Positions 1 through 58,421 of a stretch of 58,421 nucleotides of DNA are shown piece after piece; position 1 is the stretch's first letter, and each line of letters starts with the position of its first letter. Below the pieces are notes generated by a model. The model had not been told where the DNA came from, did not search any database, and saw nothing but the letters and a program-made list of their open reading frames with translations. The translations under genes and the position numbers were made by a program. Origin of the DNA: Rheinheimera sp. 1928-s (GTDB lineage Bacteria > Pseudomonadota > Gammaproteobacteria > Enterobacterales > Alteromonadaceae); contig NZ_JARIXP010000012.1 of NCBI RefSeq assembly GCF_029269265.1, positions 10,587 to 69,007 on the forward strand, given 5' to 3'.

Positions 1-413
1 CAGGCAAACTGCCGTTTACGCTAAAAGATGACACTTTTGATCATTTGACGTTACGACCAGCGGCTGAAGCCCCCAAAATTCAATACGCTAAACCCGACAA
101 TAAATTCAGCTTTGACCGTTTATCTTCAGTGTATTTATCCAACACCAACCATGAAGAAGATCAGCCCTGCCATTTAAAACTGGCCGATGCCTCTATTCCT
201 GTGCTGGTGAACTTAGCCTTGTACGACGAACCAGCACAGCGTTATTGCCCTGCAGGTGTTTACGAGATAGTGGAAGAAAATAATCAGCCACGATTGCAAA
301 TCAATGCGCAAAACTGCATTCACTGTAAAACCTGCGATATTAAAGATCCACGCCAGAACATCACCTGGGTCACACCTGAAGGTGCTGGTGGTCCAAACTA
401 CCCGAACATGTAA
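1..413 (+). CDS. electron transfer flavoprotein-ubiquinone oxidoreductase, C-terminal part
   Basis: Partial gene entering from the left edge; the reading frame is open from base 3 and ends with TAA at 411-413. About 136 residues remain. They match the C-terminal iron-sulfur part of ETF-QO, the inner-membrane flavoprotein that passes electrons from ETF to ubiquinone. Visible ligands for one [4Fe-4S] cluster are the Cys of RYCPAGVY and the three Cys of [12 protein letters not shown], followed by the typical tail [18 protein letters not shown]. The ending at a natural stop just after this tail shows that the 3' end is intact. The 5' part, with the FAD and quinone domains, lies outside the window. 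Confidence 0.93.
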
Positions 414-426
414 TAGTCAGGGGGAG

Positions 427-472
427 ATGGGATCAGAAGCAAAAAACTAAAATCGACAGCTTCTGATCCCAT
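427..472. repeat. 14-bp perfect inverted repeat after the ETF-QO gene
   Basis: Arms 427-440 and 459-472 are exact reverse complements (ATGGGATCAGAAGC) with an 18-base loop. It starts 14 bases after the ETF-QO stop and could act as a terminator, although only a weak T-rich stretch follows. The outer part, TGGGATCAGA, matches the outer part of the palindrome at 3768-3814 (TGGGGTCAGA) in 9 of 10 positions, so it may be a member of a dispersed palindromic repeat family. Confidence 0.7.
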
Positions 473-525
473 TTATTTCATATCCTTGTCGGATTAATGC
501 GATATTTTTCAGTTTTATTTTTCTG

Positions 526-556
526 ATTATCAAAAAGTTCAATTCTCTTTGATAAT
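526..556. repeat. 9-bp inverted repeat upstream of the tubulin-like gene
   Basis: ATTATCAAA at 526-534 is mirrored exactly by TTTGATAAT at 548-556, with 13 bases between. It lies 110 bases upstream of the start codon at 666, in an AT-rich leader. It could be an operator or an RNA hairpin; the sequence does not decide which. Confidence 0.5.
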
Positions 557-665
557 TTTGCTGTACTGTACTTCAAGCCAATTGTAATAATAGACAGCTA
601 AGTCTATGTTTATGACTCAGATCGAAAGTAGCTCAGAACAATAAAAACAGCTTGGAAGGTTATCC

Positions 666-2864
666 ATGAGTACAAAAGTGATAAAAAGCAGCGCCGGTAA
701 AGACGATGTAAATTTAACAGTGCGTCCATTCTCCGCCACTGAAACTGAAGCTGACCTGAATTTTGGTTCTGGCCGCTATATGTATTTCACTGAACGCGAC
801 CTGAGTCGGATCCTGTCCAATCTGGATGCCTTGCGAAACAGCGTGTTCCCTATTCCCCCCTCAGAAGTTGAAGACGTTAACAGACGACAGCAACAGTTTC
901 CTTCGGTTTGTTTAATTGGCTTAGGTCGATGTGGCTCTAATATAGCGCTTGATGTGGCGTCTCTTGTCTATAATGCCCGCAGCTTCTATATGAACGAATT
1001 TAATATTGAAGAACGTCAGCAAAAAGAAACCGAATACCGCCCTGTACGCTGGATCAAAAAAGGCCTGAATCTGGATAAGTCGCATCAGGTGAAACCGGTG
1101 TTTTTGATTGAGCCTTTGGTGATGCTGGGTGACCTGGATAAAGATATCGAAGGTCGTATTCGTTTTTCTCATAAAGGTGAAAAATCCAATTTCCTGCAAG
1201 ACTATAACAAAATGAAAATTATGGACTTATCTGAAGTCCATGCTGGTGGTGCAGGTAACGCTCCTATTCTGGGTCAGTATTTAGCGAAAATCATTCTGAA
1301 CAAAGACACACAGAAGTTTTCCAACCCGGACTGGAAATTTATCCACTCTTACCTGATTGACTCTTGTGGCATCAAAGCCAACCAATCCCGTCTGTATTTT
1401 TATATTTTCAGCGCCGGTGGTGGTACAGGTTCTGGTATGGCGTCTGAGTTTGGTTTGGCCCAGCAGTACGCTTATATGGCTAAAACTTTTGATACCAGGC
1501 CAGAAATGGAAAATGAAGCCAACGCTGGCCACTCTTTTGTATTTGAACCTATCTTCACCAGCGGTATCTGTATTCTGCCGAATATTACCGATCACGGCGT
1601 GGAGATGTCAGAAGCTCTGCATATCAACTCAGGCCGTTTGTTATGTAAGTATTTGGCTGAAGAATGGGATTTCTCGTACAACCTGGAAAATGAAGACAGC
1701 GCCGAATCCAGTGTGATGCACCGCATCCGTCCCTGGAACGCGATGATGCTGATTTCTAATGACATCATGCGTTATGCCGAAGAAACCGATGACGGTGAAA
1801 TTCAGCATATTGACGTGAATGCCATGGAAAAATATGCCAACCAGTATATTTCCCAGCAGATTTTTAACATCTTAACAGCTCAGGCTGTGACCACAGATTA
1901 CGACGAAAACTACTTCCGCCGTGCCGGTATCGACATTGGGGAAACCATACGTTTAGATGCCAACGACTTATTTATGAGTCTGGCAGGCCCTGTGGCTGTG
2001 GCTTATGCTGAGTCTGTGATCCCAAGTACTCCTGCTGCAGTGGATAAACTGAAGTTGTTTGATAAAAACAGCAACAGCGGTCTGAATATTGACGACCTGT
2101 TTTTCCGCTCCATTGACCTGCCCCACTTTAATAAAGTAACGCAGGCCATCGAAGGCATCAGTTTGTTACCTATCGAATCTGGCCGTTACCGTGACGCTTT
2201 AGCTTCTTATGTAAAAAGTGGTTACGATCCAAAAGACTTAAAAGACCTGCACTTCTTCAAGAACTGCTCGTCCGTTGTGTCTATTATCTCGTTGCCAAAA
2301 GACTACAAGCTGTCGTACATGGATTTAAATCGCCTGAAAAGCCATTTAAATACCTTGTTCCCGAACACGACGTTAAAGCGTTACGCGCTGGTGATTGGCG
2401 CTTCAGCCAATATCTCGCTGACCACTTTGATTGTTAAGAGTCCGTGTTTAAGTGATGACTTCCTGACCTTGATCGTGTCTTTTATCAAACGTTGTTTTGC
2501 CAAAGACGATTATCGTTTTAACGACTCACTGGACAAAGCCATGCTGGACTTTATCCGGGACGATCATTTTGATGAAGAACGTCTGGACGATATGCTGCAC
2601 GAATTTGAAAACCCGGCAAAAATTCTCGATACCAACTGGTATGCTATTAAACCTATGTACGAGAAAAAATACCGTGAGCTTATTCGTAATAAAGACAAGT
2701 TTGTCTCTATTAATGACATTCGTTTATCCCGTGACAGTGTGAAAAAGTCTATTCACTATCTGCGTGAAATTTATCGTCATAAGATCAGTAAAACTAAGGT
2801 TATTTCACTGAATAACCTGTCCGATAAAGGTGCTAAACCTGAGCCTGGCGCGGATAAAGCCTAA
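666..2864 (+). CDS. tubulin/FtsZ-like GTPase domain protein (732 aa)
   Basis: ATG at 666 is preceded by a good GGAAGG ribosome site. The protein has the three phosphate-binding signatures of the tubulin/FtsZ fold in the right order: a T1-like loop GLGRCGSN at residues 85-92, a T3-like loop AGGAGN at 193-198 and the diagnostic AGGGTGSG (T4) at 250-257. A possible T7-like segment, GLNIDD, is at 472-477, but the second acidic residue of the usual FtsZ motif is not obvious. About 84 residues precede the GTPase core and roughly 230 charged residues follow it, ending in a short basic and Pro/Gly tail. It is much longer than FtsZ (about 390 aa), and the overall look is closest to the uncharacterised 'tubulin-like' family (Pfam Tubulin_2 type). 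The gene stands alone, with its own long leader and a terminator at 2871. Function unknown; GTP-dependent polymerisation is an inference from the motifs. Confidence 0.8.
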   Translation: MSTKVIKSSAGKDDVNLTVRPFSATETEADLNFGSGRYMYFTERDLSRILSNLDALRNSVFPIPPSEVEDVNRRQQQFPSVCLIGLGRCGSNIALDVASLVYNARSFYMNEFNIEERQQKETEYRPVRWIKKGLNLDKSHQVKPVFLIEPLVMLGDLDKDIEGRIRFSHKGEKSNFLQDYNKMKIMDLSEVHAGGAGNAPILGQYLAKIILNKDTQKFSNPDWKFIHSYLIDSCGIKANQSRLYFYIFSAGGGTGSGMASEFGLAQQYAYMAKTFDTRPEMENEANAGHSFVFEPIFTSGICILPNITDHGVEMSEALHINSGRLLCKYLAEEWDFSYNLENEDSAESSVMHRIRPWNAMMLISNDIMRYAEETDDGEIQHIDVNAMEKYANQYISQQIFNILTAQAVTTDYDENYFRRAGIDIGETIRLDANDLFMSLAGPVAVAYAESVIPSTPAAVDKLKLFDKNSNSGLNIDDLFFRSIDLPHFNKVTQAIEGISLLPIESGRYRDALASYVKSGYDPKDLKDLHFFKNCSSVVSIISLPKDYKLSYMDLNRLKSHLNTLFPNTTLKRYALVIGASANISLTTLIVKSPCLSDDFLTLIVSFIKRCFAKDDYRFNDSLDKAMLDFIRDDHFDEERLDDMLHEFENPAKILDTNWYAIKPMYEKKYRELIRNKDKFVSINDIRLSRDSVKKSIHYLREIYRHKISKTKVISLNNLSDKGAKPEPGADKA

Positions 2865-2870
2865 GTCGCA

Positions 2871-2897
2871 AGCCTCCGCTGTGCGGGGGCTTTTTTT
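2871..2897 (+). terminator. rho-independent terminator of the tubulin-like gene
   Basis: A 9-bp GC-rich stem (2871-2879 with 2883-2891, one G-T pair) with a 3-base loop runs directly into seven T residues. It begins 6 bases after the stop codon, so the tubulin-like gene is transcribed separately from the phosphatase gene. Confidence 0.9.
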
Positions 2898-2930
2898 ATG
2901 TTTATCTTTTTTCCTTATAACGGAGTCCTA

Positions 2931-3758
2931 ATGAACCTCTCTCACTCCTTGCTGCTGGGCAGCTTTATGTTGTGCTCTTTTACCTTACAAGCCAACACTC
3001 ACGACAATATGAATGCCACCTTGTGGTACCAAAGTTCTGCAGAATTTAAAGCCAGTGCTATTCAGACTTATCAAACAGCGGCTTTACAGCTGCCTTTGGC
3101 GATAGCGGATAAAAACTGGACAGCTTTGACAAACCAGAAAGAGAATTTCCAACAACTGCCGCCCGCTATTATTGTCGATATTGATGAGACTATTCTGGAT
3201 AACTCCCCTGTTGCTGCACAAAGTGTGTTGTTAAATGCGGGTTTTGATCCAAAACTGTGGGACCAATGGGTCGCAATGGCTTCAGCCAAAGCTATACCGG
3301 GCGCGGTGTCTTTTGTCAACAAAGCTGAAGCAGCTGGCGTCAAAGTATTGTATATCAGCAATAGAGAGTGCGAAAAACGCACAGGGGTAAATGATAGCTG
3401 CCCACAAAAAAACGATACGCTGCGTAATTTAAAAGCTGTAGGTATAGAAAAAGTTGATGCTTCACAAATCTGGTTAAAGTCAGAACAGCCGCTCTGGAGC
3501 AGCGAAAAAGAAAGCCGCCGCCTGCTGGCTGCCAAAGACTTTCGCATTTTAATGTCGATTGGCGATGATTTTGGTGATTTCCTGCCTGACGTGAAGAAAA
3601 ACATCACACCAGAACAACGTTCCACTTTGGTGGATACCTACCAGAACTACTGGGGAACAAAATGGTTTGTATTAGCCAACCCAACTTATGGATCCTGGCA
3701 GACTATTTTAGAACAACCTAATAGCCAGTATTTGCAGTCAGTACCATCCAAACAATAA
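2931..3758 (+). CDS. secreted class C (e(P4)-like) acid phosphatase / 5'-nucleotidase, HAD family
   Basis: The start at 2931 is preferred over the in-frame ATG at 2898, because 2931 has CGGAG seven bases upstream and opens directly into a signal peptide (MNLSHSLLLGSF..., probable cleavage after LQA). The mature enzyme shows the HAD nucleophile motif DIDET (Asp83 and Asp85), then ILDNS, the YISNRE segment and the acidic GDDFGDF motif near the C-terminus, all typical of the class C acid phosphatase / lipoprotein e(P4) group. These enzymes hydrolyse phosphate monoesters, including nucleotides, in the periplasm. Unlike e(P4) there is no lipobox before the cleavage site, so the product is probably soluble rather than a lipoprotein. 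The gene is convergent with the aldo/keto reductase. Confidence 0.88.
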   Translation: MNLSHSLLLGSFMLCSFTLQANTHDNMNATLWYQSSAEFKASAIQTYQTAALQLPLAIADKNWTALTNQKENFQQLPPAIIVDIDETILDNSPVAAQSVLLNAGFDPKLWDQWVAMASAKAIPGAVSFVNKAEAAGVKVLYISNRECEKRTGVNDSCPQKNDTLRNLKAVGIEKVDASQIWLKSEQPLWSSEKESRRLLAAKDFRILMSIGDDFGDFLPDVKKNITPEQRSTLVDTYQNYWGTKWFVLANPTYGSWQTILEQPNSQYLQSVPSKQ

Positions 3759-3767
3759 ACACATAAT

Positions 3768-3814
3768 TGGGGTCAGATCACATTGTTAACTGTTAACAAT
3801 GTGATCTGACCCCA
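3768..3814. repeat. 47-bp nearly complete palindrome between convergent genes
   Basis: Arms of 23 bases (3768-3790 and 3792-3814) are perfect reverse complements around a single central T at 3791. The outer core TGGGGTCAGA resembles palindromic (REP-like) elements that are mobilised by RAYT-type tyrosine transposases in other gammaproteobacteria; that link is from memory, and no such transposase gene is in the window. It sits between the convergent phosphatase and aldo/keto reductase genes and could terminate both. The inverted repeat at 427-472 shares the core. Confidence 0.75.
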
Positions 3815-3821
3815 TTTTCAT

Positions 3822-4784
3822 TTATGGTAAAACCTTACCTCTGGCTGCCACATAAAGTGCATACCAGTGTTCACGGCTTAGCTGAATAGTCAAAGCCTTT
3901 TGGCAAGCAGCGATACGAGCTGGTGAGGTGGTGCCTATCACAGGCTGAATGCCTGCCGGGTGTTTTAATAAAAACGCCAGCACTATAGCTTCAGGACTGG
4001 TTTGGTACTCTGCGGCCAATTGCGCTACCAGAACGGCAGTGGCCTGCTGAGCTTGAGTTTCAGGGCTACGGCCACCGCTAAACAAACCTTGCGCCAGACT
4101 GCCCCAGGCTTGCAGTTGCACTTTGTGCAACTGGCAATATTCCACAGTGCCATAACTAAAATGATGAGCCGCGCCATCCGGCATAGCGGTCAGTACGTTC
4201 TGCTCCAGCCAGTTTAAATCCTTCAGGCTCATTTGCAGCTGATTGGCAACCAAAGGCTCAGGCAAGGCTGATTGCAGCAACTGCAGTTGCGGCCAGCCAA
4301 AGTTGGATACACCAAAAGCTTTCACTTTGCCTTGTTGTTTCAGCTCTGCAAAAGCTTCAGCCACTTCATCAATCAACATCAGTTGATCCGGTCTGTGCAG
4401 CAATAAAATATCTAAGTAGTCGGTTTGCAGTCGTTTCAGTGACTGATGTACAGACTCAACAATGTATTTTTTGCTAAAGTCATAACGCCCTACCGCTGTA
4501 TCATCAGCAAAACGTATCGCACATTTACTTTGTATGATCAGCTGTTCACGTAACCCGGAATGAGCAGCCAGATAGTCACCAAACACAGCTTCGGCTTTGC
4601 CTCTGGTATAAATATCCGCATGATCAAAAAAACGAATATTAGCGTCCAGAGCGGCATCTATAGCGCTAAAAGATAAGTCTCGTTGTTCTTGGCTGGTGGT
4701 GGGTTGATCCCAGCTACCACCCAGTCCCATGCAACCATAAACTAAGGCATCGGCTTGGGGGAAATAGTGCTGAATAGGTAACAT
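3822..4784 (-). CDS. aldo/keto reductase, YdhF-like
   Basis: A 320-residue NADPH-dependent oxidoreductase of the AKR (TIM-barrel) family. The catalytic tetrad is visible: Asp54 and Tyr59 in FFDHADIY, Lys87 in IIQSKC and His130 in LLLHRPDQ. The segment LKDLNWLEQN...AWGSLAQGLFSGGR resembles E. coli YdhF. The start at 4784 is preferred over the longer frame reaching 4901, because MLPIQHYFPQA matches family N-termini and has AAGGGA upstream, while the 39-residue extension looks like translated leader. The substrate is not deducible. It is convergent with the phosphatase gene and divergent from rluF. Confidence 0.9.
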   Translation of the reverse strand: MLPIQHYFPQADALVYGCMGLGGSWDQPTTSQEQRDLSFSAIDAALDANIRFFDHADIYTRGKAEAVFGDYLAAHSGLREQLIIQSKCAIRFADDTAVGRYDFSKKYIVESVHQSLKRLQTDYLDILLLHRPDQLMLIDEVAEAFAELKQQGKVKAFGVSNFGWPQLQLLQSALPEPLVANQLQMSLKDLNWLEQNVLTAMPDGAAHHFSYGTVEYCQLHKVQLQAWGSLAQGLFSGGRSPETQAQQATAVLVAQLAAEYQTSPEAIVLAFLLKHPAGIQPVIGTTSPARIAACQKALTIQLSREHWYALYVAARGKVLP

Positions 4785-4940
4785 CAGTGGTCCCTTCTGG
4801 ATAATGAGCAGCAAGTGTACCTCATCCTGCTGCCTTGCCAATACCCGTCTTGTTTTCTGCTCTAAAATAAACAGCAGCCTTGCCCCTGATGCGTTGAGCA
4901 CCTAAACTATCGTCCTTTTTCAACTGCTGGGTGTGAAGCT

Positions 4941-5717
4941 GTGGAGCAAACAACATTGTTTCGTTTAAATAAATTTATTAGTGACACAGGTTTTTGTTCA
5001 CGCCGGGAAGCCGATAAGCTGATTGAACAGGGCCTGGTGACCGTCAATGGTCAGGTGGGCACGCTAGGCACCAAAGTCCTCGAACATGATCAGGTGCTGG
5101 TGCAAGGCAAACCGCTCAAAGCCAAACCTCGGCGGGTTTATCTGGCCTACCATAAAGCTGTTGGTATTACCTGCACCACAGAGCTGGATGTCAAAGGCAA
5201 CATCATTGACGCCATAGGTTATCCCGAACGTATTTTCCCCATAGGCCGGTTGGATAAAGAATCTGAAGGGTTGATTTTTTTGACCAACGATGGCGATATC
5301 GTTAATAAAATTCTGCGCGCCGGCAACGAGCATGAAAAAGAATACGTAGTCACGGTCGATAAACCTGTTACAGAGCAGTTTTTGCGTAAAATGGCCTCTG
5401 GCGTGCCTATCCTCGAGACCATTACCTTGCCTTGTCAGGTGAAACAAATTTCCCGCCAAACCTTTAATATTATTCTGACACAGGGTTTAAACCGGCAAAT
5501 TCGTCGTATGACGGAATTTTTAGGCTTTAATGTCACTAAACTCAAACGTGTCCGTATTATGAATGTACGTTTGGCTGAGCTAAAAGCAGGTCAATACCGT
5601 GAACTGACCCAGGCTGAAATGGCAGAACTGGAATCCAAGTTATTAAGCTCAAGCAAAACTGAAGAAGCCTCGCTTTTGGCCACGCCGAAAGCTAATCCAA
5701 GCCAAAGACAGAACTAA
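4941..5717 (+). CDS. rluF: 23S rRNA pseudouridine(2604) synthase RluF
   Basis: Begins with GTG at 4941. An N-terminal S4 RNA-binding domain (about residues 7-60, RLNKFISDTGFCSRREADKLI) is followed by the RsuA-type synthase domain with catalytic Asp105 in GRLDKESEG. The stretch VNKILRAGNEHEKEY and the motif QGLNRQIRRM are diagnostic for RluF, which converts U2604 of 23S rRNA to pseudouridine. The last 30 residues are a low-complexity tail, also seen in E. coli RluF. The stop codon overlaps the dctB start by one base (TAATG), so the three downstream reading frames are probably co-transcribed or translationally coupled. Confidence 0.94.
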   Translation: MEQTTLFRLNKFISDTGFCSRREADKLIEQGLVTVNGQVGTLGTKVLEHDQVLVQGKPLKAKPRRVYLAYHKAVGITCTTELDVKGNIIDAIGYPERIFPIGRLDKESEGLIFLTNDGDIVNKILRAGNEHEKEYVVTVDKPVTEQFLRKMASGVPILETITLPCQVKQISRQTFNIILTQGLNRQIRRMTEFLGFNVTKLKRVRIMNVRLAELKAGQYRELTQAEMAELESKLLSSSKTEEASLLATPKANPSQRQN

Positions 5718-7510
5718 TGAGCAAACAGCTGCGCTGGTTCCTGCTGCTTTGTGGTTATCTGCTGGTGTTGATGCTGGCGGCTTCTGCGGCGCAGCACTGG
5801 AATTACCGTCAGCTGACTCTGAAGGCTCAGCACCAAAGTGACAACCTCGCTGCTTTTATTCGTTATGAAATTGGCCGTTATGCCGATTTACCAGAACAAA
5901 TTGCCAACTCCGGCTTGCTGCAATCTCTGTTGCTAGAGCTTCCTGATAGCAACGATCAACTGAATCAATATTTGTTTCAGTTGCAACGAAGTGCTGATGT
6001 GGCTGATTTATATCTGGTTAATCCTTCAGGAATTGTGATTGCGAGTTCGAATGCCCACGGCAGAATTTATTATCTGGGTCGTGATTTCGGCTTCAGACCT
6101 TATGTTCAGGATGCCTTGGCAGGCCAGAATGCGCAGTATTATGCACTGGGCCATACCAGTGAACGCCGGGGGTATTACTACAGCGTGCCTGTTCGTATAC
6201 AGGGGCAGATCCTGGCGGTCATGGTGGCCAAAGTGGATTTGGAACCTATAGAACAACATCAGCAACAAATTGCCGGTTTAGCTGACAGCCACTTTATGGT
6301 GACAGGGCAAAGCGATGAGGTGTTTTTGTCCAGCGTGGCAGAATGGCGCTTAACCAGCCTGTCCGGCAAAGCTCTTAGTCCGCCTGAACAACAGCGTTAT
6401 ATTACCCAGGCTATCAAACCTATGGATTATGCCATTCGTTCCGCGATGCTGGCTTCAGGCTATCCTTTGTGGCGTCTGAAAATAGACGGAAAAGCCGCAA
6501 GTTTTTTACCCTACCAACGTGCTTTGCCAGAGTTTGGCTGGACCTTAACTGTGCTGGCCTCTCCTGCGTCCCATCGTACTTCGCTCTGGTGGGCATTTTT
6601 GCTGGTGACTTTATTCTACAGCTCTGCACTACTGGCATTTTGGGTTCGACGTGAACGGCAAAAACGTCATCTGCAACTAGTGCAACACAATCAACAGCTG
6701 GAACAACGCGTGATAGCCCGGACCAAAGATCTGGCTGAAACCAACAGCCAACTGATACGTCAGATCGAACGACGCGAGCAAACTGAAACAGAGCTGGCCC
6801 AAACCGAACAACAGCTGGTGCAAACCGCTAAACTTGCCACTATAGGGGCCCTATCAGCTTCTTTAAATCACGAGCTAAATCAGCCGCTGACCGCATTACA
6901 AAGTTATGCCCAAACCACAGAAAAGCTGATCGACAAAGGTTATCTGATTGACGCTAAAACGAATATTCAGGCGATGAGGCAGTTGATGCAGCGTTTAAGT
7001 GTGATAGTGGCGCAGTTTAAAGATTTCAGCCGCAAAAGCTCCGGCAAAAACCAACTGGTGCAGGTGAACAAACTTATTCTGGACGCCCTTGGTATAGTTA
7101 AGCATCAATGCCAGCAACAAGGCGTAAAAATCAGGTTGCAGCTGCCTGATCTGTCCCCCACAGTGTTAGCTGACCCTATTCAGCTTGAGCAAGTGCTGGT
7201 GAATATTCTGACCAATGGGGTGCAAGCAATGACGGGAGTGGTCGATGCTACTTTTCATATAGTGGTCAAAACTCAACAGCAGCAGGTCAGTATTCATATC
7301 CGTGATCAAGGACCTGGGATCGAGCCTCATCATTTAGAACGCATTTTTGAAGCGTTTTTTACCACAAAACAACGGGATGGATTGGGGCTGGGTTTGTCTA
7401 TTTCGCAGCGTATAGTGCAATCTTTTGGTGGCCAGCTTGAAGTACGCAACGCCCCTACGGCAGGCGCTGAGTTTATTATTTCGCTTGCTATCGCAAAAAC
7501 AGGATCTTAA
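5717..7510 (+). CDS. dctB: C4-dicarboxylate sensor histidine kinase DctB
   Basis: A 597-residue membrane kinase. A transmembrane helix at about residues 5-27 leads to a periplasmic PDC/Cache sensor region (about 28-285, with DLYLVNPSGIVIASS and RGYYYSVPVR typical of DctB). A second helix lies at about 290-310 (WWAFLLVTLFYSS), then a coiled linker, the H-box ASLNHELNQPLTALQ with His385 as phospho-acceptor, and the ATPase domain with DQGPGIEP and GLGLGLSI. It senses external succinate, fumarate or malate and phosphorylates DctD, whose gene follows with no gap. The dctA transporter gene downstream supports the assignment. Confidence 0.92.
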   Translation: MSKQLRWFLLLCGYLLVLMLAASAAQHWNYRQLTLKAQHQSDNLAAFIRYEIGRYADLPEQIANSGLLQSLLLELPDSNDQLNQYLFQLQRSADVADLYLVNPSGIVIASSNAHGRIYYLGRDFGFRPYVQDALAGQNAQYYALGHTSERRGYYYSVPVRIQGQILAVMVAKVDLEPIEQHQQQIAGLADSHFMVTGQSDEVFLSSVAEWRLTSLSGKALSPPEQQRYITQAIKPMDYAIRSAMLASGYPLWRLKIDGKAASFLPYQRALPEFGWTLTVLASPASHRTSLWWAFLLVTLFYSSALLAFWVRRERQKRHLQLVQHNQQLEQRVIARTKDLAETNSQLIRQIERREQTETELAQTEQQLVQTAKLATIGALSASLNHELNQPLTALQSYAQTTEKLIDKGYLIDAKTNIQAMRQLMQRLSVIVAQFKDFSRKSSGKNQLVQVNKLILDALGIVKHQCQQQGVKIRLQLPDLSPTVLADPIQLEQVLVNILTNGVQAMTGVVDATFHIVVKTQQQQVSIHIRDQGPGIEPHHLERIFEAFFTTKQRDGLGLGLSISQRIVQSFGGQLEVRNAPTAGAEFIISLAIAKTGS

Positions 7511-8893
7511 ATGGCGACTCTAGAACAACAGCAACCGGCTATTATTTTTATTGATGACGAAGCCGATATTCGCAGTGCAGTCAGTCAGCTGTGTAAACTC
7601 GAAGATTTGCCTTGTTTGACCACTGCCAATCCTGCTGAAGTACTAAAACAAATCAGCATGGGTTACAGCGGCATAGTGATCACAGATATGCATATGCCAG
7701 CACTGAATGGCCTTGAACTGTTGCAAAAAATTCATGCGATAGATGCCGAAATTCCTGTGGTGATGCTGACAGGTTATGGTGCCGTGTCTTTGGCCGTAAA
7801 AGCCATGCAACAAGGCGCATATGATTTTCTGGAAAAACCTTTTGATAACGATCATCTGGTGGAAGTTAGTCGCAGAGCTTTGGAAAAACGTCATTTAGTA
7901 CTGGAAAACCGTCAGTTAAAAGCAGCAGTCGAACGGGAACAACAACCCGGCTTGCGTATTCTAGGCCAAAGCCCGGCAATGCAGCAGTTACGTCGCACTC
8001 TGGATGCGGTGATCCATGCCCCTGCTGATGTACTGATTTATGGTGAAACCGGCACAGGCAAAGAATTGGTGGCGCGCTATTTACATGAGCAAAGTGACAG
8101 ACGCCAGCATAACTTTGTTGCTATTAACTGCGGCGCTATACCAGAGCAGCTGATTGAAAGTGAGCTCTTTGGTGCTGAAGCCGGCGCTTTTACCGGTGCA
8201 GATAAAAAACGTATAGGTAAATTTGAGTTCGCCAATGGCGGTACTTTATTACTGGATGAAATTGAAAGTACGCCCTTATCTTTACAGGTCAAACTGCTGC
8301 GGGTGCTGGAAGAGCGTAAAGTAACCCGTTTGGGTTCAAACCAGGCGATAGATTTAGATATTCGGGTGATAGCTGCCAGTAAAATGGATTTAAAACAGCT
8401 GGCAAGCACAGGAGAATTTCGCAGTGACTTGTACTACCGCTTAAGCCTGGTTGACTTGCACCTGCCAGCCCTGCGGCAGCGTAAAGATGATGTATTTTTA
8501 TTGTTTTCACATTTTGCCCGCATCGCCGCGGCTCGTTTTCACAAAGAATATATTCCGCTGAAAAGCACAGAGTTACAGCAATTAGCGCAGCATCAGTGGC
8601 CTGGTAACGTGCGTGAGCTGCGCAACATGGCAGAACGTTATGTATTGATGGGTGCTCAGGTCGCTTTTAGCACGCAGCAACATAAAGCTGAAGATGGCAT
8701 CACAGGCAGTATGAGCCTGCAACAGCGGGTTGAATATTACGAAAAAATGCTGCTGGAAGAGGCCTTAAATCAGCATAAAGGGGCAATAAAAGCTGTGATG
8801 GCCGAACTGGATTTACCCCGCAAAACCTTATACGACAAAATGGCGAAATACCAACTGACCCGCCGCGACTTTCTGGATAGACACGAAGACTAA
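7511..8893 (+). CDS. dctD: sigma-54-dependent response regulator DctD
   Basis: A 460-residue NtrC-type activator. It has a receiver domain with phospho-acceptor Asp59 (VITDMHMP), then an AAA+ domain with Walker A GETGTGKE (178-185), the sigma-54 contact loop GAFTGA (225-230) and GTLLLDEIE (Walker B), and a C-terminal Fis-type helix-turn-helix (HKGAIKAVMAELDLPRKTLYDKM). The GAFTGA loop shows that it works with RpoN. It starts directly after the dctB stop. The next gene, dctA, has a matching -24/-12 promoter at 9024-9040, so it is the likely target. Confidence 0.94.
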   Translation: MATLEQQQPAIIFIDDEADIRSAVSQLCKLEDLPCLTTANPAEVLKQISMGYSGIVITDMHMPALNGLELLQKIHAIDAEIPVVMLTGYGAVSLAVKAMQQGAYDFLEKPFDNDHLVEVSRRALEKRHLVLENRQLKAAVEREQQPGLRILGQSPAMQQLRRTLDAVIHAPADVLIYGETGTGKELVARYLHEQSDRRQHNFVAINCGAIPEQLIESELFGAEAGAFTGADKKRIGKFEFANGGTLLLDEIESTPLSLQVKLLRVLEERKVTRLGSNQAIDLDIRVIAASKMDLKQLASTGEFRSDLYYRLSLVDLHLPALRQRKDDVFLLFSHFARIAAARFHKEYIPLKSTELQQLAQHQWPGNVRELRNMAERYVLMGAQVAFSTQQHKAEDGITGSMSLQQRVEYYEKMLLEEALNQHKGAIKAVMAELDLPRKTLYDKMAKYQLTRRDFLDRHED

Positions 8894-8902
8894 AAAACAC
8901 TT

Positions 8903-8953
8903 TGTGTGGATTAAGTGACAACAGCCTTGAAAGCTTATGCGGAAATCCACACA
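8903..8953. promoter_or_regulatory. separated inverted repeat, candidate activator site for dctA
   Basis: TGTGTGGATT at 8903-8912 is repeated exactly in inverted orientation at 8944-8953, with 31 bases between. It lies roughly 100-150 bases upstream of the predicted dctA start point, the usual distance for upstream activator sequences bound by NtrC-type proteins. Binding by DctD is an inference; a long-loop hairpin ending the dctD transcript is the alternative. Confidence 0.45.
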
Positions 8954-9023
8954 CGAGTTCTCATCAATCGAATAACGCCTATTCAAATCATTGATTTTAA
9001 AGGATTATATCAAACCAAAAAAG

Positions 9024-9040
9024 CTGGCTTCCTCTTTGCT
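9024..9040 (+). promoter_or_regulatory. sigma-54 (-24/-12) promoter of dctA
   Basis: CTGGCTTCCTCTTTGCT matches the RpoN consensus TGGCAC-N5-TTGC with exact spacing: TGGC at 9025-9028, TTGC at 9036-9039. The predicted transcription start is near 9051, about 40 bases before the dctA ATG. The adjacent gene for a GAFTGA-containing activator makes this assignment strong. Confidence 0.8.
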
Positions 9041-9090
9041 ATTGACTGTCTGACAGGGAGATTTTCTCCATAACCAGAGAGACAATAACA

Positions 9091-10407
9091 ATGAAAAACA
9101 GAGCCATAAAGCTGTTATCCAGCCTTTATATCCAGGTGTTACTCGCCATCAGTATAGGTATCTTTTTAGGTCATTTTTACCCGGAACTTGGCACTGCCAT
9201 GCAGCCTCTGGGTACAGCTTTTATCAAGCTGATTAAAATGATTATCGCGCCCATTATCTTTTGTACCGTAGTTGTGGGTATAGCAGGTATGGAAGATATG
9301 AAAAAAGTAGGCAAAACGGGTGGTTATGCCCTGCTCTATTTTGAAATTGTCACGACCATCGCTTTAGTCATAGGTTTAGTGGTGATTAATGTCGTCAAGC
9401 CTGGTGTCGGCATGCACATAGATCCCGCCAGTCTGGATCAACAATCCATCAGCAAATACACTGCGCCGGATCAGATGCAAAGTACCACAGACTTTCTGCT
9501 GAATGTGATCCCAAGCAGCGTATTTGATGCCTTTGCCCGTGGCGATATGCTGCAAGTGCTGTTTTTCTCTATCCTGTTTGGTTTTGCTTTGCAGCGTTTG
9601 GGTGGCCGACAAAACCTGATTTTTGGTTATGTGGAAAAAAGCTCAGAAGTATTATTTGCCATAGTGCATATGCTGATGAAAGTCGCCCCTATTGGTGCTT
9701 TTGGTGCCATGGCCTTTACCATAGGTAAATACGGCATTGCGACTTTATGGTCGTTAGCCGGCTTAATGGCCACCTTTTACATCACCTGCCTGCTGTTTAT
9801 TTTTGTTGTGTTAGGTGCTATTTGCCGCTACCACGGTTTTTCAATTACCAAATTTATTCGCTATATCAAAGAAGAGTTGCTGATCGTCTTAGGCACATCC
9901 TCTTCTGAATCTGTGTTGCCACGTATGATGGCAAAGCTGGAAAAACTAGGTGCGACTAAATCCACAGTAGGTTTAGTGATCCCAACAGGATATTCCTTTA
10001 ACCTCGATGGCACCGCTATTTATCTGACCATGGCTGCTGTGTTTATTGCACAAGCTACCGACACTCCAATGGATTTAACCCAGCAGCTGACCTTGCTGGC
10101 TGTATTACTGGTGACATCCAAAGGTGCAGCTGGAGTCACTGGCAGTGGTTTTATTGTATTAGCCGCTACTTTAGCTTCCGTAGGTTCTGTACCAGTGGCT
10201 GGTATCGCCTTAATTTTAGGTATAGACAGATTTATGTCTGAAGCCAGAGCTTTAACGAATTTAATTGGTAACGGTGTCGCCACTCTGGTGGTGTCCAAAT
10301 GGTGCGGTGAATTGGATATGCAACAACTGGATAAGGAGCTGGCTCAGGGAGCAACTCCTCAACAAACGACTCAGACAGTGACGACAGCTGAGGTGCAACA
10401 TGGTTAA
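9091..10407 (+). CDS. dctA: C4-dicarboxylate:cation symporter DctA
   Basis: A 438-residue inner-membrane transporter of the DAACS family (SLC1 fold). Recognisable segments are [12 protein letters not shown] near the N-terminus, [18 protein letters not shown], the serine-rich re-entrant loop [11 protein letters not shown], the [16 protein letters not shown] signature and [19 protein letters not shown]. It brings succinate, fumarate and malate into the cell with cations. It is preceded by a sigma-54 promoter and the dctBD genes, and its last 8 bases overlap the porin gene start, so the two are co-translated. Confidence 0.96.
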
Positions 10408-11359
10408 ATCTTCTTTGCCTGCAGCTATCTGTTGCACTCTGGCTTTTGCAACCTCAAACGTCAGCGCTTTTGAATGGGATTGGTACGGTAAACTTGAATT
10501 ACAGGCGCTGGATGTTGATAAAGGACTCTACCGCTATGCCGACCAAGGTCGGCAGATTGAAGCGCCATTTTCCCGCTTAGGCATGAAGGCTAAACATCAA
10601 TTGACGGATGGGCTGGCCATTGTAGCTGTGTACGAGTGGCAGGTGAATGGCCTGGATGATGCCAACAGGGATCAGCGCCTGGGTTCACGCAACACTTACA
10701 TTGGTGTCGCCGGTACCTATGGGGAACTGGTGTTTGGTAAAAACGACACCAAGTTTAAAAAGTCTGAAGGAAAAATCGATTTATTTAACGAAACTCTTGC
10801 CGATATGGCGCAAATTACGCCGGGTCAGGACCGCCTGGAAAATTTGGTGAGTTATCAGTCTCCAATCATTGAAGGTTTTAATTTATCAGCAACCTGGCAG
10901 ACGGGTGCCAGCGACGAAATAGCCGGAGGTTATGATTGGGTGCTGGGTTATGGTGATCCGGCGTTCAAAAAATATCCTGTCTATCTGGCGTATGGCCGCA
11001 CGGATGAACTGAATAATATCACCGCAGAGCGCTTGTTAGCTCAGATGCCTTTATGGCAGTTGGATGGCGCTGTGCTTGCCGCAGGTTTAATGTATCAGCA
11101 CAGCGAACATCTGATACGCAACATCGAAGGCGATGCCTGGCTGGCGCAACTGAGTTATCAACGAGCTGATTGGACCTACAAATGGCAGTGGCAGCAAGAT
11201 GATAGTCAAACCCGACATGCAGAAAAAGCGCGTTTGCATACTATTGGGGTTGATTATCAATGGCGAAAAAATTTGACGGCCTATCTACTTCTGTCCACAC
11301 TCAATTTTGAAACCGATCATGATCATGCCGCCGCTCTAGGTATGAAGTTTTTCTTCTGA
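10400..11359 (+). CDS. outer-membrane porin of the general Gram-negative type
   Basis: A 319-residue protein with a signal peptide (cleavage probably after NVSA) and a beta-barrel sequence pattern: [15 protein letters not shown] at the start, [21 protein letters not shown] in the early strands and a final strand ending in aromatic residues (MKFFF) as outer-membrane proteins need. The start ATG overlaps the end of dctA by 8 bases. The context suggests that it lets dicarboxylates cross the outer membrane and is induced together with dctA; that role is inferred from position only. Confidence 0.85.
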
Positions 11360-11363
11360 TCCC

Positions 11364-11389
11364 ACCGGAGCCTGGCTCCGGTTTCTTTT
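11364..11389 (+). terminator. terminator after the dctA-porin unit
   Basis: ACCGGAGCC and GGCTCCGGT (11364-11372 and 11374-11382) are perfect complements around one base and are followed by a T-rich run. It lies 5 bases past the porin stop and separates this unit from the SLC13 gene, although read-through is possible. Confidence 0.8.
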
Positions 11390-11403
11390 CATAAGGATTT
11401 AAT

Positions 11404-12822
11404 ATGTCGCCTTTTTCAAGCCGCTTACTACTACTCTGTGGCCCTTTATTACTCTTGCTGACTATTCTTTTACCTCCTCCCGCAGCACAAATGAGTCAAC
11501 CCGCCTGGATGGTGACGGGTTTAATGGCTTGGATGGTGCTCTGGTGGATCACCGAAATAGTGCCTATCCCTGTGACATCCTTGTTACCTATGATTTTTAT
11601 CCCCCTGCTTGGCATAGATAAGCTGGACGCCGCGACCTCTCCTTATGCGCATCCGTTGATTTTTCTGTTTTTGGGCGGTTTTTTTCTGTCCATTGCGATG
11701 GAAAAAACGGTATTGCATAAACGTATTGCTTTGAAAGCACTGTCGATGGTGGGATCTTCACCTGGTTTGCAAATTGCGGCTGTGATGGCTGTCACTGCCT
11801 TTTTATCGATGTGGATGTCCAATACAGCCACAGCTGTGATGATGCTGCCTATAGGTTTATCTATTATCGCTATGGCAAACGCCTCAACACAGGACCACTT
11901 TGGCAAAGCTGTCTTGCTTGGTATCGCCTATAGTGCCAGCATAGGTGGGATTGCCACCTTAATTGGTACCCCGCCGAATGCCTTATTGGCTGCTTATTTA
12001 TCAAAAAGTTATGGTATTCAAATCAGCTTTGCCGACTGGATGATATTGGGTGTGCCTTTGGCTTTGACTATGTTGGTTGTGTGCTGGGTTTGGCTGACTA
12101 AAATCCATTTTCGTATGCCCAAAACTGATCTTGCTCAGAATGACACACCCGCTCAATTAAAAGCCTTAGGTGAGATGTCACGTTCACAAAAATTAGTGTT
12201 AATGGTATTCGCGCTGGCCGCATTAAGCTGGATCAGCCAGCAGTGGCTGGTGAAATGGACCGGCTTACCTGTCAGTGACACAGTGATCGCCCTTTGTGCT
12301 GCTGCTCTATTATTTGTATTACCAGGGGAAAAAGGCTCTGGCACCGCACTTTTAGAATGGAAAGATAGTCAAAATCTGCCATGGGGCGTGTTATTGCTGT
12401 TTGGAGGCGGCCTGAGTATGGCTGACCAAATACAAAAAACCGGTGTGGCTGAACTATTAGCACAACAACTGCAACTATTGGAAGGTGTACCTCCTGTATT
12501 GCTGTTGGTTGCAGTGACTAGTCTGATCATCTTTTTGACTGAAGTCACCAGCAATACAGCGACAGCTGCGGCTTTTCTGCCGCTATTAGGCCCTGTCGCT
12601 ATGTCTATGGAGTTGTCTCCGCTTTATCTGGTGGTGCCAGCTGCACTGGCTGCGAGCTTCGCCTTTATGATGCCAGTCGCCACCCCACCTAATGCCATCG
12701 TCTTTGCCTCAGGCAAGCTGCAAATCAAGGATATGGTCAGAGCAGGTTTAGTACTGAATCTGATCGGTATAGTGACTATTAGCTTGTTTAGTCTGTGGTT
12801 AGGGCCACAGCTGGTGAGATAG
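11404..12822 (+). CDS. DASS/SLC13-family dicarboxylate (anion) symporter
   Basis: A 472-residue membrane protein with about a dozen hydrophobic segments. The duplicated SNT motifs of the DASS family are both present: MSNTATAVMMLPIGLS in the first half and TSNTATAAAFLPLLGPVA in the second. WWITEIVPIPVTSLLP near the N-terminus and ATPPNAIVFASG near the C-terminus are also family marks. These transporters move C4-dicarboxylates, citrate or sulfate with sodium. Position after dctBD-dctA-porin favours a dicarboxylate substrate; the exact ion and substrate cannot be read from the sequence. Confidence 0.92.
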   Translation: MSPFSSRLLLLCGPLLLLLTILLPPPAAQMSQPAWMVTGLMAWMVLWWITEIVPIPVTSLLPMIFIPLLGIDKLDAATSPYAHPLIFLFLGGFFLSIAMEKTVLHKRIALKALSMVGSSPGLQIAAVMAVTAFLSMWMSNTATAVMMLPIGLSIIAMANASTQDHFGKAVLLGIAYSASIGGIATLIGTPPNALLAAYLSKSYGIQISFADWMILGVPLALTMLVVCWVWLTKIHFRMPKTDLAQNDTPAQLKALGEMSRSQKLVLMVFALAALSWISQQWLVKWTGLPVSDTVIALCAAALLFVLPGEKGSGTALLEWKDSQNLPWGVLLLFGGGLSMADQIQKTGVAELLAQQLQLLEGVPPVLLLVAVTSLIIFLTEVTSNTATAAAFLPLLGPVAMSMELSPLYLVVPAALAASFAFMMPVATPPNAIVFASGKLQIKDMVRAGLVLNLIGIVTISLFSLWLGPQLVR

Positions 12823-12845
12823 GATTACCTGCAGTCTTTGTGAAG

Positions 12846-12868
12846 AAGCGGTCTGTGGCCGCTTTTTT
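12846..12868 (+). terminator. terminator of the SLC13 gene
   Basis: Stem AAGCGG/CCGCTT (12846-12851 with 12859-12864) with a 7-base loop and six T residues, 23 bases after the stop codon. Confidence 0.85.
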
Positions 12869-12910
12869 AACAATAAATAACACGACCATAGTTTTTCAGA
12901 ATCTAAAACG

Positions 12911-12939
12911 CAAAAAAGCAGCCCTAAGGCTGCTTTTTT
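12911..12939 (-). terminator. terminator of the tRNA operon
   Basis: AAAAAAGCAGCC at 12912-12923 pairs perfectly with GGCTGCTTTTTT at 12928-12939, loop CTAA. Read on the minus strand it follows the last tRNA-Gly by 6 bases and ends in six U residues. It is symmetric and could also stop plus-strand read-through. Confidence 0.9.
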
Positions 12940-12945
12940 CAAATT

Positions 12946-13021
12946 TGGAGCGGGCAACGAGGCTCGAACTCGTGACCTCGACCTTGGCAAGGTCGCGCTC
13001 TACCAACTGAGCTATGCCCGC
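12946..13021 (-). tRNA. tRNA-Gly (GCC), second copy
   Basis: A 76-base cloverleaf read on the minus strand, starting GCGGGCATAGCTCAG and ending with an encoded CCA (TGG at 12946-12948 on the plus strand). The anticodon loop TTGCCAA gives anticodon GCC. It is identical over its whole length to the copy at 13330-13405. It is the last gene of a four-tRNA minus-strand operon. Confidence 0.97.
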
Positions 13022-13096
13022 TTAGGCACTTTGCAGATAACAACCTGCTTTGGTATTTGTTGTTCTTTAGACCATCCCAACATCTTATTATTGAGA

Positions 13097-13183
13097 TGGT
13101 GCCCGGGGCCGGACTTGAACCGGCACGCCCTTTCGAGCGAGGGATTTTAAATCCCTTGTGTCTACCGATTTCACCACCCGGGC
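13097..13183 (-). tRNA. tRNA-Leu (TAA)
   Basis: An 87-base class II tRNA on the minus strand with acceptor GCCCGGG/CCCGGGC, anticodon loop TTTAAAA (anticodon TAA), a long variable arm and an encoded CCA. It corresponds to leuZ in the E. coli glyW-cysT-leuZ operon. Confidence 0.97.
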
Positions 13184-13240
13184 AAACACTTTTCTATTTT
13201 GCATTACAGCCAACAGCACTAAACCAAGTACAGCATTTAA

Positions 13241-13314
13241 TGGAGGCGGGTCCCGGAGTCGAACCGAGGTGGACGGATTTGCAATCCGCTGCATGGCCAT
13301 TCTGCCAACCCGCC
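13241..13314 (-). tRNA. tRNA-Cys (GCA)
   Basis: A 74-base cloverleaf on the minus strand with acceptor GGCGGGT, anticodon loop TTGCAAA (anticodon GCA) and encoded CCA. It takes the cysT position of the conserved pgsA-glyW-cysT-leuZ order. Confidence 0.97.
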
Positions 13315-13329
13315 ATCTGGCGTACGACT

Positions 13330-13405
13330 TGGAGCGGGCAACGAGGCTCGAACTCGTGACCTCGACCTTGGCAAGGTCGCGCTCTACCAACTGAGCTATG
13401 CCCGC
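13330..13405 (-). tRNA. tRNA-Gly (GCC), first copy
   Basis: A 76-base cloverleaf on the minus strand, anticodon GCC, encoded CCA. It is the promoter-proximal tRNA of the operon, matching glyW downstream of pgsA in E. coli, and is an exact copy of the tRNA at 12946-13021. Confidence 0.97.
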
Positions 13406-13538
13406 TTTTTACTGGCCATTCGCCGTAACACGAGACGCATTCTACTGGTTTATGCTTTTACGTCAACCACAAATTTATGCTTTTAAATTCGTTTGCTCAA
13501 AAAGTAGCTTCACTGCTGTTTTTGCAAACTTTTTCCGC

Positions 13539-14081
13539 TTATTTACTCAGCGCTGGCCAGGATGCTTTCAGATAAACCAACATAGACCAAACCGTTAATA
13601 AGGTCGCTATATACAACAGTGCCATACTTAAATCGGTCAGCCAACCCACAGGTTGCCAAATCAAGCCTATCAATGCCAACATTTGAGCAGCTGTTTTGTA
13701 TTTGCCCACTTCTGATACGGCGACCTGAGCTCGTTGCCCTACGCCTGCCATCCATTCACGCAAGGCAGAAATTAAAATCTCACGGCTAATCATAATAAAA
13801 GCCGGAATAGTCACCCACAGCGTTTGCATATCGACGGCTATCAACACCAATGCTGCAGCCACCATTAATTTGTCTGCCACCGGGTCTAAAAAAGCACCAA
13901 AAGGTGTCATCAGCTGCATCTTACGCGCCAGATAACCATCTAACATGTCGGTAATAGCCGCAAACCAAAAGGCAAAAGCAGCAAAAAAACGGGCGTGTTC
14001 CAATTCAGAGTAAAAGCAGAATAAACAAACCGGGATCAAACACAATCGGAACATAGTCAACAGATTTGGAATATTCCACAT
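13539..14081 (-). CDS. pgsA: CDP-diacylglycerol--glycerol-3-phosphate 3-phosphatidyltransferase
   Basis: A 180-residue inner-membrane enzyme making phosphatidylglycerol phosphate, the committed step to phosphatidylglycerol and cardiolipin. The CDP-alcohol phosphotransferase signature is complete: DMLDGYLAR, eight residues on a Gly (FGAF), then LDPVADK. The start MWNIPNLLTMFR at 14081 is chosen over the in-frame ATG at 14105, because it aligns with E. coli PgsA (182 aa) and has a GAGAAG ribosome site. It follows uvrC at about 30 bases and precedes the tRNA cluster, the enterobacterial order. Confidence 0.96.
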   Translation of the reverse strand: MWNIPNLLTMFRLCLIPVCLFCFYSELEHARFFAAFAFWFAAITDMLDGYLARKMQLMTPFGAFLDPVADKLMVAAALVLIAVDMQTLWVTIPAFIMISREILISALREWMAGVGQRAQVAVSEVGKYKTAAQMLALIGLIWQPVGWLTDLSMALLYIATLLTVWSMLVYLKASWPALSK

Positions 14082-14111
14082 AACACTACTTCTCAAAGTC
14101 GGCACAAATAT

Positions 14112-15926
14112 TTAGTTATTGTGACATGCCTGGTAAATCTTTTCGGCCTGTTGCCTGGAAATTCCGGGTACTGTCGCGAGTTCGTCCACTGAGGCCTGCA
14201 TCACGCCATGCAAACCACCGAGGTATTGTAACAAAGCTTGTCGGCGTTTCTCACCTACTCCGTCGATATTTTCTAACGGGCTTTTAATAATGGCTTTACC
14301 GCGTTTATTACGATGGCCAGTGATAGCAAAACGGTGCGCTTCGTCACGAATTTGCTGAATTAAATGCAAAGCTGGCGATTCAGCAGCAAGAGAAAAGCCT
14401 GCCGGGTTATCCGGCAAAATTAAAGTTTCAAGGCCAGGTTTACGACTGGTACCTTTGGCCACCCCAACCAATAATGGTCTTTTCGCAAAAGGCCAATCAC
14501 TGAAAAAGTTAATCGCTTGAGTCAACTGCCCTTGACCACCGTCTATTAAAATCAAATCCGGGATACGGCTTTCATCGGTCAGCTTGCCATAGCGCTTATT
14601 CAGCGCAAATAACATGGCTGCATAATCATCGCCAGGCGTAATGCCTTCGACATTAAAACGGCGGTATTCGCTTTTATTTGGCCCCTGCCCGTCAAACACC
14701 ACACAGGACGCTATAGTCGACTGGCCCATGGTGTGGCTGATATCAAAACACTCCATCCGATCGAGACGTTCAAGCTTTAATGTCTGTTTCAGCTCACGGT
14801 AACGCACCGCTACCTGCTCTTTGACGGACAACTTAGTGGCAGCAGCCAATTGCGCATTTTTTTGCGCTAAAGCCAGATAACGGGCTTTTTCGCCACGTTT
14901 GGCATAAACAAAACTCACTTTACGCTGCGCTAATTCACCGATCGCTTGCGCCAATTGCTCGTCATCTGCCACCTGCTCGCTTAGTACCAGCTCTTTCGGT
15001 ACCATTTGGCCTCCGGCACCACTTAAATAAAACTGGGCTAAAAAAGACGGTAGAATTTCTTCAGGTTCAGAACCTGCCGGTACTTTAGGGAAAAAGTTCT
15101 TACTGCCAAGCACCTTATGATCACGGATAAACAGCACATGAATACAGGCTACCCCATGCGACCACTCCAGTGCTATCACGTCCATTTCTTCGTGATCACC
15201 GCTGACGTACTGCTGCTCCTGCACTTTTCGTAAGCTGATGATTTGATCGCGAAACTGAGCCGCTTTTTCAAAAGCCATTTCGCTGCTGGCTTTTTCCATT
15301 TGCTGCACCAGTTGTTCAATCAACTGCTGGCTTTTTCCGGATAAAAATAGTGAGGTATTTCTAACTTCAGCGGCGTAATCTTCATCAGAGATTTTGCCAA
15401 CACAAGGTGCTGAACAGAGTTTTAACTGATACTGCAAACAAGGTCGGGTGCGGGCGCGGTAAAAGCCGTCTTCACACTGTCGGATAGGAAATACTTTTTG
15501 CAGCAGCTTTAAACTTTCCCATACAGCACCTGCGCTTGGATAAGGACCAAAATACTGACCTTCCACTTTACGAGGTCCGCGGTGTGAACTGATCCGCGGG
15601 TGTTTATGGTTGGTGATTAGAATAAATGGATAAGACTTATCGTCCCGCAGCAAAATATTGTATTTAGGCAGGTACTGCTTAATCAGGTTATTTTCTAAAA
15701 TCAGCGCTTCGGTTTCACTTTGCGTAACAGTCAGTTCTACGCTGCGAATATGGCTAACTAGAGCGCGGGTTTTACTACCGGAAATATTCTGGCGGAAATA
15801 ACTGGATAAGCGTTTTTTCAGATCTTTGGCTTTACCGACATAAATGACGGTTTCTTTCTGATCAAGCATACGATACACGCCCGGCATATGGGGCGCTGTT
15901 TTCAGGAAGCTCTTGGCGTCAAACAT
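14112..15926 (-). CDS. uvrC: excinuclease ABC subunit C (UvrC)
   Basis: A 604-residue nucleotide-excision repair nuclease that makes both incisions around a lesion bound by UvrB. Domains in order are the GIY-YIG endonuclease (PGVYRML...VIYVGKAKDLKKRLSSYF, residues about 14-50), a UVR motif near 200-235 (KASSEMAFEKAAQFRDQI), the RNase H-like C-terminal nuclease (MECFDISHTMGQ...SEYRRFNV...LILIDGGQGQ) and tandem helix-hairpin-helix DNA binding (PLENIDGVGEKRRQALLQYLGG...LATVPGISRQQAEKIY). Full length. The start codon is 11 bases from the uvrY stop, so they share a transcript. Confidence 0.97.
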   Translation of the reverse strand: MFDAKSFLKTAPHMPGVYRMLDQKETVIYVGKAKDLKKRLSSYFRQNISGSKTRALVSHIRSVELTVTQSETEALILENNLIKQYLPKYNILLRDDKSYPFILITNHKHPRISSHRGPRKVEGQYFGPYPSAGAVWESLKLLQKVFPIRQCEDGFYRARTRPCLQYQLKLCSAPCVGKISDEDYAAEVRNTSLFLSGKSQQLIEQLVQQMEKASSEMAFEKAAQFRDQIISLRKVQEQQYVSGDHEEMDVIALEWSHGVACIHVLFIRDHKVLGSKNFFPKVPAGSEPEEILPSFLAQFYLSGAGGQMVPKELVLSEQVADDEQLAQAIGELAQRKVSFVYAKRGEKARYLALAQKNAQLAAATKLSVKEQVAVRYRELKQTLKLERLDRMECFDISHTMGQSTIASCVVFDGQGPNKSEYRRFNVEGITPGDDYAAMLFALNKRYGKLTDESRIPDLILIDGGQGQLTQAINFFSDWPFAKRPLLVGVAKGTSRKPGLETLILPDNPAGFSLAAESPALHLIQQIRDEAHRFAITGHRNKRGKAIIKSPLENIDGVGEKRRQALLQYLGGLHGVMQASVDELATVPGISRQQAEKIYQACHNN

Positions 15927-15937
15927 AAGGAAACAGG

Positions 15938-16582
15938 TTATAACTTCGCAATGTCGATCATGCCATGGCGTAAAGCTAAATGCGTCAATTCAACATCGCC
16001 GCTGATATCCAGTTTTTCAAACATGCGATAGCGGTAGGAATTGACCGTTTTTGCGCTGACATTCAACTGCTCCGCTATGTCGTTGACCTTCTGACCACGG
16101 GTGATCATCAGCATAATTTGCATTTCGCGGTCAGATAATTCTTCAAAAGGGTTCTGGTTACTGCTGGTCACGCGGCTCATTGCCATCTTTTGCGCGACTT
16201 CGCCGGAGATATACCGCTCCCCTGCATGCACTTTACGTATCGCACTGACCATTTCTGAGGGAGCTGCATTTTTGGAGATAAAACCTGAAGCACCGAGTTG
16301 CATCACTTTGGTTGGAACCGGCTCCTCACAAGAGACAGATAAGGCCAGAATTTTGATTTCAGGACAATAATGCAAAATACGTTTAGTGGCCGTCATACCA
16401 CCCATGCCAGGCATATTCATATCCATCAACACCACGTCCGGTGTTTGCGCGCGACAAAATTGGATAGCGGCTTCACCAGAAATAGCTTCGCCTATAACCT
16501 TAATGCCACGTTCGTCCATTAGTATACGACTGATACCGGTCCGAACCAGCTCATGATCATCCACTAATAAAACATTAATCAA
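15938..16582 (-). CDS. uvrY: response regulator UvrY/GacA
   Basis: A 214-residue LuxR/NarL-type regulator: receiver domain with phospho-acceptor Asp54 (VVLMDMNMPGMGG) and a C-terminal helix-turn-helix (ELSDREMQIMLMITRGQKVNDIAEQLNVSAKTVNSY). In relatives it is the partner of the BarA/GacS kinase and activates CsrA-sequestering small RNAs. The start is TTG at 16582 (MINVLLVDDHELVR), with GGAGAG eight bases upstream, and E. coli UvrY has the same N-terminal sequence. The order uvrY-uvrC-pgsA is conserved in gammaproteobacteria. BarA and the small RNAs are not in the window. Confidence 0.95.
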   Translation of the reverse strand: MINVLLVDDHELVRTGISRILMDERGIKVIGEAISGEAAIQFCRAQTPDVVLMDMNMPGMGGMTATKRILHYCPEIKILALSVSCEEPVPTKVMQLGASGFISKNAAPSEMVSAIRKVHAGERYISGEVAQKMAMSRVTSSNQNPFEELSDREMQIMLMITRGQKVNDIAEQLNVSAKTVNSYRYRMFEKLDISGDVELTHLALRHGMIDIAKL

Positions 16583-16760
16583 TTTGATCTCTCCGGTGCC
16601 AAGGTGAACTACTCCAGTCTAGCTCTATTATGTCCGAGCATAAAGCAGAGACAGGCCAAAGCTCAAGCACTTCATCAGCGAATGCGATAAGTAACACAAA
16701 TTTATTGGGGATAATACAGAAAAAACTTACAAACCAATAAGATAGGAAAATTGTAGATAT

Positions 16761-16786
16761 AAAAAAACCACCTTGATGGTGGTTTT
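16761..16786 (-). terminator. terminator after tRNA-Ser
   Basis: AAAACCACC at 16764-16772 pairs with GGTGGTTTT at 16778-16786, loop of 5 bases. On the minus strand it follows tRNA-Ser directly and ends in seven U residues, isolating the tRNA from uvrY. Confidence 0.9.
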
Positions 16787-16788
16787 AA

Positions 16789-16879
16789 TGGCGGAGGGGG
16801 AGAGATTCGAACTCTCGGAAGGCTATTAACCTTCGCCGGTTTTCAAGACCGGTGCATTAAACCGCTCTGCCACCCCTCC
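16789..16879 (-). tRNA. tRNA-Ser (TGA)
   Basis: A 91-base class II tRNA read on the minus strand: acceptor GGAGGGG/CCCCTCC, anticodon loop CTTGAAA (anticodon TGA), a long variable arm with a paired stem, and encoded CCA at 16789-16791. Confidence 0.97.
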
Positions 16880-17112
16880 GCGTTGGACGTCATATTAGGG
16901 GTCTCGCCTTTTTTTGTAAAGTGCTTTTCTATCGCTTTTAATCCGTTTGCTCAGCATTTGTGCAAAGTGGTCACTTTTTGCTAATTTTCTCTGCTTTTTT
17001 ATGCGATTCGGTATGAATTAACTGTATCAGTAAAGATTAAACCGAACAAAACCTGACAGCCCTGCTGCTGTTGATTACAATAGCCAGACAACAGATCAGG
17101 ACCTTCTCTGTC

Positions 17113-18126
17113 ATGAATAAAAAACGAATTTATGTCGCCTACACAGGCGGAACTATAGGTATGCAGCAATCCAGTAATGGTTTTGTGCCAGTGCCCGGCT
17201 TTTTATCCGATACCGTCAAAAGCATGCCAGAGTTTTACCGCTCAGAAATGCCGGAATTTGATATTCACGAATACCATCCGGTGATTGACTCCTCTGATAT
17301 GACACCAGCGCACTGGCTGGAAATTGCCACTGATATTCAAAGTCATTATGCCGACTACGATGGTTTTGTCGTGTTGCATGGTACTGATACCATGGCCTAC
17401 ACCGCCTCAGCTTTATCTTTTATGCTGGAAGATTTGGCCAAGCCCGTCATTGTTACCGGCTCACAAATTCCATTGGCGCAATTACGCTCTGACGGCCAGG
17501 TCAATTTATTAAATGCGCTGTATCTGGCGGCTTATTACCCTATAGCCGAAGTGGCGCTGTTTTTTAACAACAAACTATTTCGAGGCAACAGAGCCACCAA
17601 AGCGGATGCAGATGGTTTTGATGCCTTTGCATCTCCGAACTTTTCCCCGCTGATTGAAGCTGGTATTCATATCAATTTAATTTCGGGTCATCTGGCCTCC
17701 ACCGCGGTAACCAAAGCCTTAAAGATTGCGCAAATTACACCTCAGCCGATCAGCGTCGTGACTTTGTATCCGGGCATCAGTGCGGACGTGATCAGAAATA
17801 TGGCCGCGGCGCCTATCAAAGCCTTGATCATTAAATCTTATGGTGTGGGCAATGCACCACAACAGCCCGAATTGCTGGAAGCCTTAACAGAAGCCTCCAA
17901 GCGCGGCACCATTATTGTCAACTGCACCCAGTGTTTTAAAGGCAAAGTGAATATGGGCGGTTATGCCACTGGCAATGCCCTGCGAGAGTGCGGTGTGATC
18001 AGTGGTTACGATATGACTCTGGAAGCAACCTTAACCAAACTGCACTATTTACTCAGCCAGCCTTTAAGCACTGAGCAAGTAAGGCTATTTATGCAACAAA
18101 GTTTGCGTGGTGAGTTAACTCTTTAA
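17113..18126 (+). CDS. ansA: cytoplasmic L-asparaginase I
   Basis: A 337-residue asparaginase. The active-site motifs are YTGGTIGMQ (nucleophile Thr14 or the neighbouring Thr11) and HGTDTMAYTAS (Thr91 and Asp92), with NCTQCFKGKVNMGGYATG near the C-terminus. It aligns almost end to end with E. coli AnsA (338 aa), which supports the start at 17113 rather than the in-frame ATG at 17071. It has no signal peptide, so it is the low-affinity cytoplasmic type converting asparagine to aspartate and ammonia. A hairpin at 18150 follows. Confidence 0.96.
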   Translation: MNKKRIYVAYTGGTIGMQQSSNGFVPVPGFLSDTVKSMPEFYRSEMPEFDIHEYHPVIDSSDMTPAHWLEIATDIQSHYADYDGFVVLHGTDTMAYTASALSFMLEDLAKPVIVTGSQIPLAQLRSDGQVNLLNALYLAAYYPIAEVALFFNNKLFRGNRATKADADGFDAFASPNFSPLIEAGIHINLISGHLASTAVTKALKIAQITPQPISVVTLYPGISADVIRNMAAAPIKALIIKSYGVGNAPQQPELLEALTEASKRGTIIVNCTQCFKGKVNMGGYATGNALRECGVISGYDMTLEATLTKLHYLLSQPLSTEQVRLFMQQSLRGELTL

Positions 18127-18149
18127 GCACCCAGTGTTTTACAGAGACA

Positions 18150-18173
18150 AAAAGCCAGCTTACGCTGGCTTTT
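18150..18173. terminator. bidirectional terminator between ansA and the DUF349 gene
   Basis: AAAAGCCAGC/GCTGGCTTTT (18150-18159 with 18164-18173), loop TTAC. The A and T tracts on both sides fit termination in either direction, and the flanking genes are convergent. Confidence 0.9.
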
Positions 18174-18189
18174 CTCATCTAAACACAAG

Positions 18190-20886
18190 CTATGCGAATA
18201 CTGCTCGTAAACGCTCAACTAAGCCCTGCTCTTCTGCTTTGACAGCGCCAAAACTTAACCAGCGTTTTAATAACGCATCCACAGTCAGGCTGTTACCTGA
18301 ATTGTGTTTATCCGACAATAACTGCAATTGCACTTGTGCTTTATCTGCTGCAACACAGTCTTTACCACTGATCAGTTCAATAGCCGTCGTCAGTTGAGCA
18401 CGAGTCAATTGGGATTCATTGGCTTTGGCAAAATCTTCCCGAAAACGAGCAGGAATAGCTTCTGCTGTCACATCAGTCTGAGCTAAAGCATCAAACAGCT
18501 GCTGGTAACTGGCGTTAAAAGCAGATTGCTCCAATGTCTCCAGCTTCTGCTGCACTTCTGCTAACAACTGCTGTTTTTGCTGCGATAAGGCCGATTTAAT
18601 TGGTAAATCTAAGGCTTTTAATGCGCCTTGAGCTGTATGTAATTCCGCAGCTGTTGTCGCCTCTGCACATTGGGCTGCAACTTCATTGAATTGAGTTTCA
18701 GCTTGCTGTTGCTGCTCTGCCCATTGCTGGTCTTGTTGCTGTTTAACCGCAGTTTTATTAGCAAAAATCTGATCGCAAATCAGACGGAATTGTGACCACA
18801 GCTGCTGATCCGTTTTGCCGGCAAACCCAATTTGTTTCCAGTCTTGCTGTAATTTTTTAGCCCCTGCAACAGCTTCATCCACAGATAAAGTCAGCAACTG
18901 CTGCGCTTTTTCAACCAGTTGTTGTTTGTCAGCCAGGTTTTGTTCATGAAGTGCACGTACGCGCCCCTTCAGAGTATCGACCAGCGTCTTAAACTGAGCT
19001 GCCAATTCTTTATAAAGCGCTGATTCTGTTGGGCCACTTTCACGCCAGCTTTTTTGCAATGCCGTCAGTTGGCTGTCAAAGCCTTTATCCAGAGGTTGAT
19101 CCAACAAGGCGGTTAAATCGGCCAGAATTTGCTGTTTAATCACCGCATTTTGTTTACGTTGCTCATCCTGCGCGGCGAAATAATCGCGGCATGGCGCAAA
19201 AGCCTGCTCACAGGCCAGATTAAAGGCCTGATTCAGCTCCTGCTCTACTGCTTCATCAGCTCGTCCCAAAGTCTGCCAGGTAGCACGGGCTAATTTTACC
19301 TGCTCTGCGCGCTCTGGCGCTTCAACGTCAGTGGCTTCTGCCAAAGCCTGCATTTGAGCAACCAGCTCTTGTTTACGAGGTGTTGCTATGTAGTTTTGCA
19401 GCTCGTTCAGTTGCTGCAGTTGCTGTTCAGCAGCCTGGTAATCTTTCGTCAGCTGTTGCTGCTGAGCTGGTGTTAATTCCGCAAAACTTTGCTGAATTCC
19501 TTTAAACAATCCAAACAGAACCTTATAGCGGCCTGCTTCATACAAACGACGGAACTCAGCAAGTTTAGAACGAACAGATTTCAGATTTTTATCTGCCTGA
19601 CTGGCAAAACCTGTCATCACTGTCTGCCACTGTGCATTGAGTTGCTGTTGTGCTTCCGCCAGGCTGTCAGGCAACATAGCGCCTAAGGTCTTACGACCTT
19701 TATTCCATTCCTGCTGCCATTGCTGATATTTAGCTTCGATATGCTGAAATTGAGCCGCATCTGTTGGAATAGTTGCAGCAGACCAGTCAGCCAACAAACG
19801 AGTCAGTTTAAACAGTTGTTCAGCCTGAGCCGGTAATTGCTGCAACTGACGCTCAAAAGCCGTAATGGCTTTTTGCAAGTTGGTTTTTACCGCTGCGGCC
19901 AAATCACTTTGTGACAGCTGCTGTAACAAGCTTGTTGCTTTTGCTGCTAAGGGATCCGTTTCATCCAAGCGGCCTTCTGACATCAGTTGTGCTAACTCTT
20001 GTTGCAAGGCTTGCAGCTCTGTTTCAAGCTGTTGCTGCTGTTGTTTCAAGGCAGCTAGTTTTTGTTGTTGTGCCTGCTGTTGTTGCTGTTCTTTCACCAA
20101 AGGTGCCCAGACAGCTTCAGTGAGTAATTTGATCTTATTAAATTTTTGCGTCAGTTCGGCCGCATCATCCAGCAAGGCAAGCTCAGACTGAGCTGAGTCC
20201 CATTCCTGTTGATATTGCTGCCATTTTTGCTGCATCTGCGTTAAATCACCGCGCTCACGCACAGCGTTCAATTTTGCCAGCAGCAAGTTGATCACTTTAC
20301 GCACCTGAACAGGTTTGTCTTTGGCTTGCTGCAGCTGTTGTAATTGCAGTTTTAATTCGCTGGCCAAAGGTTCTGCTAATTGTTTGCTGAGCTTTTCCAG
20401 TTGTTTTTGATCGGTGATCAACGCCAGTAACTGATGCTTTTGCTCCAGACTCAACAGGTCTTGCTGCAAGTTAGCTATTACCAGTTCAGTTTTTTTCAGC
20501 CGCATAATCAGCGAAAAACGTATATCCGCATCGACTTCTGTCAGAGCTAATTTCTCTAAAATGCTGCTTCTGTGACACTCTTCAATAAACTGACGTTTTA
20601 ACGGTGCAGAAATGCGATTTTCCAACACCATTTGCACCAACTGACTTTCTGCATATTGTTTTAAGCGTTCAGCATTATCCTGCTTGCTGGCTTGCCACCA
20701 TAAGGAAAACTCATTGAGTTTTTCCAAAGCTGCACGGCGCACAGCTTCGTGGCCATCATTAAAGGCAAGTTCATGCAGAATTTCTTTGTGCTGGGCATCC
20801 ACATTTAAGCCAGCAATCGCCTGTTGCCGCACTGCAGCGTCTTTGTGTTGCCATTTTGGCGCGAACCAACGTTTAAAGATCATCAT
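18190..20886 (-). CDS. DUF349-domain coiled-coil protein (898 aa)
   Basis: A very long cytoplasmic protein, rich in Gln, Leu, Ala and Lys, with repeated helical units of the DUF349 type (for example QWQQEWNKGRKTLGAMLPDS, RATWQTLGRADEAVEQELN, LQKSWRESGPTESALYKEL and LQQDWKQIGFAGKTDQQLW). The N-terminal part (residues about 8-60, KDAAVRQQAIAGLN...HEAVRRAALEKL) looks like HEAT-type helical repeats. No enzyme motif is visible and the function is not established. The longest frame starts at TTG 20892; the ATG at 20886 with AAGG upstream is preferred. It overlaps the end of the DUF1315 gene by 14 bases, so the pair is translationally coupled. Confidence 0.85.
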   Translation of the reverse strand: MMIFKRWFAPKWQHKDAAVRQQAIAGLNVDAQHKEILHELAFNDGHEAVRRAALEKLNEFSLWWQASKQDNAERLKQYAESQLVQMVLENRISAPLKRQFIEECHRSSILEKLALTEVDADIRFSLIMRLKKTELVIANLQQDLLSLEQKHQLLALITDQKQLEKLSKQLAEPLASELKLQLQQLQQAKDKPVQVRKVINLLLAKLNAVRERGDLTQMQQKWQQYQQEWDSAQSELALLDDAAELTQKFNKIKLLTEAVWAPLVKEQQQQQAQQQKLAALKQQQQQLETELQALQQELAQLMSEGRLDETDPLAAKATSLLQQLSQSDLAAAVKTNLQKAITAFERQLQQLPAQAEQLFKLTRLLADWSAATIPTDAAQFQHIEAKYQQWQQEWNKGRKTLGAMLPDSLAEAQQQLNAQWQTVMTGFASQADKNLKSVRSKLAEFRRLYEAGRYKVLFGLFKGIQQSFAELTPAQQQQLTKDYQAAEQQLQQLNELQNYIATPRKQELVAQMQALAEATDVEAPERAEQVKLARATWQTLGRADEAVEQELNQAFNLACEQAFAPCRDYFAAQDEQRKQNAVIKQQILADLTALLDQPLDKGFDSQLTALQKSWRESGPTESALYKELAAQFKTLVDTLKGRVRALHEQNLADKQQLVEKAQQLLTLSVDEAVAGAKKLQQDWKQIGFAGKTDQQLWSQFRLICDQIFANKTAVKQQQDQQWAEQQQQAETQFNEVAAQCAEATTAAELHTAQGALKALDLPIKSALSQQKQQLLAEVQQKLETLEQSAFNASYQQLFDALAQTDVTAEAIPARFREDFAKANESQLTRAQLTTAIELISGKDCVAADKAQVQLQLLSDKHNSGNSLTVDALLKRWLSFGAVKAEEQGLVERLRAVFA

Positions 20887-21154
20887 GCGCAAACCTTGCT
20901 ATCGAAGAGTCCTGAGGGAATTGTTTTTTCATTTCAGCTTTGGATTTAGCCACCATCTGACCGTCTGCCCCTATAGTGTAGGGTTCAGTGGATTTAAGCA
21001 CATAAGCCTGATAAGCCATCACCAGTTGCTGTGTATGAGCTTTTTGCATATCAGAGAGCACAACACCATCAGCCCAACGGCCTGTGGCTACTGTGTCTAA
21101 CAAGGATTGATAGGTATCGGGCGACATTGCCAGTACAAGAGCTTTGAAATCCAT
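20873..21154 (-). CDS. DUF1315 family protein, YeaC-like
   Basis: A 93-residue protein close to E. coli YeaC: MSPDTYQSLLDTVATGRWADGVVLSDMQK, then a central IGADGQMVAKSKAEMKKQF, both hallmarks of DUF1315. The biochemical role is unknown. The start codon is one base from the stop of the zinc-ribbon gene upstream, and the 3' end overlaps the DUF349 gene, so three minus-strand genes form one unit. Confidence 0.88.
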   Translation of the reverse strand: MDFKALVLAMSPDTYQSLLDTVATGRWADGVVLSDMQKAHTQQLVMAYQAYVLKSTEPYTIGADGQMVAKSKAEMKKQFPQDSSIARFAHDDL

Positions 21155-21155
21155 A

Positions 21156-21482
21156 TTACTTTTTTCGCTTCAGATAAATCAGGCGGGCTCTGCCGTAGAT
21201 ATACCAGAGAAAACCAGCGGCGATCATACCTTGTGACACCATGGCTTCATAACCATCCGGCTCTAAAGCCCAAAAGTACAGAAAACAGAAGCCAGCTAAA
21301 AACAGGATCAACGCCAACATAGACTGATTCAGTGCACTTTGGATTTTTTTATCCTGAGCCTCAATGGCTAAATGGTGTTTTCTTTCCGCTGACATACCGC
21401 TTAAATCCAGCTGACAATGCTGGCAGGTCTGACTTTTATCCGAAATCTTTTTACCACAACGTGGGCAGGAAATAATTGCCAT
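21156..21482 (-). CDS. zinc-ribbon membrane protein
   Basis: A 108-residue protein with an N-terminal zinc ribbon (CPRCGKKISDKSQTCQHC, two CxxC pairs at about residues 6-9 and 20-23) and two hydrophobic segments (about 57-72 and 81-96), ending in a basic tail RLIYLKRKK. It is probably an inner-membrane protein with the ribbon in the cytoplasm. Function unknown. It is the first gene of the unit with the YeaC-like and DUF349 genes. Confidence 0.78.
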   Translation of the reverse strand: MAIISCPRCGKKISDKSQTCQHCQLDLSGMSAERKHHLAIEAQDKKIQSALNQSMLALILFLAGFCFLYFWALEPDGYEAMVSQGMIAAGFLWYIYGRARLIYLKRKK

Positions 21483-21579
21483 AGTAAAACCCTCTGAAAG
21501 TTATGGCGCACTATAAAGCAAAAGAACAAGTTTGCAAGCCAGCTTAGGCTGACCTGCATCTTCTGTAGATACGGTCCGT

Positions 21580-22707
21580 TTATCGCAGTTGATCAACGAC
21601 AGCACGTATTGCCACCAGGCTATCCTGTCCCAGCTTCATTGAACGTACATCAGACCAGCCATAGGCCAGATCCGGTAAATTAGCATTGTCTTTAAATGGC
21701 ATCTCAAGGGTGTACGACAAGCACTTAAACTGCTCTGCCACCCAGGTGGACGCTATGGTTAAATTCGCCTGACCTGGTGCATCCAATTCATAACCAAATT
21801 CAGTCTGAAACTCAGGAGTGACCAACAACAGTGCATTTTTAAAACTGGTTTCTAACTGCTGCATTTTGCCATTGTACGAAGGCACACCTTCAGCGCCTGC
21901 AACAAAGTTATACGGCAGGTTTTCATCACCATGTACGTCCAGCAGCATATCCACACCAGTTTCCAGCATCTGCTTGCGCACTAAATAGACTTCCGGGCTT
22001 TTTTCCATGCTGGGGCTTTGCCATTCACGGTTTAAGTTCACACCAGCGGCGTTGGTGCGCAAATGACCACGAACGCTGCCATCCGGGTTCATATTAGGCA
22101 CTATATAAAACACCGCTTTTTCCAGCAAAGTACGGGCAACACCGTCATCTTCATCCAGCAGTTTGTCTAATAAACCTTCGACAAACCATTCAGCCATAGA
22201 CTCGCCAGGATGCTGACGGGCTGTGATCCAGATTTTTTTCTTACCATCAGCAGGCTCACCCACCACCAGCATACTCATATCACGGCCGTCTAAGGTTTCA
22301 CCCAGCTCAACAATTTGGGCCATACCAGAGCTTTGAGCCTGATGCAGTAAGTCCATATGACGTTCGTAGCTGTAAGGCGCAAAGTACGCAAAATACACTG
22401 ATTCAGCTTCAGGATAATGAGTAATCACCAGTTGTTCATTGACCAGTTGAGTTTCCACTCTGAACCAGTTTTCCCGATCGTAAGAGGCCACAGCCTGATA
22501 GTCTTTCCAGCCATCCGGATAAGCGGAATCTTTGACATTCACGATGCGAATAGTGTGAGGTTCTGTGCTTTGAGAATGTAAACGGAAATGGAACCATTGG
22601 TAGAAATCAGAATTGTGGTCTTTGCGGATCGCCAGCTGAATATCGGCAGGATGTTCGGCTTTGATCACGTCAATATTACCGCTGTCAAAATTACAGGTAA
22701 TTTTCAT
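21580..22707 (-). CDS. M14-family zinc carboxypeptidase
   Basis: A 375-residue cytoplasmic protein. The N-terminal ~120 residues form a beta-rich domain typical of the cytosolic carboxypeptidase (CCP/AgtPBP-like) subfamily. The peptidase domain carries zinc ligands in ARQHPGESMAEW (His and Glu) and LLDVHGDEN (His), the substrate-binding NPDGSVRGHLRTNAAGVNLNR region (Asn-Arg) and the catalytic Glu in LSYTLEMPF. There is no signal peptide. Bacterial relatives remove C-terminal acidic residues or peptidoglycan peptides; the substrate here is not evident. Monocistronic. Confidence 0.9.
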   Translation of the reverse strand: MKITCNFDSGNIDVIKAEHPADIQLAIRKDHNSDFYQWFHFRLHSQSTEPHTIRIVNVKDSAYPDGWKDYQAVASYDRENWFRVETQLVNEQLVITHYPEAESVYFAYFAPYSYERHMDLLHQAQSSGMAQIVELGETLDGRDMSMLVVGEPADGKKKIWITARQHPGESMAEWFVEGLLDKLLDEDDGVARTLLEKAVFYIVPNMNPDGSVRGHLRTNAAGVNLNREWQSPSMEKSPEVYLVRKQMLETGVDMLLDVHGDENLPYNFVAGAEGVPSYNGKMQQLETSFKNALLLVTPEFQTEFGYELDAPGQANLTIASTWVAEQFKCLSYTLEMPFKDNANLPDLAYGWSDVRSMKLGQDSLVAIRAVVDQLR

Positions 22708-22828
22708 AACATATCCACTTGGTTGGGTGACAGATGCTGCATTAACTTGCAGTCTTAACGGACCGGCATCATAGCATTAAATTTCTTTCTGTTCAGCCGA
22801 AGCTATAGCTTTGGTCACCTTAAATAAT

Positions 22829-22853
22829 AAAAAAGGCCGCACTGAGGCGGCCT
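22829..22853 (-). terminator. terminator of the long-form GAPDH gene
   Basis: AGGCCGC/GCGGCCT (22834-22840 with 22847-22853), loop of 6 bases, running into an A tract on the plus strand that reads as U6 in the minus-strand transcript. It is 16 bases past the stop. Confidence 0.9.
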
Positions 22854-22869
22854 GTTTTCAGATCAATTT

Positions 22870-24321
22870 CTACTTGTTGACTGGCAAAGTTGGGTATTTA
22901 ATTCCCGCCATTTCATTCATGACGCGAATAACCTGAGTACTGTAACCAAACTCGTTGTCGTACCACACATACAATACGCAGCGGTCGTCCTGCACTATAG
23001 TAGCCTGTGAATCGACCACACCAGCGTAACGTGAACCAACTAAATCGCTGGATACAATTTCGGTCGAACTGGTGAAATCAATCTGATCCTGCAGCTCTGA
23101 AAACAGTGCCACTTTTTGCAGATAATTGTTCAGCTCATCGCGGTTTGTTTCTTTGTTCAGGTTTAACGACAAAATTGCCATAGATACGTTAGGTGTAGGT
23201 ACCCGAATCGCATTTCCTGTCAGCTTGCCTTTTAATTCAGGCAACGCTTTGGCAACAGCGCTGGCAGCACCTGTTGACGTAATGACCATATTTAGCGGTG
23301 CAGCACGACCACGACGTTCAGCTTTGTGGTAGTTGTCGATTAAGTTCTGATCGTTGGTGTACGAATGAACAGTTTCAACGTGACCATTTTTAATACCGTA
23401 TTCGTCGTTTAAGGCTTTTAATACTGGCGTGATGGCATTGGTGGTGCAGCTGGCAGCAGACACAATTCGGTCTTCCGGCTGGATCATGTTGTGATTCACA
23501 CCATAAACCACATTATGCACCTCACCCTTAGCTGGAGCTGTTAACAATACTTTGGCTGCACCTTTGGATTTAAAGTGAATCGACAATTCTTTATCGTCTT
23601 TCCAAATACCGGTGTTATCTACCACCAGTGCATCATGAATACCGTACTGGGTGTAATCCACCAGTTCAGGTGAATCAGCATAAATCACTTTAATAAAGGT
23701 GCCATTGGCTTTAATGCCAACGTTTTCTTCGTCCACCGTGATACTGCCATTAAATGGGCCATGGATAGAATCGCGACGTAGCAAACTGGCACGTTTTTCT
23801 AAATCACCTTTACGGCCGCCGCGCACCACAATGGCACGTAAGCGTAACTTGCTGCTTGGACCTGAACGCTCCAACATCAGACGGGCTAATAAACGACCGA
23901 TACGACCAAAACCGTACAATACGACGTCTACCGGCTTAATTTGATCGCCACGGTGTAATATTTCAGACAGCTGACTATCTAAGTACTGCTGCAAAGTCTG
24001 ACCTTCACCAGCATTTTTATATAAATAGGCAAAAGCCAACTTACCAATATCGACGCGGCCTGGAGCCAGTTCCATTTTGGAAATGGCTTCTAAAAGCGGA
24101 AAACTTTCTCTTAAACGCAGCTTCTGATGTTCAAAGCGTTCTACGGTTTTATGCGCCTTGATGATATCAATAGTGGTCGCATTCACTAGCGGACGGCCAT
24201 AAACCACAACTTCAATGCCTTTATTACGATACAAACGACCTATAATAGGTTGCATGTTCTCAGCGTACTCCTGACGTTCCTGCCAGCTGCGTTGATACTG
24301 TTCTTCGTGTGATAGAGTCAT
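22870..24321 (-). CDS. long-form glyceraldehyde-3-phosphate dehydrogenase
   Basis: A 483-residue GAPDH with catalytic Cys292 in SAASCTTNAITPVLK and the Rossmann motif VVLYGFGRIGRLLARL, displaced to about residue 130 by an N-terminal helical extension (YQRSWQERQEYAENMQPIIGRLYRNKGIEVVVYGRPLVN). This extended type occurs beside the normal GapA in Vibrio and Shewanella relatives and is usually taken as the gluconeogenic enzyme; that role is from memory of the family. The start at 24321 (MTLSHEEQYQRSW) is favoured by AAGG upstream and by family length; the longer frame to 24375 adds 18 unconserved residues. Half-sites resembling HexR operators lie upstream at 24391-24428. Confidence 0.9.
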   Translation of the reverse strand: MTLSHEEQYQRSWQERQEYAENMQPIIGRLYRNKGIEVVVYGRPLVNATTIDIIKAHKTVERFEHQKLRLRESFPLLEAISKMELAPGRVDIGKLAFAYLYKNAGEGQTLQQYLDSQLSEILHRGDQIKPVDVVLYGFGRIGRLLARLMLERSGPSSKLRLRAIVVRGGRKGDLEKRASLLRRDSIHGPFNGSITVDEENVGIKANGTFIKVIYADSPELVDYTQYGIHDALVVDNTGIWKDDKELSIHFKSKGAAKVLLTAPAKGEVHNVVYGVNHNMIQPEDRIVSAASCTTNAITPVLKALNDEYGIKNGHVETVHSYTNDQNLIDNYHKAERRGRAAPLNMVITSTGAASAVAKALPELKGKLTGNAIRVPTPNVSMAILSLNLNKETNRDELNNYLQKVALFSELQDQIDFTSSTEIVSSDLVGSRYAGVVDSQATIVQDDRCVLYVWYDNEFGYSTQVIRVMNEMAGIKYPTLPVNK

Positions 24322-24390
24322 GGTTTCGCCTTTTACGTCTTGTAGGTTCAGAGGTGTGCCTGTGGTCATCGCCACATTGAGGCAGGCGCA

Positions 24391-24428
24391 TTGTAATTGA
24401 ACATGTAATACTACGACAACAATTACAA
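24391..24428. promoter_or_regulatory. inverted repeat with HexR-like half-sites upstream of the long GAPDH gene
   Basis: TTGTAATTG at 24391-24399 is mirrored exactly by CAATTACAA at 24420-24428. A further TGTAAT is at 24404-24409. The half-site TGTAAT/ATTACA is that of the perfect operator at gapA (34107-34121), but the 15-base spacing of that operator is not present here. It lies 70 bases upstream of the chosen GAPDH start. Confidence 0.45.
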
Positions 24429-24486
24429 AAAGATTTTTTCTGAATTCTTCGTTATGCTGAAGGCTTAAAGGACTGATGAGATAGAT

Positions 24487-25281
24487 ATGAAATACCTGCT
24501 GTTAACATTAAGCGTTGTGATGCTGGGCGCATGCTCAGAGGGCGAACTGACCTTACGTGCTGTCTGCGAAAAGGAACCTGGCTTATGCACGGACTTAAAT
24601 GACGACTCCCATTGCAATATGCAGCGTCGAGATTTGATTATGCAGCGCTTTGAAGAGAAGCGTCTGCCGTCGGATAAAAACAAATATCAGTTATTGCTCG
24701 ATTTTGAAAAATACTCAAAATGTATTGAACTTGCCGCTGGTATTGAACACATCAAACTAAAAGAAAAAACCAGTACACGCATGATTGGTTACCTGACAAG
24801 CTTGAGAGAAATCAAACGTTTAAGTAACGACACTGTCAGCTCAGACGATCCGCATCTGTTGTATTACCATTGGTCACGTAATAAAAGTGACAGCCATCTG
24901 CAACGTTTTTTACAAGCAGAACAAAATAATCAGTTGGAAACCCCTGCGCTGCAAATGGCATTGGTCAGTTACTACAGCAAAAGAGACAGAGAAAAAAGCA
25001 TTCAGCTGTTACACCACGCTCTATCTCTTTATCCACCAAATCCAAAGGTAGACCCTGAGATTTATGCGTCTTTAACCAGTATGTTTTACAAAAAGAAAGA
25101 CTACGCCAGCTCTTATCACTGGGCTTTGCTGGCACAACAAAGTGGGGCTTTTAATGTGGAATTGCAGGAACTGAAAATATATCTGGAACAAGCCCAGTTG
25201 GACCATGAAAAAATTAAAGAAGCAGCTGACCATACCTTAGCCCAGCTGCAATTAGGAAACTTTACTCCACCGAAATTTTAA
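24487..25281 (+). CDS. DUF2989 lipoprotein
   Basis: A 264-residue predicted lipoprotein: signal peptide [12 protein letters not shown] with lipobox LGAC (Cys16). The mature part has conserved cysteines ([26 protein letters not shown]) and a C-terminal half of helical TPR-like repeats ([28 protein letters not shown]). I recognise it as the DUF2989 family of Shewanella and relatives; function unknown. Its last 20 bases overlap the 3' end of the convergent msrB gene. Confidence 0.82.
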
Positions 25282-25660
25282 CGTCCGAATTAAATAACAA
25301 CGACACTGAATTGACGCAATAACGCTGCCCGGTAGGTGCCGGGCCGTCGTCAAAGACATGGCCTAAATGAGCGTCACAGTGCTGACATAAAATCTCAATC
25401 CGATTCATACCATGGGATAGATCCCTTTCGTATTTTACCTGCCCTTCGATGGCTTTACTGAATGAAGGCCAGCCACAACCCGAATCAAATTTATCTGCAG
25501 AATCAAACAACGGCTGCTGACAGCAGACGCAGTGGTAGCTGCCTGTGTCTTTGTTATGCAGCAGAGTGCCGCTAAAAGGATACTCAGTACCCTTTTGTCG
25601 TGTCACTCTGTACTGCTCGTCAGTTAACTGCTCTCGCCACTCTTGTTCAGTTTTATTCAT
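25262..25660 (-). CDS. msrB: peptide-methionine (R)-S-oxide reductase MsrB
   Basis: A 132-residue enzyme that reduces methionine-R-sulfoxide in proteins. The catalytic Cys115 lies in [11 protein letters not shown]; structural zinc is held by Cys44/Cys47 (HCVCC) and Cys92/Cys95 (CQHC). GCGWPSF and [14 protein letters not shown] are further family marks. It is cytoplasmic (no signal peptide). It overlaps the convergent DUF2989 gene by 20 bases. Confidence 0.96.
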
Positions 25661-25743
25661 CTACTACTCCGGTTCAAAGTACAGGTCGCCGTATTTTGGC
25701 TGCTATGCCACAGCTTTTACCTAACAGCTGTACTCCTATACGT

Positions 25744-25767
25744 AAAAAGCTCCTTCCGGAGCTTTTT
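25744..25767 (-). terminator. terminator of gnd
   Basis: AAAAAGCTCC/GGAGCTTTTT (25744-25753 with 25758-25767), loop TTCC, only 2 bases past the gnd stop. The minus-strand read ends in a U5 tract. Confidence 0.88.
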
Positions 25768-25769
25768 AT

Positions 25770-27299
25770 TTACTTTATTTTTTGCATCGGCCTGTCGTTA
25801 TGACTCCAGTCCACATGAAAAGTTTTACCTTTGGCTTTATCTGTGCGCTCAAAAGTATGAGCGCCAAAGTAATCGCGTTGTCCTTGCAACAAATTGGCAG
25901 GTAGCACTGCGGTACGGTACGAGTCGTAATAACTAAGCGCAGAACTTAATGCGGAGACAGGAATACCCGTCATAGCCGCTTCAGCCACGGCACGACGCCA
26001 GTTCATCTGATTCACCGAAATCTGTTTTGCAAAAAACGGATCCAGCAATAAGTTCTGTAAATCGTCATTACGCTCATAAGCATCGGTAATAGACTGTAAA
26101 AATACCGCACGGATAATACAGCCAGCACGCCAGATTTTAGCAATCTCGGCAAAATTCAGTTGCCAGCCATGTTCTGCAGCCGCGGTTTTCATTAAATCAA
26201 AACCCTGAGCATAGACACAGATTTTGGCGCAGTAGAGCGCGTCATGCAGCTGTTTAATCATCAACTCAGCGCTTTGGCTGGTGCAATGCTCGCGGACAGG
26301 ACCTGCCAACAAGGTGGAAGCCAGCACACGCTGATCTTTTAAGGTCGACATGGAACGGGCAAACACAGCTTCAGCTATAGTAGGTGCGGGGCAACCTAAC
26401 TCCAGACTGCTGACCGCAGTCCAAAGACCTGTGCCCTTCTGGCCGGCTTTATCCAGAATGACGTCCACCAGAGGTAAACCTGTTTCTGAATCTTTGGTCG
26501 CCAGCACCTCAGCACTGATTTCCATCAGGTAGCTATTTAAAATGCCCTGATTCCACTCTTTAAACACTTTAGACACTTGTTCTGCACTCATACCCAGTGC
26601 ATCACGCATCACTTGATAAACTTCACAAATCAGCTGCATATCGGCGTATTCGATGCCGTTGTGCACCATTTTAACGTAATGACCTGAGCCACCCGGGCCA
26701 ATATAGGTAGCACAAGGCTCACCTTCAGTCACAGGATTACCTGGTTCATGCCGCTCGAGCGGACGGCCTGTTGCAGGGTCTACCTTAGCAGCGATAGCAC
26801 GCCAGATGGGTTCAATGCGAGTCCAGGCGTATGGGTCACCACTTGGCATCAGGGATGGGCCAAAACGAGCCCCTACTTCACCACCAGAAACAGCTGTACT
26901 GAAGAAAATAAATTTCCCTTCGTAGTGTTTTTCACGGCGTACTGTGTCAGTCCACAGGCTATTGCCTGTATCGACGATAATGTCATCTGCCTGAATACCA
27001 GCATCAATCAGCTTTAAGCAGACATCATCCACAGGTTTGCCGGCTGGCACAGATAAAATAACTAAGTGAGGAGAAGATAAACGCGACAGAAGTTCTGTAT
27101 AAGAGCTGCAGCTGATCACCCGGGCCGGTTTGTCGCCCCGTTCGGCGTTGTCCTGCGCTATAACAGCTTCCAGTTTTTTATGGTCTAAATCAAAAGCGGC
27201 AACCCGATAACCGTGATCAGCCAGGTTTAAAATGAGGTTCTTCCCCATCACACCTGCGCCGACAAAACCTATATCACATAATACGGATGTCTCAGACAT
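25770..27299 (-). CDS. gnd: 6-phosphogluconate dehydrogenase (decarboxylating)
   Basis: A 509-residue long-form enzyme of the pentose phosphate pathway, making ribulose 5-phosphate, CO2 and NADPH. The Rossmann motif is GFVGAGVMGKNLILNLADHGY; the active site shows FFSTAVSGGEVGARFGPSLMPSGD, the catalytic Lys and neighbours in GPGGSGHYVKMVHNGIEYADMQL, and the C-terminal RDYFGAHTFERTDK. It lies in a minus-strand run with the glycogen genes, 89 bases downstream of the end of glgX, in a region rich in hexose-phosphate enzymes. Confidence 0.96.
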   Translation of the reverse strand: MSETSVLCDIGFVGAGVMGKNLILNLADHGYRVAAFDLDHKKLEAVIAQDNAERGDKPARVISCSSYTELLSRLSSPHLVILSVPAGKPVDDVCLKLIDAGIQADDIIVDTGNSLWTDTVRREKHYEGKFIFFSTAVSGGEVGARFGPSLMPSGDPYAWTRIEPIWRAIAAKVDPATGRPLERHEPGNPVTEGEPCATYIGPGGSGHYVKMVHNGIEYADMQLICEVYQVMRDALGMSAEQVSKVFKEWNQGILNSYLMEISAEVLATKDSETGLPLVDVILDKAGQKGTGLWTAVSSLELGCPAPTIAEAVFARSMSTLKDQRVLASTLLAGPVREHCTSQSAELMIKQLHDALYCAKICVYAQGFDLMKTAAAEHGWQLNFAEIAKIWRAGCIIRAVFLQSITDAYERNDDLQNLLLDPFFAKQISVNQMNWRRAVAEAAMTGIPVSALSSALSYYDSYRTAVLPANLLQGQRDYFGAHTFERTDKAKGKTFHVDWSHNDRPMQKIK

Positions 27300-27388
27300 T
27301 TGATTTTCCTTTTAAAATCCGGCACTGCAAAAGTGGCCGCGATTATACTGGAAAACTTCAGATAAAGAAAAAGCTCAGCGGAAAAAAC

Positions 27389-29440
27389 TCAACTCCAGAT
27401 GGATAAAGATCGTTCACTCTGCAGATAACGGGTTCTGGTTGCTGTTTTTTCCAGCGGCTCACCTGTTTCAAACTGAGTATCAAGCAACAGTTGCCAACTT
27501 TTTTTCGGTAACTCGACCTGAAGTGGATGATCACTGGCGTTGATAATCACCAGCATGGCCTGATGATCTTTTAAATGTTCGATCACAAAAACACAGTTGG
27601 TTTTGTAGGGATCTGTCCAGTGTTCGTCTTGCTTTATACTGCCATCGGCCAAATACCAGCTCACCTGATGCTTATCACCATGCAATTGGTACTGATCATC
27701 CAGCAAAGAGAGCTGCTGTAAGCAACTGAATTGCTGGCGCAGCTGGATCATCTTTTTGACAAAAATCAAAAACTGAGTGGCCTGATAATCCAGTTGCCAA
27801 TGCAGCCAGCTAATCTCATTGTCCTGACAATAGGCATTGTTATTGCCTTGCTGAGTTTGACTCAACTCGTCTCCGCCCAACCAATGCACTATGCCTTGGC
27901 TGAGCATCAGGCTGGCGACCAGATTACGTTTGTGCTGAAACCGTTTCTGCAGAATGTCGGCATCGCTGCTTGGGCCTTCAACACCGTAATTCAGACTTAA
28001 ATTATGACCATGGCCATCGCGATTTTGCTCTGCATTCAGCCAGTTGTGTTTATCCTGATAACACACCATATCCTGCAAGGTAAAACCATCGTGGTAACTG
28101 ATGTAATTTACGCTACAACAGGCTGGTTTATGATGTTTCTGGAAAATATCACGTGACCCCAGTAAACGAGTGGCAAATTGTGGCAACTGGCCTGGGTCTT
28201 GTCGCCAGAACGAGCGAAAAGTATCACGGCATTTGTCGTTTAGCTCCGACCAATGCGCCGGAAATTGTCCAAGCTGGTAACCAAAAGGCCCCAAATCCCA
28301 GGGTTCAGCAATCAGTTTGACCTGGCTCAACACCGGGTCCTGGGCTATAACCTGTAAAAAGGTGGCATAGGCATCAAAACGTTTATGCTCTCGGGCTAAG
28401 GTCACAGCCAAATCAAAGCGGAATCCATCGACCTGCATTTCTGTCGCCCAATACCGCAGTGCGTCCAGCACCAAACGCTGAGTCACAGGATGTGCCACAT
28501 TCAGCGTATTGCCACAGCCACTGTAATTGCAATTTTGCTGGTAGTCGGTAATGTCGGCATGATTTTCAAACAGGTAATAATGTCTGTTGGCTAAGCCTCT
28601 GAAACTTAAACGGTATTCTTCAGCTTCTGCGGTATGGTTGAACACCACATCCAGAATAACTTCCAGTCCATGCTGATGATAAGTACGCACCAGCTCTTTG
28701 AACTCTGTCACCGCATCATCCACCTGATAACGAGCATCAGGAGCAAAAAAGTTTATCGGGTTATAACCCCAATAATTAGTCAGCTTCAGTTTTTCTAAGC
28801 GGGGTTCACTCATAAAGCTGGCCACAGGCAACAGCTGTACTGTGGTAATGCCCAAATCTTTTAAATGCTGGATCACAGCCGGATGACACATGCCCTGATA
28901 TTTACCACGAAGCGCTTCGGGCACGTCAGGATGCAACTTGGTCAGCCCTTTGACATGGGCTTCATAAATAATGGTTTTTTCACGAGGTATCAAAGGCTTT
29001 TTACTGTTTTGCCAGTCAAACTGTGGTGCGGCCAATACGCCTTTGGGCACCATATAGTGACTGTGAACCTGATAGAGTCGTTCATTCCAGACTAAAGCCC
29101 GGTTCAGTTGCTTGGCATAAGGGTCTATTAACAATCTGTTGCGATCAAACACCAGGCCTGAACTTGCCTGACACACCCCTGCCGCCCGCAGGCCATACAA
29201 AGTGCCGTTTTCAATGCCTTCAATATGTAAATGCCAGACTTCTCCGGTGCGAGCGAAAAACTCTATTTCTGCCAGAGGTTCTTCAGTATCGGGGCAAAAC
29301 AAACACAACCAGAGCGCAGATGCATCAGGTGCGTAAACGGAAAAGTTCCAGCTATGTGAACCTGTCTGGCTAGGGCCTGGAGGATAGGCAGTGCCTGTAC
29401 TGCTTATCCATTCAGGGTTCTGCTCTGCTAAGGTATTCAT
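27389..29440 (-). CDS. glgX: glycogen debranching enzyme GlgX
   Basis: A 683-residue GH13 isoamylase-type enzyme that cleaves alpha-1,6 branches of phosphorylase-limit glycogen. An N-terminal CBM48 domain is followed by the catalytic barrel with nucleophile Asp343 (DGFRFDLAVTLA), acid/base Glu in LIAEPWDLGPFGYQLG and the third Asp in ISYHDGFTLQDMV. The tail LSLNYGVEGPSSD and GGDELSQTQQGNNNAY fit GlgX. The start codon overlaps the end of glgB by four bases (ATGA), so the two are translationally coupled. Confidence 0.94.
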   Translation of the reverse strand: MNTLAEQNPEWISSTGTAYPPGPSQTGSHSWNFSVYAPDASALWLCLFCPDTEEPLAEIEFFARTGEVWHLHIEGIENGTLYGLRAAGVCQASSGLVFDRNRLLIDPYAKQLNRALVWNERLYQVHSHYMVPKGVLAAPQFDWQNSKKPLIPREKTIIYEAHVKGLTKLHPDVPEALRGKYQGMCHPAVIQHLKDLGITTVQLLPVASFMSEPRLEKLKLTNYWGYNPINFFAPDARYQVDDAVTEFKELVRTYHQHGLEVILDVVFNHTAEAEEYRLSFRGLANRHYYLFENHADITDYQQNCNYSGCGNTLNVAHPVTQRLVLDALRYWATEMQVDGFRFDLAVTLAREHKRFDAYATFLQVIAQDPVLSQVKLIAEPWDLGPFGYQLGQFPAHWSELNDKCRDTFRSFWRQDPGQLPQFATRLLGSRDIFQKHHKPACCSVNYISYHDGFTLQDMVCYQDKHNWLNAEQNRDGHGHNLSLNYGVEGPSSDADILQKRFQHKRNLVASLMLSQGIVHWLGGDELSQTQQGNNNAYCQDNEISWLHWQLDYQATQFLIFVKKMIQLRQQFSCLQQLSLLDDQYQLHGDKHQVSWYLADGSIKQDEHWTDPYKTNCVFVIEHLKDHQAMLVIINASDHPLQVELPKKSWQLLLDTQFETGEPLEKTATRTRYLQSERSLSIWS

Positions 29441-31614
29441 TTTATTTTTCTTCTCAAGTACAGGGTCGACAAGGGCGGCAAATCCAGTTGAACCTTGTAA
29501 TTTAAACCAAAATCAGCGGCGGGATGCGCCAGCAGATATTCACCCACAGGATAATTGCTGCCCCAATAATATTCGCTGTCAGTATTGAGGATCACTTCGT
29601 ATTCTCCCTGCTCTGCCACAGACAAACCGAAACCACTTCTAGGTACAGGAGTAAAGTTACTGACCACATACACAGCCTGACCTTGCTGATCCAGACGGTA
29701 AAAGCTTAAGGTGCTGTGCTCAGCGTCCTGATAATTAATCCAGCGAAAGCCTTGAGCATCGTGATCCAACTGATGCAGCGGCGTGCAGCTTCTGTAGGTA
29801 AGGTTTAAGTCACGGAACAGTTGCTGTACCCCTTTGTGTTTTTCAAAGGACAATAAAAACCACGGCAGTTGTTGATTGTGATCCCACTCCGAACCCTGGC
29901 CAAATTCATTGCCCATAAAGTTCAGTTTTTTGCCTGGATGCGCAAACATAAAGGCGTAATAAGCCCTTAAATTAGCGGCTTGTTGCCACTCATCACCGGG
30001 CATTTTATTGATAATGCTACCTTTACCATGCACCACTTCGTCATGTGATAAAGGTAAAATAAAGTTTTCGTTAAAGGCATACACCATAGAAAAGGTTAAA
30101 TCGTTATGGTGAAACTTACGATAGGCTGGATCTTTGCTGATATAACGCAGGCTGTCATTCATCCAGCCCATATTCCATTTGAAACCAAAACCTAAACCGC
30201 CCAAATCCACAGGCCGGGTGACGCCATTAAAGGATGTCGACTCTTCAGCAATCATCATGGCTTTAGGGTACTGGCTGTAGACTTCACTATTGAGCCAACG
30301 GAACAAGCTTATGGCTTCGTAATTATGGTTGCCCCCGTCTATATTCGGCACCCATTCACCGTCGCGGCGGGAATAATCCAGATACAGCATAGAAGCCACT
30401 GCATCCACCCGCAGCGCATCAATATGGAAATAGTCTAGCCAAAACAAGGCGCTGGCCACCAGGAACTGTCTGACAGGGTCTTTGCCGTAATCGTAAATGC
30501 AGGAATTCCAGTCCGGATGCCAGCCACGACGAGGATCTTCGTATTCGTATAAATGACTACCATCAAAACGGGCTAACCCATGAGCATCTTCAGGGAAATG
30601 CGCCGGAACCCAATCTAAAATCACCCCTATTCCAGCCTGGTGGCAGGCATCAACAAAAGCTTTAAATTGATCTGGTGTGCCAAAACGTGAGGTCGCAGCA
30701 AATAAGCCCAAAGGTTGGTAACCCCAGGAGCCAGAGTATGGATGCTCCATCACAGGGAGCAATTCAATATGGGTGTAGCCCATATCCAGTACATAAGGAA
30801 TAAGCTCAAGCGCCAACTCGTTATAGCTCAGAGGTTCGCCATGCTGATTGTGTTTCCAGGACCCCGGATGCAACTCATAAATACTCATCGGCTGATGATA
30901 AGGGTCAAAATGACGCTGTTGCCATTCTTGGTCATGCCACTGATATTTACTGTGGTCGTAGACTAAAGAAGCATGAGATGGGTATTGCTCTGCAGCAAAA
31001 GCTAAAGGATCCGCTTTATGGGGCAATAAATTACCAAAAGCATCTTTGATCTCAAATTTATAACGCACACCAGCCCCAACTTCTGGTATCACCAGCACCC
31101 AATGACCACATTCAGTGCGCTGCATCGGATGACGACGACCATCCCACTGGTTCATATCACCAATCAGGCTGACGCTGGACGCATTAGGCGCAAACACAGC
31201 AAAACGAGTGCCACTGAGTTTCTTTTTACCCAGATTGAGTTCAACCAGTTGTGCACCGAGCTGTTTATAAAGGTTCTCTGGCTTGCTATTGACAAAATGC
31301 ACAGCGTAATAAGCTTCATCTTGAAACTGATAAGGGTCTATCAACATATAATTATGGTGATGAGGGGTTTCTATCTGAAAATAATACGGGCTTGCTTTGC
31401 GTTTAGTGGGTAATTCCAGCTCAAATAAGCCATGCAATACAGCCTGAGCTGTCATCAAACCTAAAGATTTGCCAGTCGCAAAATCAAAAACCTCTACTTT
31501 GGCGGCATCAGGCAAGTAGGCACGGATCATTAAACCTTTGGTTGCACCTTTTTGCCAGGACAATACAGAGAATGGAGAAGAACAACTGGCAGAGGCTAAC
31601 TGAGTTACGGACAT
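29437..31614 (-). CDS. glgB: 1,4-alpha-glucan branching enzyme GlgB
   Basis: A 725-residue GH13 enzyme that introduces alpha-1,6 branches into glycogen. Two N-terminal beta domains (CBM48 type, RFAVFAPNASSVSLIGDMNQWDG) precede the barrel with Asp404 (DALRVDAVASM), the Glu of MIAEESTSF and the Asp of PLSHDEVVHGKGS. Length and positions match E. coli GlgB (728 aa, Asp405). Followed by glgX in the same unit. Confidence 0.96.
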   Translation of the reverse strand: MSVTQLASASCSSPFSVLSWQKGATKGLMIRAYLPDAAKVEVFDFATGKSLGLMTAQAVLHGLFELELPTKRKASPYYFQIETPHHHNYMLIDPYQFQDEAYYAVHFVNSKPENLYKQLGAQLVELNLGKKKLSGTRFAVFAPNASSVSLIGDMNQWDGRRHPMQRTECGHWVLVIPEVGAGVRYKFEIKDAFGNLLPHKADPLAFAAEQYPSHASLVYDHSKYQWHDQEWQQRHFDPYHQPMSIYELHPGSWKHNQHGEPLSYNELALELIPYVLDMGYTHIELLPVMEHPYSGSWGYQPLGLFAATSRFGTPDQFKAFVDACHQAGIGVILDWVPAHFPEDAHGLARFDGSHLYEYEDPRRGWHPDWNSCIYDYGKDPVRQFLVASALFWLDYFHIDALRVDAVASMLYLDYSRRDGEWVPNIDGGNHNYEAISLFRWLNSEVYSQYPKAMMIAEESTSFNGVTRPVDLGGLGFGFKWNMGWMNDSLRYISKDPAYRKFHHNDLTFSMVYAFNENFILPLSHDEVVHGKGSIINKMPGDEWQQAANLRAYYAFMFAHPGKKLNFMGNEFGQGSEWDHNQQLPWFLLSFEKHKGVQQLFRDLNLTYRSCTPLHQLDHDAQGFRWINYQDAEHSTLSFYRLDQQGQAVYVVSNFTPVPRSGFGLSVAEQGEYEVILNTDSEYYWGSNYPVGEYLLAHPAADFGLNYKVQLDLPPLSTLYLRRKIK

Positions 31615-31669
31615 GAACTATCCTTTTGATTTTTTTACCGTCTTAGTTTCTAAGATAACAAATTACACT

Positions 31670-31697
31670 AAAACTGCCATGGAGTTATGGCAGTTTT
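31670..31697 (-). terminator. terminator between malQ and glgB
   Basis: AAAACTGCCAT at 31670-31680 pairs perfectly with ATGGCAGTTTT at 31687-31697, loop GGAGTT. A second hairpin (GAAGCCAT...ATGGCTTC) lies just before it, between 31700 and the malQ end. Together they separate malQ from glgB-glgX. Confidence 0.82.
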
Positions 31698-31780
31698 ATA
31701 GCCAAATTATTTGAAGCCATAGCTTTAGCTCTTTGCCATGGCTTCAACAATTCAACGAGCAGTCTGTCTTTTGGGGTCCT

Positions 31781-33964
31781 TCAACTGCGACGAAGGCGCG
31801 TCAGATCCTGCAACAATTGATTGACGTTTTGCTGTTGTGTCAGTTGTTCCAGCGTCATGGTCAACTTACGTCGCCAGTTCGGGTATTCATCGCTGGTACC
31901 GGGAATATTGACTGGTTGCGTCATTTCCATCCAATCTTCCAGCTGCAAACACAATAACTGACTGGAGCCTTTGGCGACATGGCGCTGAATAGCATAACTC
32001 AGTTCTGTACTCATCCCCACCTGATCGACACTGTGGCTAAAGTTAGGGTCCAGCATCTGATGGCCATGCAAAGAGTTTAAGATCTTTTGCTTGTCTTCAT
32101 GGCGGGACTGAAATAAAGCTGGCAATTGATGATCCTGATACAAGCCAACATCTTTGCCTAAACTTAAGTCTCCACAATGCCAGTAGCCTATTAAGGTTGG
32201 CATATCATGGGTCGTCAGAGTGGCCATGGCCTGCACTGGATAATGTCCAGGAGAGACATAACCACCATCTTCGGCTTTTTCAAAGAAAAATACCCGGTAC
32301 GAATACATACCATATTCAGCCAGAATTTCGCGAATACCGTCTGGCACTGTGCCTAAATCTTCGCCTATTACCACCACCTGATGGCGCTGCGACTCAAGGG
32401 CTAAAATACCTAACAAATCCTGAATTGGGTAATAGATGTAAGCGCCATCCCCTGCACTTTCAGCCCCTTTCGGTACCCACCACAACCGCAATAAAGCCAT
32501 GACGTGGTCAATACGCAGCGCACCTGAGTTCTGCATATTGGCGCGGAATAAATCGATCATAGGCCGGTAAGCTTGCTGGAACATTTGATAAGGCAACATA
32601 GGAGGTAAACCCCAGTTTTGGCCTTTAGGTCCTAAAATATCCGGCGGCGCACCCACACTGGCACCACGGCAATACAATTCCGGGTTACCCCAAATTTCAG
32701 TCGAAGCTTCACTGACGCCAACAGCAAGGTCACGGTACAAACCTAATAACATGCCCTGCTCTTTGGCAAAGGCTTGCGCCTTGGCCAGCTGTTCACGGGC
32801 AATAAATTGCAGATAACAATAAAAATCCAGTTCGTGGGCATGCTCTTTGGCAAAAGCCAGCACTTCTTCACTATCTGGCCTTTGCCAGGCTTCAGGCCAT
32901 ACAGGCCAGCCCCAGGCATGGATGTCTTTTTGGATCAAATGGGCGTGAATTGCATCGTACAGTGCCAACTGTAATAAACTTTCACCAGATTGTTGTTTAA
33001 ATACAGAAAATGCCTGCGCCAGTTCAGTATGTTCTGCCTGATGCTCAGTAAACCATTGATACAATGCCTTTAACACAGGCAACTTCAAGCGAGTCACAGC
33101 AGTGTAATCAACCCAGTCTGCAGCCCGGGCAGCTTCGAGTTGTTGTTTAAACCCTGGCGCACTGACCAGCTGTTTTACTTGCTGGCATTGCTCAAAACCA
33201 ATCATTTCTGGCACTGCTAAATAGATAATATTTAACCAGCGGCGAGATGAAGGACTGTAAGGGCTGGCGGATTCCGGCATGGCTGGATAAAGCGCATGGA
33301 TAGGGTTTAAACCGACAAAATCGGCACCTTGTTTGGCTAAATGGCCAAGCAGAAAACGCAGATCAGCAAAATCACCCACACCCCAGTTTTGCTCTGAACG
33401 CACGCAGTACAATTGCACCGATACGCCCCATTGTTTTTGCTTCTTAAATTCGGCAGGTTGGAAACAGGCAGATGGTGTAATGATCAGCGATTGCACAAAG
33501 TCCAGCTCGCCTATAGTCAGACTTAAACTATGGTAACCCTGCTCCAGCAGCACTGGCAAAGTCCATTGATATTGCTGATATTCTTCAGCATCAAATACCA
33601 TCACCTGATTTAACTCTGCATCTTCTGTCGCGGTCAGAGTGAAGTGATGAGTTTTTCCCTGTTCGGTGGTCAAGACCAGTTCTAATGCGGTATTGGCGAG
33701 CACTATAGGTAACTTCAGTTGGATCTGAGTATCCTGGCCGGACTTTTGCACCGAGACCGGATCCAATAATTGTTCCCAGTGGTCTTGTTGACGTTCCAAC
33801 AATTGCTCACGGGCAAGGGCGTCATTGTCCACAGCAAAGCCTTGAGCAGCCAATAAAGTGAGTAAGTTTTTCTCTGCGACTTCTGATTGGTTGCCCCAAG
33901 CGTCGGTAAATTGTGTTTCTATGCCAGTGAAGGCAATCAGATCAGAAAGTAATTGTTTGTCCAT
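31781..33964 (-). CDS. malQ: 4-alpha-glucanotransferase (amylomaltase) MalQ
   Basis: A 727-residue GH77 enzyme. The catalytic nucleophile is Asp486 in ALRIDHVMALLRLWW, the acid/base Glu is in VVIGEDLGTVPDGI and the third Asp in TLTTHDMPTLIGYW. The 250s-loop region and the N-terminal beta domains of the E. coli type (694 aa) are present. It disproportionates malto-oligosaccharides released by debranching. It is divergent from gapA across a 185-base region that contains the HexR-type operator. Confidence 0.95.
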   Translation of the reverse strand: MDKQLLSDLIAFTGIETQFTDAWGNQSEVAEKNLLTLLAAQGFAVDNDALAREQLLERQQDHWEQLLDPVSVQKSGQDTQIQLKLPIVLANTALELVLTTEQGKTHHFTLTATEDAELNQVMVFDAEEYQQYQWTLPVLLEQGYHSLSLTIGELDFVQSLIITPSACFQPAEFKKQKQWGVSVQLYCVRSEQNWGVGDFADLRFLLGHLAKQGADFVGLNPIHALYPAMPESASPYSPSSRRWLNIIYLAVPEMIGFEQCQQVKQLVSAPGFKQQLEAARAADWVDYTAVTRLKLPVLKALYQWFTEHQAEHTELAQAFSVFKQQSGESLLQLALYDAIHAHLIQKDIHAWGWPVWPEAWQRPDSEEVLAFAKEHAHELDFYCYLQFIAREQLAKAQAFAKEQGMLLGLYRDLAVGVSEASTEIWGNPELYCRGASVGAPPDILGPKGQNWGLPPMLPYQMFQQAYRPMIDLFRANMQNSGALRIDHVMALLRLWWVPKGAESAGDGAYIYYPIQDLLGILALESQRHQVVVIGEDLGTVPDGIREILAEYGMYSYRVFFFEKAEDGGYVSPGHYPVQAMATLTTHDMPTLIGYWHCGDLSLGKDVGLYQDHQLPALFQSRHEDKQKILNSLHGHQMLDPNFSHSVDQVGMSTELSYAIQRHVAKGSSQLLCLQLEDWMEMTQPVNIPGTSDEYPNWRRKLTMTLEQLTQQQNVNQLLQDLTRLRRS

Positions 33965-34106
33965 AAAGGCTCCAGCGACCCGCTTTTTGCTCGGAAAAGT
34001 AAATGGTTAGGAAAAATTAACTACCACAGTCTACTCCAGATTCAAGGCCTGGATTAACAAAATACGAATGCATAACTTTTTTGCACTTGAAAAGAATGAC
34101 AAAAAA

Positions 34107-34121
34107 TGTAATTTTATTACA
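34107..34121. promoter_or_regulatory. HexR-type operator at gapA
   Basis: A perfect 15-base palindrome, TGTAATTTTATTACA, identical to the published-type HexR consensus TGTAATwwwATTACA of gammaproteobacteria (from memory). A further ATTACA half-site follows at about 34129-34134. It lies 29-43 bases upstream of the gapA start, where a repressor would overlap the promoter. HexR, a KDPG-responsive RpiR-family regulator, controls central sugar genes in Shewanella and relatives; its gene is not in the window. Confidence 0.78.
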
Positions 34122-34149
34122 GAATTAAATTACAGTCTGGGGATAGGTT

Positions 34150-35163
34150 ATGACAATTCGTGTAGCAATTAATGGTTTTGGCCGCATTGGCCGCAACGTT
34201 TTACGCGCTTTATATGAGTCAAAGAAGAATTATGACATCAAAGTTGTAGCCATAAACGATTTAGGCGATGCCGCTATTAACGCCCATTTACTGAAGTACG
34301 ATACAGCTCACGGCATCTTTTTCGCTGACGTAGAACACTCAGACAAAGCTATTTTCGTAAATAAAGATGAAATTCTGACGTTAAGTGAGCGTAGTCCTGC
34401 AAAGCTGCCTTGGGCGGAACTCAATATTGACGTGGTGCTTGAATGTACAGGTCTGTTCACCAATCGTCAGACTGCTGGTGCGCATTTAACGGCAGGTGCT
34501 AAAAAAGTCATTATCTCTGCTCCGGCCAAAGATGTGGATGCCACTGTAGTTTATGGTGTAAACCATGATGTGATCACCAAAGACATGACCATCATCTCTA
34601 ACGCGTCATGCACCACCAACTGTTTATCTCCTATCGCCAAGCCGTTAAACGACGCTTTAGGCATTGAATCAGGCTTAATGACCACTATTCATGCGTACAC
34701 CAATGACCAGCGTTTAAGTGATGTGTATCACACAGACGTGCGTCGTGCCCGTGCAGCGGCCATGTCAATGATCCCTACTCAGACTGGCGCAGCAGCAGCT
34801 GTAGGCTTGGTAGTACCAGAGCTGAAAGGTAAATTTGATGGTTTAGCTGTACGTGTACCAACTCTGAACGTGTCTTTAGTGGATTTATCGTTCATCGCTG
34901 GTCGTCACACCACAGTCGAAGAAGTCAACGATATTATCCGTAAAGCTGCAGCACAAAGCCCGATGAATCAGGTACTGGCAGTGAACGACTTGCCATTAGT
35001 GTCCGTCGACTTTAACCACAACCCGATGTCCTCTATTTTTGATGCCAGCGAAACCCGTGTAAACGGTCGCCTGGTCAAAGTAATGGCGTGGTATGACAAT
35101 GAGTGGGGGTTCAGTAACCGTATGCTGGACAACACTGTTGAACTGATGAAACATAGTCAGTAA
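34150..35163 (+). CDS. gapA: glyceraldehyde-3-phosphate dehydrogenase, type I
   Basis: A 337-residue GAPDH. N-terminal NAD motif [15 protein letters not shown], catalytic Cys154 in [15 protein letters not shown], general-base His in TIHAYTNDQ, and C-terminal [14 protein letters not shown]. Erythrose-4-phosphate dehydrogenase (Epd) is the main alternative, but HAYTNDQ and [14 protein letters not shown] are GAPDH-type. It begins a short unit with the mutarotase gene, separated by a hairpin, and has a HexR-type operator upstream, so it is likely the glycolytic partner of the long-form GAPDH at 22870-24321. Confidence 0.93.
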
Positions 35164-35180
35164 GCTTCAGACACCCCACC

Positions 35181-35205
35181 AAGGCGGCTTTTTAGCCGCC
35201 TTTTC
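35181..35205 (+). terminator. terminator after gapA
   Basis: AAGGCGGCT/AGCCGCCTT (35181-35189 with 35194-35202), loop TTTT, followed by a T-rich tract. Partial read-through into the mutarotase gene is likely because that gene follows at once. Confidence 0.85.
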
Positions 35206-35230
35206 TTTCTGTTGAATTTAAGGATACAAG

Positions 35231-36091
35231 ATGACCCCAAATGCTATTACTGCACACTCAGGTTTTGCCCATTTAAAGGATTTACCTTGTTATGTCTTAA
35301 CGTGCGGCCAGGCTAAAGCTGTGATCAGTAGCTATGGTGCTCATCTGCTCTCTTATCAGCCGAAAGCTGACACCGAAGTCATTTATCTGTCACCAGAAGC
35401 AGAGTGGCAAGACAACACACCCATTCGTGGTGGTGTGCCTGTGTGTTGGCCCTGGTTTGGCCCTGCCGCCGCTGAACTTAATCCTGCACAGCAAAAACTG
35501 CCGAATCATGGGGTGGTGCGCACCGAACTATGGCAACTGGTGAAAAAGTCGGTGTCAGAACATGCTGTAATCATTGAATTTGGCATCACCACCGGCAGCT
35601 TACCTTATCAGGACGCTCCTGCTTATTTAAGCTTACAACTCACTTTAACTGAAACTGACTTAACCCTGACGCTGAACTCAGATCAGGCTGTGCAACAAGC
35701 TGCACTCCATAGCTATTTTGTGGTGGATTCAGTACATCAGGCTGTCGTTTGTGATTTAACAGGCAATTATCTGGATAAAGTCCAGGCAGGCAAAGAGTTT
35801 CATCAAACCACCGAAGAACTCAGATTCAGCGAAGAAGTTGATCGGGTCTATCTGAGTACACCAGAGCAATTAACACTCAAGGATGGCAAAGCCCGACTTC
35901 AGATCTGTCAGCAGGGTCATGATGCCAGCGTGTTATGGAACCCATGGTCAGAGAAAGCCGCAGTGTTAAAAGATTTACCGGATCTTGGGTATCTGGATTT
36001 TGTGTGTGTTGAAACCGCGCGTTTAAGCCTGAACAATAAAACACCACTGCAACTGGTGCAGCAGATCCGCTATTCAGGCCAGCTGGAGTAA
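35231..36091 (+). CDS. D-hexose-6-phosphate mutarotase, YeaD-like
   Basis: A 286-residue aldose-1-epimerase-fold protein. GGVPVCWPWFGP, LPNHGVVRTELW (with the conserved His), ALHSYFVV and the late VLWNPWSEKA...YLDFVCVE are marks of the YeaD group, which interconverts the anomers of glucose 6-phosphate and galactose 6-phosphate. gapA-yeaD is also the order in E. coli. The 3' end overlaps the convergent lipoprotein gene by 22 bases. Confidence 0.92.
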   Translation: MTPNAITAHSGFAHLKDLPCYVLTCGQAKAVISSYGAHLLSYQPKADTEVIYLSPEAEWQDNTPIRGGVPVCWPWFGPAAAELNPAQQKLPNHGVVRTELWQLVKKSVSEHAVIIEFGITTGSLPYQDAPAYLSLQLTLTETDLTLTLNSDQAVQQAALHSYFVVDSVHQAVVCDLTGNYLDKVQAGKEFHQTTEELRFSEEVDRVYLSTPEQLTLKDGKARLQICQQGHDASVLWNPWSEKAAVLKDLPDLGYLDFVCVETARLSLNNKTPLQLVQQIRYSGQLE

Positions 36092-36474
36092 AAAGGCAGC
36101 AGTAACAGTTTTTCCCCTTGGGTGACATGAAGCAATGTCAGTTGCAATTGCCATTTCATCCGGGGTTGACTGCACGCGCCCAATACCATTTCTGCTACAT
36201 ACTGCTGCTGTTGTCCCGTCACAGCTTTAAACAGCAGTGGTATAGTGCCCATACTCATCGACACCCCAACCACTTCGGCGTGTTTGATGTGCCAGCCTTC
36301 GGACAATTGCACAGACCAGGTTAACAGCTGCTCAACCGGAGCCTCGGCCGGGCTTAAACTTACACTGAGGTATTCATCCTGGTGCAATTGCAAGACAGAG
36401 GCGACTTTAGCTGGGGTTTCATCAGAACATCCAGACAGACAAAGTAAATAAAATGCCAGCAGCAGCAATCTCAT
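36070..36474 (-). CDS. small lipoprotein, possibly YtkA/FixH-like fold
   Basis: A 134-residue predicted lipoprotein with signal peptide MRLLLLAFYLLC and lipobox LSGC (Cys16). The segment HAEVVGVSMSMGTIPLLF...QYVAEMVLGACSQPRMKWQLQL has the rhythm of the YtkA-like/FixH beta-sandwich (MxMG...P, then YxAxxxxGACxxPxMxW). This fold assignment is an inference from pattern only. It lies head-to-head with ccoN, whose cluster also encodes FixH, so a role near copper or oxidase assembly is conceivable but unproven. Convergent overlap with the mutarotase gene. Confidence 0.65.
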   Translation of the reverse strand: MRLLLLAFYLLCLSGCSDETPAKVASVLQLHQDEYLSVSLSPAEAPVEQLLTWSVQLSEGWHIKHAEVVGVSMSMGTIPLLFKAVTGQQQQYVAEMVLGACSQPRMKWQLQLTLLHVTQGEKLLLLPFYSSWPE

Positions 36475-36764
36475 CTGATCATTTTCCGTAGATAAAGGAT
36501 GGCAAGTGTACCTTTATGCGTGTACCAAACGCAAAACACTGCTGCAATTGGTTATTTTGCGACCAGCAGTATTGTTCTACATCATAAAACAGGCTGTTTT
36601 GCCTATCTTTTTAGAGGTAAAACTCGTATTATTTCGCCCCAAAATGGTTAAGGGTATAGTTGCTTTGCACCTTACGGAGGCTGCTACACTGTTAATCAAC
36701 AATAAGAAGGGTCACCTTAGGGTGAAATTTTAATCACTAGCAATAAACTGCAGCGGAACTCAAC

Positions 36765-38192
36765 ATGAGCCAGACCAAATCGTTAAATGTTGACTACAAC
36801 TATACCGTTGTCCGCCTCTTTGCCGTCACCACAGTATTGTGGGGTATTGTCGGTATGGTGGTGGGTGTATTACTTGCGGCGCAACTCTATTGGCCCGCAC
36901 TTAATTTTGACACGGCATGGTTAACATATAGTCGTCTTCGTCCTCTTCACACTAATGCGGTAATCTTCGCGTTTGGTACCAGCGCTCTGTTCGCCACTTC
37001 TTATTATGTGGTACAGCGGACTTGTCAAGTCAGGCTCTTTGCCGAAAAACTGGCGATGTTTACCTTTATCGGTTGGCAGGTCGTCATTATCGCTGCAGCT
37101 ATTACTTTGCCTTTAGGCATTAGCCAGAGTAAAGAGTACGCTGAACTGGAATGGCCTATCGATATCCTGATCACCCTGGTTTGGGTTTCTTACGCTATCG
37201 TGTTTTTTGGCACTTTAGTCAAACGAAACACTAGTCATATTTATGTTGCCAACTGGTTCTATGGTGGTTTTATTATCACTGTTGCAGCACTGCATATTGT
37301 CAACAGCATGGTGATCCCTGTATCTCTGTTTAAATCCTACTCTGTGTATGCGGGTGCTGTGGATGCAATGGTACAGTGGTGGTACGGTCATAACGCGGTA
37401 GGTTTCTTATTAACCGCAGGCTTCCTGGGTATGATGTATTACTTCGTACCAAAACAAGCAGGTCGTCCAGTGTACTCCTACCGTTTATCAGTCGTGCACT
37501 TCTGGGCTCTGATTGCGTTATACATCTGGGCTGGTTCTCACCACTTGCACTACACTGCCCTGCCGGACTGGACTCAGTCTGTAGGTATGGTGATGTCAGT
37601 CATTCTGTTTGTTCCAAGCTGGGGTGGCATGATCAACGGTATCATGACGCTGTCTGGTGCCTGGCATAAACTGAAAACAGACCCTATCTTACGTTTCCTT
37701 ATTGTGTCCCTGTCGTTCTACGGCATGTCGACTTTTGAAGGTCCAATGATGGCCATCAAGTCTGTAAACGCGCTGTCGCATTACACAGACTGGACTATAG
37801 GTCACGTTCACTCTGGTGCTTTAGGTTGGGTCGCGATGATTTCTATAGGCGCAATGTATCACCTGATCCCAGCAGTATTTAATCAGGGCCGGATGTACAG
37901 CATCAAGCTGATTAACACTCACTTCTGGTTACATACTATCGGTGTGGTTCTGTATATAGTTGCCATGTGGATCAGCGGTATTATGCAAGGCATGATGTGG
38001 CGTGCGGTCAATACAGACGGCACTCTGACCTACAGCTTTGTACAAAGCTTAGAAGCGTCCTATCCGTTCTACCTGATGCGCTTTATTGGTGGTTGTTTTG
38101 TCGTCACAGGTATGCTGATTATGGCCTATAACGTTGTGAAAACTATCAGAGCAAAAGATGGCGCTCTGGAACCAGTAGCTGAAGCAGCGTAA
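36765..38192 (+). CDS. ccoN: cbb3-type cytochrome c oxidase subunit I (CcoN)
   Basis: A 475-residue membrane protein with about 12 hydrophobic helices that binds the low-spin heme b and the heme b3-CuB centre of the high-affinity oxidase. His residues expected as metal ligands are visible in [11 protein letters not shown], in [25 protein letters not shown], in the double His of [14 protein letters not shown] and in [15 protein letters not shown]. First gene of ccoNOQP. The 290-base region upstream holds one possible FNR-like site (36572-36585), listed separately as weak. Confidence 0.97.
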
Positions 38193-38202
38193 GGAGCTTA
38201 TT

Positions 38203-38844
38203 GTGTCTAAGAACTATCATGAATTTTTCGAGAAAAGCGCCGGCTGGTTAGCCATAGGCACTGTGGTTGCAATCAGTTTCGGTACCTTGGTTGAAATCAC
38301 TCCTTTGCTATTTTTAAAAGAAACCACCGAACCTGTAGACGGCTTAAAACCTTATACAGCACTTCAGCTGGAAGGTCGGGATATTTTCATTCGTGAAGGT
38401 TGTACCAACTGCCACAGCCAGATGATCCGCCCTTTCCGCCACGAAGTGGAACGATACGGTCACTACTCTGTTGCTGGCGAAAGTGTATGGGAACATCCAT
38501 TCTTATGGGGCTCTAAACGCACAGGTCCTGATTTAGCCCGTGTGGGTGGTCGTTACAGTGATGACTGGCACCATGCACATTTGATGGACCCTCGTTCTGT
38601 TGTGCCTCAATCCAACATGCCGGGTTACCCATGGCTGGATGAAAATCTGTTGGATGGCGAGTTAACACCGAAGAAGATGGAAATCTTTAACAAGTTAACT
38701 AAAGGCAAAATGCATGCAAACGATGAAGATGGTGTGATGTATTCAGCCGAAGAAATTGCAGCAGCAACTGATTCAGTCAAGGGTAAAACTGAGATGCAGG
38801 CGTTAATTGCCTATCTTCAGTCCCTTGGCACGGCATTGAAGTAA
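38203..38844 (+). CDS. ccoO: cbb3-type oxidase subunit II, monoheme cytochrome c (CcoO)
   Basis: A 213-residue membrane-anchored cytochrome. An N-terminal helix (about residues 13-38) is followed by a heme c site CTNCH (Cys67, Cys70, His71) and a distal Met, probably in [13 protein letters not shown] start at 38203 with AAGGAG eight bases upstream, 10 bases after ccoN. It takes electrons from CcoP or soluble cytochrome c to CcoN. Confidence 0.97.
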
Positions 38845-38849
38845 CTATT

Positions 38850-39029
38850 ATGGATATGGCAACCCTACACAGTATTTTCACCGTGTTAGTGTTTGTAGGT
38901 TTCATTGGTCTTGTGGTCTGGCTTTTTGTGTTAAAACGCAAGCCAGACTTCGATGAACAGGCAAATTTGCCTTTTGCAGACGACCAGAAACCAAAACAAC
39001 AACAGAAACAGGAGTCGGATCATGAGTAG
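38850..39029 (+). CDS. ccoQ: cbb3-type oxidase small subunit CcoQ
   Basis: A 59-residue protein between ccoO and ccoP. ATG at 38850 (MDMATLHSIFTV), a single transmembrane helix (about residues 8-28, FTVLVFVGFIGLVVWLFVL), then a hydrophilic tail RKPDFDEQANLPFADDQ that ends in Gln and Lys residues. Size, single helix, the FDEAANLPF-type motif and position identify CcoQ, which stabilises the complex. The second ATG at 38856 is an alternative start. Its last 8 bases overlap the start of ccoP. Confidence 0.93.
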   Translation: MDMATLHSIFTVLVFVGFIGLVVWLFVLKRKPDFDEQANLPFADDQKPKQQQKQESDHE

Positions 39030-39999
39030 CTTTTGGAGCACTTGGATCATTGTCTTAACAATAGCGTGTATCGTATTTTGCGCCGTTATTCTGACCTGGA
39101 ACTTAAAAAACCATGTTGGTGTGAAAGAAGGCGAGTCCACAGGCCATGATTTTGATGGCATTGAAGAGATTAATAACCCTCTGCCAAAATGGTGGACCTA
39201 TATGTTTTATGCCACCTTAATCTGGTCGGTATATTACTTTGCGGCCTACCCTGGTCTTGGCAACTACAAAGGCTTTTTAAACTGGACCAGTTCTAATCAG
39301 GGTATTAAAAACCTGGCTGAATCCAAAGCTGCTGTGGAACAAAATAAAGTTGAAGGTAAAAACGTCCAGTTGGATCGCGAATATGCGGCTGCCAACGAAA
39401 CCTATGCCAAAGAGTTTGCTAAATACACCAACCGCGACATCATGGATTTAGCTTATGATCCGGAAGCCTTGAAAATTGGCCAGCGTTTGTTCCTGCAAAA
39501 CTGTGCTCAGTGTCATGGCTCAGATGCCCGTGGTCAACGTGGTTACCCTAATTTGACTGACGATGACTGGTTGTACGGCGGTACACCAGACAAAATCAAA
39601 GAAACTTTGCTGTACGGCCGTAAAGCTGCAATGCCAGGTTGGGGTGATGCGTTAGGTGAACAAGGCATTAAAGAAATGACGGCCTATGTGTTAAGCCTGT
39701 CAGGCCGTAAGGTGAACGATAAAGAGGCCGCAGCCGGTAAAACTAAGTTTGGCATGTGTGCGGCTTGTCATGGTGCAGATGGTAAAGGCAGCTTAGCTCA
39801 CAACTTGCCATTTGGTGCACCGAACCTGACTGACAATGTTTGGTTATACGGTGGTTCACACGGTGCAGTTGAAGAAACACTGGTTAAAGGCCGGAATGGT
39901 CAGATGCCTGCGTTTAAAGAGATTTTAGGTGAAGAAAAAATCCATATTATCTCTGCATACGTTTACCGTTTATCTCGTCCTGAAGAAAGCAGCAAGTAG
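39022..39999 (+). CDS. ccoP: cbb3-type oxidase subunit III, diheme cytochrome c (CcoP)
   Basis: A 325-residue cytochrome. The start at 39022 is chosen because MSSFWSTWIIVLTIACIVF opens into the first helix and GGAG lies eight bases upstream; the longer frame from 38953 runs through ccoQ. A second helix follows NNPLPKWWTYMFY. The two heme c sites are CAQCH (Cys161, Cys164, His165) and CAACH (Cys246, Cys249, His250), each followed by a Met in AMPGWG or QMPAFKE. It delivers electrons from the bc1 complex. Confidence 0.97.
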   Translation: MSSFWSTWIIVLTIACIVFCAVILTWNLKNHVGVKEGESTGHDFDGIEEINNPLPKWWTYMFYATLIWSVYYFAAYPGLGNYKGFLNWTSSNQGIKNLAESKAAVEQNKVEGKNVQLDREYAAANETYAKEFAKYTNRDIMDLAYDPEALKIGQRLFLQNCAQCHGSDARGQRGYPNLTDDDWLYGGTPDKIKETLLYGRKAAMPGWGDALGEQGIKEMTAYVLSLSGRKVNDKEAAAGKTKFGMCAACHGADGKGSLAHNLPFGAPNLTDNVWLYGGSHGAVEETLVKGRNGQMPAFKEILGEEKIHIISAYVYRLSRPEESSK

Positions 40000-40022
40000 T
40001 TTATTCTGCTGCTCAACTGTAA

Positions 40023-40050
40023 AATAAGCCCCCGCTTTGTGGGGCTTATT
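40023..40050 (+). terminator. hairpin after ccoP
   Basis: AATAAGCCCC/GGGGCTTATT (40023-40032 with 40041-40050), loop of 8 bases, 24 bases past ccoP. The T run is poor, so it may attenuate rather than end transcription into fixH, or protect the ccoNOQP messenger. Confidence 0.6.
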
Positions 40051-40073
40051 GCTATCTGAAAGAGGAATACCTG

Positions 40074-40559
40074 ATGTTGCATGATACAAAACCCTGGTAC
40101 AAACAGTTCTGGCCCTGGTTATTATTGGCTTTCCCTATCGTTTCCTTTATTAAAGGTGGCCATACCATCTACATCATGCAACAAAGCAACCCGGATTTGG
40201 TGGTGGACGACTACTACAAAGAAGGTCGAGCCATAAATATGAATCTGGCGAAGTACCGTGAAGCTGAATTGCGCAACTTGCACGCCAGCACTTTGATTGC
40301 AGCGAATCAGGTGATAGTGAGATTTGAGCAAAATAAGACTTTAGGTGAGCATCTGACGCTGGAGTTTTTCCACAACACAATAGCAGCCTATGATTTTGTT
40401 ATCACAGCAGAGCGTAGCGGCGAAAATATGTACGTAGCGACCTTACCCACCCTCCTTGAAGGAAAGTGGAATCTGGTGGTGTCGGATGAACACAAGGACT
40501 GGAAGCTGCGTGCTACAGCTATGCTACCGCAACTGGAAGAGTTTAAACTGGGATATTAA
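40074..40559 (+). CDS. FixH family cbb3 oxidase assembly protein
   Basis: A 161-residue protein with one N-terminal transmembrane helix (FWPWLLLAFPIVSFIKG) and a periplasmic beta-sandwich. VVDDYYKEGRAINMNL after the helix is the FixH mark. FixH (CcoH) is needed for assembly of the cbb3 oxidase. ATG at 40074 with AGGAA upstream; ccoI follows after 2 bases. Confidence 0.92.
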   Translation: MLHDTKPWYKQFWPWLLLAFPIVSFIKGGHTIYIMQQSNPDLVVDDYYKEGRAINMNLAKYREAELRNLHASTLIAANQVIVRFEQNKTLGEHLTLEFFHNTIAAYDFVITAERSGENMYVATLPTLLEGKWNLVVSDEHKDWKLRATAMLPQLEEFKLGY

Positions 40560-40561
40560 CA

Positions 40562-42949
40562 GTGTCGTATTCAGGTTGTTTTCACTGCAATGAAGTTATT
40601 CCAAAAGGTTCAGATTTTAGCCTGCAGATAGAGCAACAACAGAGGCAGTTTTGCTGCCCTGGTTGTCTGGCTGTGGCTGAAACTATTATCGATCAGGGGC
40701 TGGGTGATTATTATAAATTCCGAACTGCCCCTGCCAGTAAAGCTGAACTGGTACCCGGTCAATTGCAGTTGGTCAATTATGACAGCGCTGAAGTACTGGC
40801 CGACCTGACCCAAAACAAAGATAACCACACTCAAATTGAGTTATCCATCAGTGGTATCAGTTGTGCGGCCTGCGCCTGGCTGATTGAAAAACAACTGAAA
40901 AAGAATCCTACCGTCTACAGCGTCAGCGTCAACTCCAGTACAGCCCGTTGCATCGTTAGTTGGGATGTAAAACAACTTAAACTCAGCGATATCCTCACCA
41001 GCATCAGTCAGTTAGGCTATCAGGCTGCGCCTTTTATGGCGGATCAGGAAGAAGCTGTTCAGCAAGCCGAGCTGCGCCGTTTTTTAAAGCGTCTGGCTGT
41101 GTCCGGTATTATGAGTATGCAGGTGATGATGCTGGCCTTTGGCTTGTATTTTGGCGAATACACTGGCATAGAACCCCAATTTGAAGGTTATTTACGCTGG
41201 ATCAGTTTGTTATTAACCACTCCTGTGGTGTTTTACAGCGCTAAGCCTTTTACGTTAAGTGCCTGGCGGGCAATCAAAGGCCGCGAGCTGAATATGGATG
41301 TGCCAGTGACGCTGGCCGTGTTTTATACCTTTATCGCTTCTGCCTACGCGACCTTATTTGGCATAGGCGAAGTCTATTTTGAATCTGTTTGCATGTTTGT
41401 GTTTTTGCTGCAGCTCGGTAAGTTTTTTGAATTCCGCGCCAGAGCTCAGGCCCGCGCAGCGACAGGAAATTTATTAAAAATAATGCCGGTATCAGCCCGA
41501 CTGGTGCAAGGCGATGAACTTGTTCCTACCTCGGCCCGTCGCTTAGAAGCAGGTCAGATCATTTTGGTACAAGCCGGTGAAACCATAGCTGCTGACGGTG
41601 TTGTGCTTTCGGGCGAAAGTTCGGTAGACGAATCCATGCTCACTGGCGAATACAAGGCAGTCAGCAAAGCAGCGGGTGATACTGTGATGGCCGGCAGTAT
41701 TAATCATGACGGTGTATTAAAAGTCACAGTGCATCAGGCTCTGGCGTCCTCCCGTTTGGGCCAGATCATTAGTCTGCAGCAACAGACGCTGAACCAAAAA
41801 CCGCAAATCGTTGAAAAAACCACCCAACTTGCACGCTTTTTTATTCAGCGTTTATTGATCATCGCGCTGGCTACTTTTTTAGTCTGGTATTTCTGGCTGG
41901 ATCAGGAAAGAGCCTTTTGGGTCACCTTATCCGTTCTGGTAGCCACCTGCCCTTGCGCTTTAACCTTAGCCACGCCGACGGCTATAACCTGTGCTTTGGC
42001 TCGTTTAAACCGCAAAGGCATTTTGATAAAAAACCAACAAGTACTGGAAGTTTTGCCACAACTGACATCGGTATTTCTAGATAAAACCGGTAGTCTGACC
42101 CAGGGCCGTTTTAGTATTTTACGCACCCAGCTGCATAACACTGCCTATGACGAAGCAACGCTGTTAGCGCTGATTGCCCGTATTGAAACCTACTCAGAGC
42201 ATCCTATAGCCCGGGCCTTTAGCTCTTATCTGAACACAGAGATAAAAGTTGAGCAGGTACAAGTGCATGTTGGCTCAGGCTTATCGGCTCTTTGGCTGCA
42301 AAATAATGCTTCTTTGACTGTGAAAGTGGGCAGCGCGGCTTTTTGTGCTGTTCAGGACCAGACAGCTGCTGCCGTTTGCTGCACCATCAATAATCAATTG
42401 GTGTTATCCGTGGAACTTTCAGATGCACTTCGCCCAGAAGTCCCTGCCCTTATAACAGCTTTAAAACAACGTGGTCTGACGTTGTCTATGCTGACGGGAG
42501 ACTCTTCCGCTCAGGTAGAAGAAGTGCAGCAGCAATTGCAGTTTGACCAAGTATTTAAAGGTTGCAGCCCAGAGCAAAAAGTAGAACATATCCAGCAGGC
42601 CGTCTCGCAAGGTGATAAAGTGCTGATGTTGGGCGATGGTATTAACGACAGCCCTTGTTTCCACGCCGCCCATGTTTCAGTGGCATTAGATTCAGGCACA
42701 GATTTATCAAAAAATCAGGCTGATGTGGTCTTGCTGCATAATGACTTACACTTAGTGCAGCAATTGATTGAAGGGGCCGTGCTTGCGCAGCGTATTGTGA
42801 AGCAAAATCTGTGGTGGGCCGTGGGTTACAATCTGGTGATCATTCCTTTAGCTGTAGCAGGTTTTGTATCGCCTTATATAGCCGTAATTGGCATGTCATT
42901 CAGTTCTATTTTAGTGGTGTCTAACTCACTGAGGTTACTCAAAACATGA
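40562..42949 (+). CDS. ccoI: copper-transporting P-type ATPase for cbb3 oxidase (CcoI/FixI)
   Basis: A 795-residue P1B ATPase, GTG start. An N-terminal Cys-rich segment (CFHC near residue 6, FCCPGC near 37) is specific to the CcoI group; a heavy-metal-associated domain follows with CAAC in GISCAACAWLIEK. The membrane metal site is CPC (Cys463-Pro-Cys465) and the phosphorylated residue is Asp507 in DKTGSLT, with TGE (LTGEYKAVSK) and GDGIND present. It moves copper across the inner membrane for the CuB centre. It overlaps ccoS by four bases. Confidence 0.96.
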   Translation: MSYSGCFHCNEVIPKGSDFSLQIEQQQRQFCCPGCLAVAETIIDQGLGDYYKFRTAPASKAELVPGQLQLVNYDSAEVLADLTQNKDNHTQIELSISGISCAACAWLIEKQLKKNPTVYSVSVNSSTARCIVSWDVKQLKLSDILTSISQLGYQAAPFMADQEEAVQQAELRRFLKRLAVSGIMSMQVMMLAFGLYFGEYTGIEPQFEGYLRWISLLLTTPVVFYSAKPFTLSAWRAIKGRELNMDVPVTLAVFYTFIASAYATLFGIGEVYFESVCMFVFLLQLGKFFEFRARAQARAATGNLLKIMPVSARLVQGDELVPTSARRLEAGQIILVQAGETIAADGVVLSGESSVDESMLTGEYKAVSKAAGDTVMAGSINHDGVLKVTVHQALASSRLGQIISLQQQTLNQKPQIVEKTTQLARFFIQRLLIIALATFLVWYFWLDQERAFWVTLSVLVATCPCALTLATPTAITCALARLNRKGILIKNQQVLEVLPQLTSVFLDKTGSLTQGRFSILRTQLHNTAYDEATLLALIARIETYSEHPIARAFSSYLNTEIKVEQVQVHVGSGLSALWLQNNASLTVKVGSAAFCAVQDQTAAAVCCTINNQLVLSVELSDALRPEVPALITALKQRGLTLSMLTGDSSAQVEEVQQQLQFDQVFKGCSPEQKVEHIQQAVSQGDKVLMLGDGINDSPCFHAAHVSVALDSGTDLSKNQADVVLLHNDLHLVQQLIEGAVLAQRIVKQNLWWAVGYNLVIIPLAVAGFVSPYIAVIGMSFSSILVVSNSLRLLKT

Positions 42950-43131
42950 GTATTATTTATGTGCTGATCCCTATCGCCATACTTTTTGTCTGCATTGGCC
43001 TTGGCATCTTTTTTTGGGCTGTACGTAGCCGCCAGTTTGATGATTTAAACAAAGAAGGCATGAGCATTTTGTTTGAAGAAGAAAAACAAGCAGCCCCTCA
43101 AAACGATAAAGACAAACTGCCACCTCAATGA
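42946..43131 (+). CDS. ccoS: cbb3 oxidase maturation protein CcoS
   Basis: A 61-residue protein with one helix (residues about 3-27) and the conserved FFWAVRSRQFDDLNKEGMSILFEEE segment that defines CcoS. Needed in relatives for loading cofactors into CcoN. ATGA overlaps couple it to ccoI before and to the SafE-like gene after. Confidence 0.94.
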   Translation: MSIIYVLIPIAILFVCIGLGIFFWAVRSRQFDDLNKEGMSILFEEEKQAAPQNDKDKLPPQ

Positions 43132-43814
43132 ACGCTGAACTTGCAGTAAACCTTTTTGCCGCTTTGAGTATTGGTTTTTTAGGCAGCAGTCATTGCCTGG
43201 TGATGTGTGGCGGTATAGCCAGCGCATTGCAGCTTTCTATGCCCGGCTTGAGTCTGATGCAGCAGCTGAAACTGCAACTGGCACTCAGCCTCGGCCGTTT
43301 AACGACTTATAGCCTTTTAGGCGCACTGACAGGGGCTTTTGGTGCAGCCGTGCTGGTCAAACTAGGTATTAGTTTATTCTGGCTAAAACTGCTTGCTGGT
43401 GTCCTGCTGCTGTTAATGGCGTTTTATGTGGCACGCTTGTGGTTTGCTTTGACTGTACTGGAAAAGTTTGGCTCGGCTTTGTGGCGTAAAGTTCAGCCTG
43501 TCGCCAAAACCTTGTTACCCCTTGATAGCAGCCACAAAGCCTTAGCTTATGGTCTATGTTGGGGTTTTTTACCTTGTGGTCTGGTTTACAGCAGTTTAGG
43601 CTGGAGTCTGGCCAGTGGCAACGCCTTACAAGGTGCTTTACTGATGTTGGCTTTTGGTGTCGGAACTTTACCAGCCATGCTGGCGGTGGGAAGCTTTGCC
43701 CGTCAGTTAAGTCAGTTTAAAAATAATAAACTGATCAGAGCCAGTGCCGCTTTTTTACTGGCAATCTATGCGTTGTACACTATAGCTATTGCATTAGCTC
43801 CACGACTTTTCTAA
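43128..43814 (+). CDS. SafE/TauE-like (DsbD_2) membrane protein of the cbb3 assembly cluster
   Basis: A 228-residue protein with six or seven hydrophobic helices. [19 protein letters not shown] near the N-terminus and [18 protein letters not shown] in the second half carry paired cysteines, as in the DsbD transmembrane-domain family; these genes are regularly found next to ccoS and fnr. The role is uncertain; cysteine-based transport of copper or reducing power for oxidase biogenesis is an inference. Start overlaps ccoS by four bases. Confidence 0.85.
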
Positions 43815-43843
43815 GCTGCGAAAGTTGCTTTAAAGGAATATCT

Positions 43844-44560
43844 ATGTCCGGTTCAAATTTAAGTTGCCAACACTGCGGTTTTAGTCAGTTATGTCTGCCC
43901 TTCAGCCTGAGTAATGCTGAATTGGACACGTTGGACGATATTATCGAACGTAAAAAGCCTTTGCACAAAGGTGACTTTTTGGTGGAAGCCGGTACAGCTT
44001 TGCATTCTCTGTATGCCGTGCGTAGCGGATCTTTTAAAACCTTTACCTTAACCGAATCCGGCGAAGAACAAATTACTGGCTTTCACTTACCTGGTGATGT
44101 GATAGGTTTTGATGCGATAGGCGAGCAGCAGCATCCCAGCTTTGCTCAGGCACTCGAAACCGCTATGGTATGCGAAATACCCTACAGTCAAATGGACCAG
44201 TTGATGGGCGAATTACCCAAACTTCGTCAACAAATGATGCGACTGATGAGTCAGGATATTAGCGGTGATCAGCAAATGTTGTTATTGCTGAACCGTAAAA
44301 ATGCTGAAGAAAAACTGGCCGCCTTTTTAACCAATCTGGCTCAACGTTTTTCTAATCGCGGTTTTTCAAAAAAAGAATTTCGTTTAAGCATGACTCGTGG
44401 CGAAATAGGCAATTATTTAGGCCTGACTGTTGAAACTATTAGCCGTTTATTAGGTCGATTCCATAAGGACGATTTAATACAAGTGGATGGAAAACTGATC
44501 AGCATCAGTAATCCGGACGCTTTAAGCAAACTGGCTGGTGGCTCCGCTATAGCACGCTGA
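43844..44560 (+). CDS. fnr: oxygen-responsive regulator FNR (EtrA/ANR type)
   Basis: A 238-residue CRP/FNR-family regulator. The four oxygen-sensing [4Fe-4S] ligands are Cys8, Cys11, Cys17 and Cys110. The recognition helix is in [23 protein letters not shown], where E-TISR (E..SR) is the FNR signature for TTGAT half-sites. It switches to anaerobic or microaerobic gene expression. The location between the cbb3 assembly genes and uspE is the same as in Shewanella. Confidence 0.96.
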
Positions 44561-44657
44561 TCATACAAAGTATTGATCCAGCACAAGGAATTATCAGCCT
44601 ACCTTCGCTACCTTGGCTACACTTACAGGGTAAGCCTTAGCTTAGCAGGAGCAAGAT

Positions 44658-45590
44658 ATGACCTTATATCCAAAAGTATTGGTAGTACTGGACCCTTCAG
44701 TGCTGGAACAAAAAGCCCTGAACCGAGCCGTTGAACTGGCCAAACTACAAGACTGCCAACTGACGGCCTTTTTATCCATTTACGATTTTTCTTACGAAAT
44801 GACCACTATGTTATCCGGTGAAGAACGCGAGTCGATGCGTCAGGCCGTGATCAACGACCGTGAACTTTGGATCAGTGAACTGGTGGCTGTTTATCAGGAG
44901 CAAGGCCTGAAGATTGATATTCAGGTGGTCTGGCACAACAGGCCTTTTGAGGCCATAGTGCAGTCTGTGCTGGAAAAAGGTTACGATTTGGTGATCAAAG
45001 GCACCCATGATCACGACGTGTTGAAATCCATGATATTTACCCCAACCGACTGGCATATTTTGCGTAAATGCCCATGCCCTGTATTGCTGGTGAAAGATCA
45101 TGACTGGCCGGAGCATGGCAATATAGTAGCCGCTGTCAATGCCGGTAGTGAGCAGAGCCATCACAGCTCACTGAATCAACGTATTATTCAGCAATCGAAA
45201 CAACTGGCCGCTCTGCTTAACGGCAAAGTGCAGCTGGTGAACGCTTTCCCTGGTACTCCGGTCAATATTGCTATTGAAATTCCGGAATTTAATCCACAGG
45301 AATACAACCAGACCATGAAAAACCACCATCTGGACTCAGTACAAAAGCTGGCGCGAGAGTTTGAATTAGATGCCAGTCAGACCCATGTCCTTGAAGGTAT
45401 GCCAGAAGATGTGATCCCAAAAATGGCGCAACAACTGGATGCCGAAATGGTGGTCATTGGCACTATAGGCCGAACTGGTTTATCAGCGGCCATTATTGGC
45501 AATACCGCAGAGCATGTGATAGACAGGCTCGATTGTGATGTTTTGGCTGTCAAACCTGCAGGTTTTGTTTGCCCACTGGCGAAACATTAA
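44658..45590 (+). CDS. uspE: tandem universal stress protein UspE
   Basis: A 310-residue cytoplasmic protein made of two Usp domains (about 1-150 and 157-305). The first opens with KVLVVLDPSVLEQKALNRA; the second ends with GTIGRTGLSAAIIGNTAEHVIDRLDCDVLAVK, which has the GxxGxxG...GS/N ATP-loop form. fnr-uspE adjacency is conserved from E. coli (ynaF/ydaA region). No clear terminator separates it from ttcA. Confidence 0.93.
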   Translation: MTLYPKVLVVLDPSVLEQKALNRAVELAKLQDCQLTAFLSIYDFSYEMTTMLSGEERESMRQAVINDRELWISELVAVYQEQGLKIDIQVVWHNRPFEAIVQSVLEKGYDLVIKGTHDHDVLKSMIFTPTDWHILRKCPCPVLLVKDHDWPEHGNIVAAVNAGSEQSHHSSLNQRIIQQSKQLAALLNGKVQLVNAFPGTPVNIAIEIPEFNPQEYNQTMKNHHLDSVQKLAREFELDASQTHVLEGMPEDVIPKMAQQLDAEMVVIGTIGRTGLSAAIIGNTAEHVIDRLDCDVLAVKPAGFVCPLAKH

Positions 45591-45669
45591 GTTCAGCAAG
45601 ATCCAAAGCTACAAAGCTGGCGCTTAGTTGGTTATACTACGCGCCATTTTTATTTAGGGTCGTTGTTTT

Positions 45670-46593
45670 ATGTCACATGCAGCCGAAGCCAAAGCACAAT
45701 ATAACCTGAACAAATTACACAAACGCTTGCGTCGTGGCGTAGGCCAGGCTATTGCCGACTTTAATATGATTGAAGAAGGCGACAAAGTCATGGTGTGCTT
45801 GTCAGGTGGTAAAGACAGCTACACTATGCTGGACATATTGCTCAACCTGCAACAATCTGCCCCTATTCAATTTTCTATAGTTGCAGTGAATCTGGACCAA
45901 AAACAACCTGGTTTTCCGGCCGATGTATTGCCTAATTATTTAAGCCGTATTGGTGTTGATTTTCAGATTGTGACTGAAGACACCTACTCTATTGTCAAAG
46001 ACAAAATTCCTGAAGGCAAAACCACCTGCTCTTTATGCTCCCGCCTACGCCGTGGTATTTTATACCGCACAGCCAAAGAGCTGGGAGCCACTAAAATTGC
46101 ATTGGGCCATCACCGCGACGACATGATTGAAACTATGTTTCTGAATATGTTTTACGGCGGGAAAATGAAGTCTATGCCAGCTAAGCTGATTAGTGACAAC
46201 GGCGAGCATATCGTCATTCGTCCCCTGGCCTATTGCCGCGAAAAAGACATCGAAAAATACTCCATTGCCCGTGAGTTTCCGATAATTCCTTGTAACTTAT
46301 GTGGCTCACAAGATGGTTTACAGCGTCAGGTCGTCAAGGAAATGCTGCAGGACTGGGACAAACGTTTCCCTGGCCGCATAGAAACTATGTTTCAGGCCAT
46401 GCAGAACATTGTGCCCTCTCATATGATTGACAGATCTTTGTTTGATTTTGCTGGTATCAGTAAGGACAGCCCACTACCTTCAGAAGGTGATATGGCCTTT
46501 GATAAACCTGACGTACCTAAAGTACCGGTAGGTTTAATCCAGGATGAAGACGAACCAGCAACTGCAACGGTGCAATTTGTAGAGCTGACGTAG
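45670..46593 (+). CDS. ttcA: tRNA 2-thiocytidine(32) synthetase TtcA
   Basis: A 307-residue enzyme that thiolates C32 in several tRNAs. The PP-loop SGGKDS is at 45-50; the two CxxC pairs that hold the Fe-S cluster are CSLC (120-123) and CNLC (208-211); [24 protein letters not shown] is also typical. Its transcript probably ends at the hairpin at 46646, inside the 3' end of the convergent gene. Confidence 0.96.
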
Positions 46594-46624
46594 GGGCTGG
46601 GTTTGCCCTGCCCGTCTCATACAT

Positions 46625-47191
46625 TTAGCGCTTGTTAAATTCATCAAAGAGCAGCATCAGCTGCTCTTTTTCATTGGGGTAACCGCTTTGTAGCAACAGT
46701 TCAATCACCACTTCCGCTGTACACAAAGCCCCTTCTTTTTGATTACGCCGAAGTCTATAGGATGAAGGCTGATCAGTTGCAATACCCAGCCGATAGCAGG
46801 ATTGCAAATATGGGCTTTGCCTGAGCATTTTGGCGGCTTCCTGCCAGGTTGCATCCACCAACAGCCAATGCCTGACAGCTTCAGCCTGACGCAATGCCAG
46901 TTGATTAGAAGCAGTTAGATTTTGAGGCTGATACAGGCCCAGTTGCAACAGATAACAGGCTACAGGCGTTTCAGCCGTCATCAGCTCAGGTGACAAGGGA
47001 TAAACTAACCCCAGCTGTTGCTGAGTTGCTAATTCTAACAGCCGTACATCAGGCTCTTTACGTTGCCATTCAATCAGTTCAACCCTGATCTTCAAAGATG
47101 CGGCCAAAGCCTGGAGCGCCAGAGCACCGGTATTGGTCGCCTTATGCAGTTCCCTGCTGTGGGTCAGCAGATAAAGTACCAGCTCCGGCAT
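46625..47191 (-). CDS. DTW-domain protein (tRNA-uridine aminocarboxypropyltransferase family)
   Basis: A 188-residue protein. The family motif appears as DATW (residues 113-116) in LLVDATWQEAAKMLRQSP, followed by SSYRLRRNQKEGALCTAE, and the N-terminal THSRELHKATNTGALA also fits. Relatives such as TapT/YfiP add the aminocarboxypropyl group of SAM to U47 in tRNA. The N-terminal cysteine cluster of YfiP is absent, so this is the short form. It is preceded by the DUF2987 gene at 5 bases. Confidence 0.88.
   Translation of the reverse strand: MPELVLYLLTHSRELHKATNTGALALQALAASLKIRVELIEWQRKEPDVRLLELATQQQLGLVYPLSPELMTAETPVACYLLQLGLYQPQNLTASNQLALRQAEAVRHWLLVDATWQEAAKMLRQSPYLQSCYRLGIATDQPSSYRLRRNQKEGALCTAEVVIELLLQSGYPNEKEQLMLLFDEFNKR
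46646..46671 (+). terminator. ttcA terminator embedded in the DTW gene
   Basis: AAAGAGCAGC/GCTGCTCTTT (46646-46655 with 46660-46669), loop ATCA, followed by T residues to 46671. On the plus strand it would end ttcA transcription 52 bases past its stop; it lies within the last codons of the convergent minus-strand gene. Confidence 0.75.
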
Positions 47192-47196
47192 ATGAT

Positions 47197-47847
47197 TTAA
47201 GGTTGCTGTAACAAAGGCGTGGCGTGATCCGGTACTTTAGAAAACTCAACTGTTGCACTGTCAGCCAAACTGGCTGGTAACTGAACACGACAACGAGTTT
47301 GCTCACACAGCAGTTGCTGCTGAAAAGCTGCATCTGTACTTTGCGCCATCACTTCGGTCGCAAAATGTAGGGTCAAACCCGAAACATCTGGTAACCAGTA
47401 CTTACCAAGACCAGCCAATGAATCCAAAAGCTCGTCGAACTGGCTTTGTAACTTACGCAATTGAGCAATAGTCACCTGTTGTGGCACTGGCATTTTGCTG
47501 CGTAACTTAAAGTTTAAATCGCAGGACTGAGCGCTCTCTGGCTGCTTCAATACGATTAATGCTTTACGGCTATTAAGCAGCTCATCGTAAGGTAAAATCA
47601 GCTCACCATTGTTGGCGATAGTCAAAGGCGCTTCAGAAATGTCTGTTGTGATCACTGCATTATCCACAACACAAGGATCGTTAGTGCCGGTTTTTTGCAG
47701 CATAAAGGCCAGCGTAATATCACTGAATTCGACCTTTTCGCTTTTTTTCATCCGGGAATAAAAGCCATCGTAATTAAATACGGTATCAGCTAAGGCTGAA
47801 CCGCTAAAAACAACCAGCGCACTGGCCAGAACATAAGATTTCATCAT
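47197..47847 (-). CDS. secreted DUF2987 protein
   Basis: A 216-residue protein with a signal peptide (MKSYVLASALVVFSGSALA, cleavage before DTVF). The early segment YDGFYSRMKKSEKVEFSDITLAFML is the DUF2987 mark; two Cys pairs (DPCVVD, QSCDLN, LCEQTRCRV) suggest periplasmic disulfides. Function unknown. The start TAATG overlaps the stop of the glucosaminidase gene, indicating a coupled unit. Confidence 0.78.
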   Translation of the reverse strand: MMKSYVLASALVVFSGSALADTVFNYDGFYSRMKKSEKVEFSDITLAFMLQKTGTNDPCVVDNAVITTDISEAPLTIANNGELILPYDELLNSRKALIVLKQPESAQSCDLNFKLRSKMPVPQQVTIAQLRKLQSQFDELLDSLAGLGKYWLPDVSGLTLHFATEVMAQSTDAAFQQQLLCEQTRCRVQLPASLADSATVEFSKVPDHATPLLQQP

Positions 47848-48707
47848 TAGCTGTCTATATGTTTAGTATTGGCTTTGAGCATGGTATGGATTTCGTTAAC
47901 ATAATCCTGGCCACGCTCAGAATACCGGATCAACCCTGTCACCAGATGGTGTCCGGCTACTTCGCCTTCAGCGCGGCGTTTTGCTCTGATTTGACGTAAA
48001 TCTTCATACACATAAAAGGTGTTCAGATTGTAGAAGTAACTGTTAATTGCAGCAGCTACATGAGGAAACACTGCCACCTCATGGTACTTACCTGCACTGC
48101 GTTTTTGTGGCACCAGGCCACAACCTGCTCTGAAACACCACTGACCAAAAAAGTTATAGGCCTCTAAAGCAAAGCGACTGCTGCCCCAGCCTGATTCTTT
48201 TGCAGCCTGGATCAGCACCAAGTCCGCAGGTATCATATCAACCCGGCTTAACAATAAACGAAAACCTTCTGTATCTACGTCCGGATAATCCAGCTTAAAT
48301 TCGTCGTACAGGCTATAAATAAAAGCGTATTCTTCCACTGTCAGTTCTTGTTGAGTCTGCTTCTGCTGAACTTCAATGATCTGCAGCCGGATATGCAATA
48401 ATCTGGCGTTTTCTCGTTCTATAAACGGTAATAAATAGTCAAAAAAAGCCTTTTTCTTTTCAACCACATCTTTGTATTGCTCAAAATCCGGCACTGGCAG
48501 TAATTCGGGCATAGCCACAGGATAAGCCAGTCGTTTTAATAACTTGCGTTGATCAGCTGCATCCAGAGCTTCCAGCTTTGATGGCATTTGCCAATCGGCT
48601 AATGAAGCAATGTCTTCAACAGGAGCTGGTCTCAGCCATGGGTAAGCCGCGGCACAAAGCACGACAGCCCATAACAACAACCAAAAGCTCAATTCTGTTT
48701 TTTTCAT
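47847..48707 (-). CDS. Bax-like membrane-anchored glucosaminidase-domain protein
   Basis: A 286-residue protein with an N-terminal anchor helix (KKTELSFWLLLWAVVLCAAAYPW) and a C-terminal glucosaminidase domain: LVLIQAAKESGWGSSRFALEAYNFFGQWCF, with the presumed catalytic Glu in AKESGWG, then YHEVAVFPHVAAAINSYFYNLNT. It matches the Bax protein family, thought to cut peptidoglycan. The start at 48707 (MKKTELSF) is preferred over the frame to 48806, which adds 33 basic residues before the helix. Confidence 0.85.
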   Translation of the reverse strand: MKKTELSFWLLLWAVVLCAAAYPWLRPAPVEDIASLADWQMPSKLEALDAADQRKLLKRLAYPVAMPELLPVPDFEQYKDVVEKKKAFFDYLLPFIERENARLLHIRLQIIEVQQKQTQQELTVEEYAFIYSLYDEFKLDYPDVDTEGFRLLLSRVDMIPADLVLIQAAKESGWGSSRFALEAYNFFGQWCFRAGCGLVPQKRSAGKYHEVAVFPHVAAAINSYFYNLNTFYVYEDLRQIRAKRRAEGEVAGHHLVTGLIRYSERGQDYVNEIHTMLKANTKHIDS

Positions 48708-48925
48708 GCGATACCCTGATTTCGCTTTTATCCGAGCCCGCCACTTAATGAGCTGGACCACAACGGTGCGTATTCTAACCAGATCCGTTGATAGTTTCGA
48801 CCACAAAATGGCCTGAATACTAAACCCTCCCGGACGGAATTATGCTAACTCGTTGTATTTAAATAATATTTAAGTTGGCAGGAAAACTGCATACTCAGCT
48901 ATAACTATGAAAAAAGGAGAATAAC

Positions 48926-49558
48926 ATGCGTAAACTTACTTTAATTTCTGCTCTGGTTTTGGCTTTATCTGCAACAACGGCAGTAGCTGACGATGTCAAA
49001 GTGCTCGAAAAAACTATAGATGCAAAAAGCTTTACCAGGCTGGTGCTGGACGTTCCTGTTGGTGAAATTGACGTAAAAGTAGCTGAAGGAACAGAAATCA
49101 GCTTAGTTGTCGAGTTAGAAGCTGACAAAAACTGGTTAGGTCGCAGCTCTGATATATCAGACGCAAGCATCAATGTACGTGAGGACGGTTCCACCCTGAA
49201 ACTGAAGGTCGATCTGGAAGATGACGACGATGTAAAACAAAGCTGGACAGTAAAAATGCCTGCAGAAATGGCGGTGGCCTTAAATTTAGGTGTAGGCTCT
49301 GTTGAAGTTGACGATCTGACTTCAGATATCAATGTCGATTTGGGTGTAGGCGATGTGGACATCAAAGTAGACACCAGCCTTTATGCTTCCATCGAACTGG
49401 ATGCTGGTGTAGGAGATACATCTATTAAAGGTGGCAAAGGCCGTTATCAGCAGGAACGTGTATTAGTCACCAGTTCGAGTGAGTTAAATGGCTCAGGCAA
49501 AGCTGAACTGGAAGCCAATGTAGGTGTCGGTGATATTGAAGTACGCGATAACCAGTAA
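48926..49558 (+). CDS. secreted beta-repeat protein (DUF4097-like)
   Basis: A 210-residue protein with a clear signal peptide (MRKLTLISALVLALSATTAVA, cleavage before DD). The second half has four short repeats built on GVG: LGVGSVEVDD, LGVGDVDIKV, AGVGDTSIKG and VGVGDIEVRD, spaced to form a beta-solenoid as in DUF4097 (adhesin-like) proteins. The mature protein is strongly acidic. Function unknown. GGAG lies just upstream of the ATG. It is monocistronic. Confidence 0.75.
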   Translation: MRKLTLISALVLALSATTAVADDVKVLEKTIDAKSFTRLVLDVPVGEIDVKVAEGTEISLVVELEADKNWLGRSSDISDASINVREDGSTLKLKVDLEDDDDVKQSWTVKMPAEMAVALNLGVGSVEVDDLTSDINVDLGVGDVDIKVDTSLYASIELDAGVGDTSIKGGKGRYQQERVLVTSSSELNGSGKAELEANVGVGDIEVRDNQ

Positions 49559-49576
49559 CTATCACTCAAACAAGCT

Positions 49577-49987
49577 TTAAGGCGCTTTATGCAACCAATT
49601 GGGGGTAAAGCGCCAATAGGTTGCAAGAGCCTGCTTTAAATCAAAAAAACTGGTTAATGGCAATGAGTCACCGCTGATACAAGCGTAAGTAAAGCGGTGG
49701 CAGTTGTTCCTTAACAAGTCGTAATCCTGATAACTGTAAATCTGGTCTATAGCCCTGTTTGCCGCAATGTCTGAGCCTATGATCTCACCTGCCGGATTGG
49801 TGGCGAAAATCAGTTCGGCACCGGATCGGTCTGCCAGAAAACGATTAAAGGATAAAGAACGTACCAGGCCAGAGCCTGCCAGCTCCACTATTTGCCCTTC
49901 TCCTATATAAATGCCTGTGTGCTCAAAAAACTGAAAAATTTCGCAGCCCACCACGGCGCCAACAGGGATAGTTCGCAGACTTGTCAT
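49577..49987 (-). CDS. LRAT-domain (NlpC/P60-fold) protein
   Basis: A 136-residue protein with a lecithin:retinol acyltransferase-type fold: His23 in FEHTGIYIGEGQIVEL and the nucleophile Cys96 in LLRNNCHRFTYAC, the bacterial version of the NCEHF motif. The start at 49987 (MTSLRTIPVG) has AGGAG six bases upstream; the frame to 50023 is less likely. Enzymes of this fold are thiol acyltransferases or hydrolases; the substrate here is unknown. Monocistronic, opposite alaA. Confidence 0.8.
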   Translation of the reverse strand: MTSLRTIPVGAVVGCEIFQFFEHTGIYIGEGQIVELAGSGLVRSLSFNRFLADRSGAELIFATNPAGEIIGSDIAANRAIDQIYSYQDYDLLRNNCHRFTYACISGDSLPLTSFFDLKQALATYWRFTPNWLHKAP

Positions 49988-50108
49988 AAAGCTCCTGATT
50001 TTGCCGCTTTTTTTTGCAATCATACTTGCAAAAGACGTCTAGGCGTGTAAAAAGGTGTAAGCAAAGATTTTCAATGAAAACAATAGACGGAGACATAAGG
50101 GTAGCGGT

Positions 50109-51323
50109 ATGAAACCAATAGAGCGCTCGACAAAATTAGATGGGGTTTGTTATGACATTCGGGGTCCGGTGGCACGTGAAGCCAAACGGATGGAAGAAGA
50201 AGGTCAGCGTATTTTAAAGCTCAATATTGGTAATCCCGCGCCTTTTGGTTTTGAAGCGCCGGATGAAATTTTAAAACACGTGATCCACAACCTGCCCACA
50301 GCTCAGGGCTACAGCGATTCGCAGGGCATTTATCCGGCCCGGGTTGCTGTGGCGCAGTATTATCAGCAGCGCGGAATTTTAGGTGCCGATGCGGATGACG
50401 TGTACATTGGTAATGGCGTATCAGAACTGATTCTGATGTCGTTGCAGGCGCTGTTAAATAACGGTGATGAGGTGCTGATCCCTTCCCCTGATTACCCGCT
50501 CTGGACAGCTGCAGTCAATCTGGCCGGCGGCAACGCCGTGCATTACCGCTGTGACGAACAATCAGACTGGTTTCCGGATTTAGCTGATATTCGTGCCAAA
50601 ATCACAAAAAAAACCAAAGCTCTGGTGCTGATTAATCCAAATAATCCGACAGGCGCTGTGTACTCTAAAGCGGTTTTATTGGATCTGCTGGCCATTGCCC
50701 GTGAGCATAAGCTGGTGGTGATGAGTGATGAAATTTACGACAAAATTTTGTATGACGGCGCAGAGCATGTTACGACGGCTTCGTTAACCGACGATTTATT
50801 TATGCTGACCTTTGGTGGTTTATCGAAAAACTACCGTATCGCCGGTTTTCGTGTCGGCTGGATTTTATTATCCGGCGCTAAACATCTGGCCAAGCACTAT
50901 GTAGAAGGTTTAAATATTCTGGCTTCTATGCGCCTCTGTGCCAACGTACCTTGTCAGCATGCAGTGCAAACCGCATTAGGTGGCTATCAGAGTATTAACG
51001 AGCTTATAGTGCCAGGTGGCCGTTTGTATGACCAAATGGACTTAGCCCATAAACTGGTGACCAGTATTGATGGTATCAGCTGTGTGCGGCCTAAAGGCGC
51101 TATGTACTTATTCCCTAAGCTGGATCGTAAAAAGTTTAAAATCAAAGATGATGAACTGATGGTGCTGGATTTCCTTCGCCAGCATAAAGTACTGTTGGTG
51201 CATGGTAGGGCGTTTAACTGGCCAGAGCCGGATCATTTCCGTATTGTGTTTTTACCCCACAAAGAACAGCTGGAAATGGCGATTGGCCGCTTAGCGCAGT
51301 TTTTACCGGGTTATCAACAGTAG
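50109..51323 (+). CDS. alaA: glutamate--pyruvate aminotransferase AlaA
   Basis: A 404-residue class I aminotransferase. PLP-binding Lys240 lies in GGLSKNYRIAGFRVGW; NPNNPTGAVY and SDEIYDKILYDG are typical. The N-terminal ERSTKLDGVCYDIRGPV matches E. coli AlaA. It makes alanine from pyruvate and glutamate. alaA-yfbR is also the order in E. coli. Confidence 0.95.
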   Translation: MKPIERSTKLDGVCYDIRGPVAREAKRMEEEGQRILKLNIGNPAPFGFEAPDEILKHVIHNLPTAQGYSDSQGIYPARVAVAQYYQQRGILGADADDVYIGNGVSELILMSLQALLNNGDEVLIPSPDYPLWTAAVNLAGGNAVHYRCDEQSDWFPDLADIRAKITKKTKALVLINPNNPTGAVYSKAVLLDLLAIAREHKLVVMSDEIYDKILYDGAEHVTTASLTDDLFMLTFGGLSKNYRIAGFRVGWILLSGAKHLAKHYVEGLNILASMRLCANVPCQHAVQTALGGYQSINELIVPGGRLYDQMDLAHKLVTSIDGISCVRPKGAMYLFPKLDRKKFKIKDDELMVLDFLRQHKVLLVHGRAFNWPEPDHFRIVFLPHKEQLEMAIGRLAQFLPGYQQ

Positions 51324-51358
51324 CATCAGCAGTAGTGGATTAGCAGTAAAAGGCCATA

Positions 51359-51973
51359 ATGATTACGGATAAAAAACCAAGCCATTTTTTCGCTCATCTG
51401 TTCCGGATGAAGCTGATTAACAGATGGCCGCTGATGAGAAACGTCAATACTGAAAATGTGGCTGAACACAGCCATCAGGTGGCTGTGGTAGCCCATATGC
51501 TGGCGCTTATTCGTCGTGAAGTATTTGCAGGTGAAGTACAACCTGAGCGGGTGGCAACACTAGCGTTGTTTCATGACGCCAGTGAAGTACTGACCGGTGA
51601 TCTACCTACGCCAGTTAAGTACTTTAACGCGCAGATTGCTCAGGAATACAAAAAGATAGAACGTATTGCTGAGCAAAAGCTGCTGTCGATGTTGCCAGAG
51701 AAATTGCAGCCCTTTTATCAGTCCTTGCTGCTGTCAGAACAGTATTCAGCGGATGAAAAGCTGCTGGTCAAAGCGGCGGATACGCTTTGTGCTTATGTCA
51801 AAACTCTGGAAGAGCTGTCTGCCGGCAATCATGAATTTGTGCTGGCGAAAAAGCGTCTGGAGGCTGTGCTTGAAGGCTACGCTCTGCCGGAAGTGAACTA
51901 CTTTCTTGAGATTTTCATCCCAAGCTTTTCGCTGTCTTTGGATGAAATCAGTTTGCAGGATGGTCAATTGTAA
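51359..51973 (+). CDS. yfbR: 5'-deoxynucleotidase YfbR
   Basis: A 204-residue HD-domain phosphohydrolase. The metal-binding His residues are in [15 protein letters not shown] (His37/His39) and the HD pair in [18 protein letters not shown] (His72, Asp73); a later Asp in [11 protein letters not shown] completes the site. It removes phosphate from deoxyribonucleoside 5'-monophosphates. It lies 35 bases after alaA. Confidence 0.95.
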
Positions 51974-52001
51974 TCGCCAATCCGATGCATCTCGAAATCA
52001 T

Positions 52002-52028
52002 AAGGGCGCGGATTTATTTGCGCCCTTT
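52002..52028. terminator. terminator between yfbR and the CDF gene
   Basis: AAGGGCGC/GCGCCCTT (52002-52009 with 52020-52027), loop of 10 bases, followed by T residues on the plus strand. It serves the plus-strand yfbR transcript; the flanking genes are convergent. Confidence 0.8.
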
Positions 52029-52038
52029 TCACACCTGC

Positions 52039-53043
52039 TCAATGCTGATCCCGGCAAACTTCCTGATTAAACTCAAACTCTATGGTGGTATGTTCAAGCT
52101 GATAAGGCTGGAGCAGCTGCCGTATTTGCTCTTTATGCGTTTTTAACTGCTCGGTAGCAGTTTCCGCTTTTAACACCAGATGGGCTGTTAATACATGTTT
52201 TTCGCCATCCAGCGACCATAAATGCAGGTGATGCACTTCCTGCACAAACTCAAGGTGCTGCAACTGGTGCTCTATTTTGGCCGCCAGTTTTGGATCCGGG
52301 CTGACCTGTAAAAACAAAGCCAGAGTGCGGCGCAAATTACGCCAGACATTGATTAGAATAAAACAGGTAAAACCTATACTTAATACCGGATCAACCCAAG
52401 CCCAGTCGGTAAAATAAATCAGAATAGAACCAACCAGCACAGCAACCCAGCCTAATACATCTTCCAGCAGATGCCAGGTCAGAATTTTTTCGTTTTGGGT
52501 TTTACCGCCTCGCAGTTTAAATACCGCAGCGCCATTCACAACAACACCCAGAACAGCAAGTCCCATCATGCCCATTGCATGAGGCAGTTGCGGCTGCCAT
52601 AAACGAGGTATGGCTTCATACAAAATCCAGCAGGAGCCCAACACTAAAATCACGCTGTTGACCAAAGCGCTCAACAAGGACCAGCGCCGGTAACCATAAC
52701 TGTAACGGGGCGTCGCCTCCTTGCCAGCGATTTTAGCGGCAAACCAGGCAAAAGCGATCGCTAGTGTATCGCCTAAATCGTGCATCGCATCGGCCATAAT
52801 AGCCACGCTATTAGTCAACCAGCCGCCAATAAATTCAATGATGGTAAAACTGAAGTTCAGCCAAAAGGCGGTGGCTATATTGCCCGATTCAGAACCATGA
52901 TGATGGTGATGATGACCAAAGAGGCCATGGGAATGCTTATGCTCGTCGTCATCTTTGTGGTCATGCTCTGCGCCATGGCTATGATTACAGCTTGCGCCAT
53001 GCTGATGAGTTTTGTGGTCTGGATTTGAATGATCGTGAGGCAT
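52039..53043 (-). CDS. cation diffusion facilitator, probable zinc exporter
   Basis: A 334-residue CDF protein. The N-terminal ~55 residues form a metal-buffering tail with 17 or so His (MPHDHSNPDHKTHQHG, then GLFGHHHHHHGS). Six helices follow, with metal-site residues in IMADAMHDLGDTLAIAF (HDxxD form) and HLLEDVLGWVAVLVG (HxxxD form), which points to zinc. The C-terminal cytoplasmic domain is VQEVHHLHLWSLDGEKHVLTAHLVL. Start MPHDHS at 53043 has AGGTG upstream; the frame to 53112 adds unconserved residues. Confidence 0.92.
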   Translation of the reverse strand: MPHDHSNPDHKTHQHGASCNHSHGAEHDHKDDDEHKHSHGLFGHHHHHHGSESGNIATAFWLNFSFTIIEFIGGWLTNSVAIMADAMHDLGDTLAIAFAWFAAKIAGKEATPRYSYGYRRWSLLSALVNSVILVLGSCWILYEAIPRLWQPQLPHAMGMMGLAVLGVVVNGAAVFKLRGGKTQNEKILTWHLLEDVLGWVAVLVGSILIYFTDWAWVDPVLSIGFTCFILINVWRNLRRTLALFLQVSPDPKLAAKIEHQLQHLEFVQEVHHLHLWSLDGEKHVLTAHLVLKAETATEQLKTHKEQIRQLLQPYQLEHTTIEFEFNQEVCRDQH

Positions 53044-53259
53044 GCTACACCTGAAAAAAATGCCGTAATATGAGTACCATATCTGGTTTTGTCTGGCTCT
53101 GCCAGCGCACAAAGTGCCTTACCAGGTAGAATTTAAATTATTGCCTGCTTCAGGCAGAAAAAAGCTTGAGCCAAAGCCAACAAAACATTAGTCTGAAACT
53201 GAAGTTTGGCTGAACGGTGCCGATACAAAAGCATTCACCAGGAAGAACAAAAACAACAG

Positions 53260-53937
53260 ATGCCATTGAATATCCCCCTGCTTATGCTCACAGCTATTTG
53301 TGCTTTATTGGCAACACCTGTCATGGCGGGCAGTATCAGCCATCAAAAAAGCTCAGATTATGCCGCCTGGTCGGAAAACAACCGCGATGGCAGTTGGACA
53401 AGGATCACAGAGCAGGCTGTGGCACAATCACCGCTGATCAAGCTGGTGCCAGCCGATATACAAAACTTCTGCCCTCTGTATGCCAGTTTGCAAAAGCAGC
53501 AGCGCAGTCAATTCTGGGTGGCTTTGTTTTCCGCTATGGCTAAACCTGAAAGTAACTTTAAACCCCAGTCGTTTTATCAGGAAAAATTTAAAGACGGCAA
53601 AGGTCGCCGCGTGATCAGCCGGGGTTTATTACAAATATCCCACGAAAGCGCCAACCAAGCCCGTTATTCCTGTGATATTAAACAGCCACAGCATCTGCAT
53701 GACCCCAAAGTGAATTTAAGCTGTGGTGTGAAAATCATGAGCAAGTGGGTAAAAACTGACGGCGTGATCAGCCAGCCAGGCTGGAGCAAAGAGCCCAAAG
53801 GCGGAGCTCGTTATTGGTCTACATTAAGACCACAACGAGGAAAAGTGCAGCAAATCGCCAACTTCACCCGCCAACTGCCCTTTTGTGATCCGTATGCCAG
53901 CAGATCAACCAAAGCCAAATTAACAGTAGCGATTTAA
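53260..53937 (+). CDS. secreted lysozyme-like (SLT-type) protein
   Basis: A 225-residue protein with a signal peptide (MPLNIPLLMLTAICALLATPVMA). The domain AMAKPESNFKPQSFYQEKFKDGKGRRVISRGLLQISHESANQ has the pattern of a soluble lytic transglycosylase: a candidate catalytic Glu in KPESNF and a GLLQIS motif. Three or four Cys residues probably form disulfides. The ATG at 53260 is preferred over TTG at 53206, because the latter adds 18 charged residues before the signal peptide. Convergent with the EamA gene, overlapping by four bases. Confidence 0.78.
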   Translation: MPLNIPLLMLTAICALLATPVMAGSISHQKSSDYAAWSENNRDGSWTRITEQAVAQSPLIKLVPADIQNFCPLYASLQKQQRSQFWVALFSAMAKPESNFKPQSFYQEKFKDGKGRRVISRGLLQISHESANQARYSCDIKQPQHLHDPKVNLSCGVKIMSKWVKTDGVISQPGWSKEPKGGARYWSTLRPQRGKVQQIANFTRQLPFCDPYASRSTKAKLTVAI

Positions 53938-54788
53938 GTTGTGTCCTTAGCGTTGCGGGCCGTCAAAGTAACCAGGGCTATGCCGCCTAAAATCGCTATT
54001 GAAGCCAAAATTAAACGTAAACTAAAAGGCTCAGCCAAAAACAGCACTGCCCCCATAGCTGCGACCAGAGGCACACTTAGTTGTACCGTTGCTGCTGTAC
54101 TGGCTTTTAAATAAGGTAACGCTGTGTACCAAAGCGCGTAGCCAAGACCTGATGTCAGAGCTCCGGATAGGACAGCGTACCAAACACCATCTAAATCAAG
54201 CAAAAGCCCGTCAAGAAACACCAGAGCCAGAATCAAAGCCAGAGGCACAGTGCGAATGAAATTACCTGCAGTGACTTTAATCGGGTCGCCACCGCTTTTC
54301 CCCCGCAATGAATAAACGCCCCAGGCTACACCAGCCATGATCATCAGCAAACCCGCATCAACTGGGGGTGCGGATAAACCCGGCAATAACAAGCCAACCA
54401 GACCAGCGCAAGCAAAGACAAAACCAAGGCTTTGTAACAAGCTAAAGCGCTCACCCTGCCAGAGACCATAAGCAATCATACTGGCTTGTACTGCACCAAA
54501 TAACAGTAAAGCTCCTGCTGCCGTACTTAAGTTGACGTAAGAGACTGAAAATGCGATGGCATACACAAACAATGCCAAAGCCGACCACCAATTTCCCTGA
54601 CCTGCATTATGTTCTGTCCGGATTGAAATCAGCAGCCAAAGAACCAAAGCCCCGGACATCAGCCGCACAGCAGTAAAACTGACCGGATCAATAGAGGTTT
54701 GGATCAATGCAGCCCGACACAACAGCGAGTTACCGGCAAAAGCTAATAAAGCCAGAAGGGTAAAAATGAAAACTCTAACAGCGGACAT
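53934..54788 (-). CDS. EamA-family (DMT) metabolite exporter
   Basis: A 284-residue inner-membrane protein with ten hydrophobic helices in two EamA repeats. SLLCRAALIQTSIDPVSFTAVRLMSGALVLWLL is typical of the first, and YLKASTAATVQLSVPLVAAMGAVLFLAEPFSLRLILASIAILGGIALV of the second. It is related to RhaT/YdcZ-like carriers; the substrate cannot be read. Monocistronic. Confidence 0.9.
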   Translation of the reverse strand: MSAVRVFIFTLLALLAFAGNSLLCRAALIQTSIDPVSFTAVRLMSGALVLWLLISIRTEHNAGQGNWWSALALFVYAIAFSVSYVNLSTAAGALLLFGAVQASMIAYGLWQGERFSLLQSLGFVFACAGLVGLLLPGLSAPPVDAGLLMIMAGVAWGVYSLRGKSGGDPIKVTAGNFIRTVPLALILALVFLDGLLLDLDGVWYAVLSGALTSGLGYALWYTALPYLKASTAATVQLSVPLVAAMGAVLFLAEPFSLRLILASIAILGGIALVTLTARNAKDTT

Positions 54789-54905
54789 AGCTAATGTTCA
54801 TATCTAAATACAATGTTTGCCAGCATAACATTGTAAAAACAGAGTTAAATCAGAGAAGGAGGAAAAGATAAATCAAATACAGTCAAAACCATAAATTACG
54901 GGTAT

Positions 54906-54928
54906 AAAAAAGCCACCCGGAGGTGGCC
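54906..54928 (-). terminator. terminator of the thrS-infC-rpmI-rplT operon
   Basis: GCCACC/GGTGGC (54912-54917 with 54922-54927), loop of 4 bases; on the minus strand the stem runs into six U residues. It lies 20 bases past the rplT stop. Confidence 0.9.
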
Positions 54929-54947
54929 TTTTACTCTGCTCAAAGAA

Positions 54948-55307
54948 TTAAGCAGTTAAAGCTTCTTTTGCCTTAGCGACTAAAGCAGCAAATGCGCCTT
55001 TGTCGTATACAGCGATATCAGCCAGGATCTTACGGTCGATTTCAACAGATGCTCTTTTCAGACCATCGATGAAGCGGCTGTAAGATAAACCGTTCTGACG
55101 AGATGCAGCGTTGATACGCGCGATCCACAGTTGACGGAATTGACGTTTACGTTGACGACGGTCGCGGTAAGCGTATTGGCCAGCTTTAATAACTGCCTGG
55201 AAAGCGACACGATAAACACGACTGCGGGCACCGTAGTAACCTTTAGCCTGGTTTAAGACCTTCTTGTGACGAGCGCGAGCTGTCACACCACGTTTTACTC
55301 TTGGCAT
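54948..55307 (-). CDS. rplT: 50S ribosomal protein L20
   Basis: 119 residues, starting [15 protein letters not shown]. The basic N-terminal helix and the globular end ([24 protein letters not shown]) match L20, an early assembler on 23S rRNA that also represses translation of its own operon. It follows rpmI by 16 bases. Last gene of the operon. Confidence 0.98.
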
Positions 55308-55323
55308 TTAAAATCTCCTAATA

Positions 55324-55521
55324 TTATGCGTATGGCAGACAACGAGCGATACCAGCCACGTCAACTTTTGCAACTAACGTTTTTGGACCTAACTGACGCT
55401 TACGCTTAGAAGACTTCTTCGTCAAAATGTGGCGAAGATGTGATTGCTTACGTTTAAAACCGCCTGAGCCGGTTTTTTTAAAGCGCTTTGCAGCACCTTT
55501 GTTGGTTTTCATCTTTGGCAT
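55324..55521 (-). CDS. rpmI: 50S ribosomal protein L35
   Basis: 65 residues, starting [18 protein letters not shown] and very basic, as usual for L35. In E. coli L20 represses this gene by binding the infC-rpmI region. It is separated from infC by a 97-base interval with a strong hairpin. Confidence 0.98.
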
Positions 55522-55568
55522 AGTTAAATAACTCGCATTGTTTAAATTACAACGAATAATAAGGCGAT

Positions 55569-55596
55569 AAAAAACGCCGCTTTATTCAAGCGGCGT
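55569..55596 (-). terminator. hairpin between infC and rpmI, possible attenuator
   Basis: ACGCCGCTT/AAGCGGCGT (55574-55582 with 55588-55596), loop of 5 bases, ending in U6 in the minus-strand transcript. It resembles an intrinsic terminator placed before the rpmI-rplT part, so it may be read through or regulated; this is an inference. Confidence 0.75.
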
Positions 55597-55618
55597 ATCT
55601 TATGCTTGAAAGCTCTTA

Positions 55619-56161
55619 TTACTTCTTATTTGGGGCCAGCATCATGACCATCTGGCGACCCTCAACGCGGCTTGGGAAAGATTCACAGATAGCGATATCT
55701 GTCATATCTTCTTTGATCCGGTTAAGCATCTCAATGCCGATGTCCAAATGCGCCATTTCACGACCACGGTAGCGGAGCGTTACTTTAGCTTTGTCACCCT
55801 CTTCAATGAAGCGACGCAGGTTGCGTAGTTTTACCTGGTAATCGCCTTCATCAGTTCCAGGCCGGAATTTTATTTCCTTAATCTGGATCTGTTTTTGCTT
55901 TTTCTTCTGCTCTTTAGCAGCTTTGCCTTTCTCAAACAGGAACTTACCATAGTCCATCAACTTACAAACAGGTGGTTCAGCGGTTGGGCTAATCTCTACC
56001 AAGTCAGCGCCTGCTTCTTCTGCTAAACGAATAGCTTCTGAAGTGATTACTACACCTAATTGCTCACCTTCCAGACCTAACAAGCGTACTTCTTTAACGT
56101 TGATTTCTTCGTTAATACGGTTTGGTCTGTTCGCCGGTAAAGTTTTCTTTCCTACTTTAAT
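55619..56161 (-). CDS. infC: translation initiation factor IF-3
   Basis: 180 residues, same length as E. coli IF-3. The N-domain ([22 protein letters not shown]) and C-domain ([43 protein letters not shown]) are complete. The start is the rare ATT at 56159-56161, with GGAGG eight bases upstream; this gives [16 protein letters not shown]. The alternative TTG at 56176 would place the Shine-Dalgarno sequence inside the gene. AUU starts in infC let IF-3 repress its own translation. Confidence 0.95.
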
Positions 56162-56188
56162 AGTATGTTCCTCCAAGAGTGAAAATAA

Positions 56189-58099
56189 TTAGACCCGGTT
56201 TTTAATTTCAGTGGTCAACTTGGTTACAAAGTCGCTTACACTCATTTTTCCGAGGTCTTCGCCCTTCCGTGTTCTTAACGCGATATCACCGGCTTCAACT
56301 TCTTTGTCACCGACTACCACTAAATAAGGAACACGCTGTAGCGTGTGCTCGCGGATTTTAAAGCCTATCTTCTCATTTCTCAAGTCAGAAATAGCTCTAA
56401 TACCATGAGATTTGAAAGTTTTTACTAAATCCTGCACATATTCGGCCTGATTATCGGTAATATTCATCACCACAACCTGAGTTGGGGCCAACCAGGCTGG
56501 GAAAAAGCCTGCATATTCTTCGATCAGAATTCCGATAAAACGCTCCAGCGAGCCTAAAATCGCACGGTGGATCATCACTGGTACTTGTCTGTCGTTGCCT
56601 TCAGCAACAAAACTTGCACCTAAACGACCCGGTAAAGCGAAATCGAGCTGCACTGTACCACATTGCCAGGCGCGGCCTAAGCAATCGTGTAAAGTAAATT
56701 CAATTTTAGGGCCATAAAACGCACCTTCACCAGGTTGCAGGTCATAGGCTATGCCATTGGCATCCAAAGCTTCTGCTAAACCCTGTTCAGCACGGTGCCA
56801 CATTTCGTCTGTACCAATGCGTTTTTCCGGACGAGTGGATAATTTCACCTGCACGTCTTTAAAACCAAAAGTGCTGTACACGTCGAACACCATTTTGATA
56901 CAAGCTGATACTTCAGCCTGCACCTGATCTTCAGTACAGAAGATATGGGCGTCATCCTGAGTAAAACCACGCACCCGCATCAGGCCGTGTAAACCACCTG
57001 ATGGCTCGTTACGGTGACAGCAACCAAACTCAGCCATACGCAGCGGTAAATCACGGTACGACTTTAAGCCCTGGTTAAAAATCTGCACATGGCCAGGACA
57101 GTTCATTGGCTTGATGGCGTAATCACGGTTCTCAGAACTGGTAACAAACATATTGTCTGAGTATTTTTCCCAGTGACCGGATTTTTCCCACAGCACTTTG
57201 TCCATCATAAATGGACCTTTGACTTCCTGGTAATCGTATTCGCTCAGCTTTTCACGGACAAAAGTTTCCAGCTCACGGAAAATAGTCCAGCCGTCGTTGT
57301 GCCAAAACACCATGCCTGGTGCTTCTTCCTGCCAGTGGAATAAACCTAAAGCTTTACCAATTTTACGGTGGTCACGCTTTTCCGCTTCTTCCAGTTGCAG
57401 TAAATACGCAGCTAATTGCTTTTTATCTGCCCATGCCGTGCCGTATACACGTTGCAGCATTTTGTTTTTGGCATCACCACGCCAATAAGCGCCCGCCACT
57501 TTCATCACTTTAAAGTGCTGGCAGAACCGCATATTTGGCACGTGTGGGCCACGGCACATGTCGATGTATTCTTCGTGATGGTACAAACCAGGCTGATCGT
57601 CTTTGGCGACGTTCTGATCGAGGATTTCCATTTTGTAGCTTTCGCCACGCGCAGCGAAGGTGTCATAAGCTTGTTGCCAGCTTACTTTTTTCTTCACTAC
57701 GTCATATTCGGTTTTGGCCAGTTGCAGCATACGCTCTTCAAGTTGAGCTAAATCATCACTGCTGATTGGACGGTCTAAATCAACGTCGTAATAAAAGCCG
57801 TTGTCGATGACAGGACCAATCGCCATTTTGGTATTTGGCCACAACTGCTTAATGGCATGACCTAATAAGTGAGCACAGGAGTGGCGGATAATTTCCAGGC
57901 CTTCCTGATCTTTGGCGGTGACAATGCTTAACGAAGCGTCTTCAGTGATTAGCTCACAGGCATCAACCAACTGGCCATTGATTTTGCCGGCTATGGTGGC
58001 TTTCGCCAGACCTGGGCCTATGTCTTTGGCAACGTCTAATACAGATAAAGGGGCGTCAAATGAACGCTGACTACCGTCAGGTAAAGTAATAACTGGCAT
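56189..58099 (-). CDS. thrS: threonyl-tRNA synthetase
   Basis: A 636-residue class II synthetase. N-terminal TGS domain ([24 protein letters not shown]), editing domain with [16 protein letters not shown], and the catalytic core with motif 2 (FRxE-like [34 protein letters not shown]), the zinc ligands in [10 protein letters not shown] and motif 3 ([17 protein letters not shown]). The anticodon domain ends the protein. First gene of the operon. A hairpin in its leader resembles the tRNA-Thr anticodon arm. Confidence 0.97.
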
Positions 58100-58116
58100 G
58101 ATAAGTCCTCACAGTG

Positions 58117-58137
58117 GTGGCCCATACCAAGGGCCAC
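58117..58137 (-). promoter_or_regulatory. thrS leader hairpin, candidate autoregulatory operator
   Basis: On the minus strand GTGGCCC pairs with GGGCCAC over 7 bp around a 7-base loop TTGGTAT, 17-38 bases upstream of the thrS ATG. A 7-base loop with U33-like T and GGT at the anticodon positions matches the tRNA-Thr(GGU) anticodon arm. In E. coli ThrRS binds an operator mimic at this position to block its own translation. Confidence 0.7.
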
Positions 58138-58206
58138 GTTGTTGAATGGTATAATGCAGATTTTATGCGCCTTACGTGCCAGTAGATGACCCCCACTAAG
58201 AGCCAT

Positions 58207-58228
58207 TTGGTACACAGCTTGGTACACA
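58207..58228. repeat. tandem direct repeat in the thrS leader
   Basis: TTGGTACACA at 58207-58216 and again at 58219-58228, 12-base period. In the minus-strand messenger this reads TGTGTACCAA twice, which is complementary to the hairpin loop TTGGTAT at 58124-58130. Its role is unknown. Confidence 0.6.
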
Positions 58229-58248
58229 AAATTTATCCTGCAAGCGGC

Positions 58249-58254
58249 ATGATA
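58249..58254 (-). promoter_or_regulatory. possible thrS promoter -10 element
   Basis: TATCAT on the minus strand (5 of 6 to TATAAT) about 150 bases upstream of the thrS ATG; transcription would begin near 58242 and give a 143-base leader, close to the E. coli thrS leader length. The -35 match is weak. Confidence 0.35.
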
Positions 58255-58337
58255 GCAAAACTAAGACCATATTCACAGAAGCTATAATCTGACATCATTA
58301 GCTTATTACCGCAGAAAACTTAAAGTGTGAGATTAAA

Positions 58338-58421
58338 ATGAGTTCTGAAAATATTTCGCTTTTGTCTTTAGCTATATCTCTGGCGGCTTTTTATTTAAGT
58401 TTTATAGCTTACCGAGCAGAC
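58338..58421 (+). CDS. N-terminus of a membrane protein, truncated by the window end
   Basis: ATG at 58338 opens an uninterrupted frame to the right edge: 28 residues, MSSENISLLSLAISLAAFYLS then FIAYRAD. One hydrophobic helix is visible at about residues 8-24. It diverges from thrS. Too short to identify. Confidence 0.45.
   Translation, partial: MSSENISLLSLAISLAAFYLSFIAYRAD

Follow-up and report, generated by a model that had tools for sequence, protein, structure and literature searches.

A large stand-alone tubulin/FtsZ-superfamily protein of Rheinheimera that fits the FtsZl2 family

The gene at positions 666–2864 of the window, the whole 58,421-nt stretch of Rheinheimera sp. 1928-s DNA that was analysed, encodes a large stand-alone protein of the tubulin/FtsZ superfamily, as the initial annotation of this DNA had proposed, and its product fits the 2010 description of FtsZl2, an FtsZ/tubulin family of Proteobacteria (Makarova and Koonin 2010, PMC2875224). 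As far as the family description in that paper goes, the protein is thus not the previously undescribed GTPase that it had been taken for. The superfamily motifs are in place, the protein is strongly conserved, and no neighboring gene is common to most clades. We assign a probability of about 0.5 to the reading that FtsZl2 is an accessory, chromosomal, and self-sufficient GTPase that forms GTP-dependent filaments, in which polymerization is what we infer from FtsZ and tubulin.

By analogy with these two proteins, GTP would be bound through the T1–T4 loops and FtsZl2 subunits would polymerize head to tail; contact between the T7 acids (probably D431 and D434) of one subunit and the nucleotide of the next would bring about GTP hydrolysis, which would make the FtsZl2 filament dynamic. 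Because no dedicated partner gene travels along with it, FtsZl2 probably acts by itself or together with a core component of the cell, perhaps at the membrane via its conserved amphipathic ends. More tentatively, we entertain the wider idea of an optional second tubulin-type cytoskeleton that is gained and lost as a single gene, forms a partner-free GTP filament, is held more tightly than FtsZ, and has a core component as its target. The family itself was known before; relative to its published description, what is new here comprises 454 related stretches, patchy presence, signs of transfer, the absence of a widely common neighbor, and an identity above that of FtsZ in one genome pair. Many Pseudomonas carry a tubulin-superfamily protein that is, in that pair, more similar than FtsZ, and the function of FtsZl2 would tell whether tubulin cytoskeletons exist in bacteria as optional systems of a single gene. 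The features discussed are collected in table 1.

Table 1. Features of the FtsZl2 gene, its product, and its flanks (window positions)
Feature	Position	Strand	Basis
14-nt perfect inverted repeat, 18-nt loop, 3' of upstream gene	427–472 (arms 427–440/459–472)	+	
TAGACAGCTAAGTCTA, candidate operator	591–606	+	10/12 loci L001–L012, own included
Ribosome-binding site GGAAGG, 6 nt 5' of ATG	654–659	+	Read from sequence; identical in 10/10 aligned rows including window
CDS, 732 aa, FtsZl2-type tubulin/FtsZ-superfamily GTPase	666–2864	+	ATG ORF, translation; relatives in genome contigs; dN/dS
Conserved N-terminal stretch, residues 41–57, amphipathic if helical	786–836	+	Conservation over 127 members; putative role
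T1-like loop GLGRCGSN, residues 85–92	918–941	+	124/127 members; in register with FtsZ glycine loop
T3-like loop AGGAGNAP, residues 193–200	1242–1265	+	117/127, AGGSGNAP in 10; in register with FtsZ GAGANP
T4-like loop AGGGTGSG, residues 250–257	1413–1436	+	127/127; in register with FtsZ GGGTGTG
Candidate T6, SND, residues 364–366	1755–1763	+	Each residue 127/127; register set by hand
Candidate helix H7, residues 384–408	1815–1889	+	Placed by order; ANQYISQQIFNILTAQAV (391–408) in 124/127
Candidate T7 (preferred), IRLDANDLF, residues 428–436, D431 + D434	1947–1973	+	R429–L435 identical in 127/127
Candidate T7 (initial annotation), GLNIDD, residues 472–477	2079–2096	+	D476 in 124/127, D477 in 121/127
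Candidate FtsZ-like C-terminal domain, residues 535–600	2268–2465	+	Profile scan; low-confidence model
Candidate C-terminal helix, residues 685–708, basic, amphipathic	2718–2789	+	Top 18-residue hydrophobic moment in protein; putative role
Terminator-like hairpin	2870–2892	+	Sequence scan

Superfamily motifs and family membership

The open reading frame, with its ATG start and 732 residues confirmed from the sequence, is a real gene: dN/dS, calculated for the FtsZl2 gene only, is 0.020, 0.011, and 0.018 in three close pairs (with L002, L008, and L012, respectively), dS being not computable for six distant members. Relatives were collected from 151 loci that yielded 142 proteins, 128 of them distinct, and one chance open reading frame (L115) was left out, resulting in a set of 127 members, own included, in which 257 of the 732 residues are invariant. 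The T1-, T3-, and T4-like loops lie at the residues at which they had been annotated and are conserved. Two MAFFT methods place all three in register with FtsZ in a joint alignment of 24 of the 127 members with 31 of 32 FtsZ sequences, and at the sequence level the loop matches exceed chance.

Profile searches, which had been suggested as a check, did match the window protein to the Pfam models Tubulin and Tubulin_2, but under the curated cut-offs (17.4 bits against 33 and 12.2 bits against 27, respectively). In one alignment of 58 members both models match all 58 (E up to 1), below cut-off where scores are given; the best member match to Tubulin_2 has an E value of 0.00092, and the best Tubulin score in eight further members is 21.9 bits. 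Searches with the window protein gave no match among NCBIfam and PADLOC profiles and one match in PHROGs (E 1.5). Sequence searches of the PDB gave no credible relative, the best hit (E 0.25) being judged to be chance. HH-suite comparison with FtsZ returned a probability of 5.4% and an E value of 0.0071 over residues 195–277 only, and nothing in global mode. We base the fold assignment, which is thus one from sequence, on the motifs, the weak Pfam matches, and the account of the family in PMC2875224.

The type protein of FtsZl2 is PFL_1302 from P. fluorescens Pf-5, and the description of the family lists T1, T4, T6, T7, and H7 as present together with a C-terminal region of about 300 aa that is mixed alpha/beta and has no coiled coil; the same description gives no associated genes and no functional clue, membrane remodeling being a function suggested there mainly for FtsZl1, its sister family (Makarova and Koonin 2010, PMC2875224). 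Like that family, the window protein is gammaproteobacterial, has a T1 loop and a GGGTGSG T4 loop as well as a long C-terminal region, and is encoded stand-alone beside a true FtsZ; we found no difference in this comparison, which was made with the family description rather than with the PFL_1302 sequence. Tubulin_2-type FtsZ-like proteins have elsewhere been set apart from the main trees, as far as that account covers them (PMC9871819).

The protein shares with FtsZ the three loops in register and perhaps a similar C-terminal domain. It differs in its sub-cut-off Tubulin score, in its size, with extra ends and inserts (732 aa, against 395 aa for FtsZ in the same genome, whose gene sits on another contig), and in its neighbors, which are etfQO, acid phosphatase, and aldo/keto reductase genes and offer no division context. 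The earlier view that it is not FtsZ therefore stands. With FtsZl1 and other Tubulin_2 proteins it has in common the weak Tubulin_2 matches; however, its own match falls short of the cut-off, and none of nine scanned neighbors has a vWA or small GTPase domain, one of them being a sensor histidine kinase. Pseudomonas protegens FD6 (we take P. protegens to be the present name of P. fluorescens Pf-5) encodes a single homolog and one FtsZ over cut-off, with one further match below it (two in genome G000). No Tubulin_2 match was found in a search of the FD6 genome, and the same search missed the FtsZl2 gene too; because the genome searches with the FtsZ and Tubulin_2 models did not report the FtsZl2 gene itself, their negatives are weak. 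No experimental study of FtsZl2 came up in the literature searched, where the name FtsZl2 turns up in PMC7327170 as well; this is not proof of absence.

Placement of T6, H7, and T7 and the terminal regions

Beyond T4 the comparison with FtsZ becomes ambiguous. The T6–H7–T7 register is not recovered by the two MAFFT methods, which disagree with each other in the alignment of 24 members and 31 FtsZ sequences, and the T6 register is recovered neither by automatic alignment nor by an FtsZ-profile scan; in such a scan for H7 the segment at residue 387 ranks fourth. T7 had been placed at GLNIDD, said to lack a clear second catalytic acid and hence to imply slow GTP hydrolysis. The segment is where it was reported, but its assignment as T7 is not established, since IRLDANDLF scores alike: in FtsZ-profile scans over 17, 11, and 7 residues IRLDANDLF ranks 14/716, 4/722, and 4/726 and GLNIDD 16/716, 2/722, and 2/726, so that, from sequence, the profile does not choose between them. 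Nor are the missing second acid and the slow hydrolysis established, as IRLDANDLF offers D431 and D434, both present in 127/127 members. In GLNIDD, members without D476 or D477 have N or E instead, and L473, N474, and G472 are kept in 102, 85, and 35 of the 127 members, respectively.

Spacing splits the two sites. Two distances do not change across members, the 47 residues (both ends counted) from residue 385 to IRLDANDLF and the interval between 477 and 566, and the stretch between D434 and D477 ranges in length from 31 to 46 residues. In the genome's own FtsZ, the T6 Asn lies 44 residues and the H7 Asn 22 residues before the first T7 acid, and the second acid 48 residues before the C-domain strand; with anchors in FtsZl2 chosen by hand (N365, N392, and V538), the same three intervals are 66, 39, and 104 residues for the 431 site and 111, 84, and 61 residues for the 476/477 site. 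The former is thus closer to FtsZ when counted from T6 and H7, and the latter when counted towards the C-domain. We lean towards IRLDANDLF as T7 for its invariance and its nearness to H7.

A T6–T7 part that cannot be aligned automatically and an ambiguous T7, along with long inserts, a conserved C-terminal part past the FtsZ-like segment, and the lack of a partner gene, would also suit a GTP-binding switch or scaffold that does not polymerize, keeps the tubulin pocket, and acts on a core component through its C-terminal region. We regard this as rather unlikely, given that two sites with conserved acids suit a T7 loop and that the FtsZl2 description in PMC2875224 reports T6, H7, and T7 as present. 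More generally, a cytoskeletal or a signaling role, both of which had been raised, is possible.

Both ends of the protein had been described as additions to the fold, an N-terminal extension of 84 residues and about 230 extra C-terminal residues. These descriptions are overstated: the N-terminal stretch near 41–57 is conserved, and part of the C-terminal region resembles the C-terminal domain of FtsZ, a resemblance that is suggestive, not proof. In a scan with the two segments of that domain, the first scored best at residue 535 and the second had its second-best position at 574, behind 150, and a low-confidence model has residues 535–600 as strand–helix–strand–strand. Mean pLDDT of the AlphaFold2 models, for which the inputs were 58 rows (window plus L020–L099) and then 64 rows, was 32.2 for the whole protein and 48.3 for residues 475–716; the models are probably poor because the input relatives are too alike (76–99% identity).

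In the N-terminal stretch, the 18-residue segments starting at 36 and 37 rank fifth and sixth in the protein by hydrophobic moment, and the regions with the strongest amphipathic moment, located close to the two ends, possibly contact a membrane or a partner. Such conserved regions would agree with a special case of the GTP-filament reading, namely a filament that remodels membranes or organizes the envelope, for which an L,D-transpeptidase gene among the neighbors, in Cellvibrio only, could also be cited. We think this improbable: there is no clear transmembrane segment (highest 19-residue Kyte–Doolittle mean 1.43), and the description of FtsZl2 in PMC2875224 holds no functional clue.

Genome context, conservation, and distribution

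Pfam searches identify the end of an ETF-ubiquinone oxidoreductase gene (etfQO) upstream and acid phosphatase, aldo/keto reductase, pseudouridine synthase, and sensor histidine kinase genes downstream. To compare neighborhoods, ORFs within 8 kb were clustered for 85 loci in ten groups, leaving out 13 short loci (L001–L012 and L018), the broken L016, and more distant members found later; the 8-kb flanks are complete on either side in 66 of the 85, and in 11 a side is shorter than 3 kb. Neighbors are constant within clades: 25 loci (21 Rheinheimera-type and 4 Alkalimonas) have etfQO immediately upstream, and 40 of 45 Pseudomonas loci have a periplasmic binding protein gene, identified by Pfam on L072, downstream. 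Three of the ten groups have one cluster in common; every other cluster is found in two groups or fewer, those in two groups being mostly shared by Rheinheimera and Alkalimonas or by Cellvibrio and the metagenome-assembled genome at L044, which was grouped with Rheinheimera. An operon partner is rejected on this survey, which bears out the annotated lack of a partner gene and agrees with the absence of associated genes in the FtsZl2 description.

The cluster found in three groups is the pseudouridine-synthase ORF (window 4941–5717), present at L013, 20 Rheinheimera-type loci, and 3 Pseudomonas loci, where it is almost 8 kb away; in L013 it lies 76 bp 3' of the gene on the opposite strand.

FtsZl2 is more conserved than FtsZ in the only pair of genomes for which both were compared, the window protein being 79.5% identical to its P. 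protegens FD6 homolog (693 residues) and the FtsZ proteins of the same genomes 62.2% identical (399 residues). Relative to L048, identity is 96.3% for FtsZl2, 94.7% for EtfQO, 96.1% for EtfA, 96.8% for EtfB, 85.8% for the histidine kinase, and 84.3% for the acid phosphatase; relative to the distant Rheinheimera-type loci L030, L031, L034, and L038, it is 83.2–84.7% for FtsZl2 and 87.6–89.6% for EtfB. As EtfB is as conserved or more so in several relatives, FtsZl2 is among the most conserved proteins there, not the top one.

Genome searches covered the phylum of the window. With its own genome counted, the gene is present in 16 of 60 relatives and 12 of 22 genomes of the genus, in 2/369 genomes at the class level, 9/398 at the phylum level, and 29/295 in its own order; in the order of genome G548 it is present in 13/244. 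In a genome-contig collection, 557 stretches matched the search patterns, which limit the reach of this search, and 454 of them were confirmed; the best 80 of the 454 are Gammaproteobacteria by title. Genome G043 (L016; counted in the relatives, phylum, and own-order tallies) has the gene in pieces with stops, and G1106 (L151; counted in the own-order tally) apparently also has it in pieces, as two fragments covering 514–720. Such fragmentary copies point to the possibility of gene loss and, along with the absence of the gene from many relatives, indicate that it is dispensable. Among ten genus genomes without the gene, the etfQO end was recovered in nine; a phosphatase match follows it after 87–327 bp in six of these and is not within the 1.5 kb examined in the remaining three, so that within the genus a single gene seems to be cleanly present or missing. 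A tree of 68 members, from a quick search with SH-aLRT support and several long branches flagged, nests Cellvibrio within the Rheinheimera–Alkalimonas clade and intermixes families f9 and f209, which belong to different orders; both observations suggest horizontal transfer.

Plasmid TubZ and phage PhuZ belong to the tubulin superfamily as well, and the signs of transfer would fit a now chromosomal filament that positions DNA in the manner of TubZ and came from a plasmid or phage. This is very unlikely, as neither 72,556 plasmid records nor 50,697 phage records contained a match, none of 240 pattern-matching stretches from viral contigs was confirmed (records of the window's own genome may be absent from all three collections), and no partner gene recurs, in line with the annotated lack of a TubZ-like setting. 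A DNA search of E. coli gave no match either, and these collections speak against an origin of the gene in plasmids, phages, other viruses, or E. coli. An anti-phage or other defense protein, to which patchy presence and signs of transfer might point, is least probable, given the missing PADLOC match, the constant position within clades next to metabolic genes, and dN/dS near 0.01–0.02.

The leader, terminator, and flanking palindromes with which the gene had been credited were found as the ribosome-binding site, hairpin, and 14-nt repeat of table 1. The 380–3000 region has 5 terminator-like sites against 2.3 expected, which makes a single match weak. The 14-nt repeat, possibly the terminator of the upstream gene, is mostly kept across ten aligned rows. 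The TAGACAGCTAAGTCTA pattern is confined to Rheinheimera-type loci among the 141 scanned, and an operator common to several clades is rejected. Upstream of the gene, positions 480–660 are unusually conserved in ten rows, mean column identity being 89% over 414–700, which takes in the first codons of the gene, and a 12-nt inverted repeat, ATTATCAAAAAG/CTCTTTGATAAT (92%, 7 nt apart), lies at 526–556. Farther along the window, genes for tRNA-Gly(GCC), tRNA-Leu, tRNA-Cys, and a second tRNA-Gly(GCC) are clustered on the minus strand at 12946–13405, and one for tRNA-Ser lies beyond them at 16789–16879.
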